A stretch of DNA of 38,623 nucleotides from a virus. Below, piece by piece: positions 1-38,623 of this stretch. Position 1 is the first letter of the stretch. Each line of letters begins with the position of its first letter. The position numbers were made by a program, and so were the translations under genes. The notes beneath the pieces were generated by a model that was not told the DNA's origin, did no database searches, and was given only the letters and a program-made list of their open reading frames with translations. The DNA is taken from positions 1 through 38,623 of IMG/VR virus record IMGVR_UViG_3300045051_000128; one strand, written 5' to 3'.

Positions 1-127
1 TTTTCGTCCGGTATCGTGCGCCCTATTGATGGCAAACGATATTGACACCGCGGCGAAAGCCGAGAACGCAATCAATGGCACGCTTGGCGTAGGCGAGGAA
101 TACCGCCGGCAAGACGGCGTATCTGTC
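1..127. repeat. Terminal redundancy, left copy
   Basis: These bases are identical to the last 127 bases of the window (38497-38623). The gpW-like gene is continuous across the join, so the sequence closes into a circle of about 38,496 bp. A repeat of exactly 127 bases matches a common assembler k-mer length, which makes an assembly overlap more likely than a biological terminal repeat. Confidence 0.95.
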
Positions 128-268
128 AAGCGCGCCCCGCTTCGCGACTTGATGACGCTGCAATCCGTGTCCGTGCGCAATCGTGCGCGGCGTAGCATCG
201 CGTTTAGTTCCGACTTCTCGCGCTCTTCGCTCAATACCGATTGGCCTTGGGGCGATTCTGGCCGATGA
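29..268 (+). CDS. gpW-like head-tail joining protein
   Basis: Small 79-residue protein between large terminase and portal, the position of gpW in lambda, where gpW plugs the portal after packaging and prepares the head for tail joining. The short helical N-terminal half and the middle stretch EEYRRQDGVSVKRAPLRDL resemble the gpW fold pattern (helix, beta hairpin with a polar tip, helix). I chose ATG 29; a TTG directly upstream at 26 is possible. The stop overlaps the portal ATG (ATGA), which implies translational coupling. Similarity is positional and by pattern, so the family call is moderate. Confidence 0.65.
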   Translation: MANDIDTAAKAENAINGTLGVGEEYRRQDGVSVKRAPLRDLMTLQSVSVRNRARRSIAFSSDFSRSSLNTDWPWGDSGR

Positions 269-1998
269 CAACCCGCATTGAGGCGTTGGAGCGCAAGGCC
301 GCACGCGCCAAGCTAGAGCGGCAAATGCATGAGGACAAGGTTGCGACGGTTCGCGCCAAGTCCGAACTAGGCAGGGTCAAGAACTACGTCAACAAGAACG
401 TCCGCGGCGGTCCTGACCGTCAACGCGGATGGACTATCATCGGACCTCCCGAGCGCGATTTCCAGACGTTCGACCGGCGCAGCATCATCGCGCAGGCACG
501 CCAAAAGCTGGAAGAGTCGCCGCTGGTGTACGGCATGATCCAAACGGACATGGATAACACCATCGGAAGCGGCTTCCGGCTGGAAATGCGGACTACAAAC
601 AAGCAATTCAACGAGACGGTTGAACGGCTTTGGGCGGCTGAAAAGGATTGTCTGGACGTTCGCGGCGAGCGTTCGTGGTGCCAGTTGCAGCGGCTTTGGG
701 ACACGCGCCGCTATATCGACGGCGACGTTGCCTTGCTGCTAGATGCCGGCGAAAAGAAGGGGCCGGATGGCCGCGTACCGTCGTATGTTCAGACCATCGA
801 GGCAGACCGCATTTACAAGAATATCGCGGATGCCTACGATTCTGGACGCGATTTTGACGATTTCGGGCGATGCGTGAAATACTACTTTGGCCCACGCCAG
901 AAGGCTCTAAAGCCACAAACGCAAATCGCGCCGCCCGATCCTTATGATGCTGACCGTGTTATTTTCTACATCAACCACGGCGCGGTAAATCGCGTCGAAC
1001 GCGAGCGAGGGATGTCGGCCTTTGTCACGCTTCCGAACATCGTCACCGACTTGGAAGAAATCCTAGAAGCGATGCTGTGCAAGGTTAAGAACGAAGCATT
1101 CGCCGCGTTGAAGTTCAAGACGATTCAGACCGCGCCGGATGGTCCGTGGGCAACGGATCAAGAGCAGACCAAAGACACGGGCGACGGTAGCACGCGCCGC
1201 TTTGTTAAGATGGTGCGCGGCACGAACTTTGACCTTGACCCGAACGAGGACGTGGAACTTGTTGGCATGGCATCGCCGAATAGCGATTTCATTCCGTTTG
1301 TGCGATTCCTCATCCGCATTTTCGGGCTTCCGCTGGGCATGCCGCTGGAAATGATCCTGATGGACCCCAGCGAAACGAACTACAGCGGCCTTCGCAGCCT
1401 GCTAGAGTTCGCGAAAAAGCGGTTCCGCGTGGCTCAAAATGAAGCCGCAATGATTGCCAGCAAGGTGTTTTGCTGGTGGTTGCAGCGTCAGATTGAGCTA
1501 AACGGGCTTAAAGTACCTGCCGACATCAAGGGAATGCATCATCTGCATTCATGGATTCTCCCGTCTTGGCCCTATTTGGACCCGTACAAAGAGGCGGCGG
1601 CGCAGGATTTGATGCTTAAGAACGGCACGCTAACCCCGCAAGACATCATTGAAAACAACACGGAGATGTCTTTCGAGGCGCATATTGCCAAGCTGGAACA
1701 GGCCAAGAATGAATATGAGCGCATCGGGTTCAAGCCCGCATGGGTCACTGACGTTGTGAGATTCAAGCCTGACGAATACGGTCAGCTAGTACGCGCTGGC
1801 GTAATTACTCCGCAGAGCGAGGACGAGGCATACGTCCGCAGCCAATACGAACTGCCGCCTATTTCCAAGGGCGTGCAAGAGGATTGGGACGAAAGCGGTA
1901 ATGCGCGACGCCCAATCACGCTTACGCAAGAGACTCCGCCCGCCCCCGCGGGGCCTCCCGCTGGAACGTCTGTCGATCCGAAGTTGTTGGAAGATTAG
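265..1998 (+). CDS. Portal protein, lambda gpB type
   Basis: 577-residue portal, which forms the dodecameric ring at the capsid vertex and is the channel for DNA and the docking site for terminase and the connector. The stretch DPSETNYSGLR near residue 370, followed by a basic helical segment, is typical of lambda-family portals (N-Y-S-x-x-R). Length is normal for the family. ATG 265 overlaps the preceding stop; a TTG at 241 would add eight residues but lies inside the previous gene. The C-terminus is proline-rich and probably disordered, as is common for portals that bind scaffold. Confidence 0.9.
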   Translation: MTTRIEALERKAARAKLERQMHEDKVATVRAKSELGRVKNYVNKNVRGGPDRQRGWTIIGPPERDFQTFDRRSIIAQARQKLEESPLVYGMIQTDMDNTIGSGFRLEMRTTNKQFNETVERLWAAEKDCLDVRGERSWCQLQRLWDTRRYIDGDVALLLDAGEKKGPDGRVPSYVQTIEADRIYKNIADAYDSGRDFDDFGRCVKYYFGPRQKALKPQTQIAPPDPYDADRVIFYINHGAVNRVERERGMSAFVTLPNIVTDLEEILEAMLCKVKNEAFAALKFKTIQTAPDGPWATDQEQTKDTGDGSTRRFVKMVRGTNFDLDPNEDVELVGMASPNSDFIPFVRFLIRIFGLPLGMPLEMILMDPSETNYSGLRSLLEFAKKRFRVAQNEAAMIASKVFCWWLQRQIELNGLKVPADIKGMHHLHSWILPSWPYLDPYKEAAAQDLMLKNGTLTPQDIIENNTEMSFEAHIAKLEQAKNEYERIGFKPAWVTDVVRFKPDEYGQLVRAGVITPQSEDEAYVRSQYELPPISKGVQEDWDESGNARRPITLTQETPPAPAGPPAGTSVDPKLLED

Positions 1999-2056
1999 CC
2001 CGAAAATCGCGCATTCCGACTGCAGTTGGTACGGTATCCATCGCCCTTGTTAGGAC

Positions 2057-3139
2057 ATGGCAAGCAACGTAAAACCCGGCAAGTGGTACAATCTCGCGGC
2101 GCAGCCTAACAGCAACGGCGCGCTTGAATGCTACATTTACGGCGAGATTGGCGGATGGCAAGAAGGCTCGCCAACGCAGGCCAATTTCATGGCCGATTTG
2201 CTTGCGGCTGGTCCGGTCAAAAAGATTGATATTCGGATCAATTCCCCCGGCGGCGATGCCTTCGACGCGCTTGGCATTTACAATTTCCTTCGCGCCAAGG
2301 GATATGAGGTCACGTCTTACGTTGACGGACTTGCCGCCTCTGCCGCTTCTATCATCGCAATGACGGGCAAAGTCGTAATGGCGTCTAATGCCGTCATGAT
2401 TTTGCATGAACCGTTCATGATGACGATGGGCAGCGCGGATGAATTGGCCCGCGCATCCGAACAAGTGCGCGTCATTCAAGATTCGCTTACCGGAATTTAC
2501 ATGGCCCGCACTGGCCAGACGAAATCCAAGATTGCGCAGCTCATGGCAGACATGACGCCGATTAGCGCGCAGATGGCCAAGGAAATGGGCTTTGCGGACG
2601 AAATTTCCGATCCCGTTGCAATTGCCGCGAGCTTAAGCAAAGACAAGTTTCCGAAGATTGCCGCGAAAGCCCCGTCGTTTTTCGCGGAAAAACCCGCACC
2701 AAAGGAAAAAGACATGACGCCCGAAGAGATTCAAAAGATCAAAGATGACGCCGCGGCTTCCGTTCGCGCCGAAATTGCCACGTTTAAGGCCGAGTTTGGC
2801 GAGAAAGCTATGGACTATCTCGACCAGAAACTTTCTCTTGACGCCGCCCGCGCCGCTTACGCTGGCCATTTGAAGGCGCAGCTTGACGCGAAAACGGCGG
2901 AACTTGCCACGGTTCGCGCCGAACTGGATACCGTCAAGGCCAATGGCAAGGCGGGCTTCGTGAAGCATGACGGCAGCGACGGCGCGAAGGCGTCGGTTGA
3001 CGATGATGCGTTGCTTGCCAAGCACAAGATCGACCTCGCTACGATCAAGGATTACGCGAAGAAAAACGGCAAGAAGTTTGATGACGTGAAGGCGATGATG
3101 GTGAGAGACCTGCGCGCCTTTGAAGCCTCCCGCGAATAA
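2057..3139 (+). CDS. ClpP-type prohead protease with scaffold-like tail
   Basis: 360 residues. The first ~200 form a ClpP/S49-like serine protease: INSPGG near residue 75, the nucleophile serine in GLAASAAS (about Ser95) and the histidine in ILHEP (about His117). From about residue 215 the protein becomes a charged Ala/Lys/Glu-rich coiled coil, as expected for a scaffold. This matches lambda gpC, which cleaves head proteins during prohead maturation and contains the scaffold Nu3 as its C-terminal part. An in-frame ATG at 2714 with an AAAGGA upstream could give a separate scaffold product. It lies between portal and cement protein, as in lambda. Confidence 0.88.
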   Translation: MASNVKPGKWYNLAAQPNSNGALECYIYGEIGGWQEGSPTQANFMADLLAAGPVKKIDIRINSPGGDAFDALGIYNFLRAKGYEVTSYVDGLAASAASIIAMTGKVVMASNAVMILHEPFMMTMGSADELARASEQVRVIQDSLTGIYMARTGQTKSKIAQLMADMTPISAQMAKEMGFADEISDPVAIAASLSKDKFPKIAAKAPSFFAEKPAPKEKDMTPEEIQKIKDDAAASVRAEIATFKAEFGEKAMDYLDQKLSLDAARAAYAGHLKAQLDAKTAELATVRAELDTVKANGKAGFVKHDGSDGAKASVDDDALLAKHKIDLATIKDYAKKNGKKFDDVKAMMVRDLRAFEASRE

Positions 3140-3169
3140 CAAACCAATCACAACAAGGAAAAACACACA

Positions 3170-3979
3170 ATGAACAACATCGTTCGCAAGATTTTTGTCG
3201 GGGCCATCGCCGGCCTTATCGGCGCGTCGGCTTTTGCCGCTGCGCTCACTGCCAATACCGGCACGCCGCAGCGCGCTGGTTTGCAATCGTCCTATCTGGC
3301 CGCATCGAATCACATTTGGGCCGGCTCGCTCGTTGCGCTCAATTCCAGCGGCAAGCTGGTCCCGGCCAGCGACACCGCCAGTACGAAGATTGTCGGGCGT
3401 GCGTCCAAAGAAGTGGACAATACGGGAAGCTCGTACAGCACCAATGCGGCGGTTCCCGTTGACCGCGGCGTTTTTCGCTGGGTGAATGGCGGTAGTTTCA
3501 CGCTGGCCGATGTGGGTTCGCTGGCCTATGCGCTGGACGATCAGACCGTAGTTACCGCGGCGCAGGCCACGAACGACATCGTTGCGGGCTTGATTATCGA
3601 CGTGGATAGCGGCGGCGTATGGGTTGACTCGTTCGCGATTGGCTCGCAGGGCGCGGCCAGCTTCACCACGTTCTCCGCCTCTGGCAATGGCAGCATCGGC
3701 GGCACGCTGGCGGTAAGCGGTAATACCACGCTTTCGGCTAATGCCACCGTAACCAGCAACCTTGCAGTCACCGGCACGGCTACGCTTTCCAGCACGCTGG
3801 CGGTTACTGGCGCAAGCACGTTCACGGGACCGGCCACGCTCAATGGCACCAATACGGTGTTCGGCTCGTCCCTTGTTGGTGGCACGATTACGCAGCAGAC
3901 CGTTAGCGCGTATGTCAAGATTCAGGGTCCGGGCGGCACTAACTACTACCTAAAGGCTTTTCTCCCGACCGGTCCGTAA
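3170..3979 (+). CDS. Capsid cement/decoration-like protein with signal peptide
   Basis: 269 residues. Residues 30-130 resemble the DUF2190-type capsid cement proteins (an AGSLVALNSSGKLVPA segment, later VDRGVFRW and Ala/Gly-rich beta strands), matching its place between protease and major capsid. Two features are odd. The N-terminus looks like a Sec signal peptide (basic NIVRK, hydrophobic stretch, ASAFA cleavage-type motif). The C-terminal half is a run of short beta repeats of the form (T/S)LAV(S/T)G(N/T)(T/A)TL, as in adhesins and fibre proteins. It has a good ribosome site (AAGGAA). It may be a cement protein with a surface-exposed extension. Confidence 0.6.
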   Translation: MNNIVRKIFVGAIAGLIGASAFAAALTANTGTPQRAGLQSSYLAASNHIWAGSLVALNSSGKLVPASDTASTKIVGRASKEVDNTGSSYSTNAAVPVDRGVFRWVNGGSFTLADVGSLAYALDDQTVVTAAQATNDIVAGLIIDVDSGGVWVDSFAIGSQGAASFTTFSASGNGSIGGTLAVSGNTTLSANATVTSNLAVTGTATLSSTLAVTGASTFTGPATLNGTNTVFGSSLVGGTITQQTVSAYVKIQGPGGTNYYLKAFLPTGP

Positions 3980-4012
3980 GAAAGTAACAACGATCTAACC
4001 AAGGAAGCAAAA

Positions 4013-4954
4013 ATGGACATCAATCAAGCAAGCCTCAGCATCCTGTTTACGGAAATCGACACCGCGGCCAAGAACGCCTTCGCGTCGGCCACGGAAAAGC
4101 AGATTTTCGAACTGTGTTCGATGAAGGTTCCAAGCCGTTCGGCCACGCAGTTGCATGCGTGGATGAATCAGATTCCTAAGATTCGCCAGTGGCTCGGCGA
4201 CCGGCAGATCAAAAACATTTCGACGGGCGTTTTGAACATCCCCAACCGGAAGTTCGAAGAGACCATCGAAATGGAGCGCACGGTCATCGAGGATGACATG
4301 TACGGCATCTACAGCAATCTTGCCGCCGCGATGGGCGCGCAAGCCGCCGTGTTTCCTGACGTGCTGTGCGTGGAAACGCTTTGCACCAATGACATCTGGC
4401 AGGCCGATAACGCCGCGTTCTATGGCACCACGCGCCGGTATACGGACCCGAATGACGCGACGAACTACAGTGAGATCAACAACTACACGACGGATTCTTT
4501 GTCCGCCGCGTCGTTCAATACCGCGTACAAGCTGATGACTTCTTACACCGGCCACGGCGGGCTTCCTTTGGAAGTCAAGCCCGTTGCGCTGGTGCATGGT
4601 CCCGCGCTTCGTACCACGGCGTTCGACATCCTGAAAAACGAGTTTCTTGCCGGCGCGGTCAACGCGAACGGCGCGACCTCCCGCAACCCGAACCAAAACC
4701 TTGTGATGCCAATTGAATCGCAGCGTCTTGTTGGCGCGAACGCTTACAAATGGTTCTTGGTTGGCGAAGCGGCTGGCGGCATCCGCGGCTTGGTCTATCA
4801 GGAACGCATGGCGGCAGAGTTTCAGCGGTCCCGCTTGGACCTCAATAGCGATTACGTGTTCCTTACGGACAAGTTCCAGTACGGCGTGCGTATCCGCGGC
4901 GAGGCATTCAAGCTGTTCCCGCACTTGATCTATGGCGGCTTTGCCTCGTCCTAA
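4013..4954 (+). CDS. Major capsid protein, Mu gpT-like
   Basis: 313 residues. The segment with Q-I-P-K-I-R-Q-W-L-G-D-R, then K-F-E-E-T-I-E and V-I-E-D-D-M-Y-G, is the pattern of the Mu major head subunit family (gpT, PF10124), in which a tryptophan-containing (L/M)REW-type motif is followed by KFE and DD(x)G. It forms the icosahedral shell. It has a strong ribosome site (AAGGAA) and is followed by a strong terminator at 4979, consistent with high expression. The rest of the head module is lambda-like, so the capsid gene suggests mosaicism. Confidence 0.85.
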   Translation: MDINQASLSILFTEIDTAAKNAFASATEKQIFELCSMKVPSRSATQLHAWMNQIPKIRQWLGDRQIKNISTGVLNIPNRKFEETIEMERTVIEDDMYGIYSNLAAAMGAQAAVFPDVLCVETLCTNDIWQADNAAFYGTTRRYTDPNDATNYSEINNYTTDSLSAASFNTAYKLMTSYTGHGGLPLEVKPVALVHGPALRTTAFDILKNEFLAGAVNANGATSRNPNQNLVMPIESQRLVGANAYKWFLVGEAAGGIRGLVYQERMAAEFQRSRLDLNSDYVFLTDKFQYGVRIRGEAFKLFPHLIYGGFASS

Positions 4955-4978
4955 TCGGTAGCGGAATCGGTCACAACT

Positions 4979-5013
4979 GCGGGCGGTCGGTCACAAGCCG
5001 CCGCCCGCTTTTT
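4979..5013 (+). terminator. Rho-independent terminator after the capsid gene
   Basis: An 8-bp GC stem GCGGGCGG / CCGCCCGC continues inside, past a single bulged T, as CGG / CCG around a 7-nt loop, and is followed by five T. It sits between the capsid gene and the connector genes and would uncouple capsid expression from the tail genes. Confidence 0.85.
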
Positions 5014-5025
5014 GTTGAAATCATC

Positions 5026-5337
5026 ATGGCCCTTGACCTCGACATAATTGCGGCAGACATGGCGGCGATCATCGCGGACTTTCCCGATTCAATCACCGTT
5101 GACGGGCAATCCTATGTAGTCGCGGCGTCGGGTGTTCAGCGCGGCCAGACGCTGGATGTCGGCGGATTCATGGCTGACATCACGTTCCAATTCTCGGGCA
5201 TGCCATCGGTGATTTCCGGTATCGCGATACTTAACAAGCGCGTGACGTACAAAGGCAAAACCTACCGCATTGCTCGCGTGTTCCCGGATAACACGGGCGG
5301 CGGCATCACCTGCTATTGCGTGGATGACGCGAAGTAG
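5026..5337 (+). CDS. Probable head-completion/connector protein
   Basis: 103-residue acidic, beta-rich protein directly after the capsid gene. The pattern of an N-terminal helix (DLDIIAADMAAIIADFP) and later strands ending in TYKGKTYRIARV resembles small head-tail attachment proteins such as lambda gpFII. It starts at the first ATG after the terminator and lies 2 bp upstream of the next gene. The assignment rests mainly on position. Confidence 0.5.
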   Translation: MALDLDIIAADMAAIIADFPDSITVDGQSYVVAASGVQRGQTLDVGGFMADITFQFSGMPSVISGIAILNKRVTYKGKTYRIARVFPDNTGGGITCYCVDDAK

Positions 5338-5339
5338 CC

Positions 5340-6173
5340 ATGGAAACCTACGTCGATGTAGCTGGATTTGAGTCTGCAATGGATGGCATTGCGCGGGAAA
5401 CTGGCGTCGAAATGTCTGCCATCATGCGGGACAACTCTGCGCTGATTTGCGCCGATCTTATTAAAGCTACTCCGCCCATTGACGTAGGCGATGGGCATAG
5501 CGGTAGTGATGCGTCGGCCTATCGTCTAGGCAAGGCCAAGGTGGAGCGCGACATTCGCGCCATTGTGTACGGCGTTAAAAGCTGGGGGCGCAATCACAAG
5601 GGCCCGTCCGAATTGGTAGGCGGCGCGCATCTTTTCAAAAGCGAGGATGGCGCGCTGTATGCCGTCGAGGAAAAAAACGTATCGCAAGACGGTATGAAGC
5701 TCGCGGCATACCACAAGGCATTGCGACTGCCGAGTACGGGAAACGTTGGAAACGGCGCGAAGGAAAATGCAGCATCAAAATTCGCCATCAGCAACTTCAC
5801 CGCATCGCGCAAGATGCACGTTCCTGAGCCTGTGCTGAAAAAGTACATCCGCGAAATGCAGTCGCACATTGGAACGACTCGCGCCGGATGGATGCCGGCG
5901 TTTCTGGCGTTCTCTAAAAATGCTCTTACATCGCGATACAACCCGCCCGCGTGGGTTCGTAATCAGCCGTACATGGGAACGTTTACGGACTCGGGCAACA
6001 TGGAGCAGATTTCCGGCGATTGGACGGCAACAAACCAAGTTCCGTGGATTCGCCGCACGGCAATCGTTCGCCTTGTCAATTACGTCATGGACGTTCGCGC
6101 CCGCGACTTTTGGAAAGGCAACTACCGGATGCGGCTGGATAAGGTGCTGAAAAAGCGCGAGGCAGCGTCGTGA
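5340..6173 (+). CDS. Probable tail completion protein (gpZ position)
   Basis: 277 residues. Within the head-tail junction block, before the tail terminator candidate, this is where lambda gpZ/gpU or HK97 gp10-type proteins lie. The N-terminus (VAGFESAMDGIARETGVEMSAI) and a basic region around residues 170-250 fit a gpZ-like minor tail protein, but I see no diagnostic motif. It is longer than most HK97 gp10-like proteins. Its TGA overlaps the GTG of the next gene. Confidence 0.45.
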   Translation: METYVDVAGFESAMDGIARETGVEMSAIMRDNSALICADLIKATPPIDVGDGHSGSDASAYRLGKAKVERDIRAIVYGVKSWGRNHKGPSELVGGAHLFKSEDGALYAVEEKNVSQDGMKLAAYHKALRLPSTGNVGNGAKENAASKFAISNFTASRKMHVPEPVLKKYIREMQSHIGTTRAGWMPAFLAFSKNALTSRYNPPAWVRNQPYMGTFTDSGNMEQISGDWTATNQVPWIRRTAIVRLVNYVMDVRARDFWKGNYRMRLDKVLKKREAAS

Positions 6174-6670
6174 ACATTCCGCTTACGTTCATGAACTTCC
6201 GCGCCGAGGATGCGATTGTCGCAATGATCCGCGCCAATGACGATCCTGCGCCGGTTAATCTGTACACGACCGCGGACATGACGGGCGACGGGCAGCAGAT
6301 TTCAGAGCCTTTCGTTTTGGTATCCGCAACGGATTCGCAAATGCCGTCAGATATGAACATCGACCCGACTGCGGGCGTTGGCAATGAACAGCTTTCTATT
6401 GTCATCGTGGTTCGCACGCACGCCGCAAACGAAGATGTACTTTCGCTTGGCATCAATATGTCCGCCCGTGATTTCCATGCGCAGACCGCAGGACGAATCA
6501 AGGCCATCATTTGCAGTCAGAACTTTATCTCTGAATTGATGGCGCAGGGCGTTCCGGGAATTGGATTTGAGCAGCAGGATTATCCAACGACAAATACGCA
6601 GCCGGTTGACCGCTCCTATGTAACGCGCATCGCATTCATGTTGCGCGCATACCCGAAAGGCGACGAATGA
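6170..6670 (+). CDS. Probable tail terminator protein (gpU position)
   Basis: 166 residues; start GTG 6170 overlaps the previous stop (GTGA). It begins with a helix (FRAEDAIVAMIRAN) and then alternates strands, ending with a beta strand RSYVTRIAFMLRAY, the alpha/beta layout of tail terminators that cap the tail tube. Its position between connector and tube genes agrees. No sequence motif proves it. Confidence 0.45.
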   Translation: MNIPLTFMNFRAEDAIVAMIRANDDPAPVNLYTTADMTGDGQQISEPFVLVSATDSQMPSDMNIDPTAGVGNEQLSIVIVVRTHAANEDVLSLGINMSARDFHAQTAGRIKAIICSQNFISELMAQGVPGIGFEQQDYPTTNTQPVDRSYVTRIAFMLRAYPKGDE

Positions 6671-7116
6671 AAAAGGCAATCTTAATCCTTGCAATGCTGG
6701 CAGGCATTGCGCAGGCGGCGAATGAGGTCAGCGTTAATTGGACGTTCAAGGCCGAGAAGGGCAACGTCTCAATCAATCGCGCCCAAACGAAACAGTGGAG
6801 TATTACGAATGCCGCTCCGAATGTGTCGGCATACACGGTGCTAGTCGCCACGAATGCCGCAGGCACGGCTATTGCGCAGGGGTCCGTCACCACCAACGGC
6901 TGGGGTTGGATCATTAACACGTCAACAAATGCCGGCGCGTTTGTGGACTACGGCGCGCAGGTTTCTGGCACGTTTTACCCCGTGCTTCGCGTCTATGCCG
7001 GCGAGGGCTTCCCGGTTCGTCTATCTCCCGGCACAACGAACTACGCACGCGCCGGCACTACGTCCACCAACACCCCAGCGGCAATCGTTATCGAGTGCCC
7101 CATAATTGATAATTGA
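6667..7116 (+). CDS. Secreted beta-rich protein in the tail module
   Basis: 149 residues, starting with a clear Sec-type signal peptide MKKAILILAMLAGIAQA followed by a mature Asn/Thr-rich beta protein with many TN steps. It overlaps the preceding gene by ATGA and is followed 18 bp later by the tube protein gene, so it belongs to the structural operon. No family was recognised. It could be a tail or decoration subunit with an export signal, or a protein made for the host envelope. Confidence 0.6.
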   Translation: MKKAILILAMLAGIAQAANEVSVNWTFKAEKGNVSINRAQTKQWSITNAAPNVSAYTVLVATNAAGTAIAQGSVTTNGWGWIINTSTNAGAFVDYGAQVSGTFYPVLRVYAGEGFPVRLSPGTTNYARAGTTSTNTPAAIVIECPIIDN

Positions 7117-7134
7117 GCATAAGGAGAAACGACC

Positions 7135-7497
7135 ATGGCAGCAATCGAAGTCTTTGGCACAGGCGTACAGCAGGGCGCGGCACTTACTACCGTATCGGCC
7201 ACGCTTACAAACTACATCCTTGAAAGTGCGACGGAAGGCGGAAAGAACGTCGATTTCGAAGATGTATTTGATTCGGACGGCAAGCGCGTAACCCGCATCG
7301 TGTTCAACCGCGAGTTGAAGCTTACGTTGACGCTTATTTGCAAGACCAGCGCGACGCCTACTTCCGATTTCCCGGAAGGCGATAAAAGCACGATCACCGG
7401 ACTCACGACATTCTACGTCGATTCCTGCGCATTGTCCCGCGTCAAGGGCGCGAACAAGGTCACGGTTACTCTGTCCGAAATCTTCGTTTCGGCGTAA
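7135..7497 (+). CDS. Probable major tail tube protein
   Basis: 120 residues, beta-rich, with its own strong ribosome site (AAGGAG, 8 nt before ATG), the only such site in the tail block, which suggests high output. Its place two genes before the tape measure fits the tube protein. The sequence (EVFGTGVQQGAAL, later VTVTLSEIFVSA) lacks a family signature I can name. It is shorter than most tube proteins. Confidence 0.5.
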   Translation: MAAIEVFGTGVQQGAALTTVSATLTNYILESATEGGKNVDFEDVFDSDGKRVTRIVFNRELKLTLTLICKTSATPTSDFPEGDKSTITGLTTFYVDSCALSRVKGANKVTVTLSEIFVSA

Positions 7498-7509
7498 GCG
7501 CAAGCGGCC

Positions 7510-8169
7510 ATGCGGAACGTATGGCTAGCGGCAATGCTGGCAGGCTCCCCGGTCATTCTAGGCCGGCGAGTCCTGCCGTTTTCCGTTTGCCATTCGATGA
7601 TCCTTCATGCCGCGGAGAATCCTTATTGGTTCGGGCGTGAGTGCCGGCCAGAGGATTTGATTGAGGCGGTCATGGTCTGCTCGCGGACATGGGAGCAAAA
7701 CCGCGAACGCTTTGCCAAGGATGGCCGCAGAGAGGCGCGACGGCTTGCGGCTAGGTTGTACCTGCGCAAAGAATTTCAAGCCGCGCATGAGGCATTTGCG
7801 GCGTACCTAAACGATGCTTGCGACGTGACTGCCCGCGAGTTGCCAGACACGGACGGCGGGCGCGAATTGGTTGCGCCTTGGCAATTTCGCATCGTGCCGT
7901 TTCTGATGCGCCATGGAATGAGCGAAAGTGAAGCGTGGAATTGTCCGGTAAATCGTGCGCGGTGCTACCTAGACGCTACGGCGGAAGAGGCCGGCGATGC
8001 AATCTTGTGCGACGGCGTGCAGGAAAACGCATACGCCTTGATCGTTGAGGCGAACAAATTGGCCGCGGCTGGCCAGCGCGAACAGGCGGACGAACTTTAC
8101 AATCGGGCGCAAGCGGTATTCGACCGAAAGAGCGGCGCGTCTGATGCGCTTCGGAAGGCGTTGAAATGA
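7510..8169 (+). CDS. Tail protein between tube and tape measure; possible assembly chaperone
   Basis: 219 residues, alpha-helical and Trp/Cys-containing, with a conserved-looking N-terminal stretch LPFSVCHSMILHAAENPYW. The slot between tube and tape measure normally holds tail assembly chaperones (lambda gpG/gpGT). There is no obvious slippery site giving a G-GT fusion, and the gene overlaps the tape measure by ATGA. The last 50 residues form a helical tail. The chaperone role is inferred from position. Confidence 0.4.
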   Translation: MRNVWLAAMLAGSPVILGRRVLPFSVCHSMILHAAENPYWFGRECRPEDLIEAVMVCSRTWEQNRERFAKDGRREARRLAARLYLRKEFQAAHEAFAAYLNDACDVTARELPDTDGGRELVAPWQFRIVPFLMRHGMSESEAWNCPVNRARCYLDATAEEAGDAILCDGVQENAYALIVEANKLAAAGQREQADELYNRAQAVFDRKSGASDALRKALK

Positions 8170-9491
8170 GCGAGACGGCATCACTGACGGTCAAGATGGG
8201 ATTAGATGGCAAGCCGTTAAAGGACGGCTTGAATAGCGCAAAGGGCGAAGTGCGCTCGTTTGCCGCATCGTTCAAATCCGAACTTGGCGAGACGAAGGGC
8301 GCAGTAAAGGACGTTGCAGGAACCATTGAGGGAATGTCTCGCGCATTTGATGGCAGTGTGTCTGGCGCGGTTGGTGGATTCAAAGACTTCATTGGATTGC
8401 TTAAAACTAGTCCGCTATTGAGCATTGGCGGATTGGTCGCGGGCGTCATCACTGCCATTGCGACATCGGCGGAAAAGGCAGCGAATGATGCCGCGGAAAA
8501 GCTCGCAAAGAGCATAGAAGAGTTCAAGCGACTACGCAAAGAAGTCGAAGACATCAAAGATCGTTCGGCCAAAAAAGACCGCGAAGATTTGCGCCCAGAG
8601 GCAGGCACTCGCGAGGCAATCGACTTTGCCCGCGAAGATTTTAAGATGGCCGAACAGGCATATCAGGCAGAGCTAAAGCGCAACGAAGAGTTGAAAAAAC
8701 GATCCGCTTTACATCAGCAGGCGCAGCGTGATTTGCAGCAGATGATGCAGTCCGGTCTTTACGGAGAAAGTAACGATGTAGCAGATGCGGTTCGTAAATT
8801 GACTCCTAATCAAATTGGAGCAACTGGAGAATCAATTGAGCAGCAGCGCGCATATCTTGCGCGTCGCGGATTTATGTCTTCATGGACTGCCGAGTCTTTG
8901 ACCAAGGCCGCAAATGACAAGGCAAGCGCGAATGACTTGGAGAAATCGGTGCGCGACGTGTATGCCGCCAATGAAAAAATGGGAGATGCGCGGCGTAAGC
9001 TGAACGAAATTACTGCGGCCTACGATAAGCGCAGGCTATCCGAAAATGAGCAGTCCACAAAAGCCGCATACGACAAAGAGCGGAAGATGGAAGAGGACCG
9101 CTTAAAGATGATGGCGGAAGGCCATAAAGAAGCGGCGGACTTGGCGCGCAAGAATGGCGAGGAGCTTGTCAAAATAGAGGAGCAGGCAGCGGAGAAGCGT
9201 CGAGAAGCTTGGAAAAAAGAGGCAGAAGATAAGGCGCAAGCGCAGCAGGATGCCGCCGCTGAAATGTCCGCGCTTGAATCTGGAAAAGATAGATTTTCAA
9301 GCCGTTTTTCTGCGGACCAGTACGCCCGCGTCGGTGGTGAAATAGGTGGTCGGTCAAATATGCGCGAGCTTCGCGATGCAGAAAAACAGGCGCAGCTTTT
9401 GGAAAAAGGCAACGACATTACCGCCAAGATGCTTAACCGAATCGAAAAGATTGAAAGCGTAATGGCGAAGGCCGTGGACGGTGAGCAATGA
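8166..9491 (+). CDS. Tape measure protein (short)
   Basis: 441 residues. N-terminal LTVKMGLDGKPLKDGLNSAKGEVRSF is the typical opening of tape measure proteins. A hydrophobic Gly/Ala segment at about residues 75-105 (SIGGLVAGVITAIATSAEKAA) would insert into the host membrane. Long charged coiled-coil stretches follow (about 110-420). With about 0.15 nm per residue the tail would be roughly 65 nm, short for a siphovirus. It overlaps both neighbours by ATGA. Confidence 0.75.
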   Translation: MSETASLTVKMGLDGKPLKDGLNSAKGEVRSFAASFKSELGETKGAVKDVAGTIEGMSRAFDGSVSGAVGGFKDFIGLLKTSPLLSIGGLVAGVITAIATSAEKAANDAAEKLAKSIEEFKRLRKEVEDIKDRSAKKDREDLRPEAGTREAIDFAREDFKMAEQAYQAELKRNEELKKRSALHQQAQRDLQQMMQSGLYGESNDVADAVRKLTPNQIGATGESIEQQRAYLARRGFMSSWTAESLTKAANDKASANDLEKSVRDVYAANEKMGDARRKLNEITAAYDKRRLSENEQSTKAAYDKERKMEEDRLKMMAEGHKEAADLARKNGEELVKIEEQAAEKRREAWKKEAEDKAQAQQDAAAEMSALESGKDRFSSRFSADQYARVGGEIGGRSNMRELRDAEKQAQLLEKGNDITAKMLNRIEKIESVMAKAVDGEQ

Positions 9492-10225
9492 GCGCGCTTG
9501 AAATACTTGGCAGCACAGAGGCGACGCCGCAGGGAACAAAGTACCGATGGCAGCAGGGCGGCGGTGAAAGCAAGCTGTACACATGGCGCGGACCCACGGC
9601 TGCAATCGCGGCCATTTATGATGGCTTCAAAAATGCTGCGCTTATTGATCCTACATTCGTCGTTATGGATTACGACGAAGGAAAGGGTCTGGGCACGCTG
9701 ACGATTCAAAAGGCCGATGCCGAGTCGGTCATTGGAACGAGCGTAGAGAATGGCGTCACCAAGCTTTACGAGATGTTTGCAAACGAATACCTAAAACCGG
9801 TGCATCAGAATGCGTGGTTTACTGGTGATGGCGGGTTGACGGTTGACCAAATCGTAGAAGTGTACAAAGCATTTGACGCGCAGCAAACCGGAGTATCATT
9901 CAGCAACGACCTACAAACGGACCTTTACGATTTGTTGTGCAAGGGAACCGCGGACTATTTCGAGTCTGGATACGTCATCCGCGAATCAAAGATCGTGAAC
10001 GGGCGCAATGCCGTGCGGGCGAACTTTACGCTTGTCAATAAGGTCTCCGCGCCGCCCGACAATGCCGCGGCCAATACTCTTATCGGATCATTGCCGGCTG
10101 GCGAATGGCTAAAGAAATCGCCCATCGTTCGGCAGATTACAAAGACGCGCTGGCACATCGAAACGGAATGGTGGTGGGCGGAGAAGTGGTCCGCCGTGCT
10201 TTATGGCGGGACTGGCGATCCATGA
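9488..10225 (+). CDS. Tail protein downstream of tape measure
   Basis: 245 residues in the position of minor/distal tail proteins. It has a Trp-rich, beta-like composition, with EYLKPVHQNAWFTGDG in the middle and IETEWWWAEKWSAVLYGG at the C-terminus. I do not recognise the family. ATGA overlaps on both sides tie it to the tape measure and the next small protein, so a tail-tip or baseplate role is likely. Confidence 0.5.
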   Translation: MSALEILGSTEATPQGTKYRWQQGGGESKLYTWRGPTAAIAAIYDGFKNAALIDPTFVVMDYDEGKGLGTLTIQKADAESVIGTSVENGVTKLYEMFANEYLKPVHQNAWFTGDGGLTVDQIVEVYKAFDAQQTGVSFSNDLQTDLYDLLCKGTADYFESGYVIRESKIVNGRNAVRANFTLVNKVSAPPDNAAANTLIGSLPAGEWLKKSPIVRQITKTRWHIETEWWWAEKWSAVLYGGTGDP

Positions 10226-10584
10226 TAAACTCACTGCCAAACAAGACGCGATCTCCGATTCCTTCCGCGAGCGACGTTAATCAGGCACTAGACGCGATCC
10301 GTCAGAATCGCGCCGTGTATGGTGCTGGCCACATGACAACACGCGGCTTCATCCCGGTTCGCAAGCGCGCTCGCAACGGATCATCCATTCCATTGTCCGC
10401 ATACGTTCGCGTGGCGGGCAAGAAAATTGCCATCAGCGGAACCGTGGCTCGCTATGTCTGGGTCAACTATTCGACTAATCCACCAACGGCCACATATTCC
10501 AGTACTGACATGGACGAAATGCCGAACAACATAGAGATTTACGATACAAGTGTCCGCGAAATTCACATACCGCGTCTTGGCTAG
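10222..10584 (+). CDS. Small tail-tip protein, unknown
   Basis: 120 residues, start ATG 10222 overlapping the preceding stop. An upstream in-frame ATG at 10105 lies wholly inside the previous gene and is rejected. The mid-region IPLSAYVRVAGKKIAISGTVARYVWVNY is beta-rich with an AYVRV-type strand, as seen in receptor-distal tail proteins. Its 3' end overlaps the next gene by 35 bp. Confidence 0.5.
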   Translation: MINSLPNKTRSPIPSASDVNQALDAIRQNRAVYGAGHMTTRGFIPVRKRARNGSSIPLSAYVRVAGKKIAISGTVARYVWVNYSTNPPTATYSSTDMDEMPNNIEIYDTSVREIHIPRLG

Positions 10585-12088
10585 TCTGTTCCTTGCGTTG
10601 CCATCATTCGCCGGATGGCACAGCTATGCATGGGAAAACTACCGCTATGGCACCAATCATGCGCCCGTAGTCACGCAGATATGGGCCACGGTGCATAGCG
10701 TCGTCGTGACGAACTACGTCACCAACTCGCCGGTATTGACCACGAACAACTTCATAAATGATGCACAATTCTGGAGGTCAACGACGGGCAATGTATCGGG
10801 AACGAAAACAATCACCGCATATAGCAATGGCGCGGCAACAACTTGGACGTACTCGTATTCACTTCCGCTTGTGGCCACGAATGCCGCATTGCAGGCTCGC
10901 GAGATTGTTGGCCGCGATTCGTTCGGGGCAGTCAAAGAGCGCACCGAATCTGTTTCCAGCAATGCCGGCGTCGTTTCCGCGCTTGCATCATTCCCATATG
11001 TATATCGCAGCGAGCGCGACCAGCTTATATTCGTCAAGCAATGGATCATCGACTATGCCGCAAACTTCGTGAACGTCACCGCATCCACGAATCGCGACTT
11101 CTACGTTGACTACTTCAAAACGAATAGCTCTGGCACGATTCCAATGCTATCCGCAACGTCGGTTATCGCGCTGGTGAATGCACCAACAAACTATTTGACC
11201 TATACACCATGGCGCGAATTATGGCCGATTGATTCGGGGCGCGTGTCTGTATCTACATGCCTAGTCACATTCGCGAACGCAACTACCAGCGCAGTCACGA
11301 ACGCATTTATCGACTGTTGCGGCCATGTCAATTCGCTTGTTCTGACCAACGGACAAGTAGGTACAATCATTTGCACGAACGATTACATACAGGCCGGAAG
11401 AACCGCGGCGGATTATGGATGGAAGTACATCACCAACATATTTGCGCTGCTGGTTCATACCTACAGTGAAAACTATGCGCCTACGGAAAAGTACCAGTCC
11501 GTGAATTACGATATTGATACGGGGCCACCATGCGAAAGCTTGTCCGACTCTGATGCCGCGGTATCGGCTGCGTTCAATAATCAAACTGATGCCGGCTGCG
11601 GAGGGACTATTGACCCGATGGACAATCGCCCTTTTTTGTACACTACTATCGGATCGCTTGCGCGGTATTATTGCCAGACACTATTTACAAGCGGATCAGG
11701 CACGCAGTCTGCCAATGGCATGCTCACGTCTGGAATGTTTTTGCGGCACTTGGTCGGCGGCGCGTCCACATCAATAACGCATGTCGCCGATTTGTACGTT
11801 TCGGTATCTACAAACATCCCGCTTTCGCCGGCATCTACGAACATGTTCCTTGAGTATGACGACTATGGGCAAGGATTCACCACGAATTACACCGTATTTG
11901 GAAGCATAACCGCGGCAGGAAATACGACGAACGCGATACTAATTGGCGAAGACCCAGCCGGAGCGCAATCAATACCGCCAGCGCCATCGACACCACCGAA
12001 CAACACGCTTGCGATTCGTGGCCACGATACCCCCGTGAGCCGGTGGATTATCCGCTGGAATGTATCTGGCGGATTCGATTACAAATAG
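10550..12088 (+). CDS. Large secreted-type tail/fibre protein
   Basis: 512 residues starting at GTG 10550, whose N-terminus is a signal peptide (SAKFTYRVLASLFLALPSFAG). The rest is very rich in Asn, Thr, Ser and Tyr with repeated VVTNYVTN-like steps, typical of secreted beta proteins. A cluster of six cysteines between residues 220 and 400 may form disulfides, which fits export. Gene order (after tail tip, before two more surface-type proteins) suggests a host-recognition component. I know no family for it. Confidence 0.55.
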   Translation: MSAKFTYRVLASLFLALPSFAGWHSYAWENYRYGTNHAPVVTQIWATVHSVVVTNYVTNSPVLTTNNFINDAQFWRSTTGNVSGTKTITAYSNGAATTWTYSYSLPLVATNAALQAREIVGRDSFGAVKERTESVSSNAGVVSALASFPYVYRSERDQLIFVKQWIIDYAANFVNVTASTNRDFYVDYFKTNSSGTIPMLSATSVIALVNAPTNYLTYTPWRELWPIDSGRVSVSTCLVTFANATTSAVTNAFIDCCGHVNSLVLTNGQVGTIICTNDYIQAGRTAADYGWKYITNIFALLVHTYSENYAPTEKYQSVNYDIDTGPPCESLSDSDAAVSAAFNNQTDAGCGGTIDPMDNRPFLYTTIGSLARYYCQTLFTSGSGTQSANGMLTSGMFLRHLVGGASTSITHVADLYVSVSTNIPLSPASTNMFLEYDDYGQGFTTNYTVFGSITAAGNTTNAILIGEDPAGAQSIPPAPSTPPNNTLAIRGHDTPVSRWIIRWNVSGGFDYK

Positions 12089-12128
12089 TGCTTGCAATTA
12101 TAATTGAACTGTGAAACAAGGTGACACC

Positions 12129-14585
12129 ATGAAGCGCATTTTTCTGTTGACACTCGCCCCGCTTTTCGCATTTGCCGCCGGTCCCGCGCCTTATCCGGTG
12201 TCGGTCAATTCGCAATCGCCCGTCGTGACATCGCTGCAATCGTACCAAGCGAATGAGCGGACATTTCGCGTTACGTTTAAGGACGGAACTAACGCCGTCG
12301 ATTTGACCGGCTATGTTCCTGCGATGTCATGGGCAACTACGAACACGGCAACGAACGTGGCAACGTCCTCGTGGGCCTACGTCAATTCTAGCACGTCGGG
12401 CATTGTTGATTTTACATTTACGCCCGCGGCCATGAATACCAACGGCACGTTCATCTATGAGGTCGGAGTTGCGGGCCTTCCCTTCGTCTATCGGCAAGGC
12501 GTGTTCACGATCATCAGTTCACCGATGGGCAACGGCGCAGCGGCCTTGACGTTCACCAATCCGGCTAGCTACGTCGCCACGGTTGGCAGCACGGTGCCCG
12601 GAATTGGCTTTGACCAAGCGACTGGCGCGGCAGTACTCACCGGGAACATTGCGGCTGCGTCGGGTTCAATCACCGGAAACCAGCACAACGCCATCCTCGG
12701 CGGCTTGACGATTAGCAACGGCCTGCAATTCGCCACCAATACCGCGCTGACGTATTCCGCTGGCCGAGTTGGATGGGACACGAACGAGGCGACGCTTACG
12801 CTTACAATGGCAGATACCAATGTCCGAATGCAGGTAGGCATGGAAATGTATCTGTACGGGCAAAACAAAAGTGGCATGGCCATTACAAACGGAACGCTTC
12901 TCAAGCTGGTAAATGATCCGGGCGGAACTACTCCGAGATTTGACCGAGCAAGCGCGACGAATGCCACAAATGCGGGCCACTTCATCGGCATGGCTACAAT
13001 GGATGCGGGATCGGATAGTAACCTTTACGTTACGGCATTCGGCGCGGTGCATGATCTATCATTGCCAACAACATACTACACCAATGGCGCGGACCTATAC
13101 CTTGACGGAGAAGGAACATTTACGAATGCGCCGGCGGCATATCCCGCGAAGTCAACGCATGTAGGCTATGTGATTCGCGCTCATTCTAGCGCAGGTATTG
13201 CGTGGATACATCAGGGCGTGCCTGAAATGGACCCGTATTGGATGGCGTTCAGCAACCGCCTTTTGAACGGAAAGCTTGACACAAACGGCGTGCAGGCCGG
13301 CGGGCTTGGTGGCGTGGTAATCACGAACGCAAACGGCTTTGCCTACATCAGCGCGACGAATACGGGCGGAGGCGGAAGTGCCGACGCAACAAACGTGGCA
13401 TCCGGCGCGTCCATTGCATATCAACCGCAGTCCACAAATGCCGTCTGGCGCACGTTGTCGCAATACGCTCGCACCAATTCGCCCGGAATCGAGGATCAGG
13501 CTTTAGCGTTTGACTACAATGGGATTTTCAATCCGGCAGTACCATCATGGACCATCACCGACACTAACAATGTATTCCTGCGAATCGCATTTGAGCCTGA
13601 TTGGTACGATAATTTCGAGTTCAACATTGACCTAGCCAATAGGTTCATGTCCACGAATAGCGCATCCGCTGCGGGCACGCTGGGAGGCTTGCCGTGGTCT
13701 CGCGTTCTGGCTAGCTATTACGATTGGACTGACGATGATTGGTATTGGCGTTATGCCGGATGGATCACAGAAGAGACCACGAACTACGCGCATATCCGTC
13801 TTCGCACGAATCGGAAGTATGTCAATTCAACCGCGTTCGATGTGTTCGTTTCAGCGGACGATTACAACATCGGACACTTCGGAATGACCAGCAACGGAAG
13901 CATGAGCGTTGCCTCTACCGCTCCGCTGTTCGGCATTGGAACTATCAATGACACGCCAATGATTCTGGGGCAAAACAATTCAGAGCGGGCGCGAATCACT
14001 TCCGCTGGATTGGTAGTTAGTCAGTCGGTAACCGCTGGATCATTTGCCGGCAACGGCTCCGGCCTGACTGGATTGAACGGCGCGGCCATCACAAACTTCT
14101 CTGGCGGGTCCGTAACGCTGACATCAAACGTCGTATGGAAAGTGCCATCTATGCGCGGCGCGTGGGATATTTCAACCGACGTTCCGGCAGGCGGCGGCGT
14201 GTCGCTTGGATTCGAGACACCGTTCACCACATCAACGACGTATCGCGCCAGCATCCGCACGCTATCTACGGCGGCAACGTATCGCGTGGCGCAGGGCGCG
14301 GCGATGTGCCTTTCCAGCGTCGCGACGAATCGCGGCACGGTCTTTATCGACTACGTAGCATGGACGAACACGGCGACGAATAGCGTATGGTTCACGCCGT
14401 TTGATGGAACGAATCGGCTTGCGACGGTGAACTTGACCACTACGGCGGTTTATCAGGTGGACGGAAGCGGATGGGGAACGCGGGCCGTTATCCCATTTTT
14501 TGCTGGCAATCAAGTCGCGGTCGGAGCGGCTTCCACAAACGCGGCGCGTTCATTCCTGCCGCCCATTGGCGAGGTTGAGCGATGA
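12129..14585 (+). CDS. Very large fibre-like protein with signal peptide
   Basis: 818 residues from ATG 12129 (AAGGTG ribosome site); a GTG at 12111 is possible but lacks a site. Signal peptide MKRIFLLTLAPLFAFAAG. About residues 25-130 form a beta domain (RTFRVTFKDGTNAVDLTGY ... FIYEVGV ... FTI), like baseplate upper-protein/BppU domains that anchor receptor-binding proteins. Near residue 640 is SFAGNGSGLTGLNG, a short repeat common in fibre shafts and head-binding regions. This is the best receptor-binding/fibre candidate. The signal peptide is unusual for a virion protein. It overlaps the next gene by 4 bp. Confidence 0.65.
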   Translation: MKRIFLLTLAPLFAFAAGPAPYPVSVNSQSPVVTSLQSYQANERTFRVTFKDGTNAVDLTGYVPAMSWATTNTATNVATSSWAYVNSSTSGIVDFTFTPAAMNTNGTFIYEVGVAGLPFVYRQGVFTIISSPMGNGAAALTFTNPASYVATVGSTVPGIGFDQATGAAVLTGNIAAASGSITGNQHNAILGGLTISNGLQFATNTALTYSAGRVGWDTNEATLTLTMADTNVRMQVGMEMYLYGQNKSGMAITNGTLLKLVNDPGGTTPRFDRASATNATNAGHFIGMATMDAGSDSNLYVTAFGAVHDLSLPTTYYTNGADLYLDGEGTFTNAPAAYPAKSTHVGYVIRAHSSAGIAWIHQGVPEMDPYWMAFSNRLLNGKLDTNGVQAGGLGGVVITNANGFAYISATNTGGGGSADATNVASGASIAYQPQSTNAVWRTLSQYARTNSPGIEDQALAFDYNGIFNPAVPSWTITDTNNVFLRIAFEPDWYDNFEFNIDLANRFMSTNSASAAGTLGGLPWSRVLASYYDWTDDDWYWRYAGWITEETTNYAHIRLRTNRKYVNSTAFDVFVSADDYNIGHFGMTSNGSMSVASTAPLFGIGTINDTPMILGQNNSERARITSAGLVVSQSVTAGSFAGNGSGLTGLNGAAITNFSGGSVTLTSNVVWKVPSMRGAWDISTDVPAGGGVSLGFETPFTTSTTYRASIRTLSTAATYRVAQGAAMCLSSVATNRGTVFIDYVAWTNTATNSVWFTPFDGTNRLATVNLTTTAVYQVDGSGWGTRAVIPFFAGNQVAVGAASTNAARSFLPPIGEVER

Positions 14586-15310
14586 TGCGGCGCATTGTAA
14601 TCGCGTGCCTTGTAGCCTGCAATGCGTTCGCGCAATGGGGCGAGGACTCGCGGACGATGGGACGATACCTTGTTCCGGGCGGGCAGGTAGGATCAATCGT
14701 TGAAGATGCCGCTGGACTGTCAGGCGCGGCAGCGGCTACGGGATGGGTCTTTACGGCGACAAGTGCGACGAATGCAGGCGCGGCAGGAAGCGTTATCCAT
14801 ACGAAGCTGACCGGAACGCTGGCGACAAACGAATCATGCGCGATTGCGTTGTGGTTCAAGGTTGCAGCGACGCAGGACCAAGCGTTAGCCGGCGTGAATA
14901 TGGGTTCGCCCGGAACGCTGATGGCACTAGAGCTTAACCGGCCAGCGGGAGGTGGCAATGGCATTTACATGTCTTGCCGTGACGCCGATTCGTCGTCAGG
15001 TGATTTGGTGATGATGACGAATAACGTACGCGACGGCCAGCCGCACCATGTCGTTGCGATGTATGACGGGAATGCGCGGCAGTTGCGCATGTATCTAGAC
15101 GGCAATCCGTCGAGTAATACGACAGTCACGGCGGAAAGCGGAAGCACGTTTAAGACGTGGGCAACTGGCATCGGCATCGGCGGATTAACGCGAACGAATG
15201 CCGCCCCATTGCGACCGTTTGCGGGTTCACTTTGGGATTTTCAGATCATGCGATTCGCGCCATCGCAGGACGAAGTTCAAGCAATTAGATCAAAAGGAAT
15301 ATCGCCATGA
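14582..15310 (+). CDS. Secreted LamG/concanavalin-like lectin domain protein
   Basis: 242 residues. Signal peptide MMRRIVIACLVACNAFA, then a LamG-type jelly-roll: ESCAIALWFKV, DGQPHHVVAMYDGNARQLRMYLDGNP and FAGSLWDFQIMRFAPSQDEVQAI are the expected strands (alternating W/F, HHV(V/A), LYLDG, (D)FQIM(R)). Such domains bind glycans. It follows the large fibre protein with ATGA coupling, so a carbohydrate-binding accessory fibre is likely. Start could be ATG 14582 or 14585. Confidence 0.75.
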   Translation: MMRRIVIACLVACNAFAQWGEDSRTMGRYLVPGGQVGSIVEDAAGLSGAAAATGWVFTATSATNAGAAGSVIHTKLTGTLATNESCAIALWFKVAATQDQALAGVNMGSPGTLMALELNRPAGGGNGIYMSCRDADSSSGDLVMMTNNVRDGQPHHVVAMYDGNARQLRMYLDGNPSSNTTVTAESGSTFKTWATGIGIGGLTRTNAAPLRPFAGSLWDFQIMRFAPSQDEVQAIRSKGISP

Positions 15311-15564
15311 CACGGACAGCAGACGGTAAGCTAAACATCACGCCGCGAGACATTGCGCGGCATCCCATCCTTTTGGTTGTGTGCCTGCTAGGTCTAGGCG
15401 GCGGCGGCACTGGCGCGCTGTCTATTCTGAGCATCGCTACGAAGACGGACGTGCAGCGAATCGAATCAAAGCTGGACGCCGTTGCCGGCGACGTTGCAGA
15501 CCTAAAGGTCGAAGCGCGGGCGCGCGAGATTGCGGAAGCGAAAAAGGTTGTTCAGCATCCTTGA
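15307..15564 (+). CDS. Small membrane protein, holin candidate
   Basis: 85 residues: a short polar N-terminus, one membrane segment (HPILLVVCLLGLGGGGTGAL), then a charged coiled-coil helix (TDVQRIESKLDAVAGDVADLKVEARA). This one-TM plus coiled-coil layout occurs in class III-like holins and XhlA/hemolysin-type lysis proteins. ATGA overlap with the lectin gene places it at the end of the late operon, where lysis genes usually start. Function is inferred from topology and place. Confidence 0.5.
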   Translation: MTRTADGKLNITPRDIARHPILLVVCLLGLGGGGTGALSILSIATKTDVQRIESKLDAVAGDVADLKVEARAREIAEAKKVVQHP

Positions 15565-15597
15565 CAATCGCGTCGTGATTGCGTAGGTATCGCGATG

Positions 15598-15765
15598 TTG
15601 CGGCTGCGTGGCGGAATGTAAAGACGCACCGGGAGCAGGTGGGAAATGCTTTTCACTTAGGTCGTATGATGGTTGCAAACATCTTTCGATGCGGATAATA
15701 ACCGCACAACGAATAAAGGATGCCGCAATTTTCCCATGCAGGTTCAAATCCTGCCGCAGTCGCAA
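15598..15765 (+). ncRNA. tRNA-like RNA with an expanded central domain
   Basis: GGCTGCG (15602-15608) pairs with CGCAGTC (15755-15761); flanking bases extend this to 11 bp. After TG comes a D arm GCG/CGC (15611-15627) very like bacterial tRNA-Leu, and directly before the 3' strand a perfect T arm GCAGG TTCAAAT CCTGC (15738-15754). The anticodon arm is not in place. Instead about 110 nt intervene, closed by TGGGAAA (15640) with TTTCCCA (15730) next to the T arm, and holding a hairpin TGCGG ATAATAA CCGCA (15690-15706). This closing helix beside the T arm, and a GCA AAC frame ending in TAATAA in a hairpin loop, recall tmRNA, but it is far too short. No CCA is encoded. A T6 run at 15770-15775 may terminate it. 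Confidence 0.6.
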
Positions 15766-15812
15766 CGCTGTTTTTTGACGCGCAATAACTCAAGCCGAAA
15801 TCGGATGGCACG

Positions 15813-15971
15813 ATGACGATTCTTCGCAACGGACATTCGCACAGCGATACACGTTGCAATCATCGCGCCAGTCACAAGCCGCGCTATAGGCGGCAAGAGC
15901 CGGACGGCAGAACGTCGAGTTTGGAATGTCCGGGGTGCGGGTTGACAGTCCCGTTTGCGCTTCAACATTGA
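15813..15971 (+). CDS. Small zinc-ribbon-type protein
   Basis: 52 residues. It contains RCNH and later LECPGCG, a CPxCG half of a zinc ribbon, plus several His that could complete a site. Translation from ATG 15813 ends 10 bp before the lipoprotein start. No strong ribosome site is visible, so expression is uncertain, but the CPGCG knuckle is hard to obtain by chance. Function unknown. Confidence 0.5.
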   Translation: MTILRNGHSHSDTRCNHRASHKPRYRRQEPDGRTSSLECPGCGLTVPFALQH

Positions 15972-15981
15972 AAGGAAAACC

Positions 15982-16335
15982 ATGAAACGAATCGCCGCAA
16001 GTCTGATGCTGGTCGCAATGGCCAGCGGGTGCGCCAAGGTTCAGGGCGTAACCAATAAGTACGCCGATAAAGTTCCGGGCGGTCGCGTCATCCTCGACAA
16101 GTTCCGCGAGGGCGAAGGCGCAAGCGTAGGCATGGAGAAACTGCCGGATGATGCCGTGCGGATCGTCGATTACGTTGACAACAACGGGACGAAGCTCACG
16201 AACGGCGTGCGGGCCGTGACTACGATCCGATACGAGCGCAGCCTTGTGGAATCTGCCGTTGCGCCGGTTGCGGTTCCGGTTGTCGATCCGGTTACGAATG
16301 CGCCGAATAACGCGGACCTGCTGAACAAGCTGTAA
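15982..16335 (+). CDS. Predicted lipoprotein (possible outer-membrane lysis component)
   Basis: 117 residues from ATG 15982 with an AAAGGAAAA ribosome site. MKRIAASLMLVAMASGC is a lipoprotein signal peptide with the lipobox A-S-G-C and modified Cys17. The mature part is hydrophilic with a Pro/Val-rich C-terminus. Between the holin candidate and enzyme-like genes, an o-spanin-like role in outer membrane disruption is possible, but it is longer than most Rz1-like proteins and no i-spanin partner is evident apart from the coiled-coil membrane protein upstream. Confidence 0.6.
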   Translation: MKRIAASLMLVAMASGCAKVQGVTNKYADKVPGGRVILDKFREGEGASVGMEKLPDDAVRIVDYVDNNGTKLTNGVRAVTTIRYERSLVESAVAPVAVPVVDPVTNAPNNADLLNKL

Positions 16336-16337
16336 TC

Positions 16338-16973
16338 ATGACGCCGCTAGAATCCGATCTGGTCAAACTAGCCAAGCTTGCGCGACGCAAGGACATCCGC
16401 CCTCAGTTTGCCGCGCTTCGTGACCTGCATGGTGTAACCGCTGTAACGGCCAAGCTAAACCAATGCTTTGGCGAGGATGGCGCACGCGAGTTGCTGACGT
16501 GGCTTGCGGAGGATGATTCCGCGCCAATGCCCGCAGAACAGCCGGAAACGCCAATTGTACGCCCCGCCGATGTCTTTCCGCTTGTCGGTGCCATTGGATG
16601 GTACAAGGGCCGCAAAGAGTCTCCTGCAAGCGCGACGATTGACAGGGGCCTAAAGTCCGCAAAGATAGAAGGCGGAAACGTGCGGCTTGAATATGGCAAG
16701 CTGGACGGATGGAAGTCGCAAGTAGTTGACGGGGCGACATGCGACGGACACGTTTGCATCGCCTTCATTGCCGATGATGGCACGCTAATCGCTGGCCGGT
16801 TCGATCATAAAAAGGTAGGCCAGACGGTCAAGACGCTGGCCAACATTGGCGGCGGAATCATCAGCGGCAACGGCAAGGTATACAAACCGCGCAAGGGCGA
16901 CACCGTTGGATTCTTTATCCTTGACCGGACGGGCAAGCTTCGGACGAATACTGTTGCGACTACGTGGCCATGA
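16338..16973 (+). CDS. Unknown protein in the lysis-side block
   Basis: 211 residues, soluble. The N-terminal 65 residues are helical and the Pro/Glu-rich stretch PAEQPETP is a linker. The C-terminal ~130 residues are a Trp/Gly-rich beta domain (VGAIGWYKGRK, LIAGRFDHKKVGQ, ANIGGGIISG, DTVGFFILDRTGKLRTN). I do not recognise the family. It starts 2 bp after the lipoprotein stop and overlaps the next gene by ATGA. A cell-wall-binding or lysis role is possible only from context. Confidence 0.5.
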   Translation: MTPLESDLVKLAKLARRKDIRPQFAALRDLHGVTAVTAKLNQCFGEDGARELLTWLAEDDSAPMPAEQPETPIVRPADVFPLVGAIGWYKGRKESPASATIDRGLKSAKIEGGNVRLEYGKLDGWKSQVVDGATCDGHVCIAFIADDGTLIAGRFDHKKVGQTVKTLANIGGGIISGNGKVYKPRKGDTVGFFILDRTGKLRTNTVATTWP

Positions 16974-17551
16974 TCTTCCGCCAAGACGATCAAGAATTGT
17001 TTGTTGAGCGAAATAGCGCGAGCGAATTGCACGCCATCGCGTCCGCAATCATTCGCGTCGATTGTCCAGGCGGAATCACATTGCCATCATCGGTTGAAGA
17101 TTGCCGCAACAAGGATAATTCGCGCTGGATTCTTTGGCGTTGGCTATCTGGGAATTGGGCCAACATGCGCGGCACGCAAGGCCGTAGAGTTGGCGTTGAC
17201 CTGTGGAAGCGCAATCCGTCCGCCATGCTTGCGCTGATTGAGGCATACACGGCGCGAGTCATCGACTGTGATGATTGGTGGAGCTACGAACAACATTGCT
17301 GCGACGGATCAACCGGCGTGCCTGACGATCAAATGCCGTGCGATGTTTGGTGCAAAGACCCCGCCGCAGTTCTGCACGACTACCTTTTCGACCTTCACCA
17401 TGCCGGCGAAGCTGATGCGACGGGCAAGGTATGGACGCTTGAAGAAGCGAACGAAGCATATCGCGACGTACTTCTAGCCGATGGATGGTCTATCATGGCG
17501 CACGTCCGATTTGCCGGCCTTCAACTATTCGCTGGGAGATGGTGGAAATGA
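16970..17551 (+). CDS. DUF1353-like phage protein
   Basis: 193 residues, start ATG 16970 at the overlap with the previous stop. The second half, PAAVLHDYLFDL, then EANEAYRDVLLADGW and HVRFAGLQLFAGRWW, follows the DUF1353 pattern (a (S/A)xxHDxLY segment, later D-F and a short membrane-like Gly/Trp tail). That family occurs in phages and gene transfer agents near tail or lysis genes and has no settled function. The first half is rich in Trp and Cys. ATGA overlaps on both sides. Confidence 0.5.
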   Translation: MIFRQDDQELFVERNSASELHAIASAIIRVDCPGGITLPSSVEDCRNKDNSRWILWRWLSGNWANMRGTQGRRVGVDLWKRNPSAMLALIEAYTARVIDCDDWWSYEQHCCDGSTGVPDDQMPCDVWCKDPAAVLHDYLFDLHHAGEADATGKVWTLEEANEAYRDVLLADGWSIMAHVRFAGLQLFAGRWWK

Positions 17552-18282
17552 AGTTCTGGCGCGGCGTATGGGTCGGGTGTACTCACGCGCAACTGATGTT
17601 GCCGCAAGCATACGACGCGCTAGAAACAGTTTTCGATAAGTGGAAGCCTAAAGTAATCGGGCACCTTGGCGACTACATAGACACGACGGCATTGCGAGCT
17701 GGGGCAGATGGTAGCCGCGACGAAGGCGAGGACATCGGCCTAGACCTAGAGGCAGGGTTTGATTTCCTTAATTGGTACTTTGGGCGAAAGGCCAGCGTAA
17801 AGGTTCTGACGCTAGGCAATCACGACATTCGCCCCGAGCGATTCCTTGGACATCCAAACGCGATGAAGCGTTACCTTGCGGAAGCCATGCAGGAACGCAC
17901 GCAAAGCACGTTTAAACGGCTTGGCCTCACTGTCCTGCCGTATGACATCAAGCGCGGATGGTTTGACTATAGCGGGGCATTGTGGGGGCACGGCTACATG
18001 GTGGGCGAACAAGCCGTGCGGGATCATGCGGAGATGACGGCACGCGAAACGTACATTGCGCACTTGCATCGAATTGAAGAACGCTTTGGCCGGTCGCTAG
18101 GCTCGCCAATGTGCCGGTGCATCGGGTGGCTAGGAGATGAGCACAAAGCCGGATACGCTCGCCATCGTCGCGCAACGCTGGCATGGTCAAACGGATTCAT
18201 CCTGACCGAACACAACGGCAAAGAGACGCACGCATGGCAGATTCGCATGGATGAATCAGGCAAATTCAGAATGCCGTTCTAG
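17548..18282 (+). CDS. Metallophosphoesterase-like protein with altered motif I
   Basis: 244 residues from ATG 17548 (GGAGA upstream). Motifs of the calcineurin-like phosphoesterase fold: GDYID (Asp42), GNHD (residues 90-93), a WGHGY segment near 153-157 and AHLHR near 171-175. Motif I, normally D-x-H, reads C-T-H (Cys11, His13), so one metal-ligand aspartate is a cysteine. Substrate unknown; phage members often act on nucleotides or DNA ends. It belongs to the same ATGA-coupled series. Confidence 0.75.
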   Translation: MKFWRGVWVGCTHAQLMLPQAYDALETVFDKWKPKVIGHLGDYIDTTALRAGADGSRDEGEDIGLDLEAGFDFLNWYFGRKASVKVLTLGNHDIRPERFLGHPNAMKRYLAEAMQERTQSTFKRLGLTVLPYDIKRGWFDYSGALWGHGYMVGEQAVRDHAEMTARETYIAHLHRIEERFGRSLGSPMCRCIGWLGDEHKAGYARHRRATLAWSNGFILTEHNGKETHAWQIRMDESGKFRMPF

Positions 18283-18289
18283 GAGTCGC

Positions 18290-18502
18290 ATGAAAAAGCT
18301 ATCGCTAAAAGCATTGTCCGATCAGTTCCTTGCGCAGTTGGAAGATGAACGACAGCCACCGCCGGAAGGTGCGTTCACGGTCAAGGATGCTAGGCGCAAG
18401 ACTGGATGCACCGAAAAGCGGACGCTTGAAATTCTGATGGCAGACAAGCGGCTTGAATCAAAGATGTGGAAGGGGCGGCGTTATTTCTGGCCGCGGCGTT
18501 AG
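18290..18502 (+). CDS. Small winged-helix-like protein
   Basis: 70 residues from ATG 18290, with the ribosome site AGGAG overlapping the previous stop. TVKDARRKTGCTEKRTLEILMADKRLESKMWKGRRYFWPR has the order helix-helix-recognition helix-wing (G-R-R-Y-F), a short winged helix-turn-helix. It may bind DNA as a small regulator. It ends convergently, overlapping the minus-strand nuclease stop by 4 bp. Confidence 0.55.
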   Translation: MKKLSLKALSDQFLAQLEDERQPPPEGAFTVKDARRKTGCTEKRTLEILMADKRLESKMWKGRRYFWPRR

Positions 18503-19314
18503 AATCCGTACCGCACATCCTTCGCCACCTTCACGCTATCCATCGTAAGCTTCTTTGTAGCGCGGCAGTAGTCGCACGATCCGCACGCGGTTGGTTCAAT
18601 TTCTCCGCGCTTCATTGCTGCCCATGCGTCAATGTTCGCCTTGACCTGGTCAAGCTCGTAATCCATGCGCACGCCATGAACGGAGCGGTCAAACATGATG
18701 ATGCCGATGTCGGGCGGAACTTCTTTCGTGACTGCCGCGATAAATGCGCATCGCGGTGATTCGCCGTACTTCGCTTTGTACGCCTCCCAATAGACCGCGA
18801 CTTGCTGAAAATAACGGTCATACCATGGCGCATGCTTGCGTACTTCGTTGTCCCAATTCGTATGCGACAACGACGGGCATGTTTTGAGGTCCGCGAAGTA
18901 TCCACGCGACACGTCCACTGAATCAAGCGCGGCCTTGAATGTATGCCCGAATAGGTCAAACGTGATATAGACCTGATGCTCTCCGCGCAGGACGTTCATG
19001 AATTGATCGTCTCGGATGGCGCGCACTGACATTGCGCGGGCTTGCGTCACCCATGCGTATTCCTTGCCCGTCTTTGGCGAGCGCATATCGTCGGCGTGAT
19101 CCTCGCACCATTTCGCCAGTGTGTCCGGCGTCAAAATCGCACCGTCCACATAGCTACCGATTAGCAGCGCATCGCCGGCTTCATCGTCCGGCCAGCGTCC
19201 ATGCAGTTGCGCAACGGTCTTGGCGGCGCATTCGCGTAACTTCGACACTTGCGAGTTGCTGAAATACGCAAGGTTCGCGTCCTTGCCGTGGTAGTTGTCG
19301 GCGTCTAGGATCAT
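18499..19314 (-). CDS. PD-(D/E)XK exonuclease-like protein, RecE/DUF3799 type
   Basis: 271 residues from the ATG at 19314 (overlapping the ligase stop). The N-terminus ADNYHGKDANLAYFSNSQV resembles the (Y)H...(L)S(N/H)S(Q/D)(L/V) opening of DUF3799/RecE-like nucleases. GHTFKAALDSVDV followed by YFADLKTC gives the D...(D/E)xK catalytic signature, and QVAVYW is the helix after it. CGSCDYCR near the C-terminus could bind metal or an Fe-S cluster with other cysteines. Such exonucleases make 3' ends for phage annealing recombination. Confidence 0.75.
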   Translation of the reverse strand: MILDADNYHGKDANLAYFSNSQVSKLRECAAKTVAQLHGRWPDDEAGDALLIGSYVDGAILTPDTLAKWCEDHADDMRSPKTGKEYAWVTQARAMSVRAIRDDQFMNVLRGEHQVYITFDLFGHTFKAALDSVDVSRGYFADLKTCPSLSHTNWDNEVRKHAPWYDRYFQQVAVYWEAYKAKYGESPRCAFIAAVTKEVPPDIGIIMFDRSVHGVRMDYELDQVKANIDAWAAMKRGEIEPTACGSCDYCRATKKLTMDSVKVAKDVRYGF

Positions 19315-19919
19315 TGACTCAACCCAGCCATGGACTTCGGAACTTCGTCCTTTTCGATTGTCTTTTTGAAGCCAATGCCAGCGGCTACGTGATAGATTAC
19401 GATTCCCTCGGGGCGCATGAATCCGGGCGCCGCGCAGCTTCCGCATTGATTAAGTGTTGATATAATATATGGAACGTCCAGCATATCAAACCGGCCATTC
19501 CATAGAACAGGAACAAGGCCAACGCACGGCGGAAGCGTGTCCTGCATTTTTACAACGCGAGTATCGGCAGACGGAATCTGACTTGGCGCAGTACCATGCA
19601 GGCACCACCGCGAGACATTGAATAAGCTAAAGCGACGCTCGCCATTCGTCAAACCGTATCCGCGCTGAATGCCGCTGCCCCACCACTCGCCGAAATGACG
19701 GCCCGGACCAAGCTGCATCAATTCGTCTTTGTGTTCATGCGCCCATTTGCTGAAACCGAAGTTGTCATTATCGGGCGTAATCCATCGCGTGCGGCTTCCG
19801 GTCAGGAACTCGCCGTTTTCGCCAATGAAGATTTGCGCATTCGTGCCGTCGATTTTTTCGGTCACGATTACCTCGCGGCTATACCGCGCCATTTTCGGGA
19901 ACTCTTGAAACTCGTTCAT
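19311..19919 (-). CDS. RNA ligase family nucleotidyltransferase
   Basis: 202 residues; the ATG at 19919 has GGAGG 8 nt upstream. Motif I is EKIDGTN with Lys22 as the AMP acceptor. GRHFGEWWGSGIQRGYG is the motif III region, PEGIVIYH motif IV (EGxV) and GFKKTIEK motif V (KxxxxK). These match the RNA ligase domain (Rnl2-like). It is short, with no C-terminal domain, so it is near the minimal catalytic core. It would seal nicked or cleaved RNA such as tRNA cut by host defences. It is preceded by a branched RNA leader. Confidence 0.8.
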   Translation of the reverse strand: MNEFQEFPKMARYSREVIVTEKIDGTNAQIFIGENGEFLTGSRTRWITPDNDNFGFSKWAHEHKDELMQLGPGRHFGEWWGSGIQRGYGLTNGERRFSLFNVSRWCLHGTAPSQIPSADTRVVKMQDTLPPCVGLVPVLWNGRFDMLDVPYIISTLNQCGSCAAPGFMRPEGIVIYHVAAGIGFKKTIEKDEVPKSMAGLSQ

Positions 19920-19941
19920 ATTGTCATCCTCCAAAATAACG

Positions 19942-20018
19942 CCCGCAGCGTCAGGCTACCAAACCGGAAAGCCTATGCACGGCGTGTACATGCACGGAAA
20001 TTGTTCCGACGCTGCGGG
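19942..20018 (-). ncRNA. Branched structured RNA leader upstream of the RNA ligase
   Basis: On the minus strand CCCGCAGCGTC and GACGCTGCGGG form a perfect 11-bp stem enclosing 55 nt. Inside, three hairpins fit end to end: GGAA CAAT TTCC, CGTG CATGTA CACG (sharing one C), and AGGCT ... AGCCT. The result is a four-way, cloverleaf-like junction without tRNA consensus bases. The stem ends about 15 nt before the GGAGG of the ligase gene. It could be a riboswitch-like regulator, a processing site, or a ligase substrate. Confidence 0.6.
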
Positions 20019-20025
20019 AGAGTGG

Positions 20026-20217
20026 TCATTTGCTGCGCTTTTTCAGCTTGCGAAATATCACTAATTGATGATCGTTTCTTTCATGCTGCATACATGGATT
20101 GTCACCACAAAGTCGCGTATTGCGATAAAATGCACAACCTCCGCAGGGATCAATCGCGTCTTTTACAGGCGCGGCATAGTATCCCTTCGGAGCCTCTTTC
20201 GGATTAATTTTGTCCAT
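20026..20217 (-). CDS. Small cysteine-cluster protein
   Basis: 63 residues. PCGGCAFYRNTRLCGDNPC has four cysteines spaced as a small metal-binding knuckle (C-x2-C ... C-x4-C), a common type of phage mini-protein, followed by a basic C-terminus (RKLKKRSK). Its start lies inside the end of the gene upstream on the same strand. Function unknown. Confidence 0.65.
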   Translation of the reverse strand: MDKINPKEAPKGYYAAPVKDAIDPCGGCAFYRNTRLCGDNPCMQHERNDHQLVIFRKLKKRSK

Positions 20218-20443
20218 CGGTCAATCCCTTCGCAATCGTCTGCGCACCTTCTTTAGCCAGCCGCTTTGCAGACGCCAAAAGCGACTTGTGCGTCGCCTTC
20301 AAATCGGCCAGGTCCTCGCGCATTTCTTTCGTGCGTTCCTTGATCTCTTCCTTGATTGCGTCCATTTTCTTTTCAATATCCACGGCACGGCGCAGGCATT
20401 CGCTTGCTTCGTGTTCCGCGTCGGTGATTTGGTCGTTGCTCAT
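20204..20443 (-). CDS. Small coiled-coil protein
   Basis: 79 residues, almost wholly a charged helix (VDIEKKMDAIKEEIKERTK then MREDLADLKATHKSL). The ribosome site AAGGAG precedes the ATG by 8 nt. It overlaps its upstream neighbour by ATGA and its downstream neighbour by 14 bp. No family recognised; it could be an oligomeric partner for a neighbour. Confidence 0.65.
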   Translation of the reverse strand: MSNDQITDAEHEASECLRRAVDIEKKMDAIKEEIKERTKEMREDLADLKATHKSLLASAKRLAKEGAQTIAKGLTDGQN

Positions 20444-20634
20444 GTTGTGTTCTCCTTTTCAAGTTGCGTGTTGTGTGCATCGCATATTGCGCGGCATGTC
20501 TTTTCGCCGGATAAGTCCCCGGGCAGTGCTTTTATGGTGCCGGCTACGCACCATCCATAGTCTGCCACAATGTGCCAAGTTCCATTGTCAAATTGTGGGG
20601 TCCATTTTTGCCGCATGTGTTCCATTTCGTCCAT
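20440..20634 (-). CDS. Small unknown protein, first gene of the minus operon
   Basis: 64 residues, ribosome site GGAGG 4 nt before the ATG. The sequence (FDNGTWHIVADYGWCVAGTI, KTCRAICDAHN) looks like a small phage protein with beta strands and a C-terminal helix; similar short proteins have a WxVxD(x)G core. It starts the minus-strand transcript that runs to the nuclease gene. Confidence 0.6.
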   Translation of the reverse strand: MDEMEHMRQKWTPQFDNGTWHIVADYGWCVAGTIKALPGDLSGEKTCRAICDAHNTQLEKENTT

Positions 20635-20654
20635 ACTTCCTCCAATTTCGCGGG

Positions 20655-20682
20655 ACTATGCCACCCACAAAACCAGACGCAA
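20655..20682 (-). promoter_or_regulatory. Candidate promoter for the minus operon
   Basis: Read on the minus strand, TTGCGT is followed after 16 nt by CATAGT, about 20 nt before the first minus gene. It lies in the 134-bp divergent spacer. Match to sigma70 boxes is moderate. Confidence 0.35.
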
Positions 20683-20715
20683 GAAAAATCGTGCGAAAAA
20701 AAGTTTTCGATTTCT

Positions 20716-20744
20716 TTGGACACGAAAGCGGTTCCGTGTAACAG
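20716..20744 (+). promoter_or_regulatory. Candidate promoter for the early plus operon
   Basis: TTGGAC, 17 nt, TAACAG, then a GAGG ribosome site and the first small gene at 20769. Just upstream an A/T hairpin CGAAAA/TTTTCG (about 20695-20710) sits in the middle of the divergent spacer and could be an operator. Confidence 0.4.
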
Positions 20745-20768
20745 TGGCGGCAGAAAGTGAGGAATGAG

Positions 20769-20879
20769 ATGAGCGCAATTGGTAAAGGACATTTGAAGTG
20801 CAAGTGCAAAGGATGCGGCAAGGTGCGCCCGTATTGGTCTGATTTTTGCAAGCAGCACCGAGTGGTGAAAGCAAAGTGA
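20769..20879 (+). CDS. 36-residue zinc-knuckle peptide
   Basis: Begins at ATG 20769, 6 nt after GAGG. Contains KCKCKGCGK and later FCKQH, giving C-x-C-x2-C ... C-x2-H ligands for one zinc. It opens the plus-strand early operon and overlaps the next gene (GTGA). Very small but well supported by ribosome site, overlap and metal motif. Confidence 0.6.
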   Translation: MSAIGKGHLKCKCKGCGKVRPYWSDFCKQHRVVKAK

Positions 20880-21055
20880 ACAAAGCGGCACAATCACTTG
20901 CCCGCCTGTCCCGCGGCGTCAAAAAGACAATGACGCCAGCGGCAATAGCGCAGCGACGGGCGGCAGGATTCAAACCCGGAAATCAGGCGGCGAAAAAAGT
21001 GGACACTAAAAAGCGCGTCGGTATGATGCGCGGGAACAAAGGAGAATCGAAGTGA
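20876..21055 (+). CDS. Small basic protein
   Basis: 59 residues from GTG 20876, at the overlap with the previous stop. Very basic C-terminal half (AQRRAAGFKPGNQAAKKVD), likely nucleic-acid binding. The R-x-A-G-F-x-x-G-N pattern is shared with many small phage HTH or packaging-accessory proteins but no family is certain. Confidence 0.5.
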   Translation: MNKAAQSLARLSRGVKKTMTPAAIAQRRAAGFKPGNQAAKKVDTKKRVGMMRGNKGESK

Positions 21056-21213
21056 CAACAACCAAACAAACCGCAACCGTCCGATTCAAGGGCGCATTGC
21101 TCGCGATGTCGTACAAACACCGGCACAGCATTATCTGCATCGCCGTGTGTCCGGTCATTGGCTTTGTGGGCGCGTGCCTGTTCGCGCTGCTGGTTATGGA
21201 CGGTGCGAAATGA
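21052..21213 (+). CDS. 53-residue single-pass membrane protein
   Basis: GTG 21052 overlaps the preceding stop. The N-terminal half is polar and basic (SYKHRHS) and is followed by one strong membrane segment (IICIAVCPVIGFVGACLFAL). It ends by ATGA overlap with the next gene. Function unknown; superinfection exclusion or host membrane modulation would fit an early small membrane protein. Confidence 0.5.
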   Translation: MTTTKQTATVRFKGALLAMSYKHRHSIICIAVCPVIGFVGACLFALLVMDGAK

Positions 21214-21458
21214 AACAAGCATCAACCATTATCGCCGAATCAATTGGAATGGATGCCCGCGACATCCGCGAATATCGGTATCAGCGATATTCCGGTCCTG
21301 CCGTATATGCCATTGGCGAAAAGTACTATGCGGCAAGCCGCGTGAGGCCACGGCATAAAGTAGGTGGCGAGTGGCGTGCATCACCGGATCAATTCGGTGC
21401 GCGTGGAACAGAATTGAGAGTTTGGGTATGCGACCAGGAAGTTGACGGCGCGAAATGA
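21210..21458 (+). CDS. Small unknown protein
   Basis: 82 residues from ATG 21210 in an ATGA overlap. Mixed alpha/beta with a Tyr/Arg-rich stretch (IREYRYQRYSGPAVYAIGEKYY), reminiscent of small DNA-binding or adaptor proteins. No family recognised. Confidence 0.55.
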   Translation: MKQASTIIAESIGMDARDIREYRYQRYSGPAVYAIGEKYYAASRVRPRHKVGGEWRASPDQFGARGTELRVWVCDQEVDGAK

Positions 21459-21703
21459 CTACACTCGGACATATATGCGCGCTCATAATCGGCGCGGTTG
21501 CTGGATGGCAAACGATGGCATACATACGCCGCAATTGGAGCAGCATCCGCAGCTACATCATCGCGTGCCTGTTCGACCTTCGCCCGTGGCTAGTCCGCGC
21601 AATCGGATGCGGACTCATTGCGGCGTGCATCGTGTTCGGTTCGATTGGCGGATTCACCTGCGCCGTGAAAACGTTTGGCGTTAAGAAGGAGATGAGGAAG
21701 TGA
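21455..21703 (+). CDS. Small two-pass membrane protein
   Basis: 82 residues. Membrane segments at about residues 3-22 (LGHICALIIGAVAGW) and 48-70 (VRAIGCGLIAACIVFGSIGGF), with a basic C-terminus. It overlaps both neighbours by 4 bp. Unknown function; it is not next to lysis genes, so I do not call it a holin. Confidence 0.55.
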   Translation: MTTLGHICALIIGAVAGWQTMAYIRRNWSSIRSYIIACLFDLRPWLVRAIGCGLIAACIVFGSIGGFTCAVKTFGVKKEMRK

Positions 21704-23919
21704 CAGAGTATGAGCAGTTCATTGCGGGCAGGGCACTAAAAGACTCGCCTACGGGATTGACGGACGTTCCCGCGTTATCGTCCATGCTGTTTGAATATCA
21801 GCGCGATATCGTGCGATGGGCACTGATTCGAGGCAGGGCGTGCATCTGGGCTGACTGCGGACTTGGCAAGACTCCGATGCAGCTTGAATGGGCATCGCAT
21901 GTTCCGGGCCGCGTCCTGCTATTTGCCCCGCTCGCCGTGTCACAGCAAACGATCCGCGAAGGCGCGAAGTTCGGGCATTCGGTGGCGTATGCGCGATGCC
22001 AGTCTGACGCCGATGCGATGCTGGAAAAGCTCATCATTACCAATTACGAAATGATCGAACACTTCGAAGCCGATAAGTGGGGCGGAATCGTTCTGGATGA
22101 AAGCAGCATCATCAAGAGTCATGACGGCGCAACTCGCGATATTATCTTGTCCAAGTTCTGTCGCGTTCCGTTTCGACTTGCATGCACCGCCACGCCCGCA
22201 CCAAACGATTACATGGAGATTGGCAACCATGCCGAGTTTGTCGGCAGCATGACGCGGGAAGAAATGCTTGCCATGTTCTTTGTGCATGATGGCGGAGAAA
22301 CGCAGAAATGGCGACTGAAGGGACACGCCAAGTCTGATTTCTGGAAGTGGCTATGCTCGTGGGCCGTGATGATCCGCAAGCCCTCGGACCTTGGCTATAG
22401 CGATGATGGCTTTACTCTTCCGCCGCTGGCATACCATGAGCATGTAATTCATGCCGAATCTGCCGCCGATGATATGCTGATTCCGCTTCCTGCGGCTACT
22501 TTGCAAGAACGCATTGGAGCGCGCCGCGCAACGGTAGATGCCCGCGTTAAGAAGTGCGCGGAACTTGTCAATGGCACCGACGGTCAGTGGCTTGTTTGGT
22601 GCAATCTTAACAGCGAATCGGAGTCACTGGCTTCGGCGATTAATGGTGCCGTTGAAGTATCTGGCAGCGATAGTAACGAGCACAAGGAAAAATCGCTAAT
22701 GGCATTTGCCGCGGGCGAGATTCGCGTCCTTATCAGTAAGCCGCGCATTGCTGGATGGGGCATGAACTTCCAATCATGTCACAACATGGCATTCGTCGGC
22801 CTGTCTGATTCATGGGAATCATACTATCAGGCCGTGCGCCGATGCTGGCGATTCGGTCAAAAGCAATCCGTGAACGTGCATGTAATCACGGCGGATATTG
22901 AGGGCGCGGTTGTGAGCAACATCAAACGGAAAGAAAAGGACGCGGAAAACATGGCGAACGAAATGCTTGAACACATGAAAGACATCAATACGGCAGAGCT
23001 TCATGGAATGACATCGCGGCAAACATCTGGATACGTTCGCAAGGTCAAGTCTGGCAAAGGATGGACTATGCACCTTGCCGACTGCGTTGACTTGGTTAAA
23101 GAACAGCCTGACAACTCGCTGCACTTCTCTGTATTCAGTCCGCCGTTTTCGTCGCTCTACATCTACAGCAACAGCGACCGCGATATGGGCAACAGCAAGG
23201 ACGATGGCGAGTTCATGCGGCACTTTGGCTACATGGTCAAGGAACTGTACCGCGCTATGATGCCCGGGCGTTTGGTGTCGTTCCATTGCATGAATCTTCC
23301 GACAAGCAAGCAGAATCACGGATACATTGGAATTCGCGATTTCCGCGGCGAATTGATCCGACTGTTTGAATCGTTCGGGTTTATCTTCCATTCGGAGGTT
23401 TGCATCTGGAAAGACCCAGTTACCGCTATGCAGCGCACAAAGGCATTAGGACTGCTTTGGAAGCAGATCAAAAAGGATTCGTGCATGTCGCGGCAGGGAA
23501 TTCCTGATTACCTTGTCACGATGCGCAAGCCGGGTGACAATCCAGAGCGCGTTGAGCATACCGCAGAGGATTTCCCCGTTCAGCTTTGGCAGCGTTACGC
23601 ATCACCGGTCTGGATGGACATCAACCCGTCTGACACGCTGCAAAAAGAATCGGCCCGCGAAGAAAACGACGAACGACACATTTGCCCACTACAGCTTGAA
23701 GTGATCCGCCGCGCACTGAAACTTTGGAGCAATCCGGGCGATGTCGTATTCAGTCCATTCGGAGGCATCGCAAGCGAGGGCGTGGTTGCGATTCAGGAGG
23801 GACGCAAGTTCCTTGGTTCTGAATTGAAAGAATCGTATTGGAAGCAGGCATGCGCCAATCTTGAAATAGCCGAGCACGATGCAGCCGATGGGCATTTGTT
23901 CAGCATGGAGCCACAATGA
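21700..23919 (+). CDS. SNF2-type helicase fused to a DNA methyltransferase
   Basis: 739 residues, start GTG 21700 (AAGGAGATGAGGAA upstream). N-terminal ~430 residues: Walker A GLGKT (about 54-58), motif II LDESS (about 132), motif III-like TATPAPND (about 163), helicase C with the motif VI segment QAVRRCWRFGQ (about 377-387), a SNF2/superfamily 2 ATPase. C-terminal ~280 residues: amino-methyltransferase motif IV as SPPF (about 481) and motif I as SPFGG (about 686) followed by EGRKFLGSELKESYW, the permuted beta-type order of N4-C/N6-A methylases. Likely a translocating methylase that protects phage DNA. No target-recognition domain is evident. Confidence 0.88.
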   Translation: MTEYEQFIAGRALKDSPTGLTDVPALSSMLFEYQRDIVRWALIRGRACIWADCGLGKTPMQLEWASHVPGRVLLFAPLAVSQQTIREGAKFGHSVAYARCQSDADAMLEKLIITNYEMIEHFEADKWGGIVLDESSIIKSHDGATRDIILSKFCRVPFRLACTATPAPNDYMEIGNHAEFVGSMTREEMLAMFFVHDGGETQKWRLKGHAKSDFWKWLCSWAVMIRKPSDLGYSDDGFTLPPLAYHEHVIHAESAADDMLIPLPAATLQERIGARRATVDARVKKCAELVNGTDGQWLVWCNLNSESESLASAINGAVEVSGSDSNEHKEKSLMAFAAGEIRVLISKPRIAGWGMNFQSCHNMAFVGLSDSWESYYQAVRRCWRFGQKQSVNVHVITADIEGAVVSNIKRKEKDAENMANEMLEHMKDINTAELHGMTSRQTSGYVRKVKSGKGWTMHLADCVDLVKEQPDNSLHFSVFSPPFSSLYIYSNSDRDMGNSKDDGEFMRHFGYMVKELYRAMMPGRLVSFHCMNLPTSKQNHGYIGIRDFRGELIRLFESFGFIFHSEVCIWKDPVTAMQRTKALGLLWKQIKKDSCMSRQGIPDYLVTMRKPGDNPERVEHTAEDFPVQLWQRYASPVWMDINPSDTLQKESAREENDERHICPLQLEVIRRALKLWSNPGDVVFSPFGGIASEGVVAIQEGRKFLGSELKESYWKQACANLEIAEHDAADGHLFSMEPQ

Positions 23920-24293
23920 AACACATCCGCGGCAAAATAGTTGACGCTGGAGACTGCATTCCGGTTGACAAGCGTGATCCGATGACCAAGTACAAGCACG
24001 GCGTCGCGGTACTCACGACACGCGCCGAAATCAAAGGCAAAGACATCATGTTTAAGGACGTGGTTCTATTGCGCGCCGAGGACTACGCCGCGATTAACCT
24101 GCGGCAATGGCGGTACAAAGGCATTGACGGTGCGACGGTATGCGTTTCCGGCGACTTCCGAATCTGCGGCACTGGCGATGCGCAGACGGATTTCAACATC
24201 GCATATTTCACGGCCAAGCGTCGCGCACTGATGTCGCATGGTTCGGCGGACCTTGAACGAGTGAAGGAGTGGATTGTGGAGGAAGTGGCATGA
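23916..24293 (+). CDS. Unknown protein after the methyltransferase
   Basis: 125 residues, ATGA overlap with the methyltransferase. The sequence is beta-rich in the first 100 residues (HGVAVLTTRAEIKGKDIMFKDVVLL) with a C-terminal helix. No motif recognised. The tight coupling suggests co-regulation with the modification enzyme. Confidence 0.55.
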   Translation: MKHIRGKIVDAGDCIPVDKRDPMTKYKHGVAVLTTRAEIKGKDIMFKDVVLLRAEDYAAINLRQWRYKGIDGATVCVSGDFRICGTGDAQTDFNIAYFTAKRRALMSHGSADLERVKEWIVEEVA

Positions 24294-24532
24294 CAGAACT
24301 AACGAAAGATGCGCGCATCGAAGCTGTTGAAATGTATAACAAGTGGCGCGGGGTACTAGCATCGGCGGATCAGTCAGACCTAGAGACGCTGGTCATGCTT
24401 ATGATGCAAGCCCGTCGCGTTGACGGCATTGACGGCCGCAAGTGGGATGCACAATCGCACCGCTTCTTTTCTGAGTCTATCGAATCCACGCTTGATTCAA
24501 TCATAACGAAGGCACTCAATGAACCGTACTGA
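24290..24532 (+). CDS. Small helical unknown protein
   Basis: 80 residues from ATG 24290 at an ATGA overlap. Predominantly helical and acidic (RIEAVEMYNKWRGVLASAD, LETLVMLMMQARR). It overlaps the following nuclease gene by 14 bp. No known family. Confidence 0.55.
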   Translation: MTELTKDARIEAVEMYNKWRGVLASADQSDLETLVMLMMQARRVDGIDGRKWDAQSHRFFSESIESTLDSIITKALNEPY

Positions 24533-25016
24533 ACTGCTCGCCATGTTTCCGCATGCAAGCGAAGAGTTTATCGCGGAAAATACGAAGCCAAAGCCGGTCA
24601 AGGATATGACAAAGGCGGAGCGCGAAAAGGCAGCGGATCAAATGGATAAACAGCTTGCAAGTGCGGAGGCATGGAACAACTCACGCGAATCAGAGTTGCA
24701 GCGCGATTGCGAATTGTGGTTGCGCCATCGTGGTTATTGCCCAATGTCGGCAAACTATGCCGAGTCAGAGCATAGGCAGCGAATGTTTGCTGGATGGTAC
24801 GGGCATCTAAATAATGCCGTATGCAACCCGCTGATGGCAGACCTGATGATTTACGATGCTGCAATGCGCCATTGCCTAATGATTGAGCTAAAGATTCGCA
24901 GCCACTACCAGCCCGGCCAGCGCGAAATGATTGCGCTTGGATGCTGGAAAGAGGCGCGGACGTTCGAAGTCGTAACCGAACTGGTCAAGGAATGGGAAAA
25001 GGAGATTGGTCGATGA
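24519..25016 (+). CDS. VRR-NUC-like PD-(D/E)XK nuclease
   Basis: 165 residues. ESELQRDCELWLRHRGY is the first helix, NPLMADLMIYD holds the active-site Asp, CLMIELKIR the E-x-K, and PGQREMIALGCW the conserved Gln helix. This order is that of VRR-NUC/Holliday-junction-type nucleases. It begins with a helical, charged extension of about 45 residues. Likely role in recombination intermediates or DNA processing during replication. Confidence 0.7.
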   Translation: MNRTELLAMFPHASEEFIAENTKPKPVKDMTKAEREKAADQMDKQLASAEAWNNSRESELQRDCELWLRHRGYCPMSANYAESEHRQRMFAGWYGHLNNAVCNPLMADLMIYDAAMRHCLMIELKIRSHYQPGQREMIALGCWKEARTFEVVTELVKEWEKEIGR

Positions 25017-25222
25017 GTGAAGAAAAGCAAAAATGCTCGTGGTGCAAGCGCGATTCATCATTGCTAAAAATGGGGTGGAATGGAGGTGACTTTTGCTCTG
25101 AACGGTGCGAGCGCACCGGAATATCATTCCTGCATTCTACAATGCCCGGAAACGTACAGCCGTACATTGGATATTTGCCGCATCATATTTCGCTAGAAAT
25201 ATCTAGAAGATGGGCAAAGTGA
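25013..25222 (+). CDS. Small zinc-finger protein
   Basis: 69 residues, ATGA overlap with the nuclease. KCSWCKRD and DFCSERCER form a C-x2-C ... C-x3-C zinc site like treble-clef or MYND-type mini-proteins. C-terminal part is unstructured then helical. Function unknown. Confidence 0.6.
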   Translation: MSEEKQKCSWCKRDSSLLKMGWNGGDFCSERCERTGISFLHSTMPGNVQPYIGYLPHHISLEISRRWAK

Positions 25223-25422
25223 CAATCACCGACCGCATGAAGCATCAAGACAGGCGGCATCGCCATGCCTTGACCGCAATCAAGTGCATCGGAAATGCAA
25301 AGTCACGCGATGAAATGGCCCTTGTCGTTGTCGAATGGGACATGCACCAACGTCGCGAGATCATGCAGTCGGCGCGGACCAACAAGCGCGACGGTCGCAG
25401 CTTTTCGCAAGTCGGCGCATAA
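25210..25422 (+). CDS. Small basic unknown protein
   Basis: 70 residues, starting inside the end of the zinc-finger gene. Basic and helical (MKHQDRRHRHALTAIKCIG, MHQRREIMQSARTNKR). No motif recognised. It may bind nucleic acid by charge. Confidence 0.45.
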   Translation: MGKVTITDRMKHQDRRHRHALTAIKCIGNAKSRDEMALVVVEWDMHQRREIMQSARTNKRDGRSFSQVGA

Positions 25423-25477
25423 TTGTCTTTACCTTGGCCCGCGATTCGGTAACGTGGCGCAATCAAATGGAGATGAC

Positions 25478-25714
25478 ATGACACCCACAGCAACGGCAGA
25501 CGACTTTGACGACATAGGCGCAATGCGTCGCGAGATTCAACGACTGAACGAAAAGATCGACAAGATGCACGATGACCATGTTTCGCAAATCGAACGGTAC
25601 AAAACAGACCGCGACGAAATGGCGAAGTATATCGTAAGTCACCCGGCGGCTAACAACGACAAGGCACTTGAAGCGGCTTATCGCGTGGTTGCGTGGTCGC
25701 GAAATTTGAAGTGA
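25478..25714 (+). CDS. Small coiled-coil protein
   Basis: 78 residues, ATG 25478 with GGAG 5 nt upstream. A long helix (AMRREIQRLNEKIDKMHDD) has heptad spacing. C-terminal HPAANNDKALEAAYRVV looks like a second helix. Unknown function in the recombination/replication block. Confidence 0.55.
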   Translation: MTPTATADDFDDIGAMRREIQRLNEKIDKMHDDHVSQIERYKTDRDEMAKYIVSHPAANNDKALEAAYRVVAWSRNLK

Positions 25715-25724
25715 AAGGAAACAC

Positions 25725-25904
25725 ATGAACGCAAAAGAAGTGATCGAACGAGCTAAAGACGCAACGAAGTACAGCGCATGGGCTACGCCGTGGGCAATGC
25801 GCGAAGCGGCGAACATGACGCCGGAGGAAATAGACGAGGTATTCGGTTACGCCGCGGCGAATCTGCATATCGCATTGCGGTCTGGAAAGGTGGCGCGGAA
25901 GTGA
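25725..25904 (+). CDS. Small unknown protein
   Basis: 59 residues, ribosome site AAAGGAAAC and ATG 25725, overlapping the GTG of the next gene. Helical, with WATPWAMREAANMTPEE. No family recognised. Confidence 0.5.
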   Translation: MNAKEVIERAKDATKYSAWATPWAMREAANMTPEEIDEVFGYAAANLHIALRSGKVARK

Positions 25905-26713
25905 ACGAAACGATCGGCGAAATTGAAGTGATTGCACCCGGCGCAGTCGAAAGCATGGAGCGGGCGCAGATCGACATTCAGATTGCGACGGCCAAGCGGT
26001 ATCCTAAACATACTACGCTTGCCAACATTGGCGAGGTCAAGCAGCGCATGCTTAACTTTGCCACTCTGGATACCGAAACCGCAGAGGGATGCTTTTACAA
26101 GCTTCCGCGTGGTGGCAAGACGATTGAAGGCCCCAGCGTTCGTCTGGCCGAAATTGCAATTACGTGCTATGGAAATATCATGGTGGGCAGTCGAGTCGTT
26201 GAAGTGGTTACGACCGGCGACAATCCGCATGTCACGATTCAGGCCACGGCGCACGACTTGGAACACAATGTGCGCGTGCTGATCGAAAAGCGGAGGCGCA
26301 TCACGAAGAAGAAAAACCGCGACGTGATTGACGAGGATGACATCAACCTTGCCACGAATGCGGGCGCGGCGATTGCATTCCGTGATGCAGCCTTTAAGGT
26401 CGTTCCGATGGCTCTCATTAAGCCCGTCATGGAGCAGGCAAAGAAGGTTGCCATCGGTGACGCCTCAACGTTGTCAGAGCGCAGGTCAAAGGCAATGGAC
26501 TCGTTTGCCAAAATGGGCGTACAGCCGGCGCGGGTATTCGCCAAGCTTGGCAAGGCGAAGATTGACGATATTGACCTTGCCGACCTTGAAACGCTGATTG
26601 GCTTGCATACGGCGATCCGCGAAGGTACTGTGTCCGTCGATGATGCGTTCGCTGTTTCGTCGGCACAAGACGCGCAAGACAAGGCCAAGGAAGTGCTTGG
26701 AACAACCGCATAA
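25901..26713 (+). CDS. Phage recombination-associated protein, possible ssDNA annealing function
   Basis: 270 residues, start GTG 25901 in a GTGA overlap. A core CFYKLPRGGKTIEGPSVRLAE, then HDLEHNVRVLIEKRR and AIAFRDAAFKVVPMALIKPV, belongs to a family I have seen widely in phages next to nucleases and SSBs, and its gene neighbourhood suggests a replacement for RecT-like annealing proteins. I cannot name the family safely. The last 90 residues are helical with a flexible Ala/Ser tail. It lies upstream of a promoter and the replication genes. Confidence 0.5.
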   Translation: MNETIGEIEVIAPGAVESMERAQIDIQIATAKRYPKHTTLANIGEVKQRMLNFATLDTETAEGCFYKLPRGGKTIEGPSVRLAEIAITCYGNIMVGSRVVEVVTTGDNPHVTIQATAHDLEHNVRVLIEKRRRITKKKNRDVIDEDDINLATNAGAAIAFRDAAFKVVPMALIKPVMEQAKKVAIGDASTLSERRSKAMDSFAKMGVQPARVFAKLGKAKIDDIDLADLETLIGLHTAIREGTVSVDDAFAVSSAQDAQDKAKEVLGTTA

Positions 26714-26730
26714 AAAACCACTTGACAGCC

Positions 26731-26759
26731 TTGCAATTTTGTGATGCACGGTGTATGGT
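26731..26759 (+). promoter_or_regulatory. Candidate promoter for the replication operon
   Basis: TTGCAA, 17 nt, TATGGT, 57 bp before the next gene. The untranslated leader holds two small hairpins (GACGG/CCGTC and CGGC/GCCG). A perfect TTGACA at 26722 has no -10 at normal spacing. The decamer TATGGTGCGC recurs at 28740, also before a gene. Confidence 0.45.
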
Positions 26760-26815
26760 GCGCGTGACGGTTGGTTCCGTCGCGGCTGTGATAGGCCGAT
26801 AGCGAACGCAGGAAA

Positions 26816-27310
26816 ATGACTTTGACCCCGAAAGCAAGTGAGGCAATCCGTGGCAGCAATGCCATGTTCGGCCAACTATCACCACTTGTCGTAGGGGTCT
26901 TTTTTGGTGCCACAATGTCCGAACGCAAGTCATATCGCGAACTGCTTGACGATCCTCGATGGCAGAAAAAGCGGCTTGAAGTGCTGGAGAAAAACCAGTT
27001 TACGTGCCGCGGTTGCGGATCAAAGGAAAAAAAGCTCAACGTACATCATCGCATGTACAAAAAAGGGCGCAAGCCGTGGGAATATGAGCTTATTGACCTT
27101 ACCGTACTTTGCGAGGACTGTCATGAAAAGTGGCACTCTGTATATGAGTCGATATGCGCAACGTTTGCCTACATGGAGCCGTCGGAACTGATCGAGCTTT
27201 ATGGAATAAAAAAAGGAGCATACGTGGTCGCAAAGCTTTGGCCGGTCATATTGATCGATGCTCAAACCGAATCCTTTATGGACCTTATGAATATGAGTGG
27301 TGAAAAATGA
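26816..27310 (+). CDS. HNH endonuclease
   Basis: 164 residues from ATG 26816 (AGGAAA upstream). An alternative ATG at 26915 gives a conventional 131-residue HNH protein starting MSERKSYRELL, as many relatives do, but without a ribosome site. TCRGCGSKEKKLNVHHRMY and DLTVLCEDCHEKWH hold the two zinc CxxC pairs and the HH metal/base residues of the beta-beta-alpha-metal fold. It is not next to terminase, so a free-standing or homing nuclease is possible. Confidence 0.75.
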   Translation: MTLTPKASEAIRGSNAMFGQLSPLVVGVFFGATMSERKSYRELLDDPRWQKKRLEVLEKNQFTCRGCGSKEKKLNVHHRMYKKGRKPWEYELIDLTVLCEDCHEKWHSVYESICATFAYMEPSELIELYGIKKGAYVVAKLWPVILIDAQTESFMDLMNMSGEK

Positions 27311-28053
27311 AGTGCAAGGATGGTTCGCGCTTCAAGTTCATGAAGTTTTACCCACGCGATTGGTTAAGCGACATCGAACTTCACCGATGCAGCGTTGCGG
27401 CCCGTGGGCTTTGGATTGACATGCTTTGCCTTATGACGCAGGGAAGCGAATACGGAAAGCTTCTAGACGCATCAGGCGCGAAGATTGGCATAGACCAGCT
27501 TGCGTTTGACGTGAGACTAAAGACGGAGTTTGCGGAACAGCTTATCGAAGAGCTCAAAGCGCACGGAGTTTGCAGCGTTGACGATTCAGGAGTCATATTC
27601 TGCCGGCGCATGATCCGCGAGTCAGAATTGAGCGAGGCAAAGTCTGCGGCTGGAAAACTTGGCGGAAATCCAACTCTTAAAAACAAGACTGATGAAGATG
27701 CTAGAGACCATATTCTATATTCTAGAGGCTGCTTAAGCACACCGGATAAGCAGGAGGATAAGCAGGAGCTTAAGCAGCAGGATAAGCAAAGCACAGAAAA
27801 AAAGTCTGGCATGACTGATTACTCAATCAATCCTCCGACGCTTGACGATATAAAAAAGGCGGCAATCAATATCGCCATGCGAGCGGAAGACGTTGAATCA
27901 TGCTTCAACCATTACGACTCGCAAGGATGGAAGCACGGCAGCGGAATGCCAGTCACAAGCCTTTCGTCGCTATTGGCCAAGTGGAAAGCAAGGGCGAACC
28001 AATTTGATCGCAAGGACGATCCAGCAAAACCGCGCAAGCTTTGGGGAGATTAA
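27307..28053 (+). CDS. Replication initiator-like protein
   Basis: 248 residues. N-terminus FKFMKFYPRDWLSDIELHRCSVAARGLWIDML is the winged-helix opening of phage replisome organisers. A low-complexity Gln/Lys linker (DKQEDKQELKQQDKQ, about residues 140-160) carries DNA repeats at the nucleotide level. The C-terminal VESCFNHYDSQGWKHG ... SLSSLLAKWKARANQF is the DnaT/lambda O-type helicase-loading region. It would bind the origin and recruit host helicase. Overlaps the HNH gene by ATGA. Confidence 0.75.
   Translation: MKCKDGSRFKFMKFYPRDWLSDIELHRCSVAARGLWIDMLCLMTQGSEYGKLLDASGAKIGIDQLAFDVRLKTEFAEQLIEELKAHGVCSVDDSGVIFCRRMIRESELSEAKSAAGKLGGNPTLKNKTDEDARDHILYSRGCLSTPDKQEDKQELKQQDKQSTEKKSGMTDYSINPPTLDDIKKAAINIAMRAEDVESCFNHYDSQGWKHGSGMPVTSLSSLLAKWKARANQFDRKDDPAKPRKLWGD
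27729..27788. repeat. Iteron-like repeats, candidate replication origin
   Basis: Five copies of a (G/C)(A/T)TAAGCA unit at close to 12-bp spacing (GCTTAAGCAC, then GGATAAGCAG, GGATAAGCAG, GCTTAAGCAG, GGATAAGCAA) inside the initiator gene, in the linker. An A/T-rich tract (27701-27726) precedes it and an A-run follows. Lambda has its origin iterons in the same part of gene O. Confidence 0.6.
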
Positions 28054-28056
28054 AGC

Positions 28057-28698
28057 ATGAGCGATGACGTTACATCATGGGCCGACATCTACGCGGCTTT
28101 GTTCAACCGACGCCTGACCGATGGCGACGCAAATGGATTTGCCGCGGTGATTGCTACCCGCATCCCGAACCCTGCCAAAGGCGAGATAAAGAGCGCGTGC
28201 CTTGCGCTGGCCAAAACGTGGCAGACCCGCACCAAGGACAACGGGTACGCATCGCCACCTACCGCGCAAGACATCCTCACGCAGATGGTTCGCTCCCGTC
28301 ACGAAATGTCCCAAGGATCATCGGGCCGACAGTGCGACCATTGCAACAACGGATGGATGTCGTTTCGATTCCACGTCCACGATGCAGGCGAGATTAAGCT
28401 TGACGGAAAGCAAGGTACGCCTTTGCATCCTGCCGATGAAACGGACGGAATGCCTACTTCCTGCCCGTGCGTGTGTAGCCTTGGCACTGTGATTGTGTCA
28501 CAGCTAGTCACGGCAGGCACGGAACAAAGCCGCATCGACAAGCTACGGCATGCGGTATTTGACGCACGCAAAGACTACATGCGCGGGCGTACAGAAGTTC
28601 AGACGCCGAATGATGTTGACAAGCTGGCACGGTCTGTAAGTGCGAACGTGCGAAAGGTTGACATGATGGGAAGCGAATGGGAGCCGGAAACAAAGTGA
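28057..28698 (+). CDS. Cysteine-rich protein after the initiator; possible helicase loader partner
   Basis: 213 residues, 3 bp after the initiator stop. N-terminal helical domain (about 1-90), then a zinc module CDHCNNGW ... SCPCVC (about residues 92-140), then a helical C-terminus. The N-terminal SWADIYAALFNRRLTDGDANGFAAVIATR resembles phage proteins located where lambda P lies. The role is inferred from position. Confidence 0.5.
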   Translation: MSDDVTSWADIYAALFNRRLTDGDANGFAAVIATRIPNPAKGEIKSACLALAKTWQTRTKDNGYASPPTAQDILTQMVRSRHEMSQGSSGRQCDHCNNGWMSFRFHVHDAGEIKLDGKQGTPLHPADETDGMPTSCPCVCSLGTVIVSQLVTAGTEQSRIDKLRHAVFDARKDYMRGRTEVQTPNDVDKLARSVSANVRKVDMMGSEWEPETK

Positions 28699-28751
28699 AA
28701 AAATATCGAGAATTTGCTTTACGTGGAATTGGTGGATGATATGGTGCGCAC

Positions 28752-28931
28752 ATGGATTCGAAATGCAAAAAGGTGCGGTACAAGTCGCTTTTTAAGGCAT
28801 GTAAGGCTTGTAGCAGAGCCATGATGCGAGCCTTGAACGATCTGTATTTCATGCGTCCATACTTTTGCCACAAGTGCAATGGATACCACGTAACGTCAAA
28901 GCCGTTTGATTACAGGAAAGCGCACAAATGA
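28752..28931 (+). CDS. 59-residue zinc-ribbon protein
   Basis: Starts ATG 28752, overlaps the next gene by ATGA. KACKACSRA and FCHKCNGYHVTSKPF give C-x2-C ... C-x2-C, then a Y-H-(V/L)-T-S-K motif typical of a group of tiny phage zinc ribbons. A promoter-like TTGCTT, 17 nt, TGATAT (28714-28742) lies just upstream. Function unknown. Confidence 0.65.
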   Translation: MDSKCKKVRYKSLFKACKACSRAMMRALNDLYFMRPYFCHKCNGYHVTSKPFDYRKAHK

Positions 28932-29512
28932 CTGACACGGAACCAGAAGATTTCTACTCTTCTCGCGAGGCATACATGCAAAAGCGCAGCGAGCGATTGG
29001 CGCAGCAACGCGGCGATTTGATGTGGCATGGCAAGCGCACTACAAAGCGTCAGCCCGGAAAGAAGCTGGAACAAGAGGGGAAAGTAGTGCTGATGAATCT
29101 GGCCGCATGGATTGCCAATGGGGAACGCACTGAATTGATGCGCCGAGTTGCCCCGATGGTTGTTTGGATGTACAACGAAACATGGAGCGGGGCAAAAGCA
29201 CTGATGTCTTTTTCTGACCTTCCGCCCGACATTCGATTTTGCCAGCCGAATATCAGCATTACGGAGGAACAGATTTACGCCAAGCTGGTGGAGCTTGGAA
29301 TGAGTGAGCCGCGGGCGCGTGAAGTATGTGAAGGCCCGAAGGAGTTGTATCTGTCTGGATACCCGCGCATGACGCATAAGGAATTTAGGCTTATCATCGC
29401 GGCGAATCCTAATGCGCGTCCAAAATACAGATTTGCAGCCAATCTGTGCGAAAAGTACGACCGTGATATGGACCGCGGGATTGATGCGCTGGCTGCGCTT
29501 TTGGTTAAATAG
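28928..29512 (+). CDS. Unknown protein in the replication block
   Basis: 194 residues, ATGA coupling to the zinc ribbon. Helical throughout; a basic N-terminal third (KRSERLAQQRGDL, RTTKRQPGKK), a middle with VVWMYNETWSGAKALMSF, and a C-terminal helix-rich part. No family recognised. Position beside SSB-like and zinc proteins suggests a DNA transaction role. Confidence 0.5.
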   Translation: MTDTEPEDFYSSREAYMQKRSERLAQQRGDLMWHGKRTTKRQPGKKLEQEGKVVLMNLAAWIANGERTELMRRVAPMVVWMYNETWSGAKALMSFSDLPPDIRFCQPNISITEEQIYAKLVELGMSEPRAREVCEGPKELYLSGYPRMTHKEFRLIIAANPNARPKYRFAANLCEKYDRDMDRGIDALAALLVK

Positions 29513-29519
29513 GAGCAAC

Positions 29520-29855
29520 ATGAACGAGCGAAAGAAAAACTACGTCCAAGGCGCAGGGCTTTGGGAGCGCAACTTTGACAACGGCGGATCGCTGATAAAC
29601 ATGCGCGGCGATGCCGCAAAATTCTGTGCATGGATCATGTCCATCTCTGACCATGATGGAAAATTCAAGTGCGTCATATCGCGGCGAATGAAGCGCGACA
29701 CGGAAAGAGACCCAACGCACAACATGTACGAAGATGAATGGAAGGCCAGCAGGACAAACGACAATCCGCCTAGAAACGACTCCGCGCAACGTCCTGAATT
29801 TGCGCCTAGTCAGCATCAGCAAGGCGCGCAATCGCCGGACAATCTGCCGTTCTGA
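29520..29855 (+). CDS. Small protein with SSB-type C-terminal tip
   Basis: 111 residues, ATG 29520 with AGGAG 4 nt upstream. First ~70 residues are a beta-containing domain (GLWERNFDNGGSLINMRGD, KFKCVISRRMKRD). The rest is a disordered Asn/Pro/Gln/Ser linker ending in SPDNLPF, like the (D)DIPF tip by which SSB recruits partners. It may be a divergent single-strand binding protein. No OB-fold signature is certain. Confidence 0.5.
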   Translation: MNERKKNYVQGAGLWERNFDNGGSLINMRGDAAKFCAWIMSISDHDGKFKCVISRRMKRDTERDPTHNMYEDEWKASRTNDNPPRNDSAQRPEFAPSQHQQGAQSPDNLPF

Positions 29856-29857
29856 CC

Positions 29858-30124
29858 ATGAAAGTCACCGTCAAATGCCAGCACGCAACGCGCAGGCCGA
29901 TTGAAGTCGGCACGCTTTGGATGAGTATTTCGTCCGGAACCGTTTTTTTGCTTCAAATGCTCAACTCAAGGTGCTATTTCATTGTGCCGATGTATCCGAA
30001 AGATTCAATCGTAGAGCAGCGGTGTTCGTTTGAGACTGCGGAAGAAGCCATTTGCGGATTGATGCCGTTTTATGGGTCGGTTACGATTAAGCAGGTAGAT
30101 GATGAGCAACACTTACAACCATGA
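29858..30124 (+). CDS. Small unknown protein upstream of the cassette array
   Basis: 88 residues, 2 bp after the previous stop. Beta-rich (KVTVKCQHATRRPIEVGTL, CYFIVPMYP) with a short helix (ETAEEAICGLMPF). Its 3' end overlaps the first array gene by 23 bp. No family recognised. It lacks the PNT-type end found in the array genes. Confidence 0.5.
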   Translation: MKVTVKCQHATRRPIEVGTLWMSISSGTVFLLQMLNSRCYFIVPMYPKDSIVEQRCSFETAEEAICGLMPFYGSVTIKQVDDEQHLQP

Positions 30125-30410
30125 CTCGGCGCCTGTTACGGTGGCACCGATTGTTGGGCCGCTCGAGGTGGCGTCATTCGCTCTTCCGATCTCCATCAAG
30201 TCGCTCTCTGAAATCTCCGAAACATTGACGCGGGAACATGGCCCCGGACTTACAATGCGCGAGGATCACGGAAAGCTTATCGTCGAGCGGCCCAACACAC
30301 CGGAGCACCGACAGAGGCTCGCGGCTATTCGAGGTACCTCCAACAACCCTTTGAGCGTGCCAGAGCCCGCCGCGGGGTCTGGCTACGCTCGAAAGGATGG
30401 TTCGCCATGA
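30102..30410 (+). CDS. Array gene 1: small protein with tag-like ends
   Basis: 102 residues from ATG 30102 (or 30099). The N-terminus APVTVAPIVG is encoded by the right half of an attC-like site and is shared with the gene at 32829. The unique core is about 80 residues, helical (SIKSLSEISETLTREHGPG). The C-terminus runs through an attC-like site as PNTPEHR and later PAAGSGYARKDGSP. Ends by ATGA overlap with the next gene. Function unknown. Confidence 0.55.
   Translation: MSNTYNHDSAPVTVAPIVGPLEVASFALPISIKSLSEISETLTREHGPGLTMREDHGKLIVERPNTPEHRQRLAAIRGTSNNPLSVPEPAAGSGYARKDGSP
30122..30159. repeat. attC-like site, right half only
   Basis: Contains the box GTTGGGC at 30153-30159. Bases 30132-30159 are identical to 32859-32886 in the complete site near 32.8 kb. 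No matching left half is present upstream, so this may be the junction where the array joins the phage backbone. Confidence 0.6.
30290..30406. repeat. attC-like site (composite)
   Basis: GCCCAAC at 30290 begins a left half like that at 32785. From CTCCAAC (30338) to GTTCGCC (30406) lies a 69-bp imperfect palindrome: GAGCGT-GCCAGA pairs with TCTGGC-T-ACGCTC leaving one unpaired base, and an outer CCTTT/AAAGG leaves another. Bases 30364-30404 are identical to 31180-31220. The next gene starts at 30407, immediately after the right box. Confidence 0.65.
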
Positions 30411-30622
30411 GGATCAGCATTCGCAAACACAAGACGGTTCACTCAACAACCGGGGAGACGATCATTGTCACCATGGACGGAACCGGCCAGCAGTTTTCGA
30501 CGATTCAAGAGGCCGAGCAACACCTCCGCAGCCTCGTGCGCGAAATGACATCATGTATCGACAGCGCGCTGGACACCTACCACGACAATCAGGCGCACAC
30601 TTCGCCTGAGGTGCGGACATGA
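30407..30622 (+). CDS. Array gene 2: small unknown protein
   Basis: 71 residues; the ATG directly follows the GTTCGCC box, as in integron cassettes where the gene starts at the recombination point. Beta hairpins (RISIRKHKTVHSTTGETIIVTMDG) then a helix (TIQEAEQHLRSLVREM). Overlaps array gene 3 by ATGA, so the cassette carries two genes. Confidence 0.55.
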   Translation: MRISIRKHKTVHSTTGETIIVTMDGTGQQFSTIQEAEQHLRSLVREMTSCIDSALDTYHDNQAHTSPEVRT

Positions 30623-30927
30623 AGCGCCAGCGGAATGGCCGTAACCTCAAGGCAGTCGTTCGGGGCGTGGCTGTCAGCAAGCTCACGCAAGGCGACAGAT
30701 TCTTATGGCGCGACACTCTTTATACGTGGCTTAAGCCGGACCATTCCATCGCCAGCCGCAAATGGATCATTGCGCGCAAGCACGGGCCTGATTCAATTAG
30801 GCTTGGAATGCGCGGGTATGGGTACAATGGAGACAGCATCGTTGCCTTCCCGTGGCGCACTCGCGTTGAATTTGTACCTCCGAACACCCCTGGCCAGGGT
30901 CGGCCCGAGAAAGATGGTGCATCGTGA
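30619..30927 (+). CDS. Array gene 3: small basic protein with NTPG end
   Basis: 102 residues. Basic, beta-rich (AVVRGVAVSKLTQGDRFLW, DTLYTWLKPDHSIASRKWI), with an SH3-like look. The last residues PPNTPGQGRPEKDGAS are encoded by the following attC-like site. Stop overlaps the GTG of the next gene. Unknown function. Confidence 0.55.
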   Translation: MKRQRNGRNLKAVVRGVAVSKLTQGDRFLWRDTLYTWLKPDHSIASRKWIIARKHGPDSIRLGMRGYGYNGDSIVAFPWRTRVEFVPPNTPGQGRPEKDGAS

Positions 30928-30984
30928 GCGAGTCGAAACAACTCCTTGCGGCAACCGCCGTACCTATGAGCCCGATTGTTGGGC
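30879..30984. repeat. attC-like site, long class
   Basis: 106 bp from TCCGAAC (30879) to GTTGGGC (30984). Next to the boxes, GGC-CA-GGGT-CGGC pairs with the reverse complement GGCTCATAGGTACGGC leaving unpaired bases, less perfectly than the other sites. The start codon of the next gene (30924) lies in its central loop. Left part resembles the short site at 31693. Confidence 0.5.
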
Positions 30985-31361
30985 AGGATCGAGGCCTATC
31001 TCTGTTAACGCTCATGCCCGATCTTCTCGCAGACTATGGCCATCCATGGCCTGGCGAGGATGCTGGCACAAAGGCCCATCGCGAATGGATGCTTGCACGC
31101 ATAACGGTTGCAGATCGACTAAACCAGCAAATGACCAAGGCGATGATGCGTTTGCCCAACACCACCTTGAGCGGGCCGAAGCCCGCCGCGGGGTCTGGCT
31201 ACGCTCGAAAGGATGGTTCGGTCGTGCATTTATGCCCATCTGATGGCGAAGGCGCAATGCCGTGTTGCGGACTAACTCCGTTTGAGGTTCCTCCCACTGA
31301 CAGACTGACCAGTAACTCGCAGCTTGTGACGTGTAAACCGAACACCACGAGCAGCGTTTGA
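30924..31361 (+). CDS. Array gene 4: two-module fusion read through an attC-like site
   Basis: 145 residues, GTG 30924. N-terminus MSESKQLL ... SPIVG is tag-like. Module 1 (about residues 20-77) is helical and ends in PNTT at an attC-like site. The frame continues through the whole site as PAAGSGYARKDGS and enters module 2 (about 98-138), VVHLCPSDGEGAMPCCGLTPFE then VPPTDRLT, a small Cys/His domain known from actinobacterial and actinophage mini-proteins. It ends CKPNTTSSV at another left box. Fusion seems due to cassette insertion in frame. Confidence 0.6.
   Translation: MSESKQLLAATAVPMSPIVGQDRGLSLLTLMPDLLADYGHPWPGEDAGTKAHREWMLARITVADRLNQQMTKAMMRLPNTTLSGPKPAAGSGYARKDGSVVHLCPSDGEGAMPCCGLTPFEVPPTDRLTSNSQLVTCKPNTTSSV
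31154..31222. repeat. attC-like site, short class
   Basis: 69 bp from GCCCAAC (31154) to GTTCGGT (31222). Stem CTT-GAGCG with CGCTCGAAAG, extra bases unpaired, and a GC-rich terminal loop GCCCGCCGCGGGG. Shares 41 identical bases with the site ending at 30406. Lies inside the coding frame of array gene 4. Confidence 0.65.
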
Positions 31362-31365
31362 AAGG
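31337..31365. repeat. attC-like left half
   Basis: ACCGAAC at 31337 followed by ACCACGAGCAGCG, matching the left ends of the 31154 and 32052 sites. The stop codon of array gene 4 and the ribosome site of array gene 5 follow. No right box was found, so this is a partial site. Confidence 0.45.
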
Positions 31366-31369
31366 ACCG

Positions 31370-31738
31370 ATGATGAAACGAACGAAATCACATCAAACTC
31401 GAGGCGGGACTTTCAATAAGCTGCCTCGACTGGTTCGCGACTGGACTGCGGAAGAGTCAGAAGAACTGATCCGCCTGTACGAAGACGGCGGGGACAAGGC
31501 GTGTCTTCCAATGCGAATCATCGCTAAAAGGCTTGGCCGATCAGAGGCGGCTTGTTGGGCGCGTCTGATTCGAGTTTGCCGAGCTGCGAGGGCGGAAGCA
31601 GATCGCAACGCGGCGATTAAGAAAACGTGCGGCGACAAAATCGGCGGCGAGATCATCGCTCGCATTGACACGGCGATTGCGAATTTTGAGAGCGCGAACA
31701 CTCCGGGCCAGATTCGGCCCGGAAAGGAGCAAGAATGA
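31370..31738 (+). CDS. Array gene 5: Myb/SANT-like DNA-binding protein
   Basis: 122 residues, ATG 31370 after AAAGGA. WTAEESEELIRLYEDG, then RIIAKRLGRSEAACWARLIRV, is a three-helix Myb/SANT or GcrA-like fold (W-T-x-E-E ... I-A-x-x-L-G-R-S). Possible transcription regulator. C-terminal helix, then a tag-like end SANTPGQIRPGKEQE encoded by the next site. Overlaps array gene 6 by ATGA. Confidence 0.65.
   Translation: MMKRTKSHQTRGGTFNKLPRLVRDWTAEESEELIRLYEDGGDKACLPMRIIAKRLGRSEAACWARLIRVCRAARAEADRNAAIKKTCGDKIGGEIIARIDTAIANFESANTPGQIRPGKEQE
31693..31730. repeat. attC-like site, short hairpin form
   Basis: CGCGAAC at 31693, then a perfect stem CCGGGCC AGATTC GGCCCGG and GAAAGG, similar to the left part of the site at 30879. 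No clear right GTT box. It may be a decayed site, and it supplies the end of array gene 5 and ribosome site of array gene 6. Confidence 0.45.
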
Positions 31739-32079
31739 ACACCGCAAAGAAGCGAATTGCCACGCGGAAACGCCGTAATCTGCGCCCGTTTGTTCGGTGC
31801 GTGAATCGTGACCGTATCTTGCAGCTTTCCAATGATCTCACCGAGAACATCAATTCAGGCACCCGTGAGGAATGGATGGCGGTCGCCGAGTTCTGGCGCG
31901 ACCTCTACGAGCACCAGCAACGGGCAACGATTTCCCTTCGTGACCACATCCTGAAGCACGCGATTCAATCGGTGAACTGGTACCAAGATGACATGCGCCG
32001 CGTCGAATTTGAGCAAACCATGCTTGAGGCCAAGCCGCGGAAACTTCGTACACCGAACACGACGGGTGAGCGTCCGTGA
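31735..32079 (+). CDS. Array gene 6: small unknown protein
   Basis: 114 residues. Very basic N-terminus (AKKRIATRKRRNLRP), then amphipathic helices (RILQLSNDLTENINSG, WMAVAEFWRDLYEHQQ). Ends RTPNTTGERP within the following attC-like site. No family recognised. It is the last gene before a terminator. Confidence 0.55.
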   Translation: MNTAKKRIATRKRRNLRPFVRCVNRDRILQLSNDLTENINSGTREEWMAVAEFWRDLYEHQQRATISLRDHILKHAIQSVNWYQDDMRRVEFEQTMLEAKPRKLRTPNTTGERP

Positions 32080-32121
32080 GCCCGCTGCGGGATCACGGTA
32101 CGCTCGGCCCGCTGGTTGGGC
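32052..32121. repeat. attC-like site, short class
   Basis: 70 bp from ACCGAAC (32052) to GTTGGGC (32121). Stem GAGCGT-CCGTGA pairs with TCACGG-T-ACGCTC leaving one unpaired base; the outer CGGG pairs with CCCG; the terminal loop holds CCCGC T GCGGG. Same layout as the sites at 30338 and 31154 although the stem bases differ, which indicates that structure is conserved. Confidence 0.7.
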
Positions 32122-32128
32122 TCTTTTT
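32106..32128 (+). terminator. Rho-independent terminator overlapping an attC-like site
   Basis: GGCCC, 7-nt loop, GGGCT (one G-T pair), then CTTTTT. The 3' strand of the hairpin is the right box of the attC-like site, so transcription from the upstream genes should stop there. Confidence 0.55.
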
Positions 32129-32150
32129 GCCCCTGCAAAATAGTTGCAGA

Positions 32151-32183
32151 TTGTTGTTGCAACCTAAGCCGCTTAGGTTATCT
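32151..32183 (+). promoter_or_regulatory. Promoter with overlapping palindromic operator
   Basis: TTGTTG (32154-32159), 18 nt, TTATCT (32178-32183). The spacer is nearly filled by the perfect palindrome AACCTAAGCCGCTTAGGTT (32161-32179), a good operator for a dimeric repressor. A second inverted pair GTTGCA/TGCAAC flanks the -35. It would drive the genes from 32231. Confidence 0.5.
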
Positions 32184-32230
32184 TGTCTCCAGACGGTAGA
32201 GATAGAGCAAAAACCAACAGGAGACAGACG

Positions 32231-32437
32231 ATGACGACAAGCAAGCAACCGGAGATTGGCAAAGATTACGGCGCGATATTTGGCCTGGAGTCCGACAAGG
32301 GCAGCACGCTGGTGTACCTCGGTGGCGACAAGTGGCAGGCGACCAAGCCAGGCGCTACCAAAGAGATGACCAGCCCCGGCACAACGGCCAAGGTGATCGA
32401 GTATATCAACCGCCCCGCCGTCCGCATGGGCATGTAA
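32231..32437 (+). CDS. Array-region small protein
   Basis: 68 residues, ATG 32231 with AGGAGA upstream, first gene after the operator. Beta-rich (GAIFGLESDKGSTLVYLGGDKWQATKPG) with a short C-terminal helix. It uses more G/C-ending codons than the backbone genes, which suggests recent arrival. Unknown function. Confidence 0.55.
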   Translation: MTTSKQPEIGKDYGAIFGLESDKGSTLVYLGGDKWQATKPGATKEMTSPGTTAKVIEYINRPAVRMGM

Positions 32438-32448
32438 GGAGATGTGAG

Positions 32449-32652
32449 ATGACGACCAAGAGCAACAAGTGGACAGTGAGCAACGTTTACGGCATCCGTG
32501 GCGAGACGACGCACCGCACCCCAGAAGCGGCGCTCAAGGCGGCTAGCAAGCGCGAGGGTGAGGGGTGGATCGTGCTCGACCAAGACGGCAACCAGTGGGG
32601 CCGCAACGGACAGGACGAAGCTGTGATCGCGCGCGAGGCCAGCAATGGCTGA
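32449..32652 (+). CDS. Array-region small protein
   Basis: 67 residues, ATG 32449 (AAGGAGATGTGAG upstream). KWTVSNVYGIRGETTHRTPEAALKAASKREGEGW looks like two strands, a helix and more strands, a compact fold with aromatic-rich ends. GC-rich codons like its neighbour. It overlaps the next gene by 8 bp. Confidence 0.55.
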   Translation: MTTKSNKWTVSNVYGIRGETTHRTPEAALKAASKREGEGWIVLDQDGNQWGRNGQDEAVIAREASNG

Positions 32653-32842
32653 TCCGGTCAAAGACTACCTTGCCGCAATCGGGCAGCGAGGCGGGCAGGC
32701 GAACACGGCGGCGCAAAACGCCGCCCGTGCCGCCAACGGCCGCAAGGGCGGGCGACCGCCCAAGAAGCGCCGGAAGACTCGTAAGCCCAACACCCCGGAG
32801 CACCGGACAGGTGCCGCGAAAGGAACCAATGAGCAACGCTGA
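32645..32842 (+). CDS. Array-region basic protein with PNTPEHR end
   Basis: 65 residues, strongly basic (NGRKGGRPPKKRRKTRK), AT-hook-like GRPPKK and Ala/Asn-rich helix before it. Probably binds DNA or RNA. C-terminus PNTPEHRTGAAKGTNEQR is encoded by the long attC-like site, the same PNTPEHR as in array gene 1. Overlaps the next start by 14 bp. Confidence 0.55.
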   Translation: MADPVKDYLAAIGQRGGQANTAAQNAARAANGRKGGRPPKKRRKTRKPNTPEHRTGAAKGTNEQR

Positions 32843-32886
32843 CAAGCATGACGCGGCACCTGTTACGGTGGCACCGATTGTTGGGC
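32785..32886. repeat. attC-like site, long class, best preserved
   Basis: 102 bp from GCCCAAC (32785) to GTTGGGC (32886), boxes that fit the integron consensus RYYYAAC ... GTTRRRY exactly. ACAGGTGCCGCG (32807-32818) pairs perfectly with CGCGGCACCTGT (32852-32863). Outward, GAG-CACCG pairs with CGGTGGC in a way that leaves unpaired bases on the right strand, as extrahelical bases do in attC. The loop holds a ribosome site and the ATG of the following gene. Confidence 0.7.
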
Positions 32887-33095
32887 GGTATTTGGTCCGC
32901 GGCTACTGTTTCGTGCCCGCTGAATGCAAGATGATTGTCGAGGCATCGAGCGCAGAGGAGGCAATCAAGAAGGCCAAAGTTTCAGACTGGAAGAAATCTA
33001 TCGTCAGCAACAGCCACGACAACCATTGCGCGTTCGACTGGCAGCCTATCGCGGAGCAGTTGAGTACGCCCAACAACAGAATAGACCACCAGTGA
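32829..33095 (+). CDS. Array-region protein starting inside an attC-like site
   Basis: 88 residues, ATG 32829 with AAAGGA upstream. N-terminus MSNADKHDAAPVTVAPIVG nearly equals that of array gene 1 because both begin in the same recombination-site half. The remainder (YLVRGYCFVPAECKMIVEASSAEEAIKKA) looks like a beta-alpha small fold. It ends STPNNRIDHQ at another GCCCAAC box (33068-33074). Overlaps the next gene by GTGA. Confidence 0.6.
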   Translation: MSNADKHDAAPVTVAPIVGRYLVRGYCFVPAECKMIVEASSAEEAIKKAKVSDWKKSIVSNSHDNHCAFDWQPIAEQLSTPNNRIDHQ

Positions 33096-33364
33096 AACGC
33101 TCTATGGCAATCGCAAAACGTTGCGCAGCAATGCGAGCAGCGAAAGAGCGAAAGCGTCTATATGGACCATCACGCGAGCCGTACATGGCGGATGATCGTG
33201 TCGAAACGCTAACATACATCGGACTTGGCCAAGTGCGCCGATTGGTATTTCGTCGCGATGGGAAAGGCCGCTTGACAATGCATGACGATTCAGTGATAAC
33301 CGCGACACAGCTTGCCGCTAGTCTGCGGCGATGGATGGCGATTAAGCCTAGGAGGATGGAATGA
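33092..33364 (+). CDS. Small basic unknown protein
   Basis: 90 residues, GTG 33092 at the overlap. Basic helix (AIAKRCAAMRAAKERKRLYG), then a beta hairpin (RVETLTYIGLGQVRRLVFRRDG) and a helix. Probably binds nucleic acid. It has no tag-like end, so the array seems to finish just before it. Confidence 0.5.
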   Translation: MKRSMAIAKRCAAMRAAKERKRLYGPSREPYMADDRVETLTYIGLGQVRRLVFRRDGKGRLTMHDDSVITATQLAASLRRWMAIKPRRME

Positions 33365-33738
33365 AGACGATGGTTATCAGGGGCATTGAGGTAGTCAGGC
33401 TTAGGCGCGGTAAAGTATTGATGCAAACCGATGTATGCAGCGACGGATTACCGATACCGCGTGAATATGTCGGTAAAAAGTGCCTTGCATCTTACTTCAT
33501 ATATCGCCCCATCCAGCGCACAGAATCGCCCGCCAATGACATTGCAACGGGCACGGAAGCCAGGGTATGCCAAGACATCGCAGAACGGCAGCAAAAGGGA
33601 ATTGCAAAGTACGGCACGACAGTTGAAGGCAACGACGGCGGCTTGCTGTACTGGTTGCGCCACGCCTATGAGGAAACGCTCGATAAAGCAGTCTATTTGA
33701 AGCGAGCAATCGAGCAAATCGAAAAGGAGCAGAAATGA
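33361..33738 (+). CDS. Protein with MazG-like helical C-terminus
   Basis: 125 residues, ATGA overlap. First 55 residues form strands (MVIRGIEVVRLRRGKVLMQTD, KKCLASYFIYRPI). From residue 68, CQDIAERQQKGIAKYGTTV then WLRHAYEETLDKAVYLKRAIEQIEKE is the helical pattern of small phage MazG-like or dNTP-pyrophosphatase-related proteins (ERQ-KG-x-x-(K/R)YG, HAxEExLD). Enzymatic activity is not assured. Confidence 0.55.
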   Translation: MKTMVIRGIEVVRLRRGKVLMQTDVCSDGLPIPREYVGKKCLASYFIYRPIQRTESPANDIATGTEARVCQDIAERQQKGIAKYGTTVEGNDGGLLYWLRHAYEETLDKAVYLKRAIEQIEKEQK

Positions 33739-33998
33739 AGCGCAGGACGTATTTTGAGATTGTGGATAGGATCATAAAGACAAAAGCGGGAAAGAGCTGC
33801 CGCCATGAAGCTACGGCGGCCTACAAAGCCGTCGCACGAGAAGCCGTTCGCAGGTACAAGATGCGGCAGGAAAATCTGCGCAAACAAAGAGCGCATGATT
33901 TCATCAAGAAGCTACGCGATGGCGTGGACGGAGACCAGCTTTTGGACGAACAGGGCAACGTAGTCGCAACCATCAAGGTCAAGAAAGGCAAAAAGTAA
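33735..33998 (+). CDS. Small highly basic protein
   Basis: 87 residues, ATGA overlap. Lys/Arg-rich helices (AAYKAVAREAVRRYKMRQEN) and a C-terminal strand pair (DEQGNVVATIKVKKG). No family recognised; nucleic-acid binding is likely from charge. Confidence 0.5.
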   Translation: MKRRTYFEIVDRIIKTKAGKSCRHEATAAYKAVAREAVRRYKMRQENLRKQRAHDFIKKLRDGVDGDQLLDEQGNVVATIKVKKGKK

Positions 33999-33999
33999 T

Positions 34000-34398
34000 A
34001 TGCAAGACATCGCAACACAGTTTCGGGCAATGCAGTTCATCGCGCATCGGGCGCACAACCTCGCCAGCGGGCCGACGTTCTTTGAGGACCATGAGTATTT
34101 CGGCGAGTTGTACGCGGCCTATGAGGCGGCGTATGATGCGACGATTGAGCGGATCATTGGCATTGGCGGCACGCCTGACATTGGCAAGATTACGTATGAT
34201 GCCGTGAGTCTTATGGTGACAGAGCCCGCCGCTATGGCTGTCATCGAATTTGGGCGCATTCTCGTGATGGAATCGGAGCTTCGCATCATCATCGACGCCC
34301 AGAACGAAGGCGCATCGCTAGGCGTTCAGAACATGCTACAGCAGTTCGCGGACGATTCGCAGGCGCGTAGCTACAAGATAGGGCAGAGGATCAAATGA
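34000..34398 (+). CDS. Dps-like ferritin
   Basis: 132 residues. AHRAHNLASGPTFFEDHEY then YDATIERIIGIGGTPD follows Dps closely: His19 and His31 (12 apart), Asp46 and Glu50 match the intersubunit ferroxidase ligands (E. coli H51, H63, D78, E82). The D67 equivalent is Gly35, so the site is altered. It is shorter than most Dps (about 160), lacking the N-terminal extension. Dps binds iron and protects DNA; in a phage it could guard DNA from oxidative damage. ATG 34000 follows the previous stop by 1 bp. Confidence 0.75.
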   Translation: MQDIATQFRAMQFIAHRAHNLASGPTFFEDHEYFGELYAAYEAAYDATIERIIGIGGTPDIGKITYDAVSLMVTEPAAMAVIEFGRILVMESELRIIIDAQNEGASLGVQNMLQQFADDSQARSYKIGQRIK

Positions 34399-34517
34399 CC
34401 GACGCGCAGCAAACGCTCGTAATCATCTCCATTGCCGTAGGCATGTCATCGCTGATTTGGATTGCGTTTGATATCGCCTTTACTTGGATCATGCGGAAGA
34501 AGCGCAAGCATGATTGA
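34395..34517 (+). CDS. 40-residue membrane peptide
   Basis: ATGA overlap with the Dps-like gene. One membrane segment (TLVIISIAVGMSSLIWIAF) and a basic tail RKKRKHD, topology N-out C-in by charge. Function unknown; coupling to the Dps-like gene makes it a real gene candidate. Confidence 0.5.
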   Translation: MTDAQQTLVIISIAVGMSSLIWIAFDIAFTWIMRKKRKHD

Positions 34518-34553
34518 ACATCAGGAATACGCGAGCAAGCGAAGGATTGACGC

Positions 34554-34763
34554 ATGAAGATCATTCAAAGCATAGAAGAGCAGGTGCCGATTGAGCAACA
34601 CGAGTATTTCACCGCAAGAACTTCGAGAGGAACGAAATACATGCGCAGGACCAAGCAACTTAGACGGCTCAAGCGCAGCGGAATCGCTCACTTTACAAGG
34701 ATGCATCTTGTCGAGATTGATCTGGAAAGCGGCATACAGCGAAGGCTGGATGCAAGACAATAG
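34554..34763 (+). CDS. Possible small basic protein
   Basis: 69 residues with a good ribosome site (AAGGA, 7 nt). Basic (SRGTKYMRRTKQLRRLKRSG). Two other frames are open here, including a minus frame, so coding is uncertain. The stop lies at the first AGGGTAA repeat of the downstream region. Confidence 0.35.
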   Translation: MKIIQSIEEQVPIEQHEYFTARTSRGTKYMRRTKQLRRLKRSGIAHFTRMHLVEIDLESGIQRRLDARQ

Positions 34764-35051
34764 GGTAACACACATGTTCGCAATCTTGTCAATACCAAAG
34801 TTCAAATATTTGCACGGATGCGAAGCCATTAGCGTGCGGCATACCCACCGCGTAGGCAAAATGGGGCGCGATGGGTCCTTTTGGGGCCTGAAAATTGATC
34901 GAGGGTCAAAGCACAGCTCAAAAGCGCGAAAGTTACAATTTTGTAGCATCCATAGGGTAAACTCACAAATGAGAAACAATACGCCCAATGCCAGCGCAGG
35001 CCTCATGCCATGTTTACCCTGAAAAAATCGCATCGAGTGGCGCTAAATAGT
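34764..35051. other. Region without a confident gene; inverted repeat, candidate packaging or regulatory site
   Basis: AGGGTAA occurs at 34762 and 34955, and AGGGTAAAC (34955-34963) is matched by its exact reverse complement GTTTACCCT (35012-35020). These three related elements lie 460-720 bp before the small terminase gene. They could be terminase binding sites (cosB or pac) or operators. Open frames exist here but none has convincing composition or a ribosome site. Confidence 0.4.
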
Positions 35052-35080
35052 TTGACCGCTGGCCGGATCATGGCAATATG
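35052..35080 (+). promoter_or_regulatory. Candidate promoter upstream of the packaging genes
   Basis: TTGACC (35052-35057), 16 nt, CAATAT (35074-35079), or 17 nt and AATATG. Only 7 bp separate it from the ATG at 35087, so the transcript would be nearly leaderless for that gene. It could serve the terminase operon. Confidence 0.4.
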
Positions 35081-35086
35081 GCGCGC

Positions 35087-35221
35087 ATGAAAACACGCAA
35101 GCAGAAAAAGCAGGTTGTGAAAATCCTTGGCCATGAAGTTACTGTCGGCACGAAAAAGCACGCCGAACTTGTTTGGCAGTTGCAGCACTTCAACGGCAAT
35201 TTGCGCCGCGTCGAGCAATAA
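35087..35221 (+). CDS. 44-residue basic peptide
   Basis: Sequence begins KTRKQKKQVVKILGHEV and continues with a helix (KHAELVWQLQHFNGNL). No ribosome site is seen, fitting leaderless expression from the promoter just before it. Ends 2 bp before the next small frame. Function unknown. Confidence 0.4.
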   Translation: MKTRKQKKQVVKILGHEVTVGTKKHAELVWQLQHFNGNLRRVEQ

Positions 35222-35223
35222 CC

Positions 35224-35325
35224 ATGAACGAATCCCAAATGATGCAAGGTTATGACTGGAACTGGCAGAACTTGGCTGGATGGTGCAAATTGCTAAAGCT
35301 CAAGGTTTATCTGCGTGGGCCATGA
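35224..35325 (+). CDS. 33-residue peptide
   Basis: ATG 35224, Trp-rich (YDWNWQNLAGWCKLLKL), ending basic. It fills the space between two small frames in the packaging operon. Evidence is only tight packing. Confidence 0.3.
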   Translation: MNESQMMQGYDWNWQNLAGWCKLLKLKVYLRGP

Positions 35326-35326
35326 T

Positions 35327-35497
35327 ATGGGAAAGCTTGCAACATGGGTGGCATTAAGCATTGGTCATTTGCTTGGTGCGTATTTGTTTGATAGCTACAA
35401 AGATGTGTATGAAGCCATATTTTACGGCGGGCACTCGTTGCTTGTATATCACATGTTTGGAAAAATAAAGGGCGACAAATGCCATCCATCGACGTAG
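35327..35497 (+). CDS. Small membrane protein
   Basis: 56 residues from ATG 35327 (GTG 35315 is an alternative with AAGG upstream). Hydrophobic segments LATWVALSIGHLLGAYLF and FYGGHSLLVYHMF flank a charged loop DSYKDVYEA. Overlaps the small terminase gene by 19 bp. Function unknown; possible holin-type or superinfection protein. Confidence 0.45.
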   Translation: MGKLATWVALSIGHLLGAYLFDSYKDVYEAIFYGGHSLLVYHMFGKIKGDKCHPST

Positions 35498-35961
35498 AAT
35501 ACTACACCACGGCGGCAAGCATCGCCAAAGCGGCGGAGGTTACGCGCAAGACTGCATGCGAGTGGGTACAAAAAGACACGTTCCCGGAGCAGGTCAAGGG
35601 CCGCGGATGGCCACGTCTTGAAGTGGACGCATGGGTTGCCGACGCATTGAAAGAAGCGGCGGCGCACCAGACCGGCAAGGATGCTGATTTGAAGCGGCGC
35701 AAGTTATTGCTACAATGCCAGAAGATCGAAAAGGACATTGAGGCAAAAGCCATCGAAAACAAAAAGGCATTGGGCGAGTTGGAGCCGAAGTCCAATCGCA
35801 TCCAAGCCCTTACGCAATACGCAGGAATCGTGCGGAGAACGCTTGCGACGGTTGGCAAGGATTGCGCCGAGTTGTGCGCAAATCCTGCGGTGCGCGACAT
35901 TGTGGACCAAAAGATTGATGGCGTATTGAGCGAGTTGGACAAGGCCTGCGCGGAGGCGTGA
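35479..35961 (+). CDS. Small terminase subunit-like protein (Nu1 type)
   Basis: 160 residues. N-terminal winged helix YYTTAASIAKAAEVTRKTACEWVQKDTFPEQ with a following wing (KGRGWPRLEVDAWV) is that of phage Nu1/gp1-type DNA recognition domains. Residues 65-125 are a coiled coil for oligomerisation (LKRRKLLLQCQKIEKDIEAK). The C-terminal ~35 residues may contact the large subunit. It lies one gene before the large terminase. It should recognise the packaging site. Confidence 0.75.
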   Translation: MPSIDVEYYTTAASIAKAAEVTRKTACEWVQKDTFPEQVKGRGWPRLEVDAWVADALKEAAAHQTGKDADLKRRKLLLQCQKIEKDIEAKAIENKKALGELEPKSNRIQALTQYAGIVRRTLATVGKDCAELCANPAVRDIVDQKIDGVLSELDKACAEA

Positions 35962-36140
35962 ATTGGATGAATCATCTTGATTTTATCGTTTGGATGTGCG
36001 CATTTCCGATTGCATGTACGGTCGATGAAGCAATACGCAATCAGTATTGTGAGCGTCGCGAATATAGCGATGCATCGCGTGCGATTACTGCGCTGGTAAT
36101 GCTTTGCCTTTATGCATTTGTTGCAATGGCATTATGGTAG
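35958..36140 (+). CDS. 60-residue membrane protein between terminase genes
   Basis: GTG 35958 overlaps the previous stop; ATG 35967 is an alternative. Two membrane segments (LDFIVWMCAFPIACTV and ITALVMLCLYAFVAMALW) with a charged loop CERREYSDAS. Its place between the two terminase subunits is unusual. Function unknown. Confidence 0.45.
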   Translation: MNWMNHLDFIVWMCAFPIACTVDEAIRNQYCERREYSDASRAITALVMLCLYAFVAMALW

Positions 36141-38047
36141 CCATGCCAACCGGCCTACTATCGCCCGTCGCAAATGCCCACAATCTAGGCGACCGTCTAG
36201 GCGTCGTGGAATGGTGCGAGCGCAACATTGACTTCTCTCGGCACCTGACATACGACACGCCGCGGCAATGGAAATACACCATTGATGACATGCCCTACAT
36301 GCGCGAGATCATGGAAGCGCAGTTTGATCCAGAAATTCGCGAGATTGTAGTTTTGAAGTGCTCTCGCGCCGGCATCACGGAAAATGCCGTGTTTATGCCG
36401 ATGCGCTATCGCATCGCACGCGATCCTGCGAACCAGCTTTACGTTGGCCCGCAGGAAGAAAAGACCAAGGCACTTTATCGCAAGCGCATTTATGCCGGAC
36501 TATCCCTCGCGCATGAGACTCGCGACAAGCTAGAGAATTGCGTTCGTGACTTGGAATGCAGCATCGAATTCAAGGACAGCACGCTAACGGCTGCACATAA
36601 TCAGGACCGAAGCCTATCAAAGGGAGAGGGATGGCCGGTTATCTATTGCGATGAGGTATCTCAATATAGGGGATACGTTGCGGATATGATTCGCGAACGT
36701 GCCGCGACATACCGATGGGCGCATATTCTTTGGTGCAGTTCTCCAGACCCATCGCAGGCCCGAAAATCAGACGAGGACCCCATATTCATCCTATTTGACG
36801 AATCGGACAAACGCTATTGGATGATGCGTGATAAGGACGGTTCGCGCTTCCGCTACCAGGTGGGCAACCGCGACACGGCTTACGGCTTGAAATGGGCGCA
36901 GGATGCCAAGCGCGTTGACGGATCGTGGGACTTGAACCGCGTGGCAGCAACGGCCCACTACGTCACGCCGTCGGGCACCGTGATTACAGAGGATGAACGG
37001 TTGCGCTATGTCCAAACCGGCGAATGGCAAAGCGCGGGAAATCCGAAGGCTAGACCACGGGTGCGCGGGTATCATCTAAACCGATTTTACATTCCGTTCG
37101 CATCAGGCGGCTTTGGTGACATTGCTGTAAAATGGTTGTCCGCGTGCCGTCAGGGTCAAATGGCGATCCGCACCTTCCGCTATGAAATTGAGGCGGAGAA
37201 GTATAGCGGCGAAATCCAGATTGTTAAGGACGACGCAATCGAAAGCCTAGTTGGTCAGTACGACCGAGGGCAGAACTTTTCCAGCGTTGAAGGCTACAGC
37301 ACTATCTACATCGGCAAGAAAAAGACCGTGCTTATCGGAACCGACGTACAGCAGGCAAGCCGAGACGACAATCTCTATTGGATTGCCCGCGAGTTTGTGC
37401 AAGGCGGAGATTCGGGACTGATTGACCGCGGCACCTGCGCGACGTGGGAGCAGTTGAAGGAAAAAGCCGTGCATTATCGCGCCGCGAAAGTCATTTGCGA
37501 TAACAAGTACGAAGCGCGAGCCCGCGAAGTACGCGAGCAATGCGTCCGCGGCGTAATGCGTGGCATGATTCCGTGCGTTGGAAGCGATTCGATCCGCGAG
37601 ATGTTCAAGGTTGCGCAGCGCGATTTGATGGAAGGAACGCCGGAACAAGGTCGATATGGTATCACGCCGTTCATAACTTTTAACCCGACGCACGTTAAAG
37701 ACTTGTTATTTTCGCTGATTTGTGGCACGGAGGGTCACAAGTATTACGTTTATCGCGAGATTGACGAACTTTACAAGCGGCACATGATGAGCGAACGCAA
37801 CGAAAACGGCGAATGGAAAGCACAGCACAAGGACACGCACTGGCGCGATTGCGAAGTAATGGCCCTGATGCTGTCGATTGTACTGGGCGTGTTCACGTTC
37901 ATTCCCGCTATTGCGTTGGCTGAAGAGCAAAAGCCGCAAGCCCCGCGTGAACCAGTGATTTACCCGGCAAATGGATCGAAGCCGGCGCAACAGAAACCGA
38001 AGCAGACCGTCGTTTACAGCGGCGGCGATAACGATTGGGATGATTGA
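36134..38047 (+). CDS. Large terminase subunit, GpA type
   Basis: 637 residues. ATP-binding loop CSRAGITE near residue 76 (lambda GpA also has a deviant Walker A, where a lysine stands earlier), Walker B VIYCDE near 172, the coupling motif LWCSSP near 198, and nuclease acidic residues in LIGTDVQQ (about 403) and WRDCEVMAL (about 572). This matches the GpA family that cuts cos ends and packages DNA. Start is ATG 36134 or 36143; neither has a strong ribosome site. Followed directly by a zinc-containing protein. Confidence 0.9.
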   Translation: MVAMPTGLLSPVANAHNLGDRLGVVEWCERNIDFSRHLTYDTPRQWKYTIDDMPYMREIMEAQFDPEIREIVVLKCSRAGITENAVFMPMRYRIARDPANQLYVGPQEEKTKALYRKRIYAGLSLAHETRDKLENCVRDLECSIEFKDSTLTAAHNQDRSLSKGEGWPVIYCDEVSQYRGYVADMIRERAATYRWAHILWCSSPDPSQARKSDEDPIFILFDESDKRYWMMRDKDGSRFRYQVGNRDTAYGLKWAQDAKRVDGSWDLNRVAATAHYVTPSGTVITEDERLRYVQTGEWQSAGNPKARPRVRGYHLNRFYIPFASGGFGDIAVKWLSACRQGQMAIRTFRYEIEAEKYSGEIQIVKDDAIESLVGQYDRGQNFSSVEGYSTIYIGKKKTVLIGTDVQQASRDDNLYWIAREFVQGGDSGLIDRGTCATWEQLKEKAVHYRAAKVICDNKYEARAREVREQCVRGVMRGMIPCVGSDSIREMFKVAQRDLMEGTPEQGRYGITPFITFNPTHVKDLLFSLICGTEGHKYYVYREIDELYKRHMMSERNENGEWKAQHKDTHWRDCEVMALMLSIVLGVFTFIPAIALAEEQKPQAPREPVIYPANGSKPAQQKPKQTVVYSGGDNDWDD

Positions 38048-38048
38048 T

Positions 38049-38432
38049 ATGAACAGCATCGCAGCCCGCCACCAAGTACCCTTGCGCAATGACGACGGCG
38101 CACACAAGCCCGCATCCTGCGAATACTGCGGCGCACCCACGGACAGCCACGGCGATTATTCCGAGCCTGTAGGCACCGAAAATCAGCGCGAATTTGTCCG
38201 CGGCATGGCGGCAATCTGTGAGCGCGACGTTGTTGACGGCATGATTATGCTCCTGCGCGTCTGTAACGGCTGCTCAAATGCCGAGATTGCCGAGCGTTTG
38301 TCTGACATTTGCGAGCAAAAGTACACAGAGGACGCGATTCGCAAGCGTTGCGCGAGCATGGGCAAGCGGTTTCCGTGCGTGAAAAAGGAATTGAATCCGG
38401 GGCCATCGTGGGCGGCGCGGGGGAATCTGTAG
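38049..38432 (+). CDS. Zinc-knuckle plus HTH-like protein
   Basis: 127 residues from ATG 38049 (38040 also possible). CEYCG at about 25-29 and CNGC later may bind zinc. GCSNAEIAERLSDICEQKYTEDAIRKR is a helix-turn-helix of sigma-like or GerE-like layout. It sits between large terminase and gpW and could be a packaging accessory factor or late regulator. It is followed by a strong terminator. Confidence 0.55.
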   Translation: MNSIAARHQVPLRNDDGAHKPASCEYCGAPTDSHGDYSEPVGTENQREFVRGMAAICERDVVDGMIMLLRVCNGCSNAEIAERLSDICEQKYTEDAIRKRCASMGKRFPCVKKELNPGPSWAARGNL

Positions 38433-38459
38433 CAAATAGATTACATTCCGCATCATTCC

Positions 38460-38500
38460 GGCGCGAATCGTAGCGTAATCCGCTCGTTTCGCGCCTTTTT
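38460..38500 (+). terminator. Rho-independent terminator before the gpW-like gene
   Basis: Perfect stem GGCGCGAA / TTCGCGCC (38460-38467 with 38488-38495), an inner pair AGCG/CGCT, then five T (38496-38500). It ends the terminase transcript just before the structural genes, so those genes need their own promoter or antitermination; I saw no clear promoter in the 25 bp that remain. Confidence 0.8.
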
Positions 38501-38623
38501 CGTCCGGTATCGTGCGCCCTATTGATGGCAAACGATATTGACACCGCGGCGAAAGCCGAGAACGCAATCAATGGCACGCTTGGCGTAGGCGAGGAATACC
38601 GCCGGCAAGACGGCGTATCTGTC
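38497..38623. repeat. Terminal redundancy, right copy
   Basis: Exact copy of bases 1-127. It includes the start of the gpW-like gene, so that reading frame can be followed from the right end of the window into the left end. Confidence 0.95.

Follow-up and report, generated by a model that had tools for sequence, protein, structure and literature searches.

Clusters of at least two attC sites lying close together without an integron integrase gene (intI), known as CALINs, have been found in Tetrasphaera phage TJE1, Pseudoalteromonas phage PH101 and Polaribacter phage P12002L, and about twenty phage genomes are known to carry integron parts (Qi et al., 2023; PMC9892861). IntI1 recombined five of the six phage attC sites tested in that work, which was an assay of sites; cassette movement between phages was not shown there (PMC9892861). 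Translation signals described in integrons include ORF-11 of attI1, short ORFs within attC and fused cassettes (PMC8876359, PMC4670013), and the stem-loops of attC and attI, together with short ORFs, affect translation (PMC8876359).

Here we analyzed a window of 38,623 nucleotides, the whole of a virus DNA record of 38.6 kb (IMG/VR IMGVR_UViG_3300045051_000128). Between 30.1 and 33.1 kb, we found about ten small genes on the plus strand, several of which overlap by ATGA or GTGA, together with four complete attC-like sites within 2.6 kb (B, D, G and H), a degenerate one (C) and five further half sites or lone boxes (Table 1). We consider it very probable that this region is a phage CALIN, with sites on the minus strand and genes on the plus strand, whose cassettes would be moved by an integron-type integrase from outside the phage.

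Table 1. Genes and attC-like sites of the array, with coordinates in the window
Feature	Coordinates	Strand	Remarks
Half attC, R'' and left arm	30102..30159	-	reads GCCCAACAATCGGTGCCACCGTAACAGG on the minus strand; plus strand encodes leader MSNTYNHDSAPVTVAPIV of gene b
Gene b	30102..30410	+	made up of leader, body and tail, the first and last derived from sites
Half attC, right arm and R' (box A)	30290..30318	-	complements the half at 30102..30159
attC site B, 69 bp	30338..30406	-	extrahelical C16, A23
Gene c	30407..30622	+	
Gene d	30619..30927	+	weakly similar to a Pseudomonas phage ZY21 protein
Degenerate attC site C	30879..30984	-	both R boxes present, stem poor
Gene e	30924..31361	+	PIVG leader, two PNT boxes
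attC site D, 69 bp	31154..31222	-	gene e reads through it in frame
Partial site E	31337..31366	-	R' box and Shine-Dalgarno of gene f; R' core in phase 0, gene e
Gene f	31370..31738	+	HTH/Myb-like match, weak
Partial site F	31693..31735	-	R' box, short hairpin, Shine-Dalgarno of gene g
Gene g	31735..32079	+	
attC site G, 70 bp	32052..32121	-	extrahelical C16, A23
Gene h	32231..32437	+	
Gene i	32449..32652	+	
Gene j	32645..32842	+	tail ending in PNTPEHRTGAAKGTNEQR, from site H
attC site H, 102 bp	32785..32886	-	extrahelical C16, A23
Gene k	32829..33095	+	similar to phrog_35833
R' box I, right end of the array	33068..33074	-	R' core in phase 0, gene k; supplies the last residues of gene k

Setting of the array

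The record encodes a lambda-type portal, a ClpP-like protease and a GpA-type terminase. A first-pass annotation of the sequence had described an array of attC-like sites in a phage without its own integrase; all of the sites it listed are present where it placed them, and searches of the record with TIGR02249 and PF00589 found neither an integron integrase nor another tyrosine recombinase. The array has a GC content of 0.58, as compared to 0.51 in the flanks. In the whole window, GCCCAAC occurs four times and GTTGGGC five times, all at 30153–33074, and the GTTGGGC at 31554 is probably a chance occurrence. The plus-strand motif CCSAACAC occurs seven times, with six of the seven within the 3 kb of the array, while shuffled sequences hold a mean of 1.25 in total and never more than two per 3 kb.

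We found no close relatives of the window in the phage collection, no DNA similarity to it in phages or plasmids, and no close kin in viral contigs when the terminase or the protein at 28928 was used as the query. Viral contigs queried with site or leader sequences contained no true relative of the window, and two sets of candidates were rejected as chance matches: L001, which matched inside a tail gene, and L009–L012, which were found with a gapped attC pattern. The window has no match in Rfam, and tblastn of genes g and k in phages gave no match.

Architecture and polarity of the sites

When we scanned the whole window on both strands for attC-like sites, the four complete sites ranked at the top (H 83.5, G 78, B 67.5 and D 64), and their scores fall in the range that known attC sites obtain in the same scan. 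The R'' (RYYYAAC) and R' (GTTRRRY) boxes match completely in site H, and there are some deviations in sites G, B and D. When the sites were folded as single-stranded DNA, the z scores on the plus and minus strands were –5.6 and –6.1 for H, –4.5 and –3.1 for G, –5.4 and –4.1 for B, and –1.4 and –1.7 for D; site C (z = –0.4) folds no better than shuffled sequences. An imperfect stem with an unpaired central spacer and a variable loop is present in H, G and B, weak in D and absent from C. The attC-like architecture claimed in the first-pass annotation stands for the four complete sites; in the fifth that it named, at 30879–30984, the stem is degenerate. A terminator-like T run lies next to site G on the plus strand; because a T run follows this site only, we rejected ordinary terminators as the identity of the sites.

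The most conserved extrahelical bases of attC sites are a G in L'' and then a T located 6–8 nt further, and the first of these directs strand choice (PMC2727003). We searched for this feature with a register consisting of the R'' box, 8 nt, an unpaired base 16, six pairs, an unpaired base 23, further pairs, and 8–10 nt before R'; the register was defined after inspecting known sites and those of the window, so the test is descriptive and not blind. In the window, the matches are sites G, B and H; each of the three is on the minus strand and has C16 and A23, corresponding to bottom-strand G and T. The test counts 10/10 Watson-Crick pairs in B, 10/10 pairs in G and 9/10 in H. Shuffled windows gave 0.13 matches per window and 0.017 when the C and A bases were required. 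Among the controls, most class 1 attC sites and TJE1 attC1 were recovered on their known strand, which for the class 1 sites is the one that carries their genes, and Vibrio-type sites were missed. Across about 519 kb from other phage loci there were four matches, including a site in L020 that is described below, which indicates a background that is low and not zero.

We also built two covariance models ourselves, R1 and R2, from known attC sites of plasmids and of integron-bearing phages with hand-written structures; they are not the model of IntegronFinder. The training set of R1 is AT-rich, and in R2 an N was placed where a spacer base was missing. With R2, site H scored 26.3 bits on the minus strand (E = 9e-5) and 9.6 bits on the plus strand, and G and B reached 9.9 and 6.0 bits on the minus strand, both of which are below threshold. 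With R1, the minus-strand scores were 14.3 bits for H (E = 0.54) and 11.0 bits for D. Site H is the one site in the window above 20 bits with our own model R2; the first-pass annotation had called for a covariance check on both strands, and R2 sets this site above background and leaves the others weak. Site H is thus backed by sequence and structure together and the other sites mainly by structure. Several observations speak against reading the region as a CALIN: H is the one site to pass 20 bits and has E = 0.54 with R1, sites G, B and D are below the covariance threshold and their R boxes are partly off consensus, and site C does not fold.

The attC top strand is the minus strand and the genes are on the plus strand, which is the reverse of ordinary cassettes. 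This polarity follows because the register test, the covariance models and the start of the left arm all place the top strand on minus (the left arm of known attC sites starts with AACAA, and the same feature is found on minus in the window), while codon use and family matches place the genes on plus. Coding-type codon use is seen in most plus-strand ORFs, with values near zero for genes b and e, and is lacking in the minus-strand ORFs; weak family matches of genes f and k are also on the plus strand. Two alternatives were rejected: minus-strand ORFs as the true cassette genes, by codon use, and plus polarity of the sites, by the extrahelical bases, the model scores and the junction between L020 and L017. 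The first-pass annotation had noted unpaired bases on one strand of the stems, which we confirmed; it had missed that they make minus the attC top strand. In an ordinary cassette the gene and its attC have the same orientation with the attC downstream, and the array is not arranged in this way. A shared orientation is typical of cassettes and is not a condition for a CALIN; the inverted gene orientation is unusual for cassettes and is a further point against reading the region as a CALIN.

Sites within coding sequence

The sites had been described as separating genes; instead, most of them lie inside or across coding sequence. They are translated: one gene obtains its Shine-Dalgarno sequence, start codon and N-terminal leader from a site, and the preceding gene obtains its C-terminal tail from it. 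On the plus strand, the preceding gene reads the R' boxes as x-N-T or x-N-N, with codon phase 0 in nine of nine cases, and the Asn codon at the boxes is AAC in all nine, although AAT makes up 47% of the Asn codons of this phage. The V in the leader APIVG or SPIVG of genes b, e and k is encoded by GTT from the R'' boxes of the 30102 half site and of sites C and H. Shine-Dalgarno sequences of the GAAAGGA type are located in or beside sites B, C, E, F and H, ahead of genes c, e, f, g and k. The R' core of site B lies within gene b and its left arm holds the Shine-Dalgarno of gene c, site C contains the start region and leader (..MSPIVG) of gene e, and the loop of site H holds the Shine-Dalgarno and ATG of gene k. 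The leaders, tails and Shine-Dalgarno placement may matter for expression.

Identity between copies stops at the R boxes. The half site at 30102–30159 is 91% identical to 32829–32886 in site H up to and including GTTGGGC, the similarity between box A and site H ends before GCCCAAC, and sites B and D, which are 91% identical across 65 nt, diverge at both ends; the identity of site C with the 30102-type leader likewise ends at GTTGGGC, and site F is similar to the left part of site C. Protein similarities show comparable limits: gene k resembles phrog_35833 from residue 19, directly behind the GTT of the R'' box, and the match of gene d to the Pseudomonas phage ZY21 protein, which is weak (E = 0.4), stops one residue before the PNT box.

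A partial site had been proposed at 30122, and its box is real; we found that 30102–30159 and 30290–30318 are the two halves of one site of the 32785 type. The box A half includes the inverted repeat I1 and the direct repeat D17, and its R' core AAC is in codon phase 0 in gene b. Element b resembles a cassette circle that has been opened at the hairpin loop (30131–30166 compared with 30283–30318).

Shine-Dalgarno sequences and start codons in or beside five sites, gene overlaps at ATGA or GTGA and the T run after site G are also what would be expected if these were phage elements acting at the RNA level, such as translational coupling hairpins or terminators, that merely resemble attC sites. 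We regard this explanation as very improbable since it does not predict extrahelical bases at positions 16 and 23, homology that ends at the R boxes or a cassette difference at AAC; moreover, a role in RNA is compatible with a role as attC, and the two are not exclusive.

A probable cassette exchange and comparison with known systems

A search with the protein at 33361 identified 51 related loci. Two of these, L017 and L020, have the genes at 33361 and 34000 in common with the window, two small genes that are all they share with it. L020 and L017 are approximately 95% identical to each other over 3.7 kb on one side of a point and 273 bp on the other side; at this point L020 has an extra piece of approximately 395 bp that is absent from L017 and is bounded by AAC boxes, with little beyond AAC in common between its ends. 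On the minus strand the joint falls within GTT, where IntI cuts (G/TT). The extra piece contains an attC site on the minus strand at 8088–8180 (22 bits; 9/10 pairs in the register test) and a plus-strand gene ending in LPNTQLSDAQRSE. In L017, the HTH gene preceding the point carries the tail NTQLSDAQSSE; in L020, the near-identical TQLSDAQRSE is now found on the inserted gene and the HTH gene has a new tail, NVQAEPDAQHP, from the inserted site. The R' cores in these two records are in codon phase 0 in three of three cases. The first-pass annotation had proposed comparing related phages for cassette gain or loss exactly at the G/TT point, and this pair appears to provide such a case: one cassette gained or lost exactly at the predicted crossover, in a pair of distantly related viruses. 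That the event is a single one and comes from another phage pair counts against the CALIN reading of the window. The arrangement in this pair matches, in another phage, the one that we infer for the window.

The junction bears on two other explanations. If the sites were former attC sites that are now relics, cassettes could have spread without an integrase by homologous or illegitimate recombination at repeats. Half or degenerate sites at 30102, 30290, 30879, 31337, 31693 and 33068 fit this explanation, sites B and D are similar enough that they could recombine, and intI is absent from the record as well as from three related records searched, L017 and L020 among them. On the other hand, the roughly AAC that the ends in L020 and L017 share is too short for homologous exchange, the break is at the predicted crossover, and the R boxes, extrahelical bases and stem are retained in H, G and B, so that we consider relics unlikely. 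Hairpin-dependent exchange by a process other than an integron integrase would be in keeping with the polarity reversed relative to the genes, with a record lacking an integrase and with the appearance of element b; we think it highly unlikely, given that the crossover point and the asymmetry of the sites match IntI substrates, and we know of no candidate enzyme for such a process.

Under the CALIN reading, the host or a co-resident element would supply a recombinase of the integron-integrase type. This enzyme would fold the attC bottom strand, here plus, and recombine cassettes at the R' box, with a crossover between plus-strand AA and C that corresponds to G/TT on minus. An IntI would thus perform the exchange, and the sites may still be active. 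A cassette would consist of an attC site, often with a Shine-Dalgarno, start codon and leader, followed by a plus-strand body that usually lacks its own stop, and the end of the gene would be a tail encoded by the next site. New bodies would join the phage operon at once, and upstream genes would stay in frame through exchanges because the R' cores share one codon phase. The phage operon runs counter to the attC polarity, and the genes may have been selected, or built, to be oriented with the operon. We tentatively suggest, as a possibility a little short of likely, that this is a phage-adapted cassette type, in which a reversed attC provides its own gene with start and leader and the previous gene with tail and stop, with all boxes in one codon phase, and in which a borrowed integrase would yield immediately translated, end-tagged proteins in an operon. 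The layout, reversed and in frame, suggests that the expression of promoterless cassettes is handled in one way by phages and in another by integrons, with the phage site supplying the translation start and the tail; if this is true, small phage accessory genes would be interchangeable modules moved by host enzymes.

New here are the reversed polarity of a whole array, the in-frame embedding of sites with a constant codon phase and the cassette difference between related records. Like the described phage CALINs, the array combines attC sites and small cassettes in a phage genome without intI. In TJE1, however, genes and attC sites have the same direction, whereas in the array they have opposite directions and the sites lie inside reading frames; in P12002L, attC sites have been reported in divergent directions (PMC9892861). 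The array shares with the attC sites of class 1 integron cassettes and of the chromosomal integrons of Vibrio and Shewanella the order R''/L''/L'/R', the spacer, extrahelical bases 16 and 23, the variable loop and the crossover at G/TT. It differs from them in its boxes, CCSAAC/GTTSGG as compared to the common YTAAC, which contains TAA, and in having the gene on the other strand with start signals inside the site. As with the translation signals of integrons, a recombination site provides the next gene with ribosome loading or continuation of the frame; in integrons this is found in particular arrays, whereas here it involves nearly every site, in one codon phase.

Coding regions and tandem repeats

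In a single 739-aa ORF, we found that a helicase-type region is fused to an N6/N4 DNA methyltransferase; relatives are present in four other loci (L015, L044, L046 and L047). A separate ORF contains a 12-bp tandem repeat, TAAGCAGGAGGA (n=3).

Coordinates of the features described (in the window unless L017 is named)
Feature	Position	Within
Helicase/methyltransferase ORF	21700-23919	
Tandem repeat	27747-27788	ORF 27307-28053
Element b	30102-30318	
Stretch past site G	32100-32240	
Empty point	8270-8319	L017

Upstream of gene h

Past site G, an attC site, there is a terminator-like GCCCGCTGGTTGGGC and a T run, followed ahead of gene h by a AACCTAAGC/GCTTAGGTT palindrome that may be an operator or promoter region upstream of this gene.

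Empty point and element b

In L017, a related virus locus, the empty point, where a cassette-sized piece of L020 is absent, looks like a short, degenerate attC site of about 50 bp (fold z -0.3 to -1.1).

Element b is ordered as half attC, body and half attC, and the two halves are the arms of inverted repeat I1. In its arrangement, element b looks like a cassette circle that was opened at the hairpin loop rather than at R', the attC box with the predicted crossover.
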